55,285 bases of DNA, from positions 86,177 to 141,461 of the forward strand of contig PFBI01000006.1 of NCBI GenBank assembly GCA_002773395.1, in the 5' to 3' direction. The DNA is from Candidatus Kaiserbacteria bacterium CG10_big_fil_rev_8_21_14_0_10_47_16. Lineage in GTDB: Bacteria > Patescibacteriota > Minisyncoccia > Phycocordibacterales > UBA918. The position numbers and the translations under genes are program-made. Of the stretch, positions 1 through 55,285 are shown in pieces. Within the stretch, counting starts at the first letter, position 1, and each line of letters starts with the position of its first letter. Under the pieces are notes generated by a model, which did no database searches, was not told the origin of the DNA, and was given only the letters and a program-made list of their open reading frames with translations.

Positions 1-60
1 CCAAGTGCCGATAGTTATACCAAATTTATCTGAATCTATAAAGGCACGATAAAAAGAAAG

Positions 61-83
61 GCCTCGGCGTGGGATACCGAGGC
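61..83 (-). terminator. hairpin GCCTCGG-N9-CCGAGGC, T-rich on minus strand
   Basis: 7-bp perfect stem; minus strand continues ctttctttttat; lies just downstream of minus ORF 106-300. Confidence 0.7.
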
Positions 84-105
84 TGCGCATGCGCGCGAAA
101 ATGAA

Positions 106-300
106 TTACTGGAAATTGGGCTGGTTGCGAGCGAGTGCAGATTCGAATGTATCGTCCTTATAGACGACAACCTTGATGTTCTTCTTACCCTTTTGAAGAT
201 AAAAGCTGAAGAATTGGACTCCCCATGCGTGAAGAATTTGAAGCCCATTCTTTACCCCTACTTCGAGGGTCTCATCGCCGATGATCTTGAGGTCGCCCAT
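106..300 (-). CDS. small hypothetical protein (64 aa)
   Basis: ORF with minus-strand SD (gagaaggag) directly before ATG and hairpin terminator downstream. Confidence 0.6.
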   Translation of the reverse strand: MGDLKIIGDETLEVGVKNGLQILHAWGVQFFSFYLQKGKKNIKVVVYKDDTFESALARNQPNFQ

Positions 301-434
301 CTCCTTCTCCCGTTTTCACTTGAAATCTGATCAGTCCACATACTACAACATATTTTTTGAAATGAAAGTTTCCTCTTGCCTTCATGGTGTATTTGTAGCA
401 AAATGCGCTCAGACACCACCCAAGGGAGATGGCG

Positions 435-842
435 ATGAAACGTATCGCGATACTACTCACGCTTTGCCTGTTAAGCAATTCTGTTCAGGCTTCAGATGAC
501 CCGAGTGAAATATACGGCTTCTGGGCTACAGAAGATAACGGGCGAATTGAAATACGTCCCTGCGCGAATAACGTCGGCACCCTCTGTGGGATCATCCACG
601 ACGCAGACACCGACGCGGCAAGCCTGAAGCGGAATGGTCACGTGCTTCTCGAAGAGTTCATTTACTCCGGCGACCGTTCTTGGAAAAAGGGCCTGATCCA
701 CGATCCAGAAGGTGGTGGCACATATAACGGAAAACTGTATCTTCTGGATAAAGATACCGTTAAGTTGAAGGGGTGCGCTTGGATCTTCTGTGGCTCAAAA
801 ATATGGACACGTATCCACGAGGAGGAGAGCCGCATGCGATAG
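435..842 (+). CDS. secreted DUF2147-like protein
   Basis: Signal peptide MKRIAILLTLCLLSNSVQA; GFWATEDNGRIEIRPC...LCGIIHD...W..G pattern of DUF2147; SD aagggag. Confidence 0.7.
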   Translation: MKRIAILLTLCLLSNSVQASDDPSEIYGFWATEDNGRIEIRPCANNVGTLCGIIHDADTDAASLKRNGHVLLEEFIYSGDRSWKKGLIHDPEGGGTYNGKLYLLDKDTVKLKGCAWIFCGSKIWTRIHEEESRMR

Positions 843-852
843 CATGCGGCTC
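827..852 (+). terminator. rho-independent terminator overlapping the stop codon
   Basis: GAGCCGCATGC-gata-GCATGCGGCTC followed by ctttcatttt; TAG stop (840-842) lies in loop/3' arm. Confidence 0.8.
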
Positions 853-860
853 CTTTCATT

Positions 861-2162
861 TTATAGTGATCTCCACATCGGACTTTGTCGCACCAAGAGT
901 TCTTTTGCCTGCTCTGGCTCAAGCATAATTTCTTCCACTACGCGTTCTGCACGGATACTTTGCGAACCTTTCACGAGAATCACATCTCCTGCTTTAATCA
1001 TATTTTGCAATTCTTCACCCGCTTGTCCTGCATCGTCGTACTGCAAGATCCCAATTTCACTCATACCGTTTTCGAGTGCACCTTTCGCGATACCGCGCGC
1101 TCGCACACCAATAGTGAGGAGGAGGTCAGTCGACTTGGCTGCGAGCGCGCCAATACGTTCATGTTCTGCAATTGAATACTGTCCGAGTTCGAGCATATCT
1201 CCCAAAACGGCAATTCGGCGGCCAATCCCCTTCAGCTCCTTGAGTGTCTGCAGTGAACGCTCTACTGCAACCGGTGAGGAGTTATACGTATCATCAATGA
1301 TGATTGAGTCTTTAATACCTGCAATGAGGCGCATGCGGCCTGCAGGAGGCATGTGGTCGCGGAGTGCAACTGCCGCTTCATCAATACTGATGCCAAAGAC
1401 AGACCCGACGGCAGCGGCCGCTGAGTAATTGTAGACGTGCTGTACACCGAGAGACCCTGCGACGCGCATAAGCGCCGTCTCATTTCCATGCGTCAAAATA
1501 AATTCAAACCCAATGGCGCGGCCGTTCTCGTACACAATCTTGTCCGCCGAACCGGTAAACGGTGAGAGCGAGTAACGACTGTATCCAATACTATTTTGAC
1601 GCAAACCTTCAGCTACCTCTACGACCTTCTGGTCGTCTTGATTATAAATAAGCACACCATCAACTTTGAGTGCATCCACCATCGTGAGCTTCTCAGCAAT
1701 GACCGCTTCAGGAGAATCAAAATATTCTACATGAACTGGAATCTCAGGGAGTCGTGTGAGCACAACAACGTCAGGCTGAATCCATGCAGCGAGCGCTGCC
1801 ATGTCGCCCGGCCGATCAACACCCATTTCGAGTACGAGTACGTGCGGATACTTTCCCGGAAAGAGCGCGATGATAAGTCCGTCAATAATATTCTTCAGCC
1901 ACTGAAATGGATTACTCCATGCGTTCTGAAGTCCGAGAACTGAAAGTGGAACACCAATTTCAGAGTTATAACTCTTTTCACTCTTGCGTGCGAATTCATG
2001 ATTCTTCAGCACTGCATATATCGCGTCTTTCACTGACGTCTTTCCAACACTCCCAATGACCGCAACAATTTTTGGTTTTGTGCGACGGAGGAGAATTTTT
2101 GCTTCAAAGGTGAGGATGGTGACGACAACTTTTTTCAAAATAGTTTTCATGCGTGGATTCAA
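861..2162 (-). CDS. murF: UDP-N-acetylmuramoyl-tripeptide--D-alanyl-D-alanine ligase (Mur ligase family)
   Basis: IGSVGKTSVKDAI P-loop, YNSEIGVP, LEMGVDRPGDM, DDTYNSSPVAVERSL; position in dcw cluster. Confidence 0.9.
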   Translation of the reverse strand: MNPRMKTILKKVVVTILTFEAKILLRRTKPKIVAVIGSVGKTSVKDAIYAVLKNHEFARKSEKSYNSEIGVPLSVLGLQNAWSNPFQWLKNIIDGLIIALFPGKYPHVLVLEMGVDRPGDMAALAAWIQPDVVVLTRLPEIPVHVEYFDSPEAVIAEKLTMVDALKVDGVLIYNQDDQKVVEVAEGLRQNSIGYSRYSLSPFTGSADKIVYENGRAIGFEFILTHGNETALMRVAGSLGVQHVYNYSAAAAVGSVFGISIDEAAVALRDHMPPAGRMRLIAGIKDSIIIDDTYNSSPVAVERSLQTLKELKGIGRRIAVLGDMLELGQYSIAEHERIGALAAKSTDLLLTIGVRARGIAKGALENGMSEIGILQYDDAGQAGEELQNMIKAGDVILVKGSQSIRAERVVEEIMLEPEQAKELLVRQSPMWRSL

Positions 2163-2163
2163 T

Positions 2164-3882
2164 TTATCGGTCTGGAGGGACGTCGTAGTAATTAAGCAAA
2201 AAGCGCATCAGTTCGCCATACGGTTCCGTTAGGGTCTCTGATGAGTACTGTACCCCCTGTGGTTCTACAGTATACAAGAAAATGAGGAATTGTGGGTCAT
2301 AGGCCGGAAAATAGCCAAAAAACGAGTGTAAATAGCGGTCAGCGTAGTAACCACCGCCATTTGGATTAGCAATCTGTGCAGTCCCCGTCTTTGAGGCAAA
2401 GCTGTAGTGTTCCATCGAGAGAGCACCGTGCGCGAGTGCCTTGTCGGCAACAGTGATAAGCATCGATGTCACCTGATCGGTTGTTGATGTTGAGAACACT
2501 TGCTCGCCGAGGGGGAATTGAACATTGTATGTCTTCCCTGACTCATATCGAATTTCTTTCACAATATGCGGCGTTACCAGTCTTCCGTCGTTCGCAAGCG
2601 TTGCAAGCGCGCGGACGGTCTCAATTGGTGTCATTGCAATTCCTTGTCCAAAGGAAGCAGTTGCATACTCGACGTCACGGGGAGAGTTGAGGTTTTCGAG
2701 ATCCCCATGAATTTCTCCCGGTAAATCAATGCCGGTCTCACTTCCGAGCTTGAGGCCAAGAAAATATTTCTTTAGTTTTTCCTTTCCCATCAAATTCACA
2801 ATATGCGCCACTCCCGTATTGAGTGATTGACTGAGAACCTCCTGCATTGGTACCGTACCGCGACCTCGTTTATCAAAGTTACAAATACGATACGTATTGA
2901 GTTCAATACATCCGGGGTCGTAGTACGTTGTTGATGGCGTTACCGTGTTTGTATCAATACCCGCCGCCATCGTGAGCGGCTTAATGATAGAACCCATTTC
3001 GTAGCGGGCTTCCACCAATGGATTATCAAACATTTCAAGAGAGACTCCTGAACGGTCGTTGAGGTTAAAGGTAGGAACGACGTTCATCGCGTAGATTTCT
3101 CCTGTCCGCGGATTCATAATGATGCCGCCCGTTACCTTACTCTTCCACTTATCTTCTGTCTTCTTCAAAACTTCATCGAGCATTTTGGAAACGTTTGGTT
3201 CGAGTGTAGTGATAATATCTCCCTCATCACTATGTGAGGAGTCAAAAACGAGATTATCAAAATCACTAAAGAGTTCTGCAAAGAAATTTACTGAGAGCTT
3301 ATCACTTCCGCGCGAGAGAACATCTTCGTATTGTCGCTCAAGTCCATAGAGACCGACAACATCGTTTCCTTTATATCCAACAAAGCCAACGGTGCGCGCA
3401 GCAAGGTTATCTTGCGGATAGCTTCGCCATTGACTGCGGTATAGCAATACCCCAGGGAGATCGAGTACATCGATAGCGTCCGCGTCGGTGTCTGATACTT
3501 GTGTATTAATTTCTTGATATGTACGCTTCTGATCGCTCGCTTTCTTTACAAAAGAATCATGATCAATGCTTGGCAAAATATCTACCAGAGCAGTATAAGT
3601 ACCTTCGGGGTCAGTGATACGCGTTGGATCGAGCGCGAGCACGTACCCTGGCTGGATAGCCGCCGCCCACGAGAGCTCACCATCCTTTGAAGTAAAATAG
3701 ATATCACCGCGACTATAAAGATCTTGCGCAGTATGAACATACTGACGTTCAGCTTGCGATTTATAGTTTTCAGAATGAATAACTTGCACGTAGTAGAGAC
3801 GCACAATAAGCAGTACTGCCAAAAAGACAACGACGCCTGTAATGATTCGGATGCGGAAAATAGCGGTCTTCTTCATTACCAA
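2164..3882 (-). CDS. ftsI: penicillin-binding protein / FtsI-type transpeptidase
   Basis: N-terminal TM, YEMGSIIKP (SxxK), SQSLNTG (SxN), SKTGTAQI (KTG). Confidence 0.9.
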   Translation of the reverse strand: MVMKKTAIFRIRIITGVVVFLAVLLIVRLYYVQVIHSENYKSQAERQYVHTAQDLYSRGDIYFTSKDGELSWAAAIQPGYVLALDPTRITDPEGTYTALVDILPSIDHDSFVKKASDQKRTYQEINTQVSDTDADAIDVLDLPGVLLYRSQWRSYPQDNLAARTVGFVGYKGNDVVGLYGLERQYEDVLSRGSDKLSVNFFAELFSDFDNLVFDSSHSDEGDIITTLEPNVSKMLDEVLKKTEDKWKSKVTGGIIMNPRTGEIYAMNVVPTFNLNDRSGVSLEMFDNPLVEARYEMGSIIKPLTMAAGIDTNTVTPSTTYYDPGCIELNTYRICNFDKRGRGTVPMQEVLSQSLNTGVAHIVNLMGKEKLKKYFLGLKLGSETGIDLPGEIHGDLENLNSPRDVEYATASFGQGIAMTPIETVRALATLANDGRLVTPHIVKEIRYESGKTYNVQFPLGEQVFSTSTTDQVTSMLITVADKALAHGALSMEHYSFASKTGTAQIANPNGGGYYADRYLHSFFGYFPAYDPQFLIFLYTVEPQGVQYSSETLTEPYGELMRFLLNYYDVPPDR

Positions 3883-3909
3883 AAACTATAGCATTCTTTT
3901 TATAAAGGG

Positions 3910-4230
3910 TTATTGACCACGTGAATACGCCAGTGACGCATCAGTACGATCAATAAAAATCTTATTCGTCGCCACCACATACCCCCCTTCTTGTGCCAAC
4001 GCTGGATTTACTCCGTGTTGCAAACGCGCGTACTCTGATTCGAGCTGCCCCACATATGAGCTGGTTGAAACAATATCTCGTTCAACTTCTTTCCGCATCA
4101 CCACTTCGAACACAGAATTTGCAAGAAAATATACATACAGAGCAAAGAGCGCAACGAGTATTGAAAGGAGTGTAAAGAACCATACTTGCTGGTCTTTGTA
4201 GAGCGCTACTTTGCTGTGTGTTCGTGTCAT
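3910..4230 (-). CDS. ftsL: FtsL-like single-pass membrane protein
   Basis: One TM segment then coiled-coil; located between rsmH and ftsI. Confidence 0.55.
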   Translation of the reverse strand: MTRTHSKVALYKDQQVWFFTLLSILVALFALYVYFLANSVFEVVMRKEVERDIVSTSSYVGQLESEYARLQHGVNPALAQEGGYVVATNKIFIDRTDASLAYSRGQ

Positions 4231-4234
4231 AAGC

Positions 4235-5137
4235 CTAATTTTTTTGAATGATGCGTAGTTTGGCGCTTCGTGCTCGAGGATTCTCTGCTAATTCCTCTTT
4301 CGATGCGGTAACTGGTTTTTTAGTAATGATGGTCATGCCGTGTTCTGCGGCGAGTGTTCGAAACGTGTGCTTGACGATGCGATCTTCGATACTGTGAAAA
4401 GTGATGATCGCAAGTCTTCCGTTCGGAGAGAGGTGCTGTACCGCTACTTGAATGAACTCTTCAAGGCTTGCGAGTTCGTCATTGACGGCGATGCGAAGTG
4501 CTTGGAAACTGCGAGTCGCAGGGTGTGTCTTCCCTGTTCGGTAGAACCCAGGAACCGCTGATGAAATAATTTCCACAAGCTGTCCTGAGGTCTCGATAGG
4601 TGCTGATTCTCGTTCTTCGACAATCTTGCGAGCGATTCGCTTCGCGAATCGCTCCTCACCGTATCCTTTGAGCACATTTGCGATTGATTCTTCGCTCCAC
4701 TCATTGATGATGTCTTTTGCAGTGAACGGGTAGGAATCCTCATCTGTTGGATTCCCGAAGGTCATAGTGAGCGGTTCGTCGTGTTGGAAAGAAAATCCTT
4801 TCCCTCCACCTGCGAACTGCTCCATACGCCATCCAAGGTCTGCGAGGACGCCATCAACGTGTGGTACGTCGAGCTTGGTAAGTACTGAATCGAGCGTTCT
4901 GAAGTTTGCGGTAATGAGATGCACTGTTGCATCTCCCTTAAGCTCTCCTTCAAGCGCTTCGATTGCAGACTCGTCAGCGTCGAGTGCAATAAGCATGCCG
5001 TCTGAATTGAGTTGTGAGAGTATGTCGCGCGCGTGGCCACCTGCTCCGAGTGTTGCATCAACGATGATTGCCTCAGGTCGAAGCGACAGTCCTTCGACTG
5101 CCTCCTTCTTCAGGACGGTTACATGCGTTGTTGTCAT
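4235..5137 (-). CDS. rsmH: 16S rRNA (cytosine1402-N4)-methyltransferase
   Basis: VDATLGAGGHA, LADLG, AFQALRIAVNDEL, HSIEDRIVK motifs. Confidence 0.95.
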   Translation of the reverse strand: MTTTHVTVLKKEAVEGLSLRPEAIIVDATLGAGGHARDILSQLNSDGMLIALDADESAIEALEGELKGDATVHLITANFRTLDSVLTKLDVPHVDGVLADLGWRMEQFAGGGKGFSFQHDEPLTMTFGNPTDEDSYPFTAKDIINEWSEESIANVLKGYGEERFAKRIARKIVEERESAPIETSGQLVEIISSAVPGFYRTGKTHPATRSFQALRIAVNDELASLEEFIQVAVQHLSPNGRLAIITFHSIEDRIVKHTFRTLAAEHGMTIITKKPVTASKEELAENPRARSAKLRIIQKN

Positions 5138-5157
5138 ACGGAATTTGTTTGTGGCTT

Positions 5158-5592
5158 TTAGAGGACTCCTATTTCTCCAAGTTTTTCAGCGAGCGCATCA
5201 GCTTGCTTTTCAATCTTGCGTTTGTAGTCAGTCCACTTCTTTTCATCCCAAATTTCTACACGGTCATGGATACCTGCAAACACCACTTTTGATGTCAGTG
5301 ATGCAAATTCCTTTAAGAAATCTGGAACGAGAATGCGTCCCACACTATCAACCTCCACCTCAACCGCTCCAGAGAGAAAGAATCGGTTGAATCCTCGAGT
5401 GTCCGCTTGTCCGAATGGGAGCTGGCCGATTTTATCGGAAATGCGATTCCATTCTTTCTGCGGATAGACAAAGAGACAGTTGTCGAGCCCTCGCGTCACA
5501 ATCAACTTTTTACCAAGCTCCGTTCTCCACTTACTTGGAAGTGAAAGACGTTTCTTTGCATCAATGCTGTGTGTGTATTCGCCGATGAGCAT
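5158..5592 (-). CDS. mraZ: transcriptional regulator MraZ
   Basis: GEYTHSIDAKKRLSLPSKWR and second SpoVT-AbrB-like repeat; start of dcw cluster. Confidence 0.95.
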   Translation of the reverse strand: MLIGEYTHSIDAKKRLSLPSKWRTELGKKLIVTRGLDNCLFVYPQKEWNRISDKIGQLPFGQADTRGFNRFFLSGAVEVEVDSVGRILVPDFLKEFASLTSKVVFAGIHDRVEIWDEKKWTDYKRKIEKQADALAEKLGEIGVL

Positions 5593-5755
5593 AGGCTGTC
5601 TCCATAGTTAAGTCCGATAAACGTTCGTTTGAACAGTTTACCACTCCTTCCCACTTAATTGCTAGTATACACCACTTTGTCCCACCACGCGCCACTATTC
5701 TCCCCTTTACCTGTGGACAATCCCCCGCCAAAAACCCATGCATGAGCATAAAAAA

Positions 5756-5781
5756 GAACAGCGGGCATTCGCCCGCTGTTC
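5756..5781 (-). terminator. hairpin terminator downstream of lysS
   Basis: GAACAGCGGGC-attc-GCCCGCTGTTC; minus strand followed by ttttttat. Confidence 0.8.
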
Positions 5782-5792
5782 TCTCCCTATCT

Positions 5793-5815
5793 CTAGGTTA
5801 GTCAGACTAACCTAG
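5793..5815. repeat. perfect 10-bp palindrome next to lysS stop
   Basis: CTAGGTTAGT-cag-ACTAACCTAG, 1 nt beyond lysS. Confidence 0.8.
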
Positions 5816-5816
5816 A

Positions 5817-7403
5817 TTAAGCTTTTAAGGTCAGACGTTTGATAACAAAGTCTTTATCGAGAGTACTGAGGAACCATCCTATTTTCGGACCACTTTCCTT
5901 TCCAAGAAATACTGCATAAATGGCGGCATAAAAATCCCCTGCTGAAAGTCCCGATAGTCCTTCTTTTATTTCATGTGAAAGTTTATGAAGCGATTCTCCA
6001 GTGAACTCATCTGCTAATTCTATTCTTGTCGCAAATTGTGCGAGTGCTTGTTTTTGTTCATTAGTGAGAGTTGCTGCATGTGGTGGCAATGTTTCCTGCA
6101 GCACGAAAATGAATTTCTCATCAGCATACGTCTCAAGCCAACGCTTTGCATAAGTAACACGGAGGTCAACTTCTGTACGATCCTCATCAGTCAGTGGTGA
6201 ACCTTTCATTTTCTCCACCTCCTCAAAAACATCCATGTGCGGCATTTGTACAAAGAACGCGATTTGTGAAAATCGTGGGAGGAAGCGTTTATGAATATGC
6301 GATCGTTCTGCTGGAGTGTGTACGAATTGAAAGAGTACCGAATCATCATCCTCCACTCCACTCCACGTCTTTTCTGCAAGACGATCATACGTATCGAAGA
6401 GAACAGGGATAGCATCCCCATCTGGATCAAAGTCTATCTGACGATTGATTGGGGTCTTGAGGAGCAGTAACCGCAGTATGTGTGTTGGAAGAAGCTCTGC
6501 AAGCTCTACTGCCGTTGCGGCATTTCCTTTTGATGAAGACATCTTCTTACCGCCAATAAGGAAGAACTCATTGAACACTCCGTACGGTGGTTCAAACATA
6601 AAAACTTCACGTGAAATCGCTTCTGCAACCTGCCGTGCACCACCTTTTGAGTAATGATCTTTACCGCCACCTTCAAAGTGAACACCGAGCACAACGAACT
6701 TTGCTGCCCACTCTACTTTCCACGGAAGTTTTCCGTTCCCATCAAATGGCGATATCCGTCCACTATGCCCACACCCCTCCGCCCACGAAATCGTATCTGA
6801 CGAACAAGTGTACGCAACTGTCTCACCATCAAAATCAGTTACTTTTGTAGAACTAAGCTTCCCGCAGTTTTCGCACACTACGTTCAGTGGATGCCAATCT
6901 TCTGGCCGCTCACTTTTAGACACCTCTGCATAAATACGTCGAATATCATTTCGCTTTTCCAGTGTAGTGCGTATCAAGTCATTCATCTTCCCTGACAGGT
7001 ACAACTCACTTGCGCGATATACCTGCGCACCAAATCCTAACTGTTCAAGTACTCGTACATATTCTTGTCCATAGAGTTCTGCAAAATTATCAAACCCTGG
7101 TTCTGGCGATGGAATCTTATACAGCTGCATTCCCATGTACTTTGTATACTCTGCTTCATCAAGATACGACGGGATCCCGTCCATCGGATCGAAGTCATTA
7201 ATTTCAAAATGAAACGTAACAGGGACACCTTCCGACGCGAGGACGTCAGCAACAATTGCATGGAGTGAGGCACTTCGAAGAGAGCCGACATGTACCCGTC
7301 CTGACGCTGTTTTTTCATCGCGAACAATGATTGACTCCCCCTTCTTAATACGTGCGTCATATTTGCGCACGACATCATTTGCAATTTTTTCTGCCCAAAA
7401 CAT
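5817..7403 (-). CDS. lysS: class I lysyl-tRNA synthetase
   Basis: ASGRVHVGSLR (HIGH-like), GGKKMSSSKGN (KMSKS), Zn-binding C..C; archaeal-type class I LysRS. Confidence 0.9.
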   Translation of the reverse strand: MFWAEKIANDVVRKYDARIKKGESIIVRDEKTASGRVHVGSLRSASLHAIVADVLASEGVPVTFHFEINDFDPMDGIPSYLDEAEYTKYMGMQLYKIPSPEPGFDNFAELYGQEYVRVLEQLGFGAQVYRASELYLSGKMNDLIRTTLEKRNDIRRIYAEVSKSERPEDWHPLNVVCENCGKLSSTKVTDFDGETVAYTCSSDTISWAEGCGHSGRISPFDGNGKLPWKVEWAAKFVVLGVHFEGGGKDHYSKGGARQVAEAISREVFMFEPPYGVFNEFFLIGGKKMSSSKGNAATAVELAELLPTHILRLLLLKTPINRQIDFDPDGDAIPVLFDTYDRLAEKTWSGVEDDDSVLFQFVHTPAERSHIHKRFLPRFSQIAFFVQMPHMDVFEEVEKMKGSPLTDEDRTEVDLRVTYAKRWLETYADEKFIFVLQETLPPHAATLTNEQKQALAQFATRIELADEFTGESLHKLSHEIKEGLSGLSAGDFYAAIYAVFLGKESGPKIGWFLSTLDKDFVIKRLTLKA

Positions 7404-7442
7404 ATAGAATAGTAAGGCTATCGTACCGTTTAAAATGGGAAA

Positions 7443-7472
7443 AGAAAAGCCCCGCGTGAGCGGGGCTTTTCT
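7443..7472. terminator. bidirectional terminator
   Basis: AGAAAAGCCCCGC-gtga-GCGGGGCTTTTCT. Confidence 0.85.
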
Positions 7473-7474
7473 TT

Positions 7475-7948
7475 CTATGAGATTTTGAGGATTTTATAGT
7501 TCTGCTTTCCTGTCGGAGTTTCGAAGGTAAATGCTTCACCTTTTGTCTTTCCCATGAGCGCTTCACCGAGCGGTGAGAGGTATGAGAGCTTGTGGTCTTG
7601 AATATTGGCCTCTTCTGAACCAACGATGGTGTACGTGCGACTCTCTTTGTCTTTGTCTTTTTGAATGGTCACTTCAGTTCCAAGCCCGACAACATCACCC
7701 TTGTTTGTCCCTGCGACAATCTTTGCTTCTTTGATGACTTGTTCGAGGTGAAGAATGCGTTCTTCGATAGCTGCCTGCATATCGCGAGCTTCTTGGTACT
7801 CAGCGTTTTCTGAGAGATCTCCGAGTGAACGAGCGTACTCAAGTGATTCAGCGACCTCCTTGCGGCGGACAGTCTTGAGGTTTTCAAGTTCTTTCTTTAA
7901 TTCTTCAAACTTTTCAGGCGTTAGAAACGCGTCGTGTTGATCATTCAT
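7475..7948 (-). CDS. greA: transcription elongation factor GreA
   Basis: LTPEKFEELKKELENLKTVRRKEVAESLEYARSLGDLSENAEYQEARD. Confidence 0.95.
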   Translation of the reverse strand: MNDQHDAFLTPEKFEELKKELENLKTVRRKEVAESLEYARSLGDLSENAEYQEARDMQAAIEERILHLEQVIKEAKIVAGTNKGDVVGLGTEVTIQKDKDKESRTYTIVGSEEANIQDHKLSYLSPLGEALMGKTKGEAFTFETPTGKQNYKILKIS

Positions 7949-8032
7949 AGATATGTATTCAAATGTGTGACTCCAATTATACGCACTAATAAGGCTTGGT
8001 CAAATCTGTGGATGAAACGCATATTTTGCGTC

Positions 8033-9739
8033 CTACTCTTCCTCCAACAGATAGTCTGGTCGATGTATGGTCATCCAGTCGAACACTTTGTTCATCACTC
8101 GTCCCGCACTCACCGTATTTGTATATGGACCTTTTTCCATAAACAAAATGAACGCGTATCGTGGTTTTTCATACGGGAAGTATCCCGCTACCCACGTATT
8201 GAGGTAGGTGTCTGATGAGTCGAGCTCAGCAGTACCTGATTTTGCTGCAATGGTGACATCATTTCGACGGAGCACCCCGACCGTACCACCTTCACCAATA
8301 ACTGTCTCACGAATACCTTGGTGAACAACAGCGAGGTCATCTTGGTTCAAACCGAGATCAGTGCCGACGAGTGATGAATCTTTTATTACTTGCGGCTGGA
8401 GCAGTGTACCATTGTTTGCGAGCGCCGCGTACGCACGAAGCATCTGCAGCGGTGTGACTGAAAATCCATACTGACCAATTGAAGTGAAGTAGGTGTCCCC
8501 GAGACGCCAATCGTCATCAAATGTTTTCCTTTTCCACTCGGGTGTTGGAATCGTGCCGGACACTTCACCGAAGAGTGGGATGCCTGTTTTTTCTCCAATA
8601 CCAAAGAGTTTCATATATTCATCAATCTTTAAGATTCCCAACCCTGGCTGATCCTTAAATCCCCCACCAATTTCATAGAAATACACGTCAGATGAGAATG
8701 CGAGCGCTTTGACCATATTCATAGGACCGTGGGCACGCCAGTCATTGAAGATAGACGGGTTCGAAGGATTGTATGGATTCGGAATACTAATAGAACCGTT
8801 TGACACAATGATTTTATCCGGACTGATGACATTCTCCGCAAGTGCAGCGTATGCCACAAACGGCTTTACAATCGAACCAGGGATGTACACGCCACCGGTA
8901 ATTTTATTGAGAAATGGGAAGCGTGTATCCTTGTTGAGCGCAGCGATCGCAGCGACATCATCCCCATCGGAGAGAATTTCTGGGTCATATGAGGGGAAGC
9001 TCGTCATCGCAAGAATTTCTCCCGTCTGCACATCCATAATTGCTCCCGCACCACTTCGGAAACCTGTCTCCTTTGTTGATGAGGAAATGGTTTGATACAT
9101 AAACTCGGTAAGGCCTGCATCAAGAGAGAGTTCAATGTCTTTCCCTTTCTGTGGGACATCAATCACATGTTCAGAAATCACTTCACCATGCACGGTACTT
9201 TCAACAAGTTGATGTCCGTTTTTGCCAGCGAGGAGCGTATCGAATGATTCTTCGATGCCGGTACGTCCAAGATATTCCTCACGAAAATAAAATCCCGACG
9301 TATCCTTTTGCGGATAACTCACGTAGCCAATCACCTGCCCTAAGCCTTGCCGATCAGAGTACGCGCGCACCGGAAAGTTATACTCTCCCGTTTGATCGAC
9401 TTCATTCCATGCGAGCAACTCTCCGTTTCGATCGCGCACCACACCACGCTCCGCAACAATGAGCGTATCGAGGAGACCATTCTGTTTACTTCGCTCAGCG
9501 AAGGCTGCTCCGTTTACAATTTGCAGAGTAAAGAGCTTCCATCCAAATACCGATACCACAATAAGAAAGAGTAGGCCGACAGCGACGATGTTTCGCTTCC
9601 CAATCGGTTGTTCAAGTTTTCCTTCCATGCGTCCGGTATTGAATGCAGGAAGGTTTGATGAATCGAGTAAAATTTCATCGAGTGAGATATCACTCTTTTT
9701 AATACGTCGTTTGCGAAATCCAAAGAAAGAAAAAATCAT
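8033..9739 (-). CDS. mrdA: penicillin-binding protein 2 / elongation-type transpeptidase
   Basis: PGSIVKPF, SSDVYFYEIG, AKSGTAEL; beside mreD/C/B. Confidence 0.9.
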   Translation of the reverse strand: MIFSFFGFRKRRIKKSDISLDEILLDSSNLPAFNTGRMEGKLEQPIGKRNIVAVGLLFLIVVSVFGWKLFTLQIVNGAAFAERSKQNGLLDTLIVAERGVVRDRNGELLAWNEVDQTGEYNFPVRAYSDRQGLGQVIGYVSYPQKDTSGFYFREEYLGRTGIEESFDTLLAGKNGHQLVESTVHGEVISEHVIDVPQKGKDIELSLDAGLTEFMYQTISSSTKETGFRSGAGAIMDVQTGEILAMTSFPSYDPEILSDGDDVAAIAALNKDTRFPFLNKITGGVYIPGSIVKPFVAYAALAENVISPDKIIVSNGSISIPNPYNPSNPSIFNDWRAHGPMNMVKALAFSSDVYFYEIGGGFKDQPGLGILKIDEYMKLFGIGEKTGIPLFGEVSGTIPTPEWKRKTFDDDWRLGDTYFTSIGQYGFSVTPLQMLRAYAALANNGTLLQPQVIKDSSLVGTDLGLNQDDLAVVHQGIRETVIGEGGTVGVLRRNDVTIAAKSGTAELDSSDTYLNTWVAGYFPYEKPRYAFILFMEKGPYTNTVSAGRVMNKVFDWMTIHRPDYLLEEE

Positions 9740-9990
9740 ATGAGATCTTGATAGATACGAAGCTGCGGTTTGATCGCCGCGGCAAATAGATAGAGTCCTC
9801 CCGTTATTGCGGTGTACAACAGCCCGCTAAACGTTCCGTGCGATCCAAAGAGTGCATCGACGCACACCGCGATGACAAGCAATTCACCTCCACTCCACCG
9901 CGCAAAGTACAGGGCTGCCGCAATAACAAAGACCCAGAGTGGCATAGTAAACGCGAGCGCGAGTACCACCATGTATGCAAGTACGCGCAT
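9736..9990 (-). CDS. mreD: MreD-like membrane protein (short)
   Basis: Hydrophobic ORF between mreC and PBP2; likely start MRVLAYMVV. Confidence 0.5.
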   Translation of the reverse strand: MRVLAYMVVLALAFTMPLWVFVIAAALYFARWSGGELLVIAVCVDALFGSHGTFSGLLYTAITGGLYLFAAAIKPQLRIYQDLI

Positions 9991-9991
9991 A

Positions 9992-10969
9992 TTACTCGGC
10001 AGTTGTTGATGCCTCCTCGCCTGTAGTATCAACAGGATCAGTTGATGTTGCATGTTCATCGACCAGAACATCTGCAGGAACAGGAATGGTGAATAAGCTG
10101 CTCTTTGCACTCTCTAGATTGTTTTTTGCGGCGTCAAACGATACTTCAGTGACCGGACGTACTCCAACGCTCACAAGACGAAATGACTGAATTGAATTAT
10201 CCGGAAGTACAAACCCGTATTGTTCTGGTTCTGACGATTCAGAACGTATCACGCCAAACCTTCCAATGAATCCCTGTTCGAGCGTCGGAGCGACAACACT
10301 ATCTCCTTCTGCAATAGCGATGTTTTGTGGCACACTCACGCGCACCACACCGTTTCCAACACCACGCGCTGTTGTATAAATATTTGGACCGAACACGTAC
10401 ACCGTCGTCTCAAAATTTGGTGCAGAGAGAAGTGTCACAACCGCGCTGTGCCCTGACACGCTACTCACAAATCCAATGAGCTGATTATTAAAATGGTACA
10501 CCGGCGCGTCGAGGAGAATTCCGTCGTCTGTTCCTCGATCAAGCATCAGTGTGTCGTATGGAATAAACGGTGGTCGTCCGATGACGCCTGCAGCAATACG
10601 CTCATGCGTCGCACCTTCTGTATCACCGAGGAGTGCTCTGAGCTCTGTATTTTCAGATTCTAAGAATTGACGCTCTTCGTCATTGAGATGTGCTTGTGCA
10701 AGTTCGTCACTAAGTCGCGTCACCTCATCACGATACGACTGTGCACTTCGAAGATAGGTTGGGATAATACCCGTTCCATCATGCATCCACGAAGTAGCCG
10801 CGTACCACGGCTTTACCAAAACTGCGGTGGCGCCACCAATGAGACCGCCGAACACATACACGAGCAGTAACGCAACAACGACAATAATCGCAGCGCGCGC
10901 AAGCGGATGCTTATATCCGCGGCGAAAGTTCTCCTTCTTTTTCAATGAGTAATCCCGCATATGCTTCAA
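9992..10969 (-). CDS. mreC: rod shape-determining protein MreC
   Basis: TM + coiled-coil + IGRPPFIPYDTLMLDRGTDDGI...FGVI; next to mreB. Confidence 0.9.
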   Translation of the reverse strand: MKHMRDYSLKKKENFRRGYKHPLARAAIIVVVALLLVYVFGGLIGGATAVLVKPWYAATSWMHDGTGIIPTYLRSAQSYRDEVTRLSDELAQAHLNDEERQFLESENTELRALLGDTEGATHERIAAGVIGRPPFIPYDTLMLDRGTDDGILLDAPVYHFNNQLIGFVSSVSGHSAVVTLLSAPNFETTVYVFGPNIYTTARGVGNGVVRVSVPQNIAIAEGDSVVAPTLEQGFIGRFGVIRSESSEPEQYGFVLPDNSIQSFRLVSVGVRPVTEVSFDAAKNNLESAKSSLFTIPVPADVLVDEHATSTDPVDTTGEEASTTAE

Positions 10970-11984
10970 GATTCTCTAATACCATACCACTTCCACGAAT
11001 AACGGCACGCAGCGGGTCTGGTACGACAATAACCGGCACTTTGAGCACATCTTCAAGAAGTGCTGCAACCCCCGGAATGAGTGCCCCGCCGCCCGAGAGA
11101 TAGATGCCTCTCTGCATCACGTCAGCAAGCACCTCGGGCGGTGTCTCTTCAACCACATCACGCACCGACTCCACGATTGCGTGGATTGAGGATGCAATCG
11201 CTTCCTTAATATCAACGTCAGTAATTACAACCTCTCGCGGAAGTCCGGTAACCACATCACGACCACGAACAATCATTTCTTTCGATTCAGCATTCTGCTC
11301 GACCGACGCAAGGAAGATTTTTGTATCTTCTGCAGTACGTTCTCCAACGAGCACCTTAAACTGGTCGCGAATGTAACTCACGATATCTTGATTGAGTTTG
11401 TCTCCCGCGACCTTAAGATTACGCGACGTTACAATACCTGACAGTGAGAGAACTGCGATGTCCGTCGTACCGCCACCGATATCGATAATCATGTTCCCTT
11501 CCGCTTTGTGAATTGGAAGCTTTGCGCCGATCGCCGCTGCGACAGGTTCTTCAATGAGAAAGACGTCACGCGCGCCTGCATTCTTCGCAACGTCACGTGC
11601 TGCACGCATTTCAACGTTTGTAATTCCAGACGGTACTCCGATGAGTACTCGTGGCGCTATGAGTGATCGTGAGCTTCCGCGGACCTTTGCGATGAGATAC
11701 GCAATCATTTCTTCAGTCACCTCGAAGTCAGAGATAACCCCATCAACGAGCGGCCGCACTACTTCAATGTGAGACGGCGTGCGTCCCTGCATAGTCTTTG
11801 CTTCATTCCCCACGGCGACGAGTTGACCCGTTTTCTTGTTGATAGCAACAATCGTTGGCTCGTTGAGCACGACACCTTTCCCTTTTACATACACAAGCGT
11901 ATTTGCGGTACCAAGATCAATACCAATGTCTGTCGACACTGATTCTAGTATTTTATTTATGCTGTCTTTAATCTGCTTAATCAT
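10911..11984 (-). CDS. mreB: rod shape-determining protein MreB
   Basis: IGIDLGTANTLVYVKGKGVVLNEPTIVAI; IDIGGGTTDIAV; LSGGGALIPG. Confidence 0.95.
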   Translation of the reverse strand: MIKQIKDSINKILESVSTDIGIDLGTANTLVYVKGKGVVLNEPTIVAINKKTGQLVAVGNEAKTMQGRTPSHIEVVRPLVDGVISDFEVTEEMIAYLIAKVRGSSRSLIAPRVLIGVPSGITNVEMRAARDVAKNAGARDVFLIEEPVAAAIGAKLPIHKAEGNMIIDIGGGTTDIAVLSLSGIVTSRNLKVAGDKLNQDIVSYIRDQFKVLVGERTAEDTKIFLASVEQNAESKEMIVRGRDVVTGLPREVVITDVDIKEAIASSIHAIVESVRDVVEETPPEVLADVMQRGIYLSGGGALIPGVAALLEDVLKVPVIVVPDPLRAVIRGSGMVLENLEAYAGLLIEKEGELSPRI

Positions 11985-13251
11985 TATCTTCTTCCGTACC
12001 AGTCGGCATAAAATCATTCAATAATTCTTCTTCGGTGAGGAATCGTACCTCACCCGTTTTCCGAGTGACGACCTCGAACCTTCCCTCTTCTTGAGTTTTC
12101 TTAGAAACGACTACACGGTACGGGATACCAATCAGATCACTGTCTGCAAATTTTTCTCCCGTACGTGCATCACGATCATCGTAGAGTACCTCAACTCCTT
12201 CTTCGGTGAGCGTTGTATACAGACCGTCTGTGTAATCGCGAACGGCGTCATCGTCACTATTGAGGCCTACGAGATGCACCGTAAACGGCGCAACGCTCTC
12301 CGGCCAGACAATCCCCTTCTCATCTGCAAATTTCTCAACAATCACTCCGAGCGCACGTGTGATACCGATACCATACGACGCGAGGAAAACAGGATCTTTT
12401 GAACCTTCTTTGCTCGCAAACGTAATTCCCATTTGTGCAGCTTTATCGGTACCAAAGTTAAAGATATTTCCAATCTCAGCACTCTTCACTTTTTCCAATT
12501 GATCTTTCTCAAGGCCGAGTTCCTTCACTGCTTCATCGAGCACTTCTTCATTCACTGCGATGTTCTTTCCGCGATGTACATACAAAACATCTTCACCGGC
12601 GTCACATACTGTTTGAAATTCATGACTGAATTTTGTAAATGCGCCACCGCTGGCAAACGTAACGTACGTATCAGCACCGAGTCCAAGACGCTTGAAAATA
12701 ACGAGGTATGCCTGTTTTACCTTCTCATAGTATTCGTTGAGGTCTTCTTCTGTGGCATGGAGCGAGTACATGTCTTTCATGATAAATTCCCGACCGCGCA
12801 TAATGCCGCTCTTTGCGCGGAGCTCATTACGAAGTTTTGTTTGAAATTGATAGACACTCGCAGGCAAATCTTTATAACTTGCAACGTACTGTTGCATCAT
12901 ATCCATAATTGGTTCTTCATGACTCCAGCCAAATCCCACTTCACCGCCAACAGCGAGTTCTGACTTAAACCATACGTCAACAGTCTCATCACTCCATCGA
13001 TCGGTTTGCTCCCATAATTCTTTCCGCTGCAAACTACTCATGAGGAGTTCCTGCCCGCCCACACGATTCATTTCCTCACGGACAATGCCTTTGATTTTTT
13101 CAATCACACGGAGTCCAAGCGGGAGGAGATCATACACGCCTGCCATTTCTTTATGTACGTATCCTGCACGAATAAGAAGTTGTGCATTCTTGGACACCTC
13201 ATCTGACGGTGCTTCTTTTCGTGTTTTTGTGAATAGTTGTGATTGACGCAT
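11977..13251 (-). CDS. proS: prolyl-tRNA synthetase
   Basis: LIRAGYVHKEMAGVYDLLPLG, class II motifs, GIGITRALGVIVEKFAD, HxxxxN anticodon-binding domain. Confidence 0.92.
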   Translation of the reverse strand: MRQSQLFTKTRKEAPSDEVSKNAQLLIRAGYVHKEMAGVYDLLPLGLRVIEKIKGIVREEMNRVGGQELLMSSLQRKELWEQTDRWSDETVDVWFKSELAVGGEVGFGWSHEEPIMDMMQQYVASYKDLPASVYQFQTKLRNELRAKSGIMRGREFIMKDMYSLHATEEDLNEYYEKVKQAYLVIFKRLGLGADTYVTFASGGAFTKFSHEFQTVCDAGEDVLYVHRGKNIAVNEEVLDEAVKELGLEKDQLEKVKSAEIGNIFNFGTDKAAQMGITFASKEGSKDPVFLASYGIGITRALGVIVEKFADEKGIVWPESVAPFTVHLVGLNSDDDAVRDYTDGLYTTLTEEGVEVLYDDRDARTGEKFADSDLIGIPYRVVVSKKTQEEGRFEVVTRKTGEVRFLTEEELLNDFMPTGTEEDND

Positions 13252-13346
13252 AACGTATGTGCTACCGCAGAATAAACCTCCAAAATGAGCGTACCGAACT
13301 ACCGGCGGTAGCGTACTACGCCTCTTTCTCTCATTCTACCGCTTCC

Positions 13347-13384
13347 TGTAGGGACGGTCAAAATTAAACCGTGGTTTCCCTACA
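13347..13384 (-). terminator. hairpin at 3' end of parB
   Basis: TGTAGGGA...TCCCTACA with inner GGT/ACC pairing, overlapping parB stop. Confidence 0.45.
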
Positions 13385-14444
13385 AACTAAAGTTTTTGAT
13401 CGAATACAGCTCCTCGTCCTCCGATTCTTCCTCTTTCGCAAGCTCTTCCTCTCGTGCTTCAGGCGTCTGATACATCCCCTTATCTTCAGGCTCCTCGCGC
13501 CATTCACGCGATTCAATCGGTGCGTCTTCGGGACTTTGGATGACTGGTTCTGCCTCAGATGCCATGAGTGGGGTTGCTGCGGCAATATCTGCAACACTGG
13601 CTGCAACTGCTTCGGGATGCTTTTTCGCAAGTGTTGCCAGCAGCTTCTGCAAATCTTCAGCTGAGAAATAATCGATGGTCACCTTCCCTCCATAATCAGT
13701 CTTTGCAATCTGTACGCGGGTACCGAGTGATTCGGTAAATTGCTTCTCGATTGCAATAAGTTCCGGATCAGTATCTTTCCATGTTTGCTTGCGAACCTTA
13801 TCTGTCGCAATTTTTCGACTGATGCGCTCAACTTCACGTACTGATAGTTTCTTGAGGAGAATTTCGCGAAAGACAACGTCTTGTTCTTCAGGACGATCAT
13901 TGAGCATTAAGAGTGTACGCGCGTGACCATCAGAAATATCACCATTTGAAAGTCCGTTGATGATAGTGTCTGGCAAGAGGAGGAGGCGAATTGAGTTTGA
14001 GACATACTCACGACTTCGTCCCACTTTCTTTGCAACATCCGCATGTGAGATTTTAAACTGCTCTGCAAGCTGCTTGAACGCCTTCGCACGATCAACCGCA
14101 TTGAGGTCTTCTCGTTGCAAGTTTTCAATAATAGCGAGCTCAAGCTTCATGAGGTCACTCTCTTCCCCTGTTCGAATGATGACGGGGATTTGTGTGAGTC
14201 CTGCAATCTTTGATGCACGAAGACGGCGCTCACCCGCGATAAGTTCATACTCAGTCTTGAATGCGCCGTCTTCTAAAGAAATTTCTTTCCGAATAACCGT
14301 GACTGGCTGCAATAACCCGTACATCCGGATTGACTCTGCAAGCTCCTTAAGCTTTGACTCATCAAATTCACGCCGCGGCTGGTACGGATTGGGGACGATT
14401 TTTTCTAGTTCTACCCAAAAAATTGAATTACTCTCGTATGCCAT
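13380..14444 (-). CDS. parB: ParB-like chromosome partitioning protein
   Basis: IVPNPYQPRREFDESKLKELAESIRMYGLLQPV, ELIAGERRLRASK, HTH, GHARTLL. Confidence 0.92.
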   Translation of the reverse strand: MAYESNSIFWVELEKIVPNPYQPRREFDESKLKELAESIRMYGLLQPVTVIRKEISLEDGAFKTEYELIAGERRLRASKIAGLTQIPVIIRTGEESDLMKLELAIIENLQREDLNAVDRAKAFKQLAEQFKISHADVAKKVGRSREYVSNSIRLLLLPDTIINGLSNGDISDGHARTLLMLNDRPEEQDVVFREILLKKLSVREVERISRKIATDKVRKQTWKDTDPELIAIEKQFTESLGTRVQIAKTDYGGKVTIDYFSAEDLQKLLATLAKKHPEAVAASVADIAAATPLMASEAEPVIQSPEDAPIESREWREEPEDKGMYQTPEAREEELAKEEESEDEELYSIKNFSL

Positions 14445-14663
14445 AAAAGCCCGTGTGATTACCTCCAATAATACGCCTACCCCACTGATGGGATTTTCTT
14501 CATTCTAGCATGCTCAATCTGAAGGGTTGTGTTTATAAGTTCACTATTTTCTGCTACAGTAATGTCGCCACAAGAAGTGGCGGCCCCGGCACCAAAATCT
14601 CACAATCTCTCTTTGGTGCCTGTTTTATCTCTCGCTGATTTTGGTGCGGGGTAAAAATGGTAG

Positions 14664-14686
14664 TAATCAGCCCGGTAGGCTGATTA
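14664..14686. repeat. perfect hairpin upstream of tRNA-Leu
   Basis: TAATCAGCC-cggta-GGCTGATTA. Confidence 0.8.
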
Positions 14687-14707
14687 CCCGTCATGAATGT
14701 ATTTGAT

Positions 14708-14793
14708 GGGCGAGTGGCGGAATGGTAGACGCGATGGATTCAAATCCCATTGGCCGAAAGGTCGTGAGAGTTCAAGTCTCTCCTCGCCCACCA
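14708..14793 (+). tRNA. tRNA-Leu(CAA), CCA encoded
   Basis: GGGCGAG/CTCGCCC acceptor, anticodon loop TTCAAAT, variable arm GGCCGAAAGGTC, T-arm GAGAGTTCAAGTCTCTC, ACCA. Confidence 0.9.
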
Positions 14794-14814
14794 AATGTAT
14801 TCATGACAAATTAA

Positions 14815-14874
14815 TGAGATTCAAATCCCATTGGCCGCAAGACCTTGAGAGTTCGATTCTCTCCACACCCACCA
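14815..14874 (+). pseudogene. 3'-half tRNA-Leu remnant
   Basis: GATTCAAATCCCATTGGCCG identical to tRNA-Leu, then diverged variable arm and T-arm to CACCCACCA; no 5' half. Confidence 0.75.
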
Positions 14875-14912
14875 TTTGAGTGGGAAACTGTAAACGGACT
14901 AAAAACATATCT

Positions 14913-15293
14913 ATGAAATTCAATAAAGTAAGGGAGTTTTTTGCAATCTTATTAACAGCAATTCTCATTTCAGGTATTGTCTCATTTTGGAATGATCCTG
15001 AAAACTACTCACAGTTTATACGCTGGTCAACCTTTATTTTTGTTTTTTACTATCTCTACACCTCGGTAGAAGAGAATTTTCTGGTTCAAAAAGCTGACAC
15101 CCAAGCGGAAAAACTTACAAAAACAGTAAGTCTACTTGCTGCAACAGCTGTATTTTCTGCTCTGTTAGCTGGAATAATTTTAGATATAAGCCGATTTGAT
15201 CCCTGTGACGGTTGGGCAAAATCTGCAGAATATTGTCAAATAGAAAAAATAAAAGGTCCGTATCACTCCGTCGACCCATACGAAGACTACTAA
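14913..15293 (+). CDS. small hypothetical membrane protein
   Basis: ORF with several TM segments (MKFNKVREFFAILLTAILISGIV...). Confidence 0.6.
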   Translation: MKFNKVREFFAILLTAILISGIVSFWNDPENYSQFIRWSTFIFVFYYLYTSVEENFLVQKADTQAEKLTKTVSLLAATAVFSALLAGIILDISRFDPCDGWAKSAEYCQIEKIKGPYHSVDPYEDY

Positions 15294-15456
15294 TGATTAG
15301 AGGACGTCTTTTTTAATCTTTGCATATAAACTCGTTGTATCGTAGTAAGTAGAAATTCCAGAGCACCTCTTGAGTATAGACTCAAATAAATAAATTGACA
15401 GGTCAGTTTTATTAATGTAATGATGGAGGTCGATATTTCATTTTGGGAGAAGAAAA

Positions 15457-15756
15457 ATGAAGGTTCAAAAAATCAACAAGGCAAAAATACTCCTCCCAAC
15501 TGCCGAGACAGTGGAGAGGTTGAGCACGATCGAGCCAGGAGTTATCCAATGTTACTACGACGGATTTCTGGCAGGAGACATCGAGTACAGACGGATAAAT
15601 GCCCGTCACACCCAAGAGAAGGCACTTGACGCATACTATGCAGGGGCCGTCGAACTGGTACAGCTTTCTCTCGGATTTGGAAAGTATCTCTATTTGGCTA
15701 TCGGGAAAAAATATCCCCGAAGACCAATCCCACGGCCAGTCCGTATCAAACTTTAA
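15457..15756 (+). CDS. hypothetical protein (99 aa)
   Basis: SD gggagaag before ATG; imperfect GC hairpin plus ttttt downstream. Confidence 0.6.
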   Translation: MKVQKINKAKILLPTAETVERLSTIEPGVIQCYYDGFLAGDIEYRRINARHTQEKALDAYYAGAVELVQLSLGFGKYLYLAIGKKYPRRPIPRPVRIKL

Positions 15757-15884
15757 TACTCTGAATGAGTAAGGCACGACCCTCGGGTACGGCCTTTTTC
15801 TTTTTATTGACATTCCCGAGAATGAGGACACAATTACAGTGTTAGCACTGGTGGCTGACAAGGGGCCGTAGGTACATAATTTTT

Positions 15885-16508
15885 ATGACTGGCTTTCTTT
15901 CAGGTCTCATCACAAAACTCTACCGAGATGAGGAGGTTCTCAAAACTCCTGTGGTGGTTGATGCGTTTCGACGTATTGATCGTATTGATTTTGTCCCCGA
16001 AAAATTTAAAAAAGATGCATACGGTGATTTCCCCCTCCCTATTGGGTATGGGCAATCAACAGTCCGTCCGTACACGGCTGCCTTCATGCTTGAACACCTT
16101 TGTTTGACAAAAGGTCAAACAGTGCTCGAAGTAGGAGCCGGCTCATGCTGGATGGCAGCGCTCATGGGATACATCGTTGGAAACACAGGTCATGTCTATG
16201 CAGTCGAGCGTATTCCTGAACTCACCGCATTTGGAAAGGAAAATCTTGCAAAGTATAATCTCCCGCATGTAGAAGTACTTCCCACAGGAAATACACTCGG
16301 ACTTCCTGAACATTCTCCTTACGACCGAGTTGTCGTGTCTGCAAGCACCGATGTGCTACCACAAGAACTCGTCGAACAGCTCACTGTCGGTGGAATAATG
16401 ATAATTCCCATCGGCCCGTACATTTGTCGTATAACACGCACTTCAGCACAGAACCACACGACTGAGCGCTTCAAAGGATTCGCCTTTGTGCCACTCGTCG
16501 GTTCGTAA
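15885..16508 (+). CDS. pcm: protein-L-isoaspartate O-methyltransferase-like
   Basis: FVPE...YGDFPLPIGYGQSTVRPYTAAFMLE, VLEVGAGSCWMAALM, VVVSAST. Confidence 0.85.
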   Translation: MTGFLSGLITKLYRDEEVLKTPVVVDAFRRIDRIDFVPEKFKKDAYGDFPLPIGYGQSTVRPYTAAFMLEHLCLTKGQTVLEVGAGSCWMAALMGYIVGNTGHVYAVERIPELTAFGKENLAKYNLPHVEVLPTGNTLGLPEHSPYDRVVVSASTDVLPQELVEQLTVGGIMIIPIGPYICRITRTSAQNHTTERFKGFAFVPLVGS

Positions 16509-16510
16509 CC

Positions 16511-17044
16511 TTAATTGACGATACGCTTTACCAACTTCTCTCCCACAACATCAAGTGTGAGTGTGGCTGGTGTATTTGGATCCTCATACATTGCCTGCCC
16601 TTCTCCATGAATCATATAATTGATCGTAATGGTAATTCCAGAAACGTCGATACTGGTAATATCGATGCGGTCACCAATCGGGAATGAACTGAGATGTTTT
16701 AGTTTTGCATCAAAGAGTCCAAGGTATAAAAATTCTCCTGAGCCGCCGGAATTATGTGCAAATGGCGCAACGGTGCGTCCATCACTCATTTTTTCTGCTT
16801 TATCCTCAAGCACCACAACGGTACCGCGTTCAGCGTCGCCGTCATTGTATTCCCCCATTGGGTAATTATTGGTTGAACTTGGTGATGTCGTATCAAGGAC
16901 AACGGTAATATCTTTCGTCCCAGGGACAGTGAGCGTTGCCCCCTTAAAAGATTCTGGAGATCCAGAAAACCAGCCTTTATAATAGCCGAATCCTGCTACC
17001 GCAATAAGCGCAACGATGACAATTGCAATAATTCCTTTTTTCAT
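16511..17044 (-). CDS. hypothetical membrane-anchored/secreted protein
   Basis: N-terminal TM then beta-rich segment. Confidence 0.7.
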   Translation of the reverse strand: MKKGIIAIVIVALIAVAGFGYYKGWFSGSPESFKGATLTVPGTKDITVVLDTTSPSSTNNYPMGEYNDGDAERGTVVVLEDKAEKMSDGRTVAPFAHNSGGSGEFLYLGLFDAKLKHLSSFPIGDRIDITSIDVSGITITINYMIHGEGQAMYEDPNTPATLTLDVVGEKLVKRIVN

Positions 17045-17223
17045 ACAAAAAAGTATACCACGCGATTCCTTTTACTTAATACGCCTTTATTGGCAATAAC
17101 GACGAGAAGCTCGATAAGCGTGAACCCGCGACGATAACTATATGCATCCATGTATATAAAAGTGACTTTCATACACATTGTAATCCCCGGCATATGTTCT
17201 GTATATGAGAAAGTACTGGCCAC
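17041..17223 (-). pseudogene. truncated type IV prepilin N-terminus
   Basis: RRGFTLIELLVVIA cleavage/TM motif followed by only about 17 unrelated residues and stop overlapping the next ATG. Confidence 0.55.
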
Positions 17224-17300
17224 TATGGAGATAAATGTATCCCTCCGTTAGAAACGGTTAAACGTTCATGAAAAATTTTTGTGTACGAAAATGTAACTCG

Positions 17301-17678
17301 TTAGAAACTTACGTACAGAAGATAGAAACCAACAAGTGTGATTGCCCACACGAGAAGTCGTATCATGTTGCGATTGCCTGCAAGTCGTTTCCCCCACTCT
17401 GCCGTCATGTCGGGCATAAAGAGTCGCATCACCCCCTTAAGAAGTGCTGCCCAGACGATAACCGTAACAACGACACGCCATGTTCCGTCCCAGATATTGT
17501 GCATAAGCACCAACGGTACACCTATAAAGAGTGCGACAAACCCGGTTACAAAAATAAAATCTCGTTTTGCGAGTGTCGCAATCAGTGTCTCAACCGCTCG
17601 TGGTCGAACAATCATTGCTATCCCTGTTATCACGAAATAGAGCCCAAATACTTGCGCCAAAAAAATTGAAATGTCCAT
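17301..17678 (-). CDS. hypothetical integral membrane protein
   Basis: Four hydrophobic segments. Confidence 0.65.
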   Translation of the reverse strand: MDISIFLAQVFGLYFVITGIAMIVRPRAVETLIATLAKRDFIFVTGFVALFIGVPLVLMHNIWDGTWRVVVTVIVWAALLKGVMRLFMPDMTAEWGKRLAGNRNMIRLLVWAITLVGFYLLYVSF

Positions 17679-17767
17679 AGAATACTTAGAATTAGATTAG
17701 TAACTTGCTTCATTACTACGCTCAAACTGTCTATCTATAGTATACCCCGCACCGAGACCGTCTGGGA

Positions 17768-18256
17768 TTATGCCTGTGTTTTTACAAACTTCTTCTTAAA
17801 GCCGTTAAAACAAACGTAAAAGAAAGCAAGAAATCCTATATATATTGTTGCAATTATCCAGAGTGGTGTTTCGTTAAATGGGAGAGTCGAAACAAAGAAT
17901 AGTGCGTACCAAGACCCTCCTGCAAGAATGGGACCGAACCGCATCGGCATAACGTGTTTTGTCATGAGTAATCCGTTAAGAACTACAACACCGATCAAAA
18001 ACCATTGTGCGATATAGACATTCGTCACCACAAACCCTGGCTGCAGTGCAAAGCCGATGAGCGCCAAAATAAGAAGCGCCTGCCCAATGCGCAGAACGTG
18101 GTATACCGTGTGCATAAGGCGTTTTTCAGAAGGATCAATGGTGCCATCTGAAAGTGCGACCATATAAAAAGTAATCGCAAATGTAGAAGAGCCCACTGCC
18201 CACGTCAGCCCGAGACTAAATAAAACGTCGATGATGATTGGAAACATTGTTTGCAT
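17768..18256 (-). CDS. hypothetical integral membrane protein
   Basis: Multiple TM segments. Confidence 0.65.
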   Translation of the reverse strand: MQTMFPIIIDVLFSLGLTWAVGSSTFAITFYMVALSDGTIDPSEKRLMHTVYHVLRIGQALLILALIGFALQPGFVVTNVYIAQWFLIGVVVLNGLLMTKHVMPMRFGPILAGGSWYALFFVSTLPFNETPLWIIATIYIGFLAFFYVCFNGFKKKFVKTQA

Positions 18257-18318
18257 ATACCCATTAGCGTAGCGTGTACGTACAAAAATACAATGCCGTC
18301 TTGGGTACTCCTGTGGGA

Positions 18319-19290
18319 TTACTGCCCGACGATTGCAGCGATACTGATTGTTTGTGCCAGAATAAAGAGAACATAGAAGCTAAAGAGAACGATACCTTCC
18401 CGCCTTGAAAGTGTGCATTTTGAACGAACGAAGATAGCAAGGAGTACAAACCCGAAGCACATCAGTATCGCGGTAACGAGGAATTGTTCCGAAGCAATGG
18501 TAAACGTGCCGTTTGCGAGCACAAGAAATGCAAAGATTGGAGTGTTAGTCACCGCTGAACCAAGATAGTTCCCAAACGCAATCGCCTTCTGTTTTTTCCG
18601 AAGCGCCTGCACTGCCACCATAATCTCAGGCACGTTGGTCCCAATGGAAAGGAGTACGAGCCCGATAATAGATTGCGGGACAGAGAGTGCGGTTGCAAAA
18701 TATACAGACTCAGTCACTAGGATATGACCCGCAAAGAATATGACGACGGCACCGATGACTGTTTTTGTTATATAAAACCATAACCGCGATGTTGTCTCTG
18801 GTTCTGGTATCTCTATTTCCACATCCTGTATCTGCGGCTGATTACGGATTGCAAAGAGAAGCGTGACGTACGCAGCGAGGAGCAGGAAACCTTCTTGCCT
18901 CGTGACACTACCATCGATAACAAAAAGTACCGGAAGGACCGATACGAGCAATGCGAGTATCAAATTTCGGTCAGTGAGCGTATTCTTAAGCTCAATCTTA
19001 CCTGAAGCAACCGCAAGAAGCGGCACAATGAGAAGCAAAATAACAAACGATGCGCCAACAAGATTCCCTACCGAAACTTGCGGTACTCCTTCGAGTGAAG
19101 CATTAACGGCAACTGAAATTTCACTAATGGAGGTAAAGAACCCGAGAATAAAAAAGGCGACCACAAAGCCACTTTTATTAATATGGCGAGCGATTTGATT
19201 CACGGTCTCAATGAGACTACCGCTGAAATACCAAATAACAGCAAGCGAAGTGAGGAATAGTACGACGTGCACAATTGCGTCCATATCCAC
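18319..19290 (-). CDS. Na+/Ca2+ exchanger family (CaCA/YrbG-like) protein
   Basis: Two alpha repeats: GFFTSISEISVAVNASLEG... and LLSIGTNVPEIMVAVQALRKKQKAIAFGNYLGSAVTN. Confidence 0.85.
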   Translation of the reverse strand: MDMDAIVHVVLFLTSLAVIWYFSGSLIETVNQIARHINKSGFVVAFFILGFFTSISEISVAVNASLEGVPQVSVGNLVGASFVILLLIVPLLAVASGKIELKNTLTDRNLILALLVSVLPVLFVIDGSVTRQEGFLLLAAYVTLLFAIRNQPQIQDVEIEIPEPETTSRLWFYITKTVIGAVVIFFAGHILVTESVYFATALSVPQSIIGLVLLSIGTNVPEIMVAVQALRKKQKAIAFGNYLGSAVTNTPIFAFLVLANGTFTIASEQFLVTAILMCFGFVLLAIFVRSKCTLSRREGIVLFSFYVLFILAQTISIAAIVGQ

Positions 19291-19335
19291 AACGATACCA
19301 TACCGCTCTGTATGTGCTGAACGTATATACCAAAA

Positions 19336-19366
19336 CAGAGGACCTTGCTAAATGCAAAATCCTCTG
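19336..19366 (-). terminator. hairpin CAGAGGA/TCCTCTG
   Basis: 7-bp stem; minus strand continues ttttgg; downstream of small minus ORF. Confidence 0.45.
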
Positions 19367-19387
19367 CGGCGGTCTCCACGGAGAAGC

Positions 19388-19531
19388 CTATTGGATAGTC
19401 TCCTGAAGAGACATCTGTACTAATCCCTGCCGAACAACCGGGTCAGAAATTGTTAGACCATTATTTTGAGCGATTTCAAACGCTCGTTTTCGTTCAGAGA
19501 ACGATGTGTTGTGAATAGTATCTTTGTGCAT
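19388..19531 (-). CDS. 47-aa putative small protein
   Basis: MHKDTIHNTSFSERKRAFEIAQNNGLTISDPVVRQGLVQMSLQETIQ; below ORF-track cutoff; hairpin downstream. Confidence 0.4.
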   Translation of the reverse strand: MHKDTIHNTSFSERKRAFEIAQNNGLTISDPVVRQGLVQMSLQETIQ

Positions 19532-19575
19532 ACGTATGTTGCATTAGACATCTCCTGGCCTCCCACGGTAATACC

Positions 19576-19827
19576 TTACGAAGAGGTAACCATTTTTGTA
19601 AGCCACAATAGAATGACAGCACCGAGTACTGAGACTACCAGACTATAGAGGTTGAACCCTGTGATACCTGCGCCTCCAAAGAAGTTGAAGACGAGTCCAC
19701 CGATAAATGCGCCGATTATTCCTACAACAATGTTGAGGAATATACCTTGATTTCCATCTGTGTGCATAACGAGCGACGCGATCCAACCTGCAATACCTCC
19801 AAGAATGACCCATGCTAGAATTCCCAT
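19576..19827 (-). CDS. transglycosylase-associated (GlsB/YeaQ/YmgE family) membrane protein
   Basis: ILGGIAGWIASLVMHTDGNQGIFLNIVVGIIGAFIGG. Confidence 0.85.
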   Translation of the reverse strand: MGILAWVILGGIAGWIASLVMHTDGNQGIFLNIVVGIIGAFIGGLVFNFFGGAGITGFNLYSLVVSVLGAVILLWLTKMVTSS

Positions 19828-20017
19828 AGTAATATAATTGATTATTGATGAGCGACGTATGCACCCTGCATATCGTCACCAACCAAATTTTAATATAATG
19901 ATAATGTCGATCTTCGCTTTATATTATACGGACACTCCATGAAGAAATGATGAAAATTAGCTCGCGGCAACGTACGCAAATTTCATATATATACCAAAAC
20001 AGGTGCTTCTCTACTCT

Positions 20018-20341
20018 TTACGCATCAATCTTTGCAGCGAGAATGAAATCGTTGTTTGAAAGTCCTAGAATAGCGTGCGTTGAGAGATCAATCCGCACGT
20101 TCTTGTAGTCCGTAAGGTGAATGTCAGGATGATGTCCTTCTGATTCAGCGATTTCGCCTACCCTATTCACAAATGCTAATGCTTCCTTAAAATCTGCAAA
20201 GGTATACGAACGACTAATAGTCTTTGTGTCTTCAGAGACACTCCAGTCTGGAATTTGAGTAAGGAGAATATCTGCTTCCACCTTATTAAGCGGAAGTACG
20301 CCACCTTCACACGCTTCACATTTTTGTTGAGTAAGTTCCAT
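20018..20341 (-). CDS. pterin-4a-carbinolamine dehydratase
   Basis: SRSYTFADFKEALAFVNRVGEIAESEGHHPDIHLTDYKNVRIDLSTHAILGLSNNDFILAAKID. Confidence 0.92.
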   Translation of the reverse strand: MELTQQKCEACEGGVLPLNKVEADILLTQIPDWSVSEDTKTISRSYTFADFKEALAFVNRVGEIAESEGHHPDIHLTDYKNVRIDLSTHAILGLSNNDFILAAKIDA

Positions 20342-20352
20342 AACGTAACCGG

Positions 20353-21306
20353 TTATCGACTCACAACGATCGTACGGCGGATAGTGTCGAAAGCTGCAGT
20401 CAAAGCTGCTGCATCAAACTCAGTTACGGTCCCTTCTGGGTAGTTCTGGAGAACGCCATAGTGTACAAAGTATCGAACAGCCATACACGGATTGATACCA
20501 GGGAGCGCAAAGACTGTTTCCTCATATCGATTCCCTGCGCCTGCACCACTTGATGTTGCTACGGAATACGTTGTATCACCGTCATTAAGAGAGACTGCCG
20601 TATACTCACCATCGAGGAACATGCCCGCGTCACACGTTGTAGCGTCCGGAATCGTTTCAATACTGAAGTAACTGTCTGCAGAAAGGTTGGTTCCCGTCGC
20701 CATTTGCGTTGGAATTGCAAACTTCACTCCGTAAATGCTCGTATCAGGGTTCATTTGGTATACGTACGATTCATCAACGCGGTAATCCGCAGACAATCCT
20801 TCAGATGTTGACGCGACAAGACCAGGGAATCGGAGTGTTACACCGAGACCACCACTGTGGTACACCGCATCGAGATCAGATCCTTCTGATACATCCGCAA
20901 TACGCACACATCCGAGGTATGTGTTCTGTTCGTTGTTTTCAAGTACGATGGCACCGTTGCCTTTTGACCAGAATACAAATGATTCATTTTCATTTGCGTA
21001 CCGTACGCCATCTGCAGAAATAGTTTGATCTAAATCAAATGTCCGTCCATCACTCAACACTACATGTACAGATCCTGTAGGAACTGGCGGCTCACCCGGA
21101 GTTGAGGTTGCGGGCGCGTCACCTTGGTAGAGCGTTGCTGCAATTGTTGCACCTTCGTTACATGCGTATGCAATGTTTACACCAGTCGGAACAGTTGTTG
21201 CATCCTGTGAATCATCAACACCCTGTGACACCATGTAATACCACCAACCTGCGAAGATAATAATGAGTAAGAGGAGACTAAAAAAGACTATTTTTTTCAT
21301 ATACAC
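20353..21306 (-). CDS. membrane-anchored protein with MliC-type lysozyme-inhibitor domain
   Basis: IAYACNEGATIAA...GRTFDLDQTISADGVRYANENESFVFWSKGNGAIVLEN...YLGCV matches the MliC consensus; extra C-terminal domain. Confidence 0.75.
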   Translation of the reverse strand: MYMKKIVFFSLLLLIIIFAGWWYYMVSQGVDDSQDATTVPTGVNIAYACNEGATIAATLYQGDAPATSTPGEPPVPTGSVHVVLSDGRTFDLDQTISADGVRYANENESFVFWSKGNGAIVLENNEQNTYLGCVRIADVSEGSDLDAVYHSGGLGVTLRFPGLVASTSEGLSADYRVDESYVYQMNPDTSIYGVKFAIPTQMATGTNLSADSYFSIETIPDATTCDAGMFLDGEYTAVSLNDGDTTYSVATSSGAGAGNRYEETVFALPGINPCMAVRYFVHYGVLQNYPEGTVTEFDAAALTAAFDTIRRTIVVSR

Positions 21307-21407
21307 CTAGTATAGCAATATTGGACCAACTCGGACAGCGTGCTCGAAAGTGACAAAATCGTCTATATGCGATATGCTCCAAAACGGACAGAAGGAGGGT
21401 CCTCAGT

Positions 21408-21578
21408 ATGGCGCAGAAATCAATGCGTATGGCAGAAAGGTTCGGCCAAGACTGGGCCGAACAACATCCGACCGACAACAATATTCAAACTCGGCCGGCG
21501 TACGACCGCACGCAGAAGTGGCAACGCGAGCCGCAGAAGAAGCCGAAGGATTTCCGGAAGGGATCCACCGACGAATAA
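21408..21578 (+). CDS. 56-aa hydrophilic hypothetical protein
   Basis: MAQKSMRMAERFGQDWAEQHPTDNNIQTRPAYDRTQKWQREPQKKPKDFRKGSTDE; strong SD agaaggaggg; terminator downstream; not in ORF track. Confidence 0.65.
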   Translation: MAQKSMRMAERFGQDWAEQHPTDNNIQTRPAYDRTQKWQREPQKKPKDFRKGSTDE

Positions 21579-21602
21579 GTTCCTAAATTTGAAGGTTTTC
21601 AC

Positions 21603-21628
21603 GGGCCGCAAGCGAATGCTTGCGGCCC
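21603..21628 (+). terminator. rho-independent terminator
   Basis: GGGCCGCAAGC-gaat-GCTTGCGGCCC agttgttttt. Confidence 0.9.
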
Positions 21629-21744
21629 AGTTGTTTTTAAGCCATATTTTCATAGTTATCCACACCTCCCTACTCTTGACTTGACAATATTTTAATATAT
21701 GCGATAATATCCGCAGGTTCAACAACAACACATAGGGGGCTTTC

Positions 21745-22326
21745 ATGCGCCGCTACATCGTTCTTCTCATCACCTATCTTTCTTTCCACACCTTCACCAC
21801 AGCGGCGCAGGCACAAGAATTGGTTGTAGCGTCTCTCGACACTACAACCTCCGCTGAGGCAACCAGCCTCAACACTTCTTCCCTTTTCCTCGCACACAGC
21901 GAGGCAGCCGCCACAGACAACCACAAACCAATCATCGAGTGGATCTTGGTCCGTGGTGGATCAGATCCAGACGAGGTCAAGCGCCTCACCGAGCTTCGGC
22001 TCGCGTACGGTGTCCTCGACACCACCATTTCGGAGGCGGTCGCCGAGACCGCCAGCGAAGACGCCTACGCCTACCGGCCACGCGCCGTCGCTGGCAAACA
22101 CTTCAATCCGGATCCCGATCCGGATTGGAAAAACTTTTGGAATCCCGGAATGAGAGGCAATATCGAGGGCAAGGAAACTGCCGTGCAATGGTCTCTCGAG
22201 CTCGACGAAATCGAACGCGCCGACCTAGATACCAAGGAATACGACGGCAATCCGTTCAAGTGGAATGCCGGACTGTTCCTCACCTTCGGCAAGAAATACA
22301 GAGAAGCGGTGACGCGTCTCTACTAA
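21745..22326 (+). CDS. secreted hypothetical protein
   Basis: Signal peptide MRRYIVLLITYLSFHTFTTAAQA; single-gene unit with terminator. Confidence 0.65.
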   Translation: MRRYIVLLITYLSFHTFTTAAQAQELVVASLDTTTSAEATSLNTSSLFLAHSEAAATDNHKPIIEWILVRGGSDPDEVKRLTELRLAYGVLDTTISEAVAETASEDAYAYRPRAVAGKHFNPDPDPDWKNFWNPGMRGNIEGKETAVQWSLELDEIERADLDTKEYDGNPFKWNAGLFLTFGKKYREAVTRLY

Positions 22327-22385
22327 GAAACCCGCCTACCGGCAAAAGAAAAGATTAAGATGAGTTCCCAGTTCACGACGAACTA

Positions 22386-22414
22386 GCCCGAGTGTCATAC
22401 CAGACACTTCGGGC
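22386..22414 (+). terminator. rho-independent terminator
   Basis: GCCCGAGTGTC ... GACACTTCGGGC tttttc. Confidence 0.85.
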
Positions 22415-22432
22415 TTTTTCTATGCCAAAATT

Positions 22433-22741
22433 TTATATAAGGATATCAATAGTGAAGGTCACCTCATCATCTTCATAAATATCTTCTGCTTTGCGCACTT
22501 TTACTTTGAGTGGGAGCAGATACGTGCCTGAACGTGAGTCCGGAAATATTGAAGTCTTCCACGATGTCTTCCCGAGTTTCACCATAACGGGCAGTGATCC
22601 AAATCCTCGACGATTCTTTCCATACAGCTCGGTGATTTCACTTGCCAGCTTCTTATCAATCCCCGCAAAATGCCACGCGGCCATATCCCCCGGCCACAGC
22701 CACACCTTTGAAGTAATAGTGAATTTCTTCTTCCGTTTCAT
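22433..22741 (-). CDS. DUF1905-like protein
   Basis: GDMAAWHFAGIDKKLASEI...RRGFGSLPVMVKLGKTSWKTSIFPDSRSGTYLLPLKVKVRKAEDI. Confidence 0.8.
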   Translation of the reverse strand: MKRKKKFTITSKVWLWPGDMAAWHFAGIDKKLASEITELYGKNRRGFGSLPVMVKLGKTSWKTSIFPDSRSGTYLLPLKVKVRKAEDIYEDDEVTFTIDILI

Positions 22742-22833
22742 ACGATAGAGATATTCTAACAGACCCCCAAATCGAGTGCTGAAAAATAGAAATAAATATG
22801 CTACTGTACTAATCGCGCCACGGCGCTTCCTAT

Positions 22834-22958
22834 ATTGCCGGTTCGTCTAATGGTAAGCAAAGCTTCCTGTCATCGCTCGCTCGGTCATGGGAGAGTCCAA
22901 CTCTCCCGCGACGCTCGCTTGCTCGACAGTAGGACTCCTCGCCCTCCCATTAGACGAA
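22834..22958. repeat. tRNA-Gln 5'-fragment hairpin element
   Basis: 22-nt copy of tRNA-Gln 5' end (22834-22855) with inverted CCATTAGACGAAC (22946-22958) and internal stems. Confidence 0.7.
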
Positions 22959-22989
22959 CAAGCATAGAGAAAATATATAGGGATTACAT

Positions 22990-23060
22990 TGCCGGTTCGT
23001 CTAATGGTAGGACTCTGGTTTCTGGTACCAGCTATTGGGGTTCGAGTCCCTGACCGGCAG
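22990..23060 (+). tRNA. tRNA-Gln(CTG)
   Basis: TGCCGGT/ACCGGCA acceptor; CTGGT-TTCTGGT-ACCAG anticodon arm; T-arm GGGGTTCGAGTCCC; CCA not encoded. Confidence 0.9.
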
Positions 23061-23122
23061 CTACAACAAAAATGCACAGCTTCTGCTGTGCATTTTTGTT
23101 GTTATAGCTGCCGGTCAGGGAC
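23046..23122. repeat. about 35-bp imperfect inverted repeat including tRNA-Gln 3' end
   Basis: gtccctgaccggcagcta(ta)(a)caacaaaaatgcacagc-ttct-inverse copy. Confidence 0.85.
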
Positions 23123-23134
23123 GAGAAAGGCGGA

Positions 23135-23161
23135 AGAAAACAGTCCAGTGGACTGTTTTCT
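23135..23161. repeat. perfect palindromic hairpin
   Basis: AGAAAACAGTCC-agt-GGACTGTTTTCT. Confidence 0.85.
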
Positions 23162-23337
23162 GAGCCGGGGTCGAGAACACTTAGTAGATTATGAGCAAGC
23201 GATATAATTACTTAGTGATTCGTGACCGAGTCCCTGACCGACAACCTGTACTGAAGCTGTGAGAATCGAGTCCTTATAAAAACCGACAAAAGAACTTTAC
23301 TTAATGAAATATTCATTATATAAGTCTTAGAAGACCC

Positions 23338-24021
23338 ATGAGACGAAAATACCACCGCAGGCTCAAACGACGTAAACATTCCAATGCTTCAATCAGTGGA
23401 ATTTTTCTTGCGATCCTCACGCTTATGGCAATTGTAGCAAGTGCTGAATCCATTAAACTCCCTAACCTACATCTTGATATTGGTTATTACCTTCTTGTCG
23501 CCCTCATTGCGCTCCTACTATTCTCTATTTCATGGCGCACTATTATGCGTGTGTTCCGCTTTATAAAAAAAGAACAGAAACGTACCCACGATAAAAAACG
23601 CTTCGAGGGATTTAAAACTGTTGCGCAAGTTCAAAACATGAATCCTTTTGAATTTGAAAAATTTGTTGCTTATATCCTCGAAAAAAGTGAGGGGTTGACT
23701 CGGATAAAGGTGACGAATCCTAGTAATGATGGTGGTATCGATATCGAGGCATATGACAAAGATAAAAAAATTCTTATCCAAGTAAAGCGGTATAAGAGAG
23801 GTAATAATGTCGGTCGGCCTGCACTTCAACAACTCGTCGGGGCATACCACCATCAAGCAAGTGAAGGGTGGTGTATCACCACGAGCGATTACACAATGGG
23901 CGGAAGAATGTATGCTGACACACAACCCTCACTTCGTCTTATTGATGGAGGGGAATTCGGTCAGATCATGGAAAAGATTTTTGAAGGAGAATTAGATACA
24001 CATTTCTTTAAAGGTACCTGA
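23338..24021 (+). CDS. membrane-anchored Mrr-like restriction endonuclease domain protein
   Basis: Two N-terminal TM segments; FEFEKFVAYILEKSEGL...DGGIDIEAYDKDKKILIQVKRYK...LQQLVGAYHHQASEGWCITTSDYT (PD-(D/E)xK/Mrr type). Confidence 0.85.
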   Translation: MRRKYHRRLKRRKHSNASISGIFLAILTLMAIVASAESIKLPNLHLDIGYYLLVALIALLLFSISWRTIMRVFRFIKKEQKRTHDKKRFEGFKTVAQVQNMNPFEFEKFVAYILEKSEGLTRIKVTNPSNDGGIDIEAYDKDKKILIQVKRYKRGNNVGRPALQQLVGAYHHQASEGWCITTSDYTMGGRMYADTQPSLRLIDGGEFGQIMEKIFEGELDTHFFKGT

Positions 24022-24080
24022 ACAACCATTCAAATAAATAGAGACAGAAAGACAAAAATCCCACATGCTAAAATATACGT

Positions 24081-24542
24081 ATGAAAAAATGGTATATCGC
24101 TGTGGGTGTCATCATACTTCTTATTATTGCACTCGGTTACTACGCAATCTCTCCCCTCTTTAGAAATATAAAAGTGGATGACGCATTACCTCCAACCAAT
24201 ATCGGTCAAGAATCGGAATCTTCCCCGACAGCCACCGTTACCGGAACTGCAGGACACCCTGCATCAGGCACCGTGAGGATTATTGAGGCTGAGGGAGCGT
24301 CATACCTACGATACGAAAATTTTAAAACAATCAATGGACCCGATATTTACGTATACCTTGCAAAAGATCTTGATGCAAAAGAATTTATCAATATTGGTAA
24401 AGTAAAAGCTACCGAGGGAAATATCAATTACGAGATTCCTGAGGGTGTGAACCTTGATGAGTATCACTATGTACTTACGTGGTGCAAGACGTTTGGAGTC
24501 CTCTTTAATTCTGCTGACCTCACCGGCATCGAAACCGAATAA
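24081..24542 (+). CDS. DM13-domain protein, membrane anchored
   Basis: HPASGTVRIIEAEGASYLRYENFKTINGPDIYVYLAKD...YHYVLTWCKTFGVLFNSADL. Confidence 0.85.
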   Translation: MKKWYIAVGVIILLIIALGYYAISPLFRNIKVDDALPPTNIGQESESSPTATVTGTAGHPASGTVRIIEAEGASYLRYENFKTINGPDIYVYLAKDLDAKEFINIGKVKATEGNINYEIPEGVNLDEYHYVLTWCKTFGVLFNSADLTGIETE

Positions 24543-24550
24543 ACAAAGAG

Positions 24551-24578
24551 AGCCGTCGATCGAGGTGATCGCGGCTCC
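24551..24578 (-). terminator. terminator for minus-strand small genes
   Basis: GAGCCG..GATC..GATC..CGGCTC, minus strand followed by tctttgttt. Confidence 0.65.
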
Positions 24579-24598
24579 GTTGGTTGAAAGGGCGAAGG

Positions 24599-24814
24599 TC
24601 ATTTGTCCTCCGTAACGAGTTTTGTAACTATAACAGAGAGGCACTTACCATATTTCCTTGCGTCGAGATTAAGAGTCTCTTCACAAACAGTTTCTTTTGC
24701 CTCTCTAATGGCATCCGCTTGGGTTTTGGCAGTTACCACAATGGTACCTTTTCGGCCAAAGTTACCACCGTGGTTACCGCCGCCAAACTCCCATACACAG
24801 TAGAATTGTTGCAT
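24599..24814 (-). CDS. 71-aa small protein, paralogue of upstream neighbour
   Basis: MQQFYCVWEFGGGNHGGNFGRKGTIVVTAKTQADAIREAKETVCEETLNLDARKYGKCLSVIVTKLVTEDK; SD-like gaggg; shortened from the 154-aa track ORF. Confidence 0.6.
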   Translation of the reverse strand: MQQFYCVWEFGGGNHGGNFGRKGTIVVTAKTQADAIREAKETVCEETLNLDARKYGKCLSVIVTKLVTEDK

Positions 24815-24821
24815 CCCTCGG

Positions 24822-25070
24822 TCACCCTTTTTTGACAGACTTGGTGACCATGAAGTACCTCCTGTGAAGGTCGTTGCCAAAGACCTCAGTGGCAGCAAGC
24901 CTCTTGGCCTCCTGTTCTGCTGAAGTTCGGTTGCTGGCAACGACAGTGACGGTTTCTTCCGTGCCCATCTTCTCGTTGTGGGTGTGCGTGTATTTGCACG
25001 TAATCTCCCACAAATGCTGATTGGCAGGAAGGGGCTGATTGTCTTGTTCGGGCGCAGGAACAATGTGCAT
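24822..25070 (-). CDS. 82-aa small protein
   Basis: MHIVPAPEQDN...VTVVASNRTSAEQEAKRLAATEVFG...; similar pattern to 24599-24814. Confidence 0.6.
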   Translation of the reverse strand: MHIVPAPEQDNQPLPANQHLWEITCKYTHTHNEKMGTEETVTVVASNRTSAEQEAKRLAATEVFGNDLHRRYFMVTKSVKKG

Positions 25071-25145
25071 CTAACTCTCCTTATATAGGATTACGTTCCA
25101 ACCCGAATATAACCATGGAATTGGGTAAAAGTCCATAGTTTCAGT

Positions 25146-25168
25146 CATAGAAGTGTTATACTTCTATG
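25146..25168. promoter_or_regulatory. inverted repeat overlapping putative -10 upstream of msrB
   Basis: CATAGAAGT-gttat-ACTTCTATG containing TATACT. Confidence 0.45.
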
Positions 25169-25195
25169 TATAGTAGACTTAACATCTCATATTCT

Positions 25196-25585
25196 ATGAA
25201 GAGCGACGACGAATTAAAGAATGAAAATCCTGAGCTCTACCGTGTCGCGCGTGAAAGCGGCACCGAAGCGCCATTTAAAGGTAAATACGTAGACGAGAAA
25301 GCTGACGGCATGTACCACTGCGCCGTGTGCAACGCTTCCCTCTTTTCTTCTGATACTAAGTTTGAAAGCAACTCTGGCTGGCCATCATTTACTGATCCTG
25401 CAAATCGCGAAGCGGTCACACTTCACGAAGATACAAGCGGTGGCATGAGTCGTGTAGAAGTACGCTGCAAAAACTGCGGTGCGCACCTAGGTCACGTCTT
25501 TTCTGATGGACCTGAGAAAGATGGTAAGACGTGCGATCGTTTCTGTATTAACAGCGTCTCGCTCGAACTAAAACCAAAAGTGTAA
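25196..25585 (+). CDS. msrB: peptide-methionine (R)-S-oxide reductase
   Basis: YHCAVCNASLFSSDTKFESNSGWPSF...RVEVRCKNCGAHLGHVFSDGP...RFCINSVSLEL. Confidence 0.95.
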   Translation: MKSDDELKNENPELYRVARESGTEAPFKGKYVDEKADGMYHCAVCNASLFSSDTKFESNSGWPSFTDPANREAVTLHEDTSGGMSRVEVRCKNCGAHLGHVFSDGPEKDGKTCDRFCINSVSLELKPKV

Positions 25586-25587
25586 CT

Positions 25588-25668
25588 ATGACAAAAAAGG
25601 CATACATAGCAGGGGGATGTTTCTGGGGTGAGAAGCGAACACTTGGAGCTTCGCAAGACCTTGCCTGA
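25588..25668 (+). pseudogene. 5' fragment of msrA (26 codons)
   Basis: [26 protein letters not shown]; first 14 codons match the intact msrA at 25752 except residue 2 (T/I). Confidence 0.85.
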
Positions 25669-25719
25669 TATTTTAGAAGGCGGAAGCCGAACTAAAATAT
25701 CGACAAGGTGTACAGCTCC
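25645..25719. repeat. inverted-repeat insert within duplicated msrA 5' end
   Basis: GGAGCT..ACCTTG..GATATTTTAG / CTAAAATATC..CAAGGT..AGCTCC. Confidence 0.75.
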
Positions 25720-25751
25720 TGTAGGGAGTAAGGGATAATAATATTTTCACT

Positions 25752-26243
25752 ATGATAAAAAAGGCATATATAGCGGGAGGATGTTTCTGGGGGTTGGAAG
25801 ACCTCATCCGTGACCTCCCCGGAGTCACCGCAACCGAAGCTGGGTACACCGGTGGAACAAATGAGAACCCGACGTACGAGAACCATCCTGGGCACGCAGA
25901 AGCGCTCGAGGTTGCATACGATTCTGAAAAGACATCGTACAAACAGATTCTTGATTTCTTCTTTCAAATTCATAATCCCACCACACTCAACCAGCAAGGG
26001 AATGATGTTGGTACTTCGTATCGATCAGCAATCTTTTTCCAAGATGAGGCAGAGAAAAAGATTGCTGAAGAAATGATTGAGATTGTAAATGAGTCTGGCC
26101 GGTGGCAGGACCCTGTTGTGACAACCTTGGAGCCATTTACTCGCTTCTGGCCCGCAGAAGACTACCATCAGGATTATTTACAAAAGAATCCTGATGGATA
26201 CACCTGTCACTCAATCTATTTCGATAGCTACCTGAAAGAGTAA
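25752..26243 (+). CDS. msrA: peptide-methionine (S)-S-oxide reductase
   Basis: [33 protein letters not shown]...[13 protein letters not shown]. Confidence 0.95.
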
Positions 26244-26325
26244 TATACCTGTGTAAAGCCAGCTTTACATTTATCGACCTCCTTCCTATACTGTATGTAT
26301 TGAAAGGAGGTTAATTTAATTTAAT

Positions 26326-26826
26326 ATGAATACAACACAGACAGTGATCCTTATTATCGTTCTCATTGTTATCGGTATTAGCAGTTATGCATTTCTTAAA
26401 AATGACAGTAACGATGCAATGATGGATGACGGTACGATGATGCAAGACGACAGTACGATGGAAGATACCAGCATGAAAGATGACACGGTGATGGAGGGAG
26501 ACGCTATAATGAGTGATCATGGTTCATACGAAGCATACAGTCCGGAAAAGCTCGCAAAAGCTGATAACGGTGATGTGATTCTCTTTTTCCGCGCATCGTG
26601 GTGTCCAACATGTCGAGCGCTAGATGCTGATATTAAATCTCACCGGAGTGACATCCCAGCAGGCGTAACGATCCTCGATGTTGATTACGATAATTCCACC
26701 GCACTCAAACAAAAGTACGGCGTTACGTACCAACACACGCTCGTACAGGTAGACGCACAAGGTAATATGATTACAAAGTGGAGTAGTTCACCAACACTTA
26801 CTTCCCTCCTCACCAACGTAATCTAG
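26326..26826 (+). CDS. membrane-anchored thioredoxin-like protein with Met/Asp-rich linker
   Basis: N-terminal TM; Met-rich NDAMMDDGTMMQDDSTMEDTSMKDDTVMEGDAIM; FRASWCPTCRALDADI. Confidence 0.85.
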   Translation: MNTTQTVILIIVLIVIGISSYAFLKNDSNDAMMDDGTMMQDDSTMEDTSMKDDTVMEGDAIMSDHGSYEAYSPEKLAKADNGDVILFFRASWCPTCRALDADIKSHRSDIPAGVTILDVDYDNSTALKQKYGVTYQHTLVQVDAQGNMITKWSSSPTLTSLLTNVI

Positions 26827-26827
26827 T

Positions 26828-28543
26828 ATGACATTTCTTATTATTTCATTTATCGCGGGATTGCTCACGGTACTCGCGCCGTGCGTCCTACCACTCCTTC
26901 CAGTAGTGGTAGGTTCTGCAGCCTCTGGACGAAGTAGAAATACTCCGTATATCGTTGTCGGCTCGCTTGCTCTCTCAATTATCGCCTTCACCTACATACT
27001 GAAGGTATCGACTGCGTTCATCATGATCCCACCACAGACATGGATGTACCTCTCTGGCGGTATACTCACCATCTTTGGTCTTACACTGCTCTTTCCTGCC
27101 CTGTGGGGAAACATTCCCGGTATCGCAAAACTCTCAAGTAACTCAAACAAAGTATTGGGAGCAGGATATCAGAAGAAAAGTTTTTGGGGCGATGTGATCA
27201 TCGGAGCATCGCTCGGACCAATCTTCTCAACCTGTTCACCAACATACTTTGTGATTTTGGCTTCTGTACTTCCTGCAAGTTTCCTCCTTGGAACAATCTA
27301 CCTCCTTGCATATGTACTCGGGCTATCAATTGTCCTTCTCCTCATCGCAATGCTTGGAGAACGCTTTGCGAGCAAGCTTGGGGTACTCTCAGACCCTCAC
27401 AGCAGCTTTAAAAAGGTCTTGGGGGCACTCTTCATCATTCTCGGACTCTTGATTGTTTTTGGTATTGAAAAGAAAATTGAAACCGCAATTCTCGACAGTG
27501 GATTCTTTGATATCACAAAGATAGAACAAAGACTCCTCCAACAGAATGATCCGAACGTATCAGAATCACAAGGAACGAATGGTAACTCCTATCAGACACA
27601 ACCCTACGTTGAGATTGTAAATCCATCTGGATTTGTAAACACCGACGGCGCGCCGATCGCACTGTCTGACTACGTTGGCAAAAAGGTCATCCTCGTCGAT
27701 TTCATGACCTACTCATGTATTAACTGTCAGCGTACGTTCCCATACATGGCTGCGTGGTATGAAAAGTACAAAGATGAAGGTCTCATTATTGTTGGCATCC
27801 ACACGCCGGAATTTGCGTTTGAAAAGAACATTGATAATGTTCGCGCGGCAATGGAAAAATTCGGCATCACCTACCCTGTCGTCCTTGATAACGACTATGC
27901 GACATGGGGCGCATACGGAAACCAGTACTGGCCACGCAAATATCTCATTGATATTAACGGCACTATTGTGTACGACCACATCGGTGAGGGCGACTACGCT
28001 GAAACTGAAATGAAAATTCAAGAATTATTGAAGGAGCGAGCGAGCGTGCTCGGCATGGACAGCATGTCTGATAGGAGTCTCGCTGCAACAAATATTACTG
28101 AGGTAAAGACACAGTCAAATAGTCCCGAAACATATTTCGGAAGCCTCCGAAATGAATACCTTGGAAATGGGAAAGCCGGCCTCTCTGGTGAACAACAATT
28201 CACACAACCACAAACTCCTGGTCTTAATACTCTCTATCTTGGCGGAACGTGGAATATCCAAAGAGAATACGCATCGGGAGGAGCAGGTTCTTCGGTGCTT
28301 TACAAATACGCAGCGAAGGATGTGTACATCGTTGCAGAGTCAGACAGTGGTGCAGAAATAGAGGTCTGGCAAGACGGCAAACGTGTTGATGCCGCAGGTG
28401 GCGACGACGTCGTCAGCGGGTCAGTTACTGTCAAAGGAAGCCAGCTCTATAAACTCATTCACAATGCTCGCGCTGAGGGTCATACACTCGAGCTACGGGT
28501 GAAGAGTGGTACCGTTCGACTCTATGCGTTTACCTTTGGGTAA
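26828..28543 (+). CDS. dipZ: DipZ-like CcdA/DsbD transmembrane + redoxin + C-terminal domain fusion
   Basis: LTVLAPCVLPLLPVVVGSA; CSPTYFVILASVLP; TYSCINCQRTFPYM; C-terminal LYLGGTWNIQREYA. Confidence 0.88.
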   Translation: MTFLIISFIAGLLTVLAPCVLPLLPVVVGSAASGRSRNTPYIVVGSLALSIIAFTYILKVSTAFIMIPPQTWMYLSGGILTIFGLTLLFPALWGNIPGIAKLSSNSNKVLGAGYQKKSFWGDVIIGASLGPIFSTCSPTYFVILASVLPASFLLGTIYLLAYVLGLSIVLLLIAMLGERFASKLGVLSDPHSSFKKVLGALFIILGLLIVFGIEKKIETAILDSGFFDITKIEQRLLQQNDPNVSESQGTNGNSYQTQPYVEIVNPSGFVNTDGAPIALSDYVGKKVILVDFMTYSCINCQRTFPYMAAWYEKYKDEGLIIVGIHTPEFAFEKNIDNVRAAMEKFGITYPVVLDNDYATWGAYGNQYWPRKYLIDINGTIVYDHIGEGDYAETEMKIQELLKERASVLGMDSMSDRSLAATNITEVKTQSNSPETYFGSLRNEYLGNGKAGLSGEQQFTQPQTPGLNTLYLGGTWNIQREYASGGAGSSVLYKYAAKDVYIVAESDSGAEIEVWQDGKRVDAAGGDDVVSGSVTVKGSQLYKLIHNARAEGHTLELRVKSGTVRLYAFTFG

Positions 28544-28560
28544 GAGTGAGATTGCATAAT

Positions 28561-28593
28561 AAAAGGCGCGAGGACTTCGTCCTCGCGCCTTTT
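28561..28593. terminator. bidirectional terminator
   Basis: AAAAGGCGCGAGGAC-ttc-GTCCTCGCGCCTTTT. Confidence 0.9.
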
Positions 28594-28601
28594 ATTACGT
28601 G

Positions 28602-30275
28602 CTACTTACTCTCGTACGACGCTTTAATAAAGGCAGTGAAGAGTGGGTGCGGATCCAACGGCCTTGCATGAAATTCTGGATGAAATTGCACTCCAAGAAA
28701 AAATGGGTGTTTCGATGGTGGTAATTCTGCAATCTCCATCAAACGTCCGTCAGGTGAGGTTCCTGAGAAGATGAGCCCTCCACTACTAATCTCTGTGATG
28801 TAGTCTGGACTCACTTCGTATCGGTGGCGATGACGTTCAGAGATAGTCGTCGCTCCATACGCCTTCGCAGCGATACTTCCCTTCGCAAGAACCGCAGGAT
28901 ACTCACCAAGTCGCATCGTACCTCCCATATCCTTCTTTGCGAGTTTTTCTTTCTGCTCTGGCATGATATCGACAACGACATGTTTTGCCGTTGGATCAAT
29001 TTCTGCAGTACTTACCTGCTTGAGTTTTAATACATTCTGGGCAAACTCAACAACCGCAAGTTGCATACCGTAGCAAATACCGAAGTATGGGATCTTATTC
29101 TCACGAACGTATTGGATGACGTTGAGCTTCCCCTGGATACCTGTTGTACCGAATCCTCCCGGAATAAGGACCCCGTCAAATTTCTTGAGTTTCTGAAGGT
29201 TCTTTTTATTTTCAAAGTCTTGAGAGGAGAGGTAGGTAATCTCTGGCTTCAGACCAAGTTTATATGCAGAGTACTTAATCGCTTCGAGTATTGAAATATA
29301 CACATCCGAAAGCACAAAGTCTCCTGAACTGAAGTATTTCCCCACCACGGCGATCTGTACCGTATCATGAGTATCCTTTGAACGGTCAACGAAACGCTTC
29401 CACGTAGAGAGGTTTGATTTCTTGCATGGCAAGTTCAACACGCTGCAGATACGTTCTGAAAGTTTATCCCGTTCAAAATTAAGCGGCACGTCGTAGATAC
29501 TTTTCACATCAGGTGCAGAGATGACATGATCTGGCTGCACGTTACAAAATCGTGCAATCTTTTCTTTACGTTTTTTATCAACAGCAATTGGCGCGCGGGC
29601 GAGAATGAAATCAGCGAATACCCCTGCACTATTGAGTGTTCGCGAGGCATGTTGCGTTGGTTTGGTTTTCATTTCACCAAGGGAACCTGGGACTGGAAGG
29701 TATGAAACCATGACCACAGCAACACTCCCTGGCATTTCACCCTTCATCATACGGACGGCTTCAAGGAAGAGGATATTTTCGTACTCTCCAATCGTACCGC
29801 CAATTTCAGTGATAGTAACGTCTGCGTCTGCAACTTCTGCAGCGTGTTTAATACGACGAATTACTTCCAGTGGGACATCCGGAACAACCTGTACATTTTT
29901 CCCTTTATACTCAAGATTCCGCTCCTTCTGGATTACGGTCTGGTACACACTCCCTGTGGTCATGTAGTTGATATCAGGGATATCAACACCAATGAACCGC
30001 TCGTAGTTGCCCATATCTTGATCTGTCTCGAGTCCACCTTGCAGTACAAAGACTTCTCCATGCTCAGTTGGATTCATGGTACCTGCGTCTACATTGATGT
30101 ACGGATCAATCTTCAGTGCCGTTACCGTGAGTCCGCGTGCTTGGAGGATCTTTGCAATAGATGATGAGGCGACGCCTTTCCCAACGCCACTCATGACTCC
30201 ACCTACAACGAAGATGTATGAGCGCTTTTTTGATCTTGTTTTTGATGCGCTCTTTGTTGTGCCTTTTGTAGCCAT
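28602..30275 (-). CDS. pyrG: CTP synthase
   Basis: GGVMSGVGKGVASSSIAKILQARG...DPYINVDAGTMNP; PYFGICYGMQ glutaminase domain. Confidence 0.97.
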   Translation of the reverse strand: MATKGTTKSASKTRSKKRSYIFVVGGVMSGVGKGVASSSIAKILQARGLTVTALKIDPYINVDAGTMNPTEHGEVFVLQGGLETDQDMGNYERFIGVDIPDINYMTTGSVYQTVIQKERNLEYKGKNVQVVPDVPLEVIRRIKHAAEVADADVTITEIGGTIGEYENILFLEAVRMMKGEMPGSVAVVMVSYLPVPGSLGEMKTKPTQHASRTLNSAGVFADFILARAPIAVDKKRKEKIARFCNVQPDHVISAPDVKSIYDVPLNFERDKLSERICSVLNLPCKKSNLSTWKRFVDRSKDTHDTVQIAVVGKYFSSGDFVLSDVYISILEAIKYSAYKLGLKPEITYLSSQDFENKKNLQKLKKFDGVLIPGGFGTTGIQGKLNVIQYVRENKIPYFGICYGMQLAVVEFAQNVLKLKQVSTAEIDPTAKHVVVDIMPEQKEKLAKKDMGGTMRLGEYPAVLAKGSIAAKAYGATTISERHRHRYEVSPDYITEISSGGLIFSGTSPDGRLMEIAELPPSKHPFFLGVQFHPEFHARPLDPHPLFTAFIKASYESK

Positions 30276-30280
30276 AACTG

Positions 30281-31207
30281 CTAGACCCGGAGGTACCGTG
30301 TAATTGCTAAGATACTCGCCAGTGCGCCGAGAACAATTCCTGAACCGACGATCACAAAGAAGAGATAGCCGAAGTGACCAATGTAATAACTAAAGATGTT
30401 GAACTGGAAGAATCCTTCCGTTGCAGGACCAAGCCACAGTACAATCGGATACAAGACAAGGAGCGTGAGTACTCCCGCAATGATTCCGTACACGATGCCT
30501 TGGAGAATAAACGGTCCGCGGATAAACATGTTACTCGCTCCAACGAGTCGCATAACAGAGATTTCTTCACGACTGGTGAAGATAGCAAGGCGTACAGTAT
30601 TGAGCGTAATAAGGACAGTCGCAATAACGAGAATAATCATTGCAATGTAACTTCCCCGCTCAACCGCGCCGATAATAGCAGTGAGTTTCTCAATCGCTTC
30701 TTTATTTTGGAAATAGTTCACTCGATCGATGAGTGGGTTTGCAGGATCTTCATTGATTTGCTGGTCAGAAATGAAGTTTGCAATACCTTCGTACTGTGAT
30801 GTTTCAGCAGCACGGATTGCGAGTGATGCTCCGAGCGGATTGTCGCCAAGTTCATCGAGAGCTTGGATCGTCAACTCGTCATCCTTGTGACGCTCTTGGA
30901 AGGCAGTAAGTGCTTCTTCACGAGAGGTATAGGTTACTTCACGGACATCCGGAAGCGCTTCGAGTGAGGTTTGAAGCTTCACAATGTCTTCTTCCTGAGC
31001 GCTTGGCACCATGTAGACATTGATGTCCACCTTATCGCGGATTTCTACGAGTGATGCATTGAGCAGCTGCCCTACAAGGAGGACGGACCCCACCACAAAG
31101 AGTGTGACAGTCATTACGAAGACTGCAGCAAGAGAGACGTACGCGTTACGCCAAAAACCGATAAATCCGGCATGCACCATACGTTTGAATCCAGTCCACA
31201 TTGACAT
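30281..31207 (-). CDS. ftsX: cell division protein FtsX
   Basis: FtsX N-terminal region and MacB-like TM domain; adjacent ftsE. Confidence 0.93.
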   Translation of the reverse strand: MSMWTGFKRMVHAGFIGFWRNAYVSLAAVFVMTVTLFVVGSVLLVGQLLNASLVEIRDKVDINVYMVPSAQEEDIVKLQTSLEALPDVREVTYTSREEALTAFQERHKDDELTIQALDELGDNPLGASLAIRAAETSQYEGIANFISDQQINEDPANPLIDRVNYFQNKEAIEKLTAIIGAVERGSYIAMIILVIATVLITLNTVRLAIFTSREEISVMRLVGASNMFIRGPFILQGIVYGIIAGVLTLLVLYPIVLWLGPATEGFFQFNIFSYYIGHFGYLFFVIVGSGIVLGALASILAITRYLRV

Positions 31208-31229
31208 AGTATTTCCTAATTACAACTTA

Positions 31230-31913
31230 TTATAAGACGTACTTCCCTTCGGAGTCATCGCGGATAATTTTCCCTTCGTCCATCGTAATCACCCGTCGTC
31301 CCAATGCATCAATCACGCCCTTGTTGTGCGTTGTCATGATGACGGTCGTACCGAGATCATTAATCTTCTTTAGAATTTGCACGACTTCGTACGTTGCAAT
31401 TGGATCAAGGTTGCCCGTCGGTTCGTCGGCAATAATAATGTCAGGCTGATTTACAATCGCACGAGCAATTGCGACACGCTGTTTCTCCCCTCCTGAAAGT
31501 TCGTGTGGAAACTGTAGTATTTTTGCAGAGAGATCAACGAGTGCGAGTGCTTGTGGTACGTTCTCTGCAATTTCTTCATCGGTGCGACCGTTTGCCTCCA
31601 TCGCAAACGCGACATTCTCCCACGCTGTTTTATGGGGAAGTAATTTAAAGTCTTGAAAGACCGTTCCTATCTTGCGACGAAAGTTTGGAAGTTGTCCGCG
31701 TGGAATACTGTGAACGTTGAGTGACTCAAAAAAGACCGTCCCGTCTGTTGGAAAATCTTCTGCAATGAGCATTTTAAGGAGCGTTGTTTTCCCTGCACCC
31801 GAGTGTCCAACAATCGATACGAATTCTTGCGGTGCGACCTGGAAGGTCACATTTTGGAGTGCTATGGAATCGCCACCGTTGTATATCTTGGAAACGTTGT
31901 CGAAATAAATCAT
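31230..31913 (-). CDS. ftsE: cell division ATP-binding protein FtsE
   Basis: GHSGAGKTTLLK, LSGGEKQRVAIARA, IIADEPTGNLD. Confidence 0.96.
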   Translation of the reverse strand: MIYFDNVSKIYNGGDSIALQNVTFQVAPQEFVSIVGHSGAGKTTLLKMLIAEDFPTDGTVFFESLNVHSIPRGQLPNFRRKIGTVFQDFKLLPHKTAWENVAFAMEANGRTDEEIAENVPQALALVDLSAKILQFPHELSGGEKQRVAIARAIVNQPDIIIADEPTGNLDPIATYEVVQILKKINDLGTTVIMTTHNKGVIDALGRRVITMDEGKIIRDDSEGKYVL

Positions 31914-31986
31914 ACGATAATACGACCATTGTACTGCATATTTTTTCTAAGAGCTAGCATCGGCACTGCATAGAGGTTTATTACAC

Positions 31987-32023
31987 AACAGGCCTGAAAT
32001 CCCAAAGTGATTTCAGGCCTGTT
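31987..32023. terminator. strong hairpin between prfB and ftsE
   Basis: AACAGGCCTGAAATC-ccaaagt-GATTTCAGGCCTGTT. Confidence 0.7.
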
Positions 32024-32037
32024 GGCCCCTCATATTC

Positions 32038-32910
32038 CTACTTTTCGGCGTCTATAAACACCTGGATATCCCCATCGAGTACGGTATCAATGTTCCGAAC
32101 CTCTGTATTTGTCCGATGATCCTTCACCATCTGATACGGGTGGAGGACGTATGACCGGATCTGACTACCCCATTCAATCTTTACGGTCTTCTCTACCGCA
32201 AGTCCTGCGAGTTCACGCTTCCGCTGCGCCTCGGTGAATGCAAATACTTTTCCTGCAAGGAGCGCCATCGCTTTATCGCGATTTTGCTGCTGACTGCGTT
32301 CAGACGATACGTGCACAGAAATGTGCGTCGGTGTATGTGTAATGCGAACGGCAGTCTCACGCTTGTTTACATTCTGCCCACCTGCACCTCCCGAGCGTGC
32401 AAAGGATATCTCAAGATCATCTTCATTCAGTGGCGCTTCGGTAAGGTTATCAAATTTTGGTGAAACTTCAACAAGGACAAAGGAAGTCTGTCGTTTTCCG
32501 TTTGCATTAAAGGGTGAAATACGTACGAGCCGATGAATCCCTGATTCGTTTTTTAGTTCGCCGTACGCTTCTTTCCCTACAATTTCAAATACAACATTGC
32601 GGTAGCCGTTATGGTCGTTGGGATTCTCATCGAGAATGAGTGCACTCCATCCGTGCTTCTCAGCATACTTCTGATACATCTCTGAGAGCATGCGTGCAAA
32701 GTCCTCCGCGTCGTCACCCCCTGCTCCAGCAACAATAGTAATCACTGCATTATTGCGGTCGTACTTTTCTTTCCCATCAGCTTCATCTTTTAGTTCCTGC
32801 AATTCTTTAATGAGCGTTTGCGCCTCTGTAGGATTATTCCAAAAATCCGGCAAATTCATTGCCGCTTCAATCTCTTCAATACGCATCTGGGTATGTTCTG
32901 TATCCTTCAT
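32038..32910 (-). CDS. prfB: peptide chain release factor 2, N-terminally compact
   Basis: GIHRLVRISPFNANGKRQTSF (SPF motif), ARSGGAGGQNVNKRETAVRITH (GGQ), WGSQIRSYVLHPYQMVKDHRT. Confidence 0.92.
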   Translation of the reverse strand: MKDTEHTQMRIEEIEAAMNLPDFWNNPTEAQTLIKELQELKDEADGKEKYDRNNAVITIVAGAGGDDAEDFARMLSEMYQKYAEKHGWSALILDENPNDHNGYRNVVFEIVGKEAYGELKNESGIHRLVRISPFNANGKRQTSFVLVEVSPKFDNLTEAPLNEDDLEISFARSGGAGGQNVNKRETAVRITHTPTHISVHVSSERSQQQNRDKAMALLAGKVFAFTEAQRKRELAGLAVEKTVKIEWGSQIRSYVLHPYQMVKDHRTNTEVRNIDTVLDGDIQVFIDAEK

Positions 32911-32936
32911 TTTGTTTCAGTATAGCAAAAGAAAAA

Positions 32937-32993
32937 GCCGCCAGGAGGCTTCGCGAGAAACTTGAACGAATACAAGATTCTCCTCCTGGCGGC
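32937..32993 (-). terminator. hairpin + U-tract between tRNA-Thr(CGT) and prfB
   Basis: GCCGCCAGGAG...CTCCTGGCGGC then TTTTTCTTTTG on minus strand. Confidence 0.7.
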
Positions 32994-33058
32994 CACCCGA
33001 CAGACCTGAAAGGAATACCGAGCTACCGAAATATACGCTTATCTATTAAAAAATCAAC

Positions 33059-33134
33059 TGGAGCCATCTCGCAGGATCGAACTGCGGACCTTTGCGTTAC
33101 GAATGCAATGCTCTGCCAACTGAGCTAAGATGGC
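33059..33134 (-). tRNA. tRNA-Thr(CGT), CCA encoded
   Basis: GCCATCT/AGATGGC acceptor, anticodon loop TTCGTAA, T-arm CGCAGTTCGATCCTGCG, TCCA. Confidence 0.92.
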
Positions 33135-33218
33135 TTGGGGAAGCACCGTCATAGTAATATAGCTAGGCTTTGTTTTCAATCATTTTTTTGCTACTCTTGT
33201 ACCACCACTGAAAAAGTC

Positions 33219-33291
33219 GCCATTGTAGCTCAGTCGGTAGAGCGCGTCCATGGTAAGGACGAGGTCCCCAGTTCAATCCTGGGCAATGGCT
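33219..33291 (+). tRNA. tRNA-Thr(GGT)
   Basis: GCCATTG/CAATGGC; CGTCC-ATGGTAA-GGACG; CCCAGTTCAATCCTGGG. Confidence 0.92.
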
Positions 33292-33331
33292 CACGTACAA
33301 AAAATCCCCTGAAGGGGATTCTTTGTACGTG
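33292..33331. terminator. hairpin downstream of tRNA-Thr(GGT)
   Basis: CACGTACAAAaAATCCCCT-gaa-GGGGATTcTTTGTACGTG. Confidence 0.8.
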
Positions 33332-33335
33332 AACC

Positions 33336-33890
33336 CTAATACACCAGAAAGAGTGCGCGTTCGATCACACTACTGCCTGAGAGCGCATTACACGCAGCGT
33401 TGTATCCCCGCGCCTGTACCACGGTACATTCAACATTCGAGGGACAGTCGTACGCTGTTACACCGACCGAATCCATATCAACCGCCCCTGACGTGCTGTA
33501 AAACTTGTACACGCTCGCAATAGAGCATGTGGTATTGGTATTCCATGTCCACTGAAATCGCTGTTCTGTACCACTCCGTGCTGCGCCATTACTATTGGTT
33601 GCTGTACTTCCAAAACACGTTACCTGCGCTGTAGATCCTTGTGTACTCCCATCACCTGGTACATCGAATGTTCCGCCGTGGGCGGTTGATACATCATAAA
33701 AACGAATACACTCTGCAGCAGCAGACGCTGCTTCGAAAGAAACCTCAGATTGCCGAGAGAATCCTGCGAGCTCAAGCTGAGTCGTTGATACTCCTAAAAT
33801 AGCGAGTGCAATGATTACCGTAAGCGACGAAACAATCACTGCGATAAAAAGTGTAAATCCTCTCTGCGGTTGTGTGTGTACATTATTCAT
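33336..33890 (-). CDS. pilin-like minor component lacking Glu5
   Basis: PQRGFTLFIAVIVSSLTVIIALAILGV; prepilin cleavage-like G|F but no E5. Confidence 0.75.
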   Translation of the reverse strand: MNNVHTQPQRGFTLFIAVIVSSLTVIIALAILGVSTTQLELAGFSRQSEVSFEAASAAAECIRFYDVSTAHGGTFDVPGDGSTQGSTAQVTCFGSTATNSNGAARSGTEQRFQWTWNTNTTCSIASVYKFYSTSGAVDMDSVGVTAYDCPSNVECTVVQARGYNAACNALSGSSVIERALFLVY

Positions 33891-34422
33891 ACTGATTATA
33901 GATACGTGTGGTTACCGCTACACTGACGACGCCAGACACGACTCCTGCAGTCCATGACACCGTTGACGTAACATTGTACTCACCAGTCGGCGACTCCGTG
34001 ACAACTGTTTTTCGGTTATAGACGGCAGTCGTCCCATTACTCGTATGCGTATAGTACGAAGATCCGCTCGTACTCGCATAAAGATCACAACTCGTCGTTG
34101 GTGAACAGGATACAAAACTACCTGTTGAGACATTGTAGCTACAGCCCGTGCTCGTCTTACACGTCGCAGGAAGACTGCTATACCACGATGTCGTCGAGCC
34201 GCCATCAAGCGCATCGTTGTCTCGGAGGCGAACGATCGCTTCGGTACTTTCTTCAGCAAGAAATACCGCGGTCATCTCTTGTCGAGAGAAAGCGGAACTC
34301 AAAATACTTTGTGATGCAATACGAAGCGGCACGATAATCACGAGTAAGAGAATGCTGATTGCCACCAGTGTTTCAACAAGTGAGAACCCGAGACTATGCT
34401 GTTGTGATATACGTGTTTTCAT
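33883..34422 (-). CDS. type IV prepilin-like (PilV-type) protein
   Basis: HSLGFSLVETLVAISILLLVIIVPL. Confidence 0.8.
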   Translation of the reverse strand: MKTRISQQHSLGFSLVETLVAISILLLVIIVPLRIASQSILSSAFSRQEMTAVFLAEESTEAIVRLRDNDALDGGSTTSWYSSLPATCKTSTGCSYNVSTGSFVSCSPTTSCDLYASTSGSSYYTHTSNGTTAVYNRKTVVTESPTGEYNVTSTVSWTAGVVSGVVSVAVTTRIYNQYE

Positions 34423-34423
34423 A

Positions 34424-34993
34424 CTACACATCAAGTAAGCGACTGGTAACGAGTGTCTGAACATAGAACGGAGCAATCTCATTTCCTTGCGTTGACAGTG
34501 CATTTACAAGAATACGAGCCGTCGGCTGCAGTGTATCTGCAGCACTGGAACCGGTTACATAAAATGAGAGTGCCTGCACAGTGATCTCGCTTGAAGTAAT
34601 GCGGACCCAGGAGCCTGAGTTGAGTTTTTGCTCAATTGATTTTGCGGTGCTGTTGTACCGAAACCCCGTACGGTCCCCCGTTCGTGAGTTGGTAAAGACA
34701 AACGCTGCGCCGCCACTTGAGCAATCGGCAGTTGTACTCGGAAGCGCTCCTGAATCTGGGAGTGACGCTGCACAATAGTACGAATATCCGGTACGGATAT
34801 TGCGCGACATACTATCGAGCGCAAGAGAAAGGTTGGTCGATACCGAAAGTGATGACTCTGTTGCTGCGCCACTGTACACGAGAGTCATCAGGCCACCGAC
34901 AGAAATCACCATCACAATCATAAACAGACTGACAGCAACCATCATTTCGACGAGAGAGAATCCGCTTTTTTGTTGTTGCTGAAATAATTGCAT
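34424..34993 (-). CDS. type IV prepilin-like (PilW-type) protein
   Basis: QKSGFSLVEMMVAVSLFMIVMVISVGGLMTL. Confidence 0.8.
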   Translation of the reverse strand: MQLFQQQQKSGFSLVEMMVAVSLFMIVMVISVGGLMTLVYSGAATESSLSVSTNLSLALDSMSRNIRTGYSYYCAASLPDSGALPSTTADCSSGGAAFVFTNSRTGDRTGFRYNSTAKSIEQKLNSGSWVRITSSEITVQALSFYVTGSSAADTLQPTARILVNALSTQGNEIAPFYVQTLVTSRLLDV

Positions 34994-34995
34994 AG

Positions 34996-35628
34996 CTATT
35001 GCAGTACGACTGAAATTTGACCGGTGTACCCAATCTCAATTCGGCCGGTCACCGTTGTGTCACGTTGTGATTGTAACTTAATCACCCCCGTTGAAATCGC
35101 TGCGTTCTGCACTTCCGTATATGTTGGCACATAAAAGAGTGCGGAGAATTCTGGTCGTACAAATGAAATATCCAAACGACTCACATTGCAGTCTTCAACA
35201 CTGTTCGCAATAACGCACACATCAGAAATGATGTAGTTGCGACCGAGTGCGAAGGTTTCAAGCGCTGTTGCAGTTCCGTCGTATTTTGGGCGTGCGCTAC
35301 TCCCTCCGTATGCAAAGAGTGGATACGATGTTGCGTCCGGAGTAAATGAAACCCCATACGGTGTTTGGAAATCACCAGAGTTCCCAAGCACACTGAGTGA
35401 ATACGTCTGCGCTTTTCGAACAGTGAGCGCTACATCATGCCCAAGTGTTCGAAGAAGGATCAAGCTATCAAAAGAGGTGAAGCGTACAACCACCGTACCG
35501 AGAATGAGTACCATAATGGCGATCGAGACTAAAAGCTCGACAAGAGAAAATCCCCGCGAAGAGTCTGCGACAGTGCGCAGTGTTCTCTTAGAAGACAAAG
35601 AGGTTGATGAGTGTGTAAATATCTGCAT
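34996..35628 (-). CDS. type IV prepilin-like (GspH/FimU-type) protein
   Basis: SSRGFSLVELLVSIAIMVLILGTVVVRFTSF. Confidence 0.8.
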   Translation of the reverse strand: MQIFTHSSTSLSSKRTLRTVADSSRGFSLVELLVSIAIMVLILGTVVVRFTSFDSLILLRTLGHDVALTVRKAQTYSLSVLGNSGDFQTPYGVSFTPDATSYPLFAYGGSSARPKYDGTATALETFALGRNYIISDVCVIANSVEDCNVSRLDISFVRPEFSALFYVPTYTEVQNAAISTGVIKLQSQRDTTVTGRIEIGYTGQISVVLQ

Positions 35629-36409
35629 GAAATAAGACAACATACCAAAACGCCAGAATGAGAAATGGCGCAAACGGAATCTCACTCTTCATTTTAAGCG
35701 GAGTTCGCAAAAAAGGTAACTGTGTTTTCCCCGTTCCGGCCACTTTCTGAAATGCCAGTATCACAAGACTGACAATCGCACCGACCCAAAACGCACCAAT
35801 GATCATAGCTGGAGCGCCGAGTGGGCCTACGATAATGCCGAGTGGGATTGCGAGTTTTGCATCCCCGAGCCCCATAGCGCGACCTTTGGAGAAGAACCAA
35901 AACGCGAAGAAAAATATTCCCGCGCCAAGTCCTGCACCGATGTGCTCAAGCGCAACCATGTATCCCCCACCTGTACTCCACGTTATGTAGCTAAGGATAA
36001 CGAGTGCAACGATTCCGAGCGCAACGACGAGTGAATCGGGAATAATCATGTGTCGAAGGTCGTGCACAAAGATCACCACGAGGATCGCGCTACTTATTGC
36101 ATAGAGCGCAAAGAGCGGGAGTACGTGTGAAAACGACATCCAAAATAATACAAACAAGATTCCCATCCCCACTTCCACAAATATATATCGAGCTGGGACG
36201 GAGGCATGACAATGTCTACAGTGCCCACGGAGGCCAAGGTACGACACAACCGGGATAAGCTCGTACCACGAAAGCGTGTGACCGCAGGAAAGACAGTGTG
36301 ATCTTCCTTCAAGGGATTTCCCTGTGTTGAATCGGTAGATGACAACGTTAAGAAACGACCCGATAATCGCACCGAATACAAATACCATAAGGTACCAAAA
36401 CCATTCCAT
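35588..36409 (-). CDS. pilD: prepilin leader peptidase/N-methyltransferase
   Basis: GSFLNVVIYR, four-Cys CLSCGHTLSWYELIPVVSYLGLRGHCRHC, HDLRHMIIPD, GLGDAKL. Confidence 0.95.
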   Translation of the reverse strand: MEWFWYLMVFVFGAIIGSFLNVVIYRFNTGKSLEGRSHCLSCGHTLSWYELIPVVSYLGLRGHCRHCHASVPARYIFVEVGMGILFVLFWMSFSHVLPLFALYAISSAILVVIFVHDLRHMIIPDSLVVALGIVALVILSYITWSTGGGYMVALEHIGAGLGAGIFFFAFWFFSKGRAMGLGDAKLAIPLGIIVGPLGAPAMIIGAFWVGAIVSLVILAFQKVAGTGKTQLPFLRTPLKMKSEIPFAPFLILAFWYVVLFHADIYTLINLFVF

Positions 36410-36440
36410 AGAAATAGTATACCAGAGCCGCCTGCCCTAC

Positions 36441-37532
36441 TTACACCACTTTTAGTACATCGTGCACCGTAACCGCGATCATGAGGAGAATGAGAATCGC
36501 GAATCCAACCATATTCATAATTGCCACTGCCTGCGGTTTAATTGCGGAACCTTTTACCGATTCAATAATCACAAAGAGTAACCGGCCACCATCGAGTGCG
36601 GGGAATGGGAGAATATTAATGACTGCGAGGTTGAGAGAAATAAACGCAGTAAACATAAGTAAGGAGGTGAAACCGAATGCTGACGCTTCCCCTACAAGTC
36701 CAACGATACCGATAGGACCTGCAACTTGTGAGAGGTCAGCCTTCAGTTGTACCGCGTCAACAATGAGTCTTGTGAGACCTACTGTAATGTCGCGAAGCGT
36801 TGTATAAGTCAGTACCGTTCCCTCTTTCACTGCAGTCAAGAATGGGAGCGGAATAGTATCAATGAGCGCAAGGCCGACTCCGAGGATTTTCCGATCTTCA
36901 TCTTCAGGAAGGAGACCACGTTCACTCGTGAGAAGGGCCGTCTGCTCCTCATCCCCTGTACGATACGTAACCGTAATCGCTGCATCACTATGCTCTGCCG
37001 TAAACTCAGTAAATGATTCTGGAGAAAGTTCTGTAAGCGTATCCTCGCCTGATGAAACTCCTACGATTTCAGTTCCGACCGCAACACCAGCGTCTGCCGC
37101 AGGACTTTCCGGAAGTACGTTCGTAACCATGAGACGCGCCTCGTCAGTTGCTGTTTCAGGTGTGACTGCCGTCTGCACCCCAACAGTAAAGATGATAATG
37201 AAAAGCACCCACGCGAGAAGTACGTTCATCGTTACCCCTGCAAGAAGTACGACTGCCTGTATCCATCGTGGTTTTGCGGTGAAGGCTCGCGGTTCATCAG
37301 GGCTGTGTTCTGTTCCAACAGCGTCTTCACCAAATATCTTTACGTAGCCACCGATAGGAAGAAGGTTGATTGAGTACGTCGTCTCTCCCTTTGTTCGACT
37401 AAATAACCGCGGAGGAAATCCAATCGCAAATTCATCAACGCGCATCCCCGATTTTTTAGCTGCAATAAAGTGCCCGAATTCGTGTACCAGAATAAGAACA
37501 AACAATACTGCGAGAAAGAGAAGAATGCTCAT
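36441..37532 (-). CDS. rseP: RIP metalloprotease RseP (M50)
   Basis: VHEFGHFIAAK, PDZ, NLAVINILPFPALDGGRLLF. Confidence 0.95.
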   Translation of the reverse strand: MSILLFLAVLFVLILVHEFGHFIAAKKSGMRVDEFAIGFPPRLFSRTKGETTYSINLLPIGGYVKIFGEDAVGTEHSPDEPRAFTAKPRWIQAVVLLAGVTMNVLLAWVLFIIIFTVGVQTAVTPETATDEARLMVTNVLPESPAADAGVAVGTEIVGVSSGEDTLTELSPESFTEFTAEHSDAAITVTYRTGDEEQTALLTSERGLLPEDEDRKILGVGLALIDTIPLPFLTAVKEGTVLTYTTLRDITVGLTRLIVDAVQLKADLSQVAGPIGIVGLVGEASAFGFTSLLMFTAFISLNLAVINILPFPALDGGRLLFVIIESVKGSAIKPQAVAIMNMVGFAILILLMIAVTVHDVLKVV

Positions 37533-38068
37533 TGTGTGATTTCAGATTCCTTTCGCATGAGTAGATCTGCAAGCTCTGCATTCTTTGCATCTACTTTCTT
37601 TTGAAGATCTTCTTTAACGGTAAATGTTTCATCGTCACTGAGGTCTGCCGCTTCAAGCTTTTTCATTGCGTCGTCTCGAGCAGAGCGGAGTGACACCCGC
37701 GCTTCTTCAAGCTTCCCTTTTGCTTGCTTCATAAGTTGTTCACGACGTTCACCGGTCAGTTCTGGGAAAATAACACGCACACCTTTCTCGTCACTCATCA
37801 CTGAGAGTCCAAGGTTCGCATCAATAATTGCTTTTTCGACAGCCTTTACTTGGCTTGCATCCCATATTGAAACACGGAGTGTTCGAGGATCTTCTGTACC
37901 AACAGTACCGAGCTGTGCCACAGGGACACGTGCTCCATATGAGTCAACTTGTACACCATCAAGAATGGTAGGGGTCGCCCGTCCGGTTCGGATTGTTGCA
38001 AATTCTTTCTGTAGCCACGCCACAACTTCTGTAGAACGAACGTCGAATGATGAAAAATCGTATGCCAT
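37529..38068 (-). CDS. frr: ribosome recycling factor
   Basis: EFATIRTGRATPTILDGVQVDSYGARVPVAQLGTV...LTGERREQLMKQAK. Confidence 0.96.
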   Translation of the reverse strand: MAYDFSSFDVRSTEVVAWLQKEFATIRTGRATPTILDGVQVDSYGARVPVAQLGTVGTEDPRTLRVSIWDASQVKAVEKAIIDANLGLSVMSDEKGVRVIFPELTGERREQLMKQAKGKLEEARVSLRSARDDAMKKLEAADLSDDETFTVKEDLQKKVDAKNAELADLLMRKESEITQ

Positions 38069-38108
38069 ATAGCCCTATAGTAGCGAGTAAATGCCGTACT
38101 GGCAACTT

Positions 38109-38741
38109 TTAGATTGAAAGTGAGAGTTGTTCAAGGAGCATTTTCTTCGAAGAACCAGGTGCCGCAAAATACTCTCGGACAAAAAGTACCTCTCGCATAA
38201 GTTCATGATTACGTTCCGTATGAGCATGTATTTCAAGACCAGTAAGGACTGATTCCATCCATGCAAAATCTTTTTCTTTAATTTTTTCTGCAATATCTGC
38301 AAGTCGCTCTGCAGGTGTACGTGCAAGAAATGTTGCCGCTTCGCGCGGCACGAGTGTATCAACGGCAGCGCCGTCAAGGAGTACGAGTCTGGACCGCACG
38401 GTCGCGAGTAAGACATCCTCGCGCGGTACCACGACATACAACTGTGTTCCCTCTGCTGGTTCCTCCAATGTTTTAAGAAGTGCGTTTTGTGCTTCACCGG
38501 TAGCAGACGTAAACGCAATAACAAACGTTCGGTACGAACGATTGAATGGTCTGAGCGACGATTCGCGACGAAGGGTGCGTGCCTCATCTATACCCAGTCG
38601 GTCAACCGACATGTGTTGCACATCTGTTCCCGGAACACGGTCATCTTCAGGAAAAAACGGAAGTACATCCGTAAGAGTCCCGATACATAAAAACGCTTGT
38701 CGCATAGAGAAAATATACCGCACTGCGGAGCCTCTGGCCAC
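38109..38741 (-). CDS. holB: DNA polymerase III delta'-like protein (short)
   Basis: ATGEAQNALLKTLEEPAEGTQLYVVVPREDVLLATVRSRL. Confidence 0.75.
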   Translation of the reverse strand: MARGSAVRYIFSMRQAFLCIGTLTDVLPFFPEDDRVPGTDVQHMSVDRLGIDEARTLRRESSLRPFNRSYRTFVIAFTSATGEAQNALLKTLEEPAEGTQLYVVVPREDVLLATVRSRLVLLDGAAVDTLVPREAATFLARTPAERLADIAEKIKEKDFAWMESVLTGLEIHAHTERNHELMREVLFVREYFAAPGSSKKMLLEQLSLSI

Positions 38742-40594
38742 TAACCGTTCTCCTGACGCTTCAATACACGCCGAATGACGCGTCGTAAGTAGTTTTCAAA
38801 TGTCTCACTCGGCACATACCACATCCCCTGCTCCTGTCGCCACCCACTAATGTAATCACGCATAGAAAGAATCGCCTCTTGATCGGCACCATCCCATCGT
38901 CCTGTTGCAACCACGGACATCGGTTCATCTTTCAATTTTTGATAGAGGGAATTTTCGAGACCGGCTTTTTTGATACCAAAGATTCCTCCTCCTCGAAAGA
39001 GTTTCCATGTATTTAATATTTCACTGAGCCCTGCATCAATTTCGGGAGAATTGAGCTCCTTCTCTACAGATAGTGCATGTACTTCTAAGGTTGGGCGCTT
39101 TGGTCCACGTCGCGTCACCACACTCTGTGCTACTGCTGTTTCTGCTTCCACCTGTACCGCAGGAGTACGTTCTGGAATTGGCTCCGACTCTACTTCTTTT
39201 ATATTACTCTTCTCTTCTGCATTTATTTCTTTTTTAAGAATAGGAAGATTTTCTGGAGGGACCACAACTGGTGCCGGTAACGGTTTTGGAATAGGTTTTG
39301 GTAATTCTTCCTTTTCAACGACAGTCGGTACTTCCTGCTTTACCTGAATCTGCTGCGTTGCCAACTGTTCATGGAGAGATGGGAGTACGGAAATCTTTTT
39401 AGGTTCGGGCGGTACATCTTTCACTTCTACACGAGGTGGAATAACTACCGCAACAGGCTCCGGATCCTTCTTTGGCGAAGGTGGCGGAAGCGGGATTTCT
39501 TCTGCGACGACTTCCGGTACCTCTGGCTCTACCGGCTTTTCATCACGTACTTCTGGTTCTGGTGGTTTCGATACTTCTATCGGTACTTCAGGTACAACTA
39601 TTTCTTCTTTCGGTTCTTCTTCAACACGCTCAACAACGTCTACCTGCGGCGCAGGTTCAGGGATACTTTCAATATGTGGAGGCTCTTCGGGAATCGGTTC
39701 AGGCACAGGTTCTCCTACCTCCACAGGCTTCTCTACCGGAATTTCTTTCTCTACAACTGGTTCTGGCTTCGGTGGAGGTGGAGATGTTTTTTCCGTTCGA
39801 TGATTTTTGGCAGCATCAAGAACTTTCGGAAATAATTCTTCCAAACGTTGCATTGAAGATGAGAGTGTTCCTGGCGCGGCACCTGCGACTGCCTTCATAG
39901 CAGCGACCAGTGCCTGCATGTACTGACGTCCCACCTCGTTGGTTTCACTTAAGAGCGCAGTTGGATTTCCAATTTCTGCGTTTATCGTGTGCTTGATTTG
40001 ATCAATGCGTTCCTTGTAGTCACTAATTGTTTTCGTCTCGTCTTGTGCACGTGGTGGTGCAACCGCTTCCGGCTCTGGAGCCGGTACCACCTTGCGAATA
40101 GGAACCTCCGTATGAATAGGTAAATTTACTGGAGCTTCGTGTTGTACTTTTGGAGGTTGCGGTGGTTCTGGAGGTTCTTGCGACTGCGTTTCTTTCGGAG
40201 CAGACTCAGGTGCTGAAAATTGTGGTGAAGGGCGGCCCGAACCAAACGAAGTCCTCTGCGGAACGACCGTTTCTTTTTGAGGAACTTCCACTGCAGCGGA
40301 TTTTGCTTCTACATTTGCTTCTACAGGCGGTTCGTCTGCTTTTGGAATAGTTTTTCCAAACGTAGCGAGTGTTGCTTCAATCTGAGTCCGAAGATCTTTA
40401 TCGGTACCGCGGCTTTGCGCGTACTGCAACACCGTATCTCGAAATGCAGAGTAGGTATCAGCGTCCATTCCTGCATCACGACCCGCTTTCAAAACAGACG
40501 TAAGGCCTTGCCAACTACGTACGTCAAAGTTACCCGACCCTCGGGTGCCTGAAAGAACATGACGTTCTCTGTTACGAGCATTCGCCTCCGTCAT
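38741..40594 (-). CDS. large Pro/Glu/Val-rich low-complexity protein with folded C-terminal domain
   Basis: Long PEP/PKPEPV-type tracts; ordered C-terminus ...LKRQENG. Confidence 0.75.
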   Translation of the reverse strand: MTEANARNRERHVLSGTRGSGNFDVRSWQGLTSVLKAGRDAGMDADTYSAFRDTVLQYAQSRGTDKDLRTQIEATLATFGKTIPKADEPPVEANVEAKSAAVEVPQKETVVPQRTSFGSGRPSPQFSAPESAPKETQSQEPPEPPQPPKVQHEAPVNLPIHTEVPIRKVVPAPEPEAVAPPRAQDETKTISDYKERIDQIKHTINAEIGNPTALLSETNEVGRQYMQALVAAMKAVAGAAPGTLSSSMQRLEELFPKVLDAAKNHRTEKTSPPPPKPEPVVEKEIPVEKPVEVGEPVPEPIPEEPPHIESIPEPAPQVDVVERVEEEPKEEIVVPEVPIEVSKPPEPEVRDEKPVEPEVPEVVAEEIPLPPPSPKKDPEPVAVVIPPRVEVKDVPPEPKKISVLPSLHEQLATQQIQVKQEVPTVVEKEELPKPIPKPLPAPVVVPPENLPILKKEINAEEKSNIKEVESEPIPERTPAVQVEAETAVAQSVVTRRGPKRPTLEVHALSVEKELNSPEIDAGLSEILNTWKLFRGGGIFGIKKAGLENSLYQKLKDEPMSVVATGRWDGADQEAILSMRDYISGWRQEQGMWYVPSETFENYLRRVIRRVLKRQENG

Positions 40595-40654
40595 AATGTA
40601 ATCATTGTACCACCATCACTTTTGTAGACGGTGTTTTCAAACGTTGATAAGCGT

Positions 40655-41668
40655 CTAACGTTTCGAAGTAATCGTACGTTTGTAGGTATCGAGGTGTTCG
40701 AGTGCGACACCTGTCCCCTTCACCACACAAAAGAGTGCTTGATCCGCGAGTTTTGCTTTCACGCCCGTTCGTCTACGGATGAGTTCGGTAAAGTTGCGAA
40801 GCTGTGACGTACCACCGGTCATAATAATGCCGTGATCAATGATGTCAGATGCAATTTCTGGCGGCGTTTCCTGAAAGACATCCTTAATTGCCTTCACCAT
40901 GTCGCGAAGTTCTTTTGCGATTGCGCGAACGATTTCGTTGGTTCGTATTTCTGCCGTACGTGGTAGACCCGTTACAATATCTCGCCCCTTAATTGCCATA
41001 ACTAACTCTTCTTCTAGTGGAAGCGCCGAGCCAATGGTAATTTTTACATCTTCTGCAGTCTTTTCTCCGATTGAAAGGTTGTGATTCTTTTTTACAAAAT
41101 CGATAATCGCCGCGTCAATGCGGTTCCCTGCGCACTTCACTGAGTTGGCAGCCACAATACCGCCGAGCGAAATCACCGCAACGTCAATCGTTCCCCCGCC
41201 GCAGTCAACAATCATGTGTCCTTGCGGTTCATAGATAGGAAGGCCGGCGCCAATCGCTGCGAGAATCGGCTCCTTCACTACGTACGCACTTTTGGCGCCG
41301 GCCTTGATCGCTGCTTCCACCACCGCACGCTTCTCTGTCGAGGTGACACCCGCCGGTACTGAGATCATTACTTCAGGACGAAAAATATTCCACGAACCGA
41401 GCGCCTTCTTAAGAAAGTATCTGAGCATCGCTTCGGTCACACGGTAGTCTGCAATCACACCATCCTTCATTGGACGGTACGCGCGAATATTGTCGGGAGT
41501 GCGACCAATCATTTGTTTTGCTTCTTCTCCAACAGCGAGAATTTGGTTGTCATCTGAGACAGCAACCACCGATGGCTCATTGAGCACAATGCCGCGGCCA
41601 GGAACATACACCAGTACACTTGTGGTACCAAGATCAATACCTACCTTTGGAGAAAAGCGTTCCATCAT
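40655..41668 (-). CDS. mreB2: second MreB paralogue
   Basis: VGIDLGTTSVLVYVPGRGIVLNEPSVVAV; IVDCGGGTIDVAVISLGG; IIMTGGTSQL. Confidence 0.93.
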   Translation of the reverse strand: MMERFSPKVGIDLGTTSVLVYVPGRGIVLNEPSVVAVSDDNQILAVGEEAKQMIGRTPDNIRAYRPMKDGVIADYRVTEAMLRYFLKKALGSWNIFRPEVMISVPAGVTSTEKRAVVEAAIKAGAKSAYVVKEPILAAIGAGLPIYEPQGHMIVDCGGGTIDVAVISLGGIVAANSVKCAGNRIDAAIIDFVKKNHNLSIGEKTAEDVKITIGSALPLEEELVMAIKGRDIVTGLPRTAEIRTNEIVRAIAKELRDMVKAIKDVFQETPPEIASDIIDHGIIMTGGTSQLRNFTELIRRRTGVKAKLADQALFCVVKGTGVALEHLDTYKRTITSKR

Positions 41669-41706
41669 AGTGACTCTATGGTATAGGGTTCAAGCAAAAG
41701 TGCAAT

Positions 41707-41746
41707 GCCCGAAAAATCAGCCGCACCGCGGCAGGATTTTTCGGGC
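41707..41746. terminator. hairpin upstream of murA
   Basis: GCCCGAAAAATC...GATTTTTCGGGC. Confidence 0.6.
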
Positions 41747-41774
41747 CCCATATACCCATGGTATGATGCTTTTT

Positions 41775-43082
41775 ATGAAGACAGTCAATCTTTCTATAAC
41801 TGGCGGGAAAAAGCTCAAAGGTACCGTTGTTACCAATACATCGAAGAATGGTGCGGTCGGACTTCTCTGCGCCTCACTCCTGAATAAAGGAACAACAACG
41901 CTGAAAAGCATGCCTCGCATCGAAGAGGTATACCGTATTATCGAAGTACTCGAGAGTATCGGTGTGCATGTTGTATGGAATGGTAGTGACGTTACGATAA
42001 CGGTTCCAAAAAAGATTGACCTGACAAAGATTAACGTCGATGCTGCACGAAAGACACGGAGCATCATCATGTTTATCGGACCACTCATCCACCAGATGAA
42101 GAAATTCTCACTTCCACAATCTGGAGGCTGCAAACTCGGCAGTCGTACGGTACGTCCTCACTTTTATGGACTCGAACATTTTGGTGTGGCAATCGATACG
42201 ACAGACGACGCATTCAAAATTAAAGTTGCACCACAAACACCAACCGAAATCATTCTCTATGAATCAGGCGACACCGTAACCGAGAACGTGCTCATGGCTG
42301 CAGCACTCAGCGAGGGTACGACAGTCATCAAGTACGCGTCGGCAAACTACATGGTGCAAGAGATGTGTGCCTTCCTTACCCTCTGCGGCGTCCACATTGA
42401 AGGTGTTGGCACAACAACGCTCACCGTAACAGGCGTAAAGAGTATTGATGCTGATATTACGTACACTCTCTCAGAAGATCCTACCGACAGCATGTTCTTC
42501 CTTGCTGCTGCAGTGATTACGAAGTCTGCAATTACTATCACTCGGTGTCCGATTGAATTTCTTGAACTCGAACTTTTAACGCTCACGAAGATGGGCTTTG
42601 TATACACCGCATCAAAACCGTACCTCGCTGAGAATGGAGTGACAAAACTTGTCGATATCAAAACAAAAGCATCCTCACTCACTGCACCTGAAGATAAAGT
42701 TCACTCTCGTCCATACCCAGGACTCAATGCAGACAATCTTCCATTTTTTGCAGTCATCGCGACGCAAGCCGAAGGACAAACACTCATTCATGATTGGATG
42801 TATGAGAAGCGTGCAATCTACTTTACCGAACTCGACAAACTTGGTGCAGACACTGTTCTTGCCGACCCACACCGTATTTATATAAATGGCCCAACCAAAC
42901 TCCGTCCAAACGAACTTGTGTGTCCTCCCGCACTTCGCCCTGCAACGATTCTCCTCATTGCTATGCTCGGCGCCGAGGGTCACTCAGTACTCCGCAATAT
43001 CTACTCAATCAACCGCGGCTACGAGGGCCTCGTTGAACGACTCACTGCCCTCGGCGCCGATGTCGCATACCTGAAGGATTAG
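41775..43082 (+). CDS. murA: UDP-N-acetylglucosamine 1-carboxyvinyltransferase family protein
   Basis: MKTVNLSITGGKKLKGTVVTNTSKNGAVGLLCASLL..., SGGCKLGSRTVRPHFYGLEHFG; EPSP-synthase fold. Confidence 0.85.
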   Translation: MKTVNLSITGGKKLKGTVVTNTSKNGAVGLLCASLLNKGTTTLKSMPRIEEVYRIIEVLESIGVHVVWNGSDVTITVPKKIDLTKINVDAARKTRSIIMFIGPLIHQMKKFSLPQSGGCKLGSRTVRPHFYGLEHFGVAIDTTDDAFKIKVAPQTPTEIILYESGDTVTENVLMAAALSEGTTVIKYASANYMVQEMCAFLTLCGVHIEGVGTTTLTVTGVKSIDADITYTLSEDPTDSMFFLAAAVITKSAITITRCPIEFLELELLTLTKMGFVYTASKPYLAENGVTKLVDIKTKASSLTAPEDKVHSRPYPGLNADNLPFFAVIATQAEGQTLIHDWMYEKRAIYFTELDKLGADTVLADPHRIYINGPTKLRPNELVCPPALRPATILLIAMLGAEGHSVLRNIYSINRGYEGLVERLTALGADVAYLKD

Positions 43083-43117
43083 GACTCTTTTTCTGTGGAT
43101 AGGCTCAATTTGCTACA

Positions 43118-45019
43118 ATGGGTCTACATATGTTTGTTATTGAGGTTATTCCCCTAAAGCGTTCTGTTCAAATTGAATCGCTTTCGTATTTTTCGAGCGT
43201 TGCCTACACACGAGGCACCATCATCACCATTCCCGTACGCAACCAACAGATCCGCGGCGTTGTCGTCGAAACAAAGCCTGTCTCAGGAGCAAAGACTGCG
43301 CTGCGTGCTGCCACATTTTCACTCCGCAAACTTCCTGCACAAGAAAATACCGACACGCTTTCACCTATCTACATAGAAACCGCGGCTGAACTTGCGGAAT
43401 ACTACGCATGCCACATTGGTTCAATCATTTACCAACTCCTTCCGCCAGAAATACGAGACGGCAATATCCCCCTTCCCCATACGCATCACACAAACGCACA
43501 CACTGCGGTTGCTCCTGAAGTACTCCAAGGTACGTCCCCAGAACGATTCCTTGCCTACCGAGCATTGGTACGAGAAACATTCGCGCACGCAGGTTCAGTA
43601 CTCCTCGTCACCCCATCATCGGTCGAAGCGGCTGCTGCCTACGAGGAACTTTCTGCCGGTATTGAAGACCGCGTTGTCTTGCTCACCAGCACCATGACCA
43701 CAAAGTCAGCACGCGCAGCATACACGCTTCTTGATGACTTTAGTAAACCAAAGCTCATTATCGCCACTCCCGCGCACAGCGTTATCGAGCGACACGATAT
43801 TACAACCGTCATTATCGATAGCGCACGTTCCGGAAACTACCGCGAACGTGTACGACCGTACCTCGATACTCGCACTGTACTCACACTACACGCGAAAAAG
43901 AGTGGGCGTAGACTTATTTTTGCTGACCTTCTTCCCCGCACCGAAGAAGAAATCAAACGACGAGAAGACGTGTACGGAACAATAGGTGAAACTCCGAAGC
44001 GCATCATTCTCCCTGGGAAAGTTTCTATTGTAAAAATGAACGACAAGCCAGACGGTGCGACGCCTTTTAAACTGTTTTCGCCGAAGGTCCTCTCTGCCAT
44101 CGAAGCGACCTGTGCAGAGAAAGGAAAGGTCTTTCTCTTTGCGGCGCGGCGCGGCCTTTCGCCCGTTGTCGCCTGTATTGATTGCGGGCACATTTTCCGC
44201 TGTCCTGAATCCGGTGCACCATACTCACTTGTACGACTCACGATAGGTGGCGAAGAAAAACGATTCTTCGTGTGCGGTGTATCAGGAAAACGTGAACGCG
44301 CTGCAGACGTCTGCCCAGAATGTGGTGGTTGGAGACTCCGTGAGCGCGGCATCGGTATCCAACATGTCTATGACGAGCTTAGCAGTTTGCTTCCCGGTCA
44401 TCCTATTGTGATGTTTGATCACACAACAGCAAACACATTCAAGAAGGCATCGTTTCTTGCAGAGAAATTTTATAAAACAAAAGGAGCTATCTTAATCGGT
44501 ACCCCAATGGTGCTCCCCTACCTCATCAAAGGAATTACCACGAGCGTGATTGTAAATATGGACGCACTCCGCGCGACACCTACATGGCGTCAGCAAGAAG
44601 AGACGCTCGGTACCCTTCTCCATATTCGAGAACACACGACCGAAACCGTCTACATCCAAACACGAACCGATACAGACGAACTCCTCGAACAAGCGCGGAC
44701 CGGTTCTGTTGAAAAATTCTATGACGATGAAATCGCGCTTCGTGAAGGACTGCAATATCCTCCCTATGCGCACTTCATCCACCTCACGTGGCAAGGAACC
44801 CGTGACGCAGTTGAGAAAACCGAGCAACTCGTAAGTACACTGCTCGAATCATACAAACCAATGCTTTATAGCGCTCCACCATCACCCAAAGGCGCCCTCA
44901 TTCGCTACGCTCTTATTCGTGTCGGACAAAGCTCGTGGCCGAACAAAAAGATGGCAGACGCACTTCGCGCGCTTCCCCCAACGGTCCGTGTATTTATTGA
45001 TCCTGACCGGATTGTATAG
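43118..45019 (+). CDS. priA: PriA-like protein, apparently helicase-motif-degenerate
   Basis: PriA-like N-terminal domain, FLFAARRGLSPVVACIDCGHIFRCP, DVCPECGGWRLRERGIGIQHVYDEL, LREGLQYPPYAHFI; Walker A/DEEH absent. Confidence 0.8.
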   Translation: MGLHMFVIEVIPLKRSVQIESLSYFSSVAYTRGTIITIPVRNQQIRGVVVETKPVSGAKTALRAATFSLRKLPAQENTDTLSPIYIETAAELAEYYACHIGSIIYQLLPPEIRDGNIPLPHTHHTNAHTAVAPEVLQGTSPERFLAYRALVRETFAHAGSVLLVTPSSVEAAAAYEELSAGIEDRVVLLTSTMTTKSARAAYTLLDDFSKPKLIIATPAHSVIERHDITTVIIDSARSGNYRERVRPYLDTRTVLTLHAKKSGRRLIFADLLPRTEEEIKRREDVYGTIGETPKRIILPGKVSIVKMNDKPDGATPFKLFSPKVLSAIEATCAEKGKVFLFAARRGLSPVVACIDCGHIFRCPESGAPYSLVRLTIGGEEKRFFVCGVSGKRERAADVCPECGGWRLRERGIGIQHVYDELSSLLPGHPIVMFDHTTANTFKKASFLAEKFYKTKGAILIGTPMVLPYLIKGITTSVIVNMDALRATPTWRQQEETLGTLLHIREHTTETVYIQTRTDTDELLEQARTGSVEKFYDDEIALREGLQYPPYAHFIHLTWQGTRDAVEKTEQLVSTLLESYKPMLYSAPPSPKGALIRYALIRVGQSSWPNKKMADALRALPPTVRVFIDPDRIV

Positions 45020-45022
45020 ACA

Positions 45023-45049
45023 GCTGAAAATCACTCCGTGATTTTCAGC
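45023..45049. terminator. hairpin between priA-like and def
   Basis: GCTGAAAATCAC-tcc-GTGATTTTCAGC. Confidence 0.6.
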
Positions 45050-45081
45050 CCATTTTCTGCTACAGTGTTTTTATACAACTT

Positions 45082-45624
45082 ATGGCGAAACTCGTAGACC
45101 AAGATCACGTGGCGCTTCACCAGATTGCTGAGGAAGTCCCCCTTGAAGATATCGAATCACCAAAAATCAAAAAGGTGATTAAAGACATGCGCGATGCGCT
45201 CCTCTCGTATAATGCGCAGGGGTTTGTTGGCGTTGCCATAGCAGCCCCCCAAATCGGCATTCCGCTCCGTATCTTTATCGTGCATGACACGAGCAAGGAT
45301 CGTGATGCCGAACACACCATTCCTGATATTGTGGCCATCAATCCATCTATCGTGAAGCTCTCAAAAAAGAAGTCTCTGCTCGGTGAAGGTTGCCTCTCTG
45401 TTCCAAATCACTACGGCGCAGTCGAACGTGCAGCAAACGCAACCCTCCGTGCGTACGACGAACACGGTAACGAATTCGAGCGCGGCGCAGGCGGTCTTCT
45501 CGCACAGATTTTTCAACACGAATGTGACCACCTCGACGGAACACTCTTCATCGATCGAGCAGAGAAGATTTGGAGTAAAGACGACATGGAAGACCACGAA
45601 GAACGTGAGGCTGCGGTAGAATAA
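45082..45624 (+). CDS. def: peptide deformylase
   Basis: GVAIAAPQIGIPLR, GEGCLSVP, QIFQHECDHLDGTLFIDR. Confidence 0.96.
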   Translation: MAKLVDQDHVALHQIAEEVPLEDIESPKIKKVIKDMRDALLSYNAQGFVGVAIAAPQIGIPLRIFIVHDTSKDRDAEHTIPDIVAINPSIVKLSKKKSLLGEGCLSVPNHYGAVERAANATLRAYDEHGNEFERGAGGLLAQIFQHECDHLDGTLFIDRAEKIWSKDDMEDHEEREAAVE

Positions 45625-45632
45625 CACTATCT

Positions 45633-46469
45633 ATGAAATTTGCTTTTTTTGGTACGCCGTACGTTGCGCGAGATACACTCGCGATTCTTTTACAAAATGA
45701 TCTTGTACCCAAAGTAGTCATCACCAATCCCGACGCACCACGCGGGCGTGGGCACGAGCTCACTCCGTGTGAGACGAAGGTATTCGCACAAGAGAAGGGA
45801 CTTCCGGTACTCACTCCGGCAAAAATCACCCCCGAGGTTATCGACAAGATCAAGAGCCTCGGTTGCGACTACGCACTCGTCGTGGCCTACGGCAAGATTC
45901 TTCCTGAAGCACTTATTAATATATTTCCAAAAGGCGTACTCAATGTGCACTACTCATTGCTGCCAAAGTATCGCGGTGCCTCTCCCGTTGAAAGTGCACT
46001 TCTCTGTGGTGAAACAACTACCGGAGTAACGATTCAAAAGATGGTACACGAGCTTGATGCGGGAGATATTGTCGCCACAAAAGAAACCGACATTCTTCCA
46101 ACAGAAACCACCAAAGAACTCCGCCCGCGCCTCGTTACACTCGGCGCGCAGCTTCTTGTAGAAACACTTCCTGCATTTCTCTCTGGCGAAATTGTACCCG
46201 TAGCGCAAGACCACACTGCCGCAACACACTTTGGGAAGATTAAAAAAGAAGAAGGAAAACTTGATCTTTCTGCACCCGATAAAAAAAACTGGAATAAATA
46301 CCGCGCCTACGCCGAAGGCCCGGGCACATACTTTTTCACTGAAAAAGACGGCAACCGCATCCGCGTCAAAATAACGAGCGCGCACCTAACCGACTCCGAC
46401 ACCTTCGAAATCCTCCGCATCATCCCCGAAGGTAAGAAAGAAATGAACTACTCTGCGTTTACACAGTAA
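45633..46469 (+). CDS. fmt: methionyl-tRNA formyltransferase (short)
   Basis: FFGTPYVARDTLA, LNVHYSLLPKYRGASPVESALLCGETTTGVTIQKMVHELDAGDI. Confidence 0.93.
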   Translation: MKFAFFGTPYVARDTLAILLQNDLVPKVVITNPDAPRGRGHELTPCETKVFAQEKGLPVLTPAKITPEVIDKIKSLGCDYALVVAYGKILPEALINIFPKGVLNVHYSLLPKYRGASPVESALLCGETTTGVTIQKMVHELDAGDIVATKETDILPTETTKELRPRLVTLGAQLLVETLPAFLSGEIVPVAQDHTAATHFGKIKKEEGKLDLSAPDKKNWNKYRAYAEGPGTYFFTEKDGNRIRVKITSAHLTDSDTFEILRIIPEGKKEMNYSAFTQ

Positions 46470-46497
46470 CCCCAAGAAATCGAGGCGGCTATTTTTC

Positions 46498-46622
46498 AAG
46501 ATCTTCTAAAAATTGATGAGATACGCGGAGCACAAGAAAAAAAACCCGAGACGTACTCTGTCGTACGATGAGGGTCTTTTTTGAAGGAGCGACAAAGTAG
46601 GTCGCTATTTTTAGAAGATCTT
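46498..46622. repeat. 16-bp perfect inverted repeat bracketing a terminator
   Basis: AAGATCTTCTAAAAAT (46498-46513) / ATTTTTAGAAGATCTT (46607-46622). Confidence 0.85.
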
Positions 46623-46624
46623 AT

Positions 46625-47041
46625 TTACTCCGTTGTCTCCCCATCAAAGTGTTCCTCCCCTTTCAATGCATCTGCTTTTGTTTTGTGAATCGTACCGTCT
46701 TTATGTTCTGGGGGTGAGTAGAGTGAGTAGAGTTTCAGAGGTTCTGTGCTGCTCGTGTTTATAAAATTGTGTCGTGTCCCAGCAGGAACAACAATCGCGC
46801 AGCCGTCACCAATTTTTGTTTCTTCACCATTTAATACCGCAAGTCCTTCCCCTGCTTCAATACGAATAAACTGAGCGTGCCCTTCGTGTACTTCTGCTCC
46901 AATGTCGTCATTTGGTGCAATACTCATGAGGACAAGCTGTGTGTTCTTTGAAGTATAGAGAACCTTCCGAAAATTTTCATTTTCAAGAGTATCCTTCTCA
47001 ATATTTGTGATGTATCCGTGCATATAAATATATTTTAACAT
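46625..47041 (-). CDS. cupin-domain protein
   Basis: DDIGAEVHEGHAQFIRIEAGEGLAVLNGEETKIGDGCAIVVPAGTRHNFINT. Confidence 0.9.
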   Translation of the reverse strand: MLKYIYMHGYITNIEKDTLENENFRKVLYTSKNTQLVLMSIAPNDDIGAEVHEGHAQFIRIEAGEGLAVLNGEETKIGDGCAIVVPAGTRHNFINTSSTEPLKLYSLYSPPEHKDGTIHKTKADALKGEEHFDGETTE

Positions 47042-47086
47042 ACTCCTGTTCTACGGTATGATGTCACCACTTCGTGAAGCGATTAG

Positions 47087-47173
47087 GGAGGGTTCGCATA
47101 GTGGTCTAGTGCGCCGCCTTGGAAAGGCGGTAAGGGAGCAATCCCTTCGAGGGTTCAAATCCCTCACCCTCCG
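47087..47173 (+). tRNA. tRNA-Ser(GGA)
   Basis: GGAGGGT/ACCCTCC; CCGCC-TTGGAAA-GGCGG; long variable arm AAGGGAGCAATCCCTT; T-arm GAGGGTTCAAATCCCTC. Confidence 0.92.
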
Positions 47174-47193
47174 CAAAAATATAATTAAGAAAA

Positions 47194-47213
47194 CCCCGTC
47201 TGGTGTGACGGGG
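47194..47213. terminator. bidirectional terminator
   Basis: CCCCGTC-tggtgt-GACGGGG with A/T-rich flanks. Confidence 0.7.
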
Positions 47214-47243
47214 CTTCTCCTAAATGCGCGGCGGCAAGAACTG

Positions 47244-47384
47244 TTATTCTGGCGGACCCCAACCGGAGCCTTTGAAGGGGTTGTCGTCGGCCGACGACTT
47301 GGGGGACTTCCCTATCACGATCTTGGCTGCAATGGCGACAACCACCACAGCCGCAATGATCGCGCCGATAATGAGCGGGTCCAT
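47244..47384 (-). CDS. 46-aa small membrane protein
   Basis: MDPLIIGAIIAAVVVVVAIAAKIVIGKSPKSSADDNPFKGSGWGPPE; SD ggaaaggag; not in ORF track. Confidence 0.65.
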   Translation of the reverse strand: MDPLIIGAIIAAVVVVAIAAKIVIGKSPKSSADDNPFKGSGWGPPE

Positions 47385-47437
47385 GGTTTTTCTCCTTTCC
47401 ACGGCTGTTCAACAGCCCCTAGAGTACCACCACTACA

Positions 47438-47485
47438 CATCCATGTCACGCAGGATGCGGATGCGGTCTTGAGCAGGTGGATGCG
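47438..47485 (-). pseudogene. duplicated 3' tail of htpX
   Basis: Encodes THPPAQDRIRILRDMDV*, near-identical to HtpX C-terminus THPPAQDRIRILRGME*. Confidence 0.75.
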
Positions 47486-47490
47486 TCTTT

Positions 47491-48828
47491 TTAAACTTCC
47501 TTTGTTGCCTCCTTTTTTAAACTAAATAGAGAAAGTAACTTTGAACTCTTCTCTTTTCTTGGCTGAATATCGTATAGTCTGTAATCCGCTGAACTGCCAA
47601 CAAACTCATGTGCAACTATGGACACATCATATTTTTTCGTGAGTTTGTCCAAATGTGTTAATGAGTTTTTGTCTTTATTTGAGAACCCGAGATATATCCT
47701 TCCCTGCGGTTTTAAGTATTCTTCAACATTTTCAAAGAAACGATCTAGTACATTGAACCCATCAGTCGAAACACTGTTCATGAGCCGTGTATGGTTATCT
47801 TTAATTTTTTCTTGGTGGAATGGCGGGTGAAAAAATATTACATTGGCTTTTTCCTGACCTACCGCTGTGAATACCGATCCTTCTCGCACATCAACATTTT
47901 TGAGTTTAAATCGTGCAACATTTTCTTTAGTGTTTGCAACTGCGGCAGGGTTGATATCTACGCTAATGACTTTCTTTGCTCCATTCAAAGCACCTAGAAT
48001 TCCAAGATTCCCCGGACCGCAGCCGATATCAAAAATGACCTTATCTTTACAAAGATCTTTTGTAATATGTTTTGCAAACGTCAGGGAGCTTCTGAAGCGA
48101 TTGGGCGGGTACACGTCGGGGTACACAACCCATTCACGATCTGCATAGAGAATATTAAACTTTTCATCGTACTGCTTCATATTTTCATAAATACCCTCCG
48201 AGCTAAGTGCCGGGTAATAGCTTTTATTGATATATCCAACCTCGTCGTACTCAGCGGTTATCTTATCGAGCATACTCAGTGCTTCTTCTGCGTCTTTTGC
48301 ATAGTAGATATGCTCAGGGAGTTTGTCCCAGTACAATCCTTCTTCTTTCACTCGATTGCATAGATCTTTATACAGCTCCGCCATAGGCGAAACAATAATG
48401 ACCGGTCGATTTTCTTTACCCAAAAATTGATTGATATGTACATCGAGGACTTCATGTAGTGTCCCAAGGCCCCCTGCCAAAGCAATAAAAACATCCGCCA
48501 AATCAGTTAAGCGGCGAATGCGCAGATTGTATGAACTGAAGCCTTCCCAGTTTGAAAACCAAGGATATATCTCTGCTTCATAGTCCTTCAGTCCAACCCC
48601 ATAGACTTCTCCCCCAGCCTCATAGGCGACCCTTCCTGTCACACCCATTAGACCTGCCTTAGAAGCTCCGTTTACAAGCACAAAGTCTCTTTGTGCGATT
48701 CCTTTTGCGATCGATGTTGCATCTCTTAAGTATTTCTCGTTCTCAGTATCATTACCTGAACACATGAGTGTCACATGATATTTAAATCCGAGTTTCTTTT
48801 TTTCTTCTACACTAATCATTGTATGCAC
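47491..48828 (-). CDS. LOG-like (TIGR00730-type) domain fused to SAM-dependent methyltransferase
   Basis: N: NGASKAGLMGVTGRVAYEAGG...ADVFIALAGGLGTLHEVLD; C: VIFDIGCGPGNLGILGALNGAKKVISVDINPAAV...VIFFHPPFHQE. Confidence 0.8.
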   Translation of the reverse strand: MHTMISVEEKKKLGFKYHVTLMCSGNDTENEKYLRDATSIAKGIAQRDFVLVNGASKAGLMGVTGRVAYEAGGEVYGVGLKDYEAEIYPWFSNWEGFSSYNLRIRRLTDLADVFIALAGGLGTLHEVLDVHINQFLGKENRPVIIVSPMAELYKDLCNRVKEEGLYWDKLPEHIYYAKDAEEALSMLDKITAEYDEVGYINKSYYPALSSEGIYENMKQYDEKFNILYADREWVVYPDVYPPNRFRSSLTFAKHITKDLCKDKVIFDIGCGPGNLGILGALNGAKKVISVDINPAAVANTKENVARFKLKNVDVREGSVFTAVGQEKANVIFFHPPFHQEKIKDNHTRLMNSVSTDGFNVLDRFFENVEEYLKPQGRIYLGFSNKDKNSLTHLDKLTKKYDVSIVAHEFVGSSADYRLYDIQPRKEKSSKLLSLFSLKKEATKEV

Positions 48829-48849
48829 AATTATATCTACTCATGCAGA

Positions 48850-49743
48850 TTACTCCATCCCTCGCAGGATGCGGATGCGGTCTTGTGCGGGTGGGTGCGT
48901 TTGGAAAAGGCCGGAAATCTTCTGCCCAATTCCCTTTTTATCTTTTCCAAATGGGTCTGCGATGAAGAGGTGCGCGGTTGCGTTGTTGGCACGCTTCATG
49001 GGACGTGCATATGCAGAAATCTTTTCAAGTGCTGAAGCAAGCCCTTCTGGGTATCGCGTTAAGAGTGCACCTGACGCATCCGCAAGGTACTCGCGCTTTC
49101 GTGAAATTGCGAGTTTGATGAGCTGCGCCGCAATCGGTGCGAGTACAATACCGACGATACCAATAATAAGAAAAACGGGGTTACGGTCGCGATTGTCGCC
49201 ACCGCCGAACATGGTCATACGTAAAAAGATATCGGCGACAATCGCGACAAACCCTGCGAGTACGACCGCAACTGTTGAAACAAGCATATCTCGGTTTCCC
49301 ACGTGTGAGAGTTCGTGAGCAATCACTCCTTCAAGCTCACTCCGGTCAAGAATCTGGAGAATACCACTCGTCACCGCAACAACAGCATGTTCTGGGTCTC
49401 GTCCTGTTGCAAAAGCGTTTGGTGCAGGGTCTTCTACGATATATACCTTCGGCATCGGAAGGCCGGCGGTAATCGCGAGATTCTCAACAACATTCCAAAG
49501 CTCACGATGCGTATCACGATCAATCGGCTTTGCACCGGTCATCTTCACCACAATCGTGTCCGAAAACCAGTAGCTTGTGACGTTCATGATAATCGCAAAC
49601 GCAACTGCGATATAGAGAATGAACGGATTTCCGATATACCACGCGATAAAGTACCCAATCGCAATAACGATAATAAGAAAGACCGTCATGAGAAGCCATG
49701 TCTTCCGAATATTTGCACCTTGTTGTGTATAGAGTGTTGCCAT
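48850..49743 (-). CDS. htpX: HtpX-like zinc metalloprotease (M48)
   Basis: GVIAHELSHVGNRDM, REYLADASGALLTRYPEGLASALEKI, THPPAQDRIRIL. Confidence 0.95.
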   Translation of the reverse strand: MATLYTQQGANIRKTWLLMTVFLIIVIAIGYFIAWYIGNPFILYIAVAFAIIMNVTSYWFSDTIVVKMTGAKPIDRDTHRELWNVVENLAITAGLPMPKVYIVEDPAPNAFATGRDPEHAVVAVTSGILQILDRSELEGVIAHELSHVGNRDMLVSTVAVVLAGFVAIVADIFLRMTMFGGGDNRDRNPVFLIIGIVGIVLAPIAAQLIKLAISRKREYLADASGALLTRYPEGLASALEKISAYARPMKRANNATAHLFIADPFGKDKKGIGQKISGLFQTHPPAQDRIRILRGME

Positions 49744-49745
49744 AC

Positions 49746-50057
49746 TTATTCAACTCCTTCTAAAAAAATCTTTTTGGTAAATCCTCCTCGCGCTTCGCGC
49801 TTCTGCTCTGCAGACTCTATAACGTCACGTTCAGTAATCTCGTACGCATTATAGAGTGCGTGAAGTACTTCGTGAACATCAGCTAATTCAGCAACAAGCT
49901 CATCCTTCTCTTGCGCCGTCGTTACTTCAGTCGCTTCTTCGACTAGCTTATCTTTGAGGGCGCGACGAAACTCATCATCGGTTAACTCTCGTACAATTGG
50001 TCGTTCTCCGTTTCCTTCAATAATCTCGGGAATGCGGTCACGTACCAATTTTTTCAT
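49746..50057 (-). CDS. MazG-like/PRA-PH-like nucleotide pyrophosphohydrolase
   Basis: KLVRDRIPEIIEGNGE...LKDKLVEEATEV...ELVAELADVHEVLHAL. Confidence 0.85.
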   Translation of the reverse strand: MKKLVRDRIPEIIEGNGERPIVRELTDDEFRRALKDKLVEEATEVTTAQEKDELVAELADVHEVLHALYNAYEITERDVIESAEQKREARGGFTKKIFLEGVE

Positions 50058-50061
50058 AGTG

Positions 50062-50622
50062 CTAGAAGCTTACTGCAACTGGTTCACGAGCTGCTTGTTC
50101 ATCTTCTGCAAGCTCGAAGTATTCGTTCGCTTGGAAGCCAAATGCTTTCCCAACCATGTTTCCAGGGAATGATTGCAAGCCAATCGTGAGGTCTCGTACG
50201 TTTGTATTGTAGAAACGTCGCGCTGCCTGAATTTTGTTTTCAGTATCAGCAAGTTCACGTTGGAGCTCAAGGAAGTTCTGGTTTGCTTTAAGGTCTGGAT
50301 AGTTTTCTGATACTGCAAAAAGCGTCTTGAGGGCGCCGGTTAGCATATTGTCTGCATCAGCCTTTGCTTGTGGACCTTCTGCGTTCATAGCGCGGGTGCG
50401 CATTTCTGTTACTTTGGCAAACGTTTCTTGTTCATGTGCCGCGTATCCCTTCACTGTTTCTACGAGGTTTGGAATAAGGTCAAAACGACGCTTCATTTGA
50501 ACATCAATGTCTGCAAGCGCTTCTTTCGTACGCTGGATAAGACGAACGAAATTATTGTAGGCATACATAACCCACAGTGCGATAACAACAACGATAGCGA
50601 TAATAATATAAAGAGTGCTCAT
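50062..50622 (-). CDS. lemA: LemA family protein
   Basis: YNNFVRLIQRTKEALADIDVQMKRRFDLIPNLVETVKGYAAHE...NQNFLELQRELADTENKIQAARRFYNTNVRDL. Confidence 0.96.
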   Translation of the reverse strand: MSTLYIIIAIVVVIALWVMYAYNNFVRLIQRTKEALADIDVQMKRRFDLIPNLVETVKGYAAHEQETFAKVTEMRTRAMNAEGPQAKADADNMLTGALKTLFAVSENYPDLKANQNFLELQRELADTENKIQAARRFYNTNVRDLTIGLQSFPGNMVGKAFGFQANEYFELAEDEQAAREPVAVSF

Positions 50623-50728
50623 AGGTACTAAATTACTATATATAAAAGTAATAAGATTATACCATAATTTGACACCCTAGCCCAGTGTTGTACCATCAAA
50701 TTAAAGACATGTTCATTGGGAGGATAGG

Positions 50729-51145
50729 ATGATCATTCTGACACAAGAAGAGGCCCTCAAGACCTTGAACAAACATGGCTACAAGTTCACGGCTCAACTG
50801 CTCGAATGGGCAGTTGAGACTGGCGTGAAAGAACTCGGTTCTGCAACTATCAATGGTAAGTATGCAGTTGGGCTCTCCGAGATTCGAGACCTGATGCTGA
50901 AAGAATTCAGAATTACTATGAATGCCATTGATTTCCATAAAGCTCTGGAAGCCATGGGAGATCCTGATACCTACTTTTATTTTGGCGGGAAACAGCATTT
51001 CAGTAACGCACAATCAGAAGGAATTAGTGTTTACGAGTATCTGCTTTATCTCTCAACGGCAGTACACAAACTTTCGAACATTGCCCGTCATGATCTGGAA
51101 AAAATCACCGAGCAATTGGTGAAATCGTTGACACGGATGGTCTAA
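50729..51145 (+). CDS. hypothetical protein (138 aa)
   Basis: SD gggagga; MIILTQEEALKTLNKHGYKFTAQ...; terminator downstream. Confidence 0.65.
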   Translation: MIILTQEEALKTLNKHGYKFTAQLLEWAVETGVKELGSATINGKYAVGLSEIRDLMLKEFRITMNAIDFHKALEAMGDPDTYFYFGGKQHFSNAQSEGISVYEYLLYLSTAVHKLSNIARHDLEKITEQLVKSLTRMV

Positions 51146-51174
51146 ACCGCCTCTTGAAGTAACGGATGGTTGCA

Positions 51175-51202
51175 AAAACGGCCCGCGCAAGCGAGCCGTT
51201 TT
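51175..51202 (+). terminator. rho-independent terminator
   Basis: AAAACGGC...GCCGTTTT ctttttaa. Confidence 0.75.
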
Positions 51203-51294
51203 CTTTTTAAGCGTCAGGTTCGTAACGGCCTCCTACCCGGGCTCGCGGTTGTGGCATTAGAAATACCGCAACATCGCTCCGCCTTACGAACGCT

Positions 51295-51320
51295 AAACTC
51301 CTGACGCAGGTCAGGAGTTT
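51295..51320. terminator. perfect hairpin downstream of groEL
   Basis: AAACTCCTGAC-gcag-GTCAGGAGTTT. Confidence 0.75.
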
Positions 51321-51328
51321 TTGATGCG

Positions 51329-52993
<1,665 letters not shown>

Positions 52994-53302
52994 TTACGTA
53001 ATAATTCCGAGAATATTTGATTCCGCTACGATACAATACGTTTCACCACCCACTTTTACTTCATCAAATCCATATTTTGAAAAGAGTACGCGGTCTCCTT
53101 CTTTCACGGTCAGTGGTACGAGCGTACCGTCATCATACTTTCCAGGGCCCGCCGCTACTACGATTCCTTGTTCTGGTTTCTCTTTACTCACCGTATCCGG
53201 GATAATGATTCCCGACGCCGATACAGTTCCCGCTTCTTCAGGCGAAAGTGGTCGGACCACAACACGATCGTAGAGCGGTGTAATTGTTGTTTTTTCAGAC
53301 AT
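52994..53302 (-). CDS. groS: co-chaperonin GroES
   Basis: [15 protein letters not shown]...SGIIIPDT...[24 protein letters not shown]. Confidence 0.95.
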
Positions 53303-53405
53303 ACGTCCTGTGGATTATTCCAAATTACCTTATAATTGCTGGGCCATTATACTCCAAATCACACTCTTTCCAAATCGCCGGCATCATGCTACTATCGTCT
53401 ACGAC

Positions 53406-53636
53406 ATGGACATTATACGTACTATTCTTCCGTACGTGCAGATTATCCTCTCCATCTTACTCGTTGCCGCAATCCTATTGCAACAACGCGGTTCGAGCCT
53501 TGGTGGCGCTTTTGGAGGTGATAATTTTAGCGCAACATACCACAAGCGACGAGGCGCAGAACTCTTTCTCTTTCGACTATCTATTGTTCTCGGTATTCTC
53601 TTCGCGCTTTCTGCATTTCTGAATCTCGTTATTTAA
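53406..53636 (+). CDS. secG: preprotein translocase subunit SecG
   Basis: MDIIRTILPYVQIILSILLVAAILLQQRGSSLGGAFGG...RRGAELFLFRLSIVLGILF. Confidence 0.92.
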   Translation: MDIIRTILPYVQIILSILLVAAILLQQRGSSLGGAFGGDNFSATYHKRRGAELFLFRLSIVLGILFALSAFLNLVI

Positions 53637-53701
53637 CGACGGTATTGTGTAGTGTACCCATTGTACTTATCATTTTTAGTATTTTCTGATTTTCCTCTTC
53701 C

Positions 53702-55285
53702 ATGAAGCTCTCTCTACGAGGTACGGCACGTCGTACACTTATTGACCGGTTTTTTAGCTACTTCTATAGCCTGAAGACAAGTGATCGATTCCTTATGGGA
53801 ATCGCCTTTGCCGCATTCGCTGCATGTATCGTATGGTTTGGCATATCGCTCAGTGAGCGGTATCTCGTCGAAACATCCGGTCAAGGTGGTGTCCTTACTG
53901 AAGGTGTTCTCGGTACACCACGGTTTATCAACCCAGTACTTGCAGTCACCCGCGCGGACAAAGATATGTCAGCACTCATTTACTCAGGGCTCATGCAACT
54001 TGGTCCCGACGGCACTCTTGTGCCTGACATCGCAAAATCCCTCACCGTTTCTGATGACGGCCTTGTGTACAACGTCATTTTCCGTGACGATGTCACCTTT
54101 CACGATGGTGCAGCGCTCACGTCAGACGATGTTGCTTACACCATCAGTCAAATTCAGAACCCATCCCTCAATAGTCCACTCCGCGCAAGTTGGGATGGAG
54201 TATCGGTTGAAGTCATCAATGAACATGAACTCAACTTCGTCCTTTCTGCAGCATACGCTCCGTTTATCGAAAACCTCACCGTCGGTATTCTCCCCCACTA
54301 TATTTGGAAGGAAGCATCCACTGAGGAATTCCCATTTAGCCAATTCAATAGCGAACCAACAGGAAGTGGTCCATACGCGATAACAAAAGTTCTTCGTGAT
54401 CAATCAGGAATTCCTGAATCATACGTGCTCACTGCATATAAAGATTTCTACGGAACAGATCCGAAGATCGATACCTTGAACGTTCTCTTTTTCACTAATG
54501 AATCCAAGATTGTAACTGCCTTTAACGAGAAGACTATCGATAGTGTCGCCGGTCTCTCACCAGAAGCAATCGGGGCGCTCGCACTCAATGACGGTGAACA
54601 CACTGTTATCACTGCCACGCTTCCTCGCACATTTGCCGTTTTCTTTAACCAAAATAAATCAACAGCACTCCGCGACAGCACTGCTCGCAAGGCGCTCGAC
54701 GCAGCTATCGATCGCGATGAGCTGGTATCTACTATTCTTGCTGGTTACGGTACACCGATTACCACACCGATTCCTCCAGGATTTGGTATTGATCTCGAAG
54801 AAGAAAACGCACCAAAAACCGACTCTCTCGAAGATGCTCGTGAAATGCTCCGTGCCGGAGGGTGGAACATTAATCAAAGTACGGGTATTCTCGAAAAGAA
54901 AGTTGATGGTGGAGTAGTGCCGCTCAGTATTAGTATTGCGACAGCAAATACTCCCGTCTTCACCGCGACCGCAGGCTACATCGAACAAAAGTGGCGAGCG
55001 CTCGGCGTAGACGTAACGGTCAAACAATTCGAACAATCAGATCTCACGCAAGCAGTTATCCGTCCTCGAAATTATGAAGCACTGCTCTTCGGGACAGCGC
55101 TTGGACGACCGCTTGATTTTTATTCATTCTGGCATTCGTCACAACGAAGTGATCCCGGTCTCAATGTTGCGCTCTATGCCAACATCACCACCGATTCAAT
55201 TCTGACGAAGGCACGAACCGATACAGACCTAGACGCACGCAAAGACGCACTCATACGGTTCATGGCGGAGATAGAGAAGGAAACG
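53702..55285 (+). CDS. ABC transporter solute-binding protein, family 5 (truncated by window end)
   Basis: Open frame to window end: GGVLTEGVLGTPRFINPVLAVTRADKDMSALIYSGLMQLGPDGTLVPDIAKSLTVSDDGLVYNVIFRDDVTFHDG. Confidence 0.9.
   Translation, partial: MKLSLRGTARRTLIDRFFSYFYSLKTSDRFLMGIAFAAFAACIVWFGISLSERYLVETSGQGGVLTEGVLGTPRFINPVLAVTRADKDMSALIYSGLMQLGPDGTLVPDIAKSLTVSDDGLVYNVIFRDDVTFHDGAALTSDDVAYTISQIQNPSLNSPLRASWDGVSVEVINEHELNFVLSAAYAPFIENLTVGILPHYIWKEASTEEFPFSQFNSEPTGSGPYAITKVLRDQSGIPESYVLTAYKDFYGTDPKIDTLNVLFFTNESKIVTAFNEKTIDSVAGLSPEAIGALALNDGEHTVITATLPRTFAVFFNQNKSTALRDSTARKALDAAIDRDELVSTILAGYGTPITTPIPPGFGIDLEEENAPKTDSLEDAREMLRAGGWNINQSTGILEKKVDGGVVPLSISIATANTPVFTATAGYIEQKWRALGVDVTVKQFEQSDLTQAVIRPRNYEALLFGTALGRPLDFYSFWHSSQRSDPGLNVALYANITTDSILTKARTDTDLDARKDALIRFMAEIEKET

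Follow-up and report, generated by a model that had tools for sequence, protein, structure and literature searches.

The locus examined here raises the question of whether a single gene of a small bacterial genome really encodes two joined enzymes and what these enzymes could do together. It lies on a 404,887-base contig of the genome of Candidatus Kaiserbacteria bacterium CG10_big_fil_rev_8_21_14_0_10_47_16 (680,655 bases in 6 contigs, completeness 99.66%), in an analysed stretch of 55,285 nucleotides that is called the window below. On its minus strand, at 47491..48828, an uninterrupted open reading frame of 445 residues runs from a GTG start at 48828 to a TAA stop at 47491, with an in-frame alternative ATG at 48819 (residue 4). 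The first-pass annotation had read the product as a LOG/TIGR00730-like phosphoribohydrolase joined to a SAM methyltransferase, and the landmarks on which it relied (GLMG, ADVFIALAGGLGTLHE, FDIGCGPGNLGILG and HPPF) are all found in the protein. The profile searches of each half agree with it: the Lysine_decarbox/LOG profile PF03641 matches residues 61-184 (E=1.5e-11, 45.0 bits for a cut-off of 27) and the MTS profile PF05175 matches residues 249-400 (E=3.7e-16, 59.7 bits for a cut-off of 23), so that the LOG domain is N-terminal and the methyltransferase C-terminal. A single-sequence AlphaFold model of the whole protein has a pLDDT of 39.7, too low to be of use.

A frameshift or an assembly join could give the same picture, and this explanation is ruled out by a second genome. 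When 397 genomes of the order were searched, a 424-residue protein that is 38% identical end to end was found in a different family of the same order (G653:C3:3303-4574), with the two domains in the same order and both above cut-off (61.4 bits for PF03641). As the architecture recurs in this independent genome, neither chance nor an assembly join accounts for the fusion, and the two-domain protein is genuine. The two proteins have in common, in a pairwise alignment, even the junction between their halves, which reads YYPAL, then IY, then VYP-NRFRSS; the YYPAL..IY part covers residues 204-214 of the window protein (48187..48219, minus strand). In trees built separately for each half, the two fusion proteins come out as sisters both among 26 methyltransferase domains (95/86) and among 40 LOG domains (98/77, the program having noted long branches). 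As each half groups with the same half of the other fusion protein, the halves appear to have travelled together, and one old fusion, inherited or transferred as a unit, would be the simplest reading.

The fusion is rare. First searches among relatives and in the phylum returned separate halves only; in total, about 1,290 genome searches in the phylum, in which some genomes were counted repeatedly, gave two carriers, and only 1 of the 49 genomes of the window's own family carries the gene. The two fusion genes have no neighbours in common. Beyond the phylum, plasmid, phage and viral records were covered, together with a scan of genome contigs by 8-residue words of the window protein, which reaches close relatives only. 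Viral contigs, phages and plasmids gave no fused match, on which basis the idea that the protein as a whole came from a virus or plasmid was rejected; the word scan returned a remote LOG protein only. A Streptomyces match (H28) that seemed to run past the LOG domain is a stand-alone LOG of 186 residues. The architecture may occur elsewhere, beyond the phylum. A literature search returned nothing relevant on a fusion of LOG and methyltransferase.

The LOG domain occupies residues 16-190 (48259..48783, minus strand), as delimited with PF03641, LDcluster4 (residues 16-147, E=4.2e-11, 43.1 bits for a cut-off of 26.3) and LOG proteins of the PDB, the nearest solved sequences being 5zbj, 5its, 3qua and 2a33. 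More specific families are not reached: TIGR00730 (NCBIfam) matches the window protein (2.3e-18) with a score of 66.5, below its own cut-off of 96.35, and the cytokinin LOG equivalog CtkRMPhLog gives 54.6 bits for the window protein and 37.5 bits for the G653 protein, for a cut-off of 300. In CgLOG, catalysis depends on Arg99 and Glu122, the phosphate is contacted by Gly116-Ala117-Gly118 and Thr119 with Ser19, and Met96, Lys100 and Glu121 lie around the adenine (PMC4979012). Arg99 is aligned with R103 of the window protein (48520..48522, minus strand) and Glu122 with E126, the last residue of the motif AGGLGTLHE (48451..48477, minus strand; canonical form PGGxGTxxE); both residues are invariant in our alignments. 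This Arg/Glu pair is present in both fusion proteins, 23 residues apart as in CgLOG, and the phosphate loop, most of which is retained, maps to G120, L121, G122 and T123. The N-terminal LOG assignment is thus upheld, both by profiles above their cut-offs and by the retained catalytic residues.

The residues facing the base are different. Met96, Lys100 and Glu121 of CgLOG map to Tyr100, Ile104 and His125 in the window protein; the same positions are H, Q and H in the G653 protein, whose loop is PGAVGT and in which the catalytic Arg and Glu are kept. A His just before the catalytic Glu is found in both fusion proteins and in none of the seven plain LOG proteins aligned alongside. Judging from these alignments, the cutting side of the LOG half is kept and its base-reading side is changed. 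The replacement of PGG by AGG, which had been singled out earlier, is indeed present but is unremarkable. Neither fusion protein has PGGxGTxxE letter for letter: the G653 protein has PGAVGTFHE, in which one glycine of the PGG loop is changed, and GT is kept in both. Since AGG (L007) and VGG (L039 and L020) also occur in plain LOG proteins, membership of the superfamily does not depend on the exact motif. Separately, tandem double-LOG proteins of 443-468 residues (L032:838-2199, L034, L040, L041, L046 and L050) were observed in two families of the phylum, and their N- and C-terminal copies form separate clades.

The C-terminal half, residues 233-425 (47554..48132, minus strand), is assigned by PF05175, the family alignment and PDB profiles to the MTS-type class I SAM methyltransferases, in agreement with the initial reading. 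Its SAM-binding motif I, FDIGCGPGN (residues 266-274; 48007..48033, minus strand), is intact. At motif IV (residues 334-337; 47818..47829, minus strand) the protein has HPPF where N is usual, as had been pointed out. The 27 aligned members mostly have N-x-P-F, with A, S or Y as the other residues at position 1; H occupies this position in the window protein only, HPPF being absent from the 26 other methyltransferases, and the G653 fusion has the canonical NPPF. The nearest solved sequences to this half are methyltransferases, and the best PDB profile matches are MJ0882, RsmC, HemK, N6AMT1 and METTL5. The NCBIfam matches are to HemK-type families, with every equivalog score below its cut-off (RF_mod_PrmC, 52.6 vs 199.1; hemK_rel_arch, 72.1 vs 87), and neither half of the fusion reaches its NCBIfam cut-off. 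Its closest relatives, about 240 residues long and roughly 24-38% identical to it, are stand-alone methyltransferases found here and there in the phylum. The window protein also matches the MADS defence component mad2 of PADLOC (83 bits). The match was rejected as generic, and a defence role is not supported, since over the same region other methyltransferases of the phylum (L038 and L049) reach 82 and 74 bits.

The methyltransferase family is found in a second type of fusion, in which GTP cyclohydrolase II is followed by a middle domain and then by the methyltransferase. At least five relatives have this arrangement (L006:1423-3405, L060:148-2124, L062:4191-6185, L067:118-2103 and L069:247-2208), in five genomes of the order (G056, G747, G653, G797 and G801), and G653 thus has both types. 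Their methyltransferases form a separate clade (100/100), and the GTP cyclohydrolase II fusion is a fusion event separate from the LOG fusion. The middle domain, of about 230 residues, is conserved and gave no Pfam or PDB match; read by eye, it resembles a TIM-barrel phosphosugar isomerase. Nothing relevant on GTP cyclohydrolase II joined to a methyltransferase in Patescibacteria was returned by a literature search, and the window's own genome gave no GTP cyclohydrolase II match. As a side observation, standard base salvage looks poor in this 99.7% complete genome, where two weak, sub-cut-off phosphoribosyltransferase matches (PF00156) are the only ones.

As for neighbourhoods, homologues on rhizobial plasmids lie amid genes of small-molecule enzymes, for example amino-acid-kinase-like ones, and one methyltransferase match falls within a class III aminotransferase protein. 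In the phylum, most stand-alone relatives have unrelated, mixed neighbourhoods, of which a few, as named by eye, are nucleotide-related: the relative in L088 adjoins a cytidine-deaminase-like gene and that in L083 belongs to a run with HIT and PfkB-kinase-like genes. Another stand-alone relative (L081:1306-4556) was seen, again by eye, between genes resembling an ABC transporter substrate-binding protein and a permease. The variation of motif IV, the fusion partners and these neighbourhoods favour a putative small-molecule substrate.

The position of the gene points to its acquisition. Its GC content is 40.6%, vs 46.7% for the window, and is lower than that of every other window of its size. 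The htpX protease gene, present in all 48 family genomes searched, lies 21 bp upstream on the same strand (48850..49743, minus strand), and a 47-bp direct repeat of its 3' end brackets the fusion gene, with the right-hand copy at 48854..48900 and the left-hand copy at 47440..47486, 4 bp past the fusion stop. The two copies are identical at 41 of 47 positions (87%), while the best unrelated match in the window reaches 25 of 47. Synonymous changes account for 4 of the 6 differences, a pattern that suggests another functional htpX, and not decay, as the source of the second copy. No integrase was found within the insert, and no htpX-type repeat flanks the fusion gene of G653. Given the lowest GC content and the bracketing repeat, the fusion gene was likely acquired horizontally and inserted at the htpX 3' end. 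Among relatives, htpX is followed almost directly by tRNA-Ser(GGA) in L110 and L118, by other sequence before this tRNA gene in L109, L122 and L126, and by unrelated genes in other family members; as different relatives have different genes here, the stretch from htpX to tRNA-Ser may be a hot spot for insertions. In the window, a small frame of 46 residues (47244-47384, minus strand) lies between the repeat and tRNA-Ser; its product would probably span the membrane once, and it is preceded by a GGAG that resembles a Shine-Dalgarno sequence.

Our main reading, to which we give a probability of about one half, is that the fusion is a genuine bifunctional enzyme, putatively tailoring nucleotides or bases, with a small-molecule substrate and a gene acquired at the htpX 3' end. 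From what is read directly in the sequence, that is the architecture, its recurrence, the catalytic residues and the SAM motif, we infer activity, substrate and the coupling of the halves as follows. With its Arg/Glu pair, the LOG half would cut a nucleoside 5'-monophosphate at the N-glycosidic bond and set a base free. The methyltransferase half would put a methyl group on this base, on the still uncleaved nucleotide or on a closely linked metabolite. Ordinary N6-prenyl-adenine is probably not the base in question, since the side chains at the Met96, Lys100 and Glu121 positions are Tyr, Ile and His here. Modified nucleotide or base metabolism, already suggested by the first-pass annotation, fits with the retained LOG catalytic residues and with the fusion of the same methyltransferase family to GTP cyclohydrolase II, and we keep it in conditional form; the host-facing or signalling role proposed along with it is supported by none of our results. 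Against the main reading count the facts that a fusion partner alone does not prove a shared pathway, that the neighbourhoods of most stand-alone methyltransferase relatives are unrelated and those of the two fusion genes have nothing in common, that by profile the methyltransferase comes close to enzymes acting on RNA and proteins (HemK/N6AMT1, RsmC, METTL5), that HPPF in the window protein and PGAVGT in the G653 protein depart from canonical active-site motifs, and that both halves stay below their NCBIfam cut-offs.

These profile matches lead to an unlikely alternative: that the methyltransferase half acts on a macromolecule, be it rRNA, tRNA or the glutamine of a protein, and that the LOG half, as a tethered enzyme or a module for substrate handling, has a separate role of its own. 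The best solved-structure matches, the HemK-type NCBIfam matches and the canonical NPPF of the G653 fusion all speak for it. However, all equivalog scores are below cut-off, the other fusion partners are metabolic enzymes, and position 1 of motif IV, which is conserved in true amide or amino N-methyltransferases, varies in this family (N, A, S, Y and H). The LOG half could also have lost its chemistry, as the SLOG superfamily takes in non-catalytic nucleotide sensors: it would then bind a ligand and regulate the methyltransferase without nucleotide turnover. The changed adenine-contact positions and the changed PGG-loop glycine of the G653 protein are in keeping with such a sensor, but both fusions, diverged as they are, retain the catalytic Arg/Glu pair and the loop's GT, which makes this decidedly improbable. 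We hold it to be very improbable that the gene is simply an acquired one in decay or already inactive; its low GC content, its insertion beside a repeat and the H replacing N at motif IV could be so explained, but a full-length frame with its catalytic residues is kept in two lineages diverged to 38% identity.

LOG is a cytokinin-activating fold and Rhodococcus fascians produces methylated cytokinins, so that the LOG half might free an active cytokinin whose side chain the methyltransferase would methylate. A fusion of LOG with another cytokinin enzyme, IPT, is known (PMC8234997), and the genome has a gene of the tRNA-isopentenyltransferase family (PF01715). This family is, however, also common in the ordinary bacteria used as controls: 10 of the 14 genomes have it, as do both fusion genomes. 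CtkRMPhLog is far from its cut-off, and for MT1/MT2 of R. fascians the reported substrate is IPP and not the base (PMC10881772). As all three side chains aligned with the adenine contacts of CgLOG are changed, classic cytokinin chemistry appears less likely, and we consider the making of methylated cytokinins highly improbable.

The main reading, that of a nucleotide- or base-tailoring enzyme, can be extended, albeit tentatively: in Patescibacteria, the methyltransferase family might be an exchangeable module placed on different nucleotide enzymes, here LOG and elsewhere GTP cyclohydrolase II, to make undescribed methylated base- or pteridine-like small molecules, and such genes might be carried as single-gene cargo. 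CPR bacteria have very small genomes, and a two-domain enzyme kept there in two diverged lineages likely earns its place. If the product is a methylated base, a new metabolite derived from nucleotides would be added to a group about whose chemical dealings with neighbouring organisms hardly anything is known. The homologous GTP cyclohydrolase II fusions open another way to study this methyltransferase family, and both proteins are of a size that suits direct expression and assay.

Among known systems, the window protein belongs to the fold family of the LOG (LONELY GUY) phosphoribohydrolases, such as CgLOG (Cg2612, PDB 5its) and TIGR00730. It has the GLMG and GGxGTxxE landmarks and the catalytic Arg/Glu at identical spacing, but differs from CgLOG by AGG instead of PGG, by Tyr, Ile and His at the adenine positions and by its C-terminal methyltransferase, and it falls under the TIGR00730 and CtkRMPhLog cut-offs. 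The IPT-LOG fusions of Claviceps purpurea and Rhodococcus strain A21d2 likewise combine LOG with another enzyme domain in a single chain, but their partner is a prenyltransferase (PMC8234997). With the MTS-type, HemK-PRK14968-like methyltransferases (MJ0882, N6AMT1, RsmC), the protein has in common SAM motif I, the motif IV region and the PF05175 fold, whereas HPPF, the N-terminal LOG domain and the sub-cut-off equivalog scores set it apart, in particular from HemK/PrmC/N6AMT1 with their canonical N/D-P-P-Y/F. The GTP cyclohydrolase II fusions resemble it in joining a homologous C-terminal methyltransferase to a nucleotide enzyme, but they have S/A-L/M-P-F at motif IV and RibA, not LOG, as the N-terminal partner.
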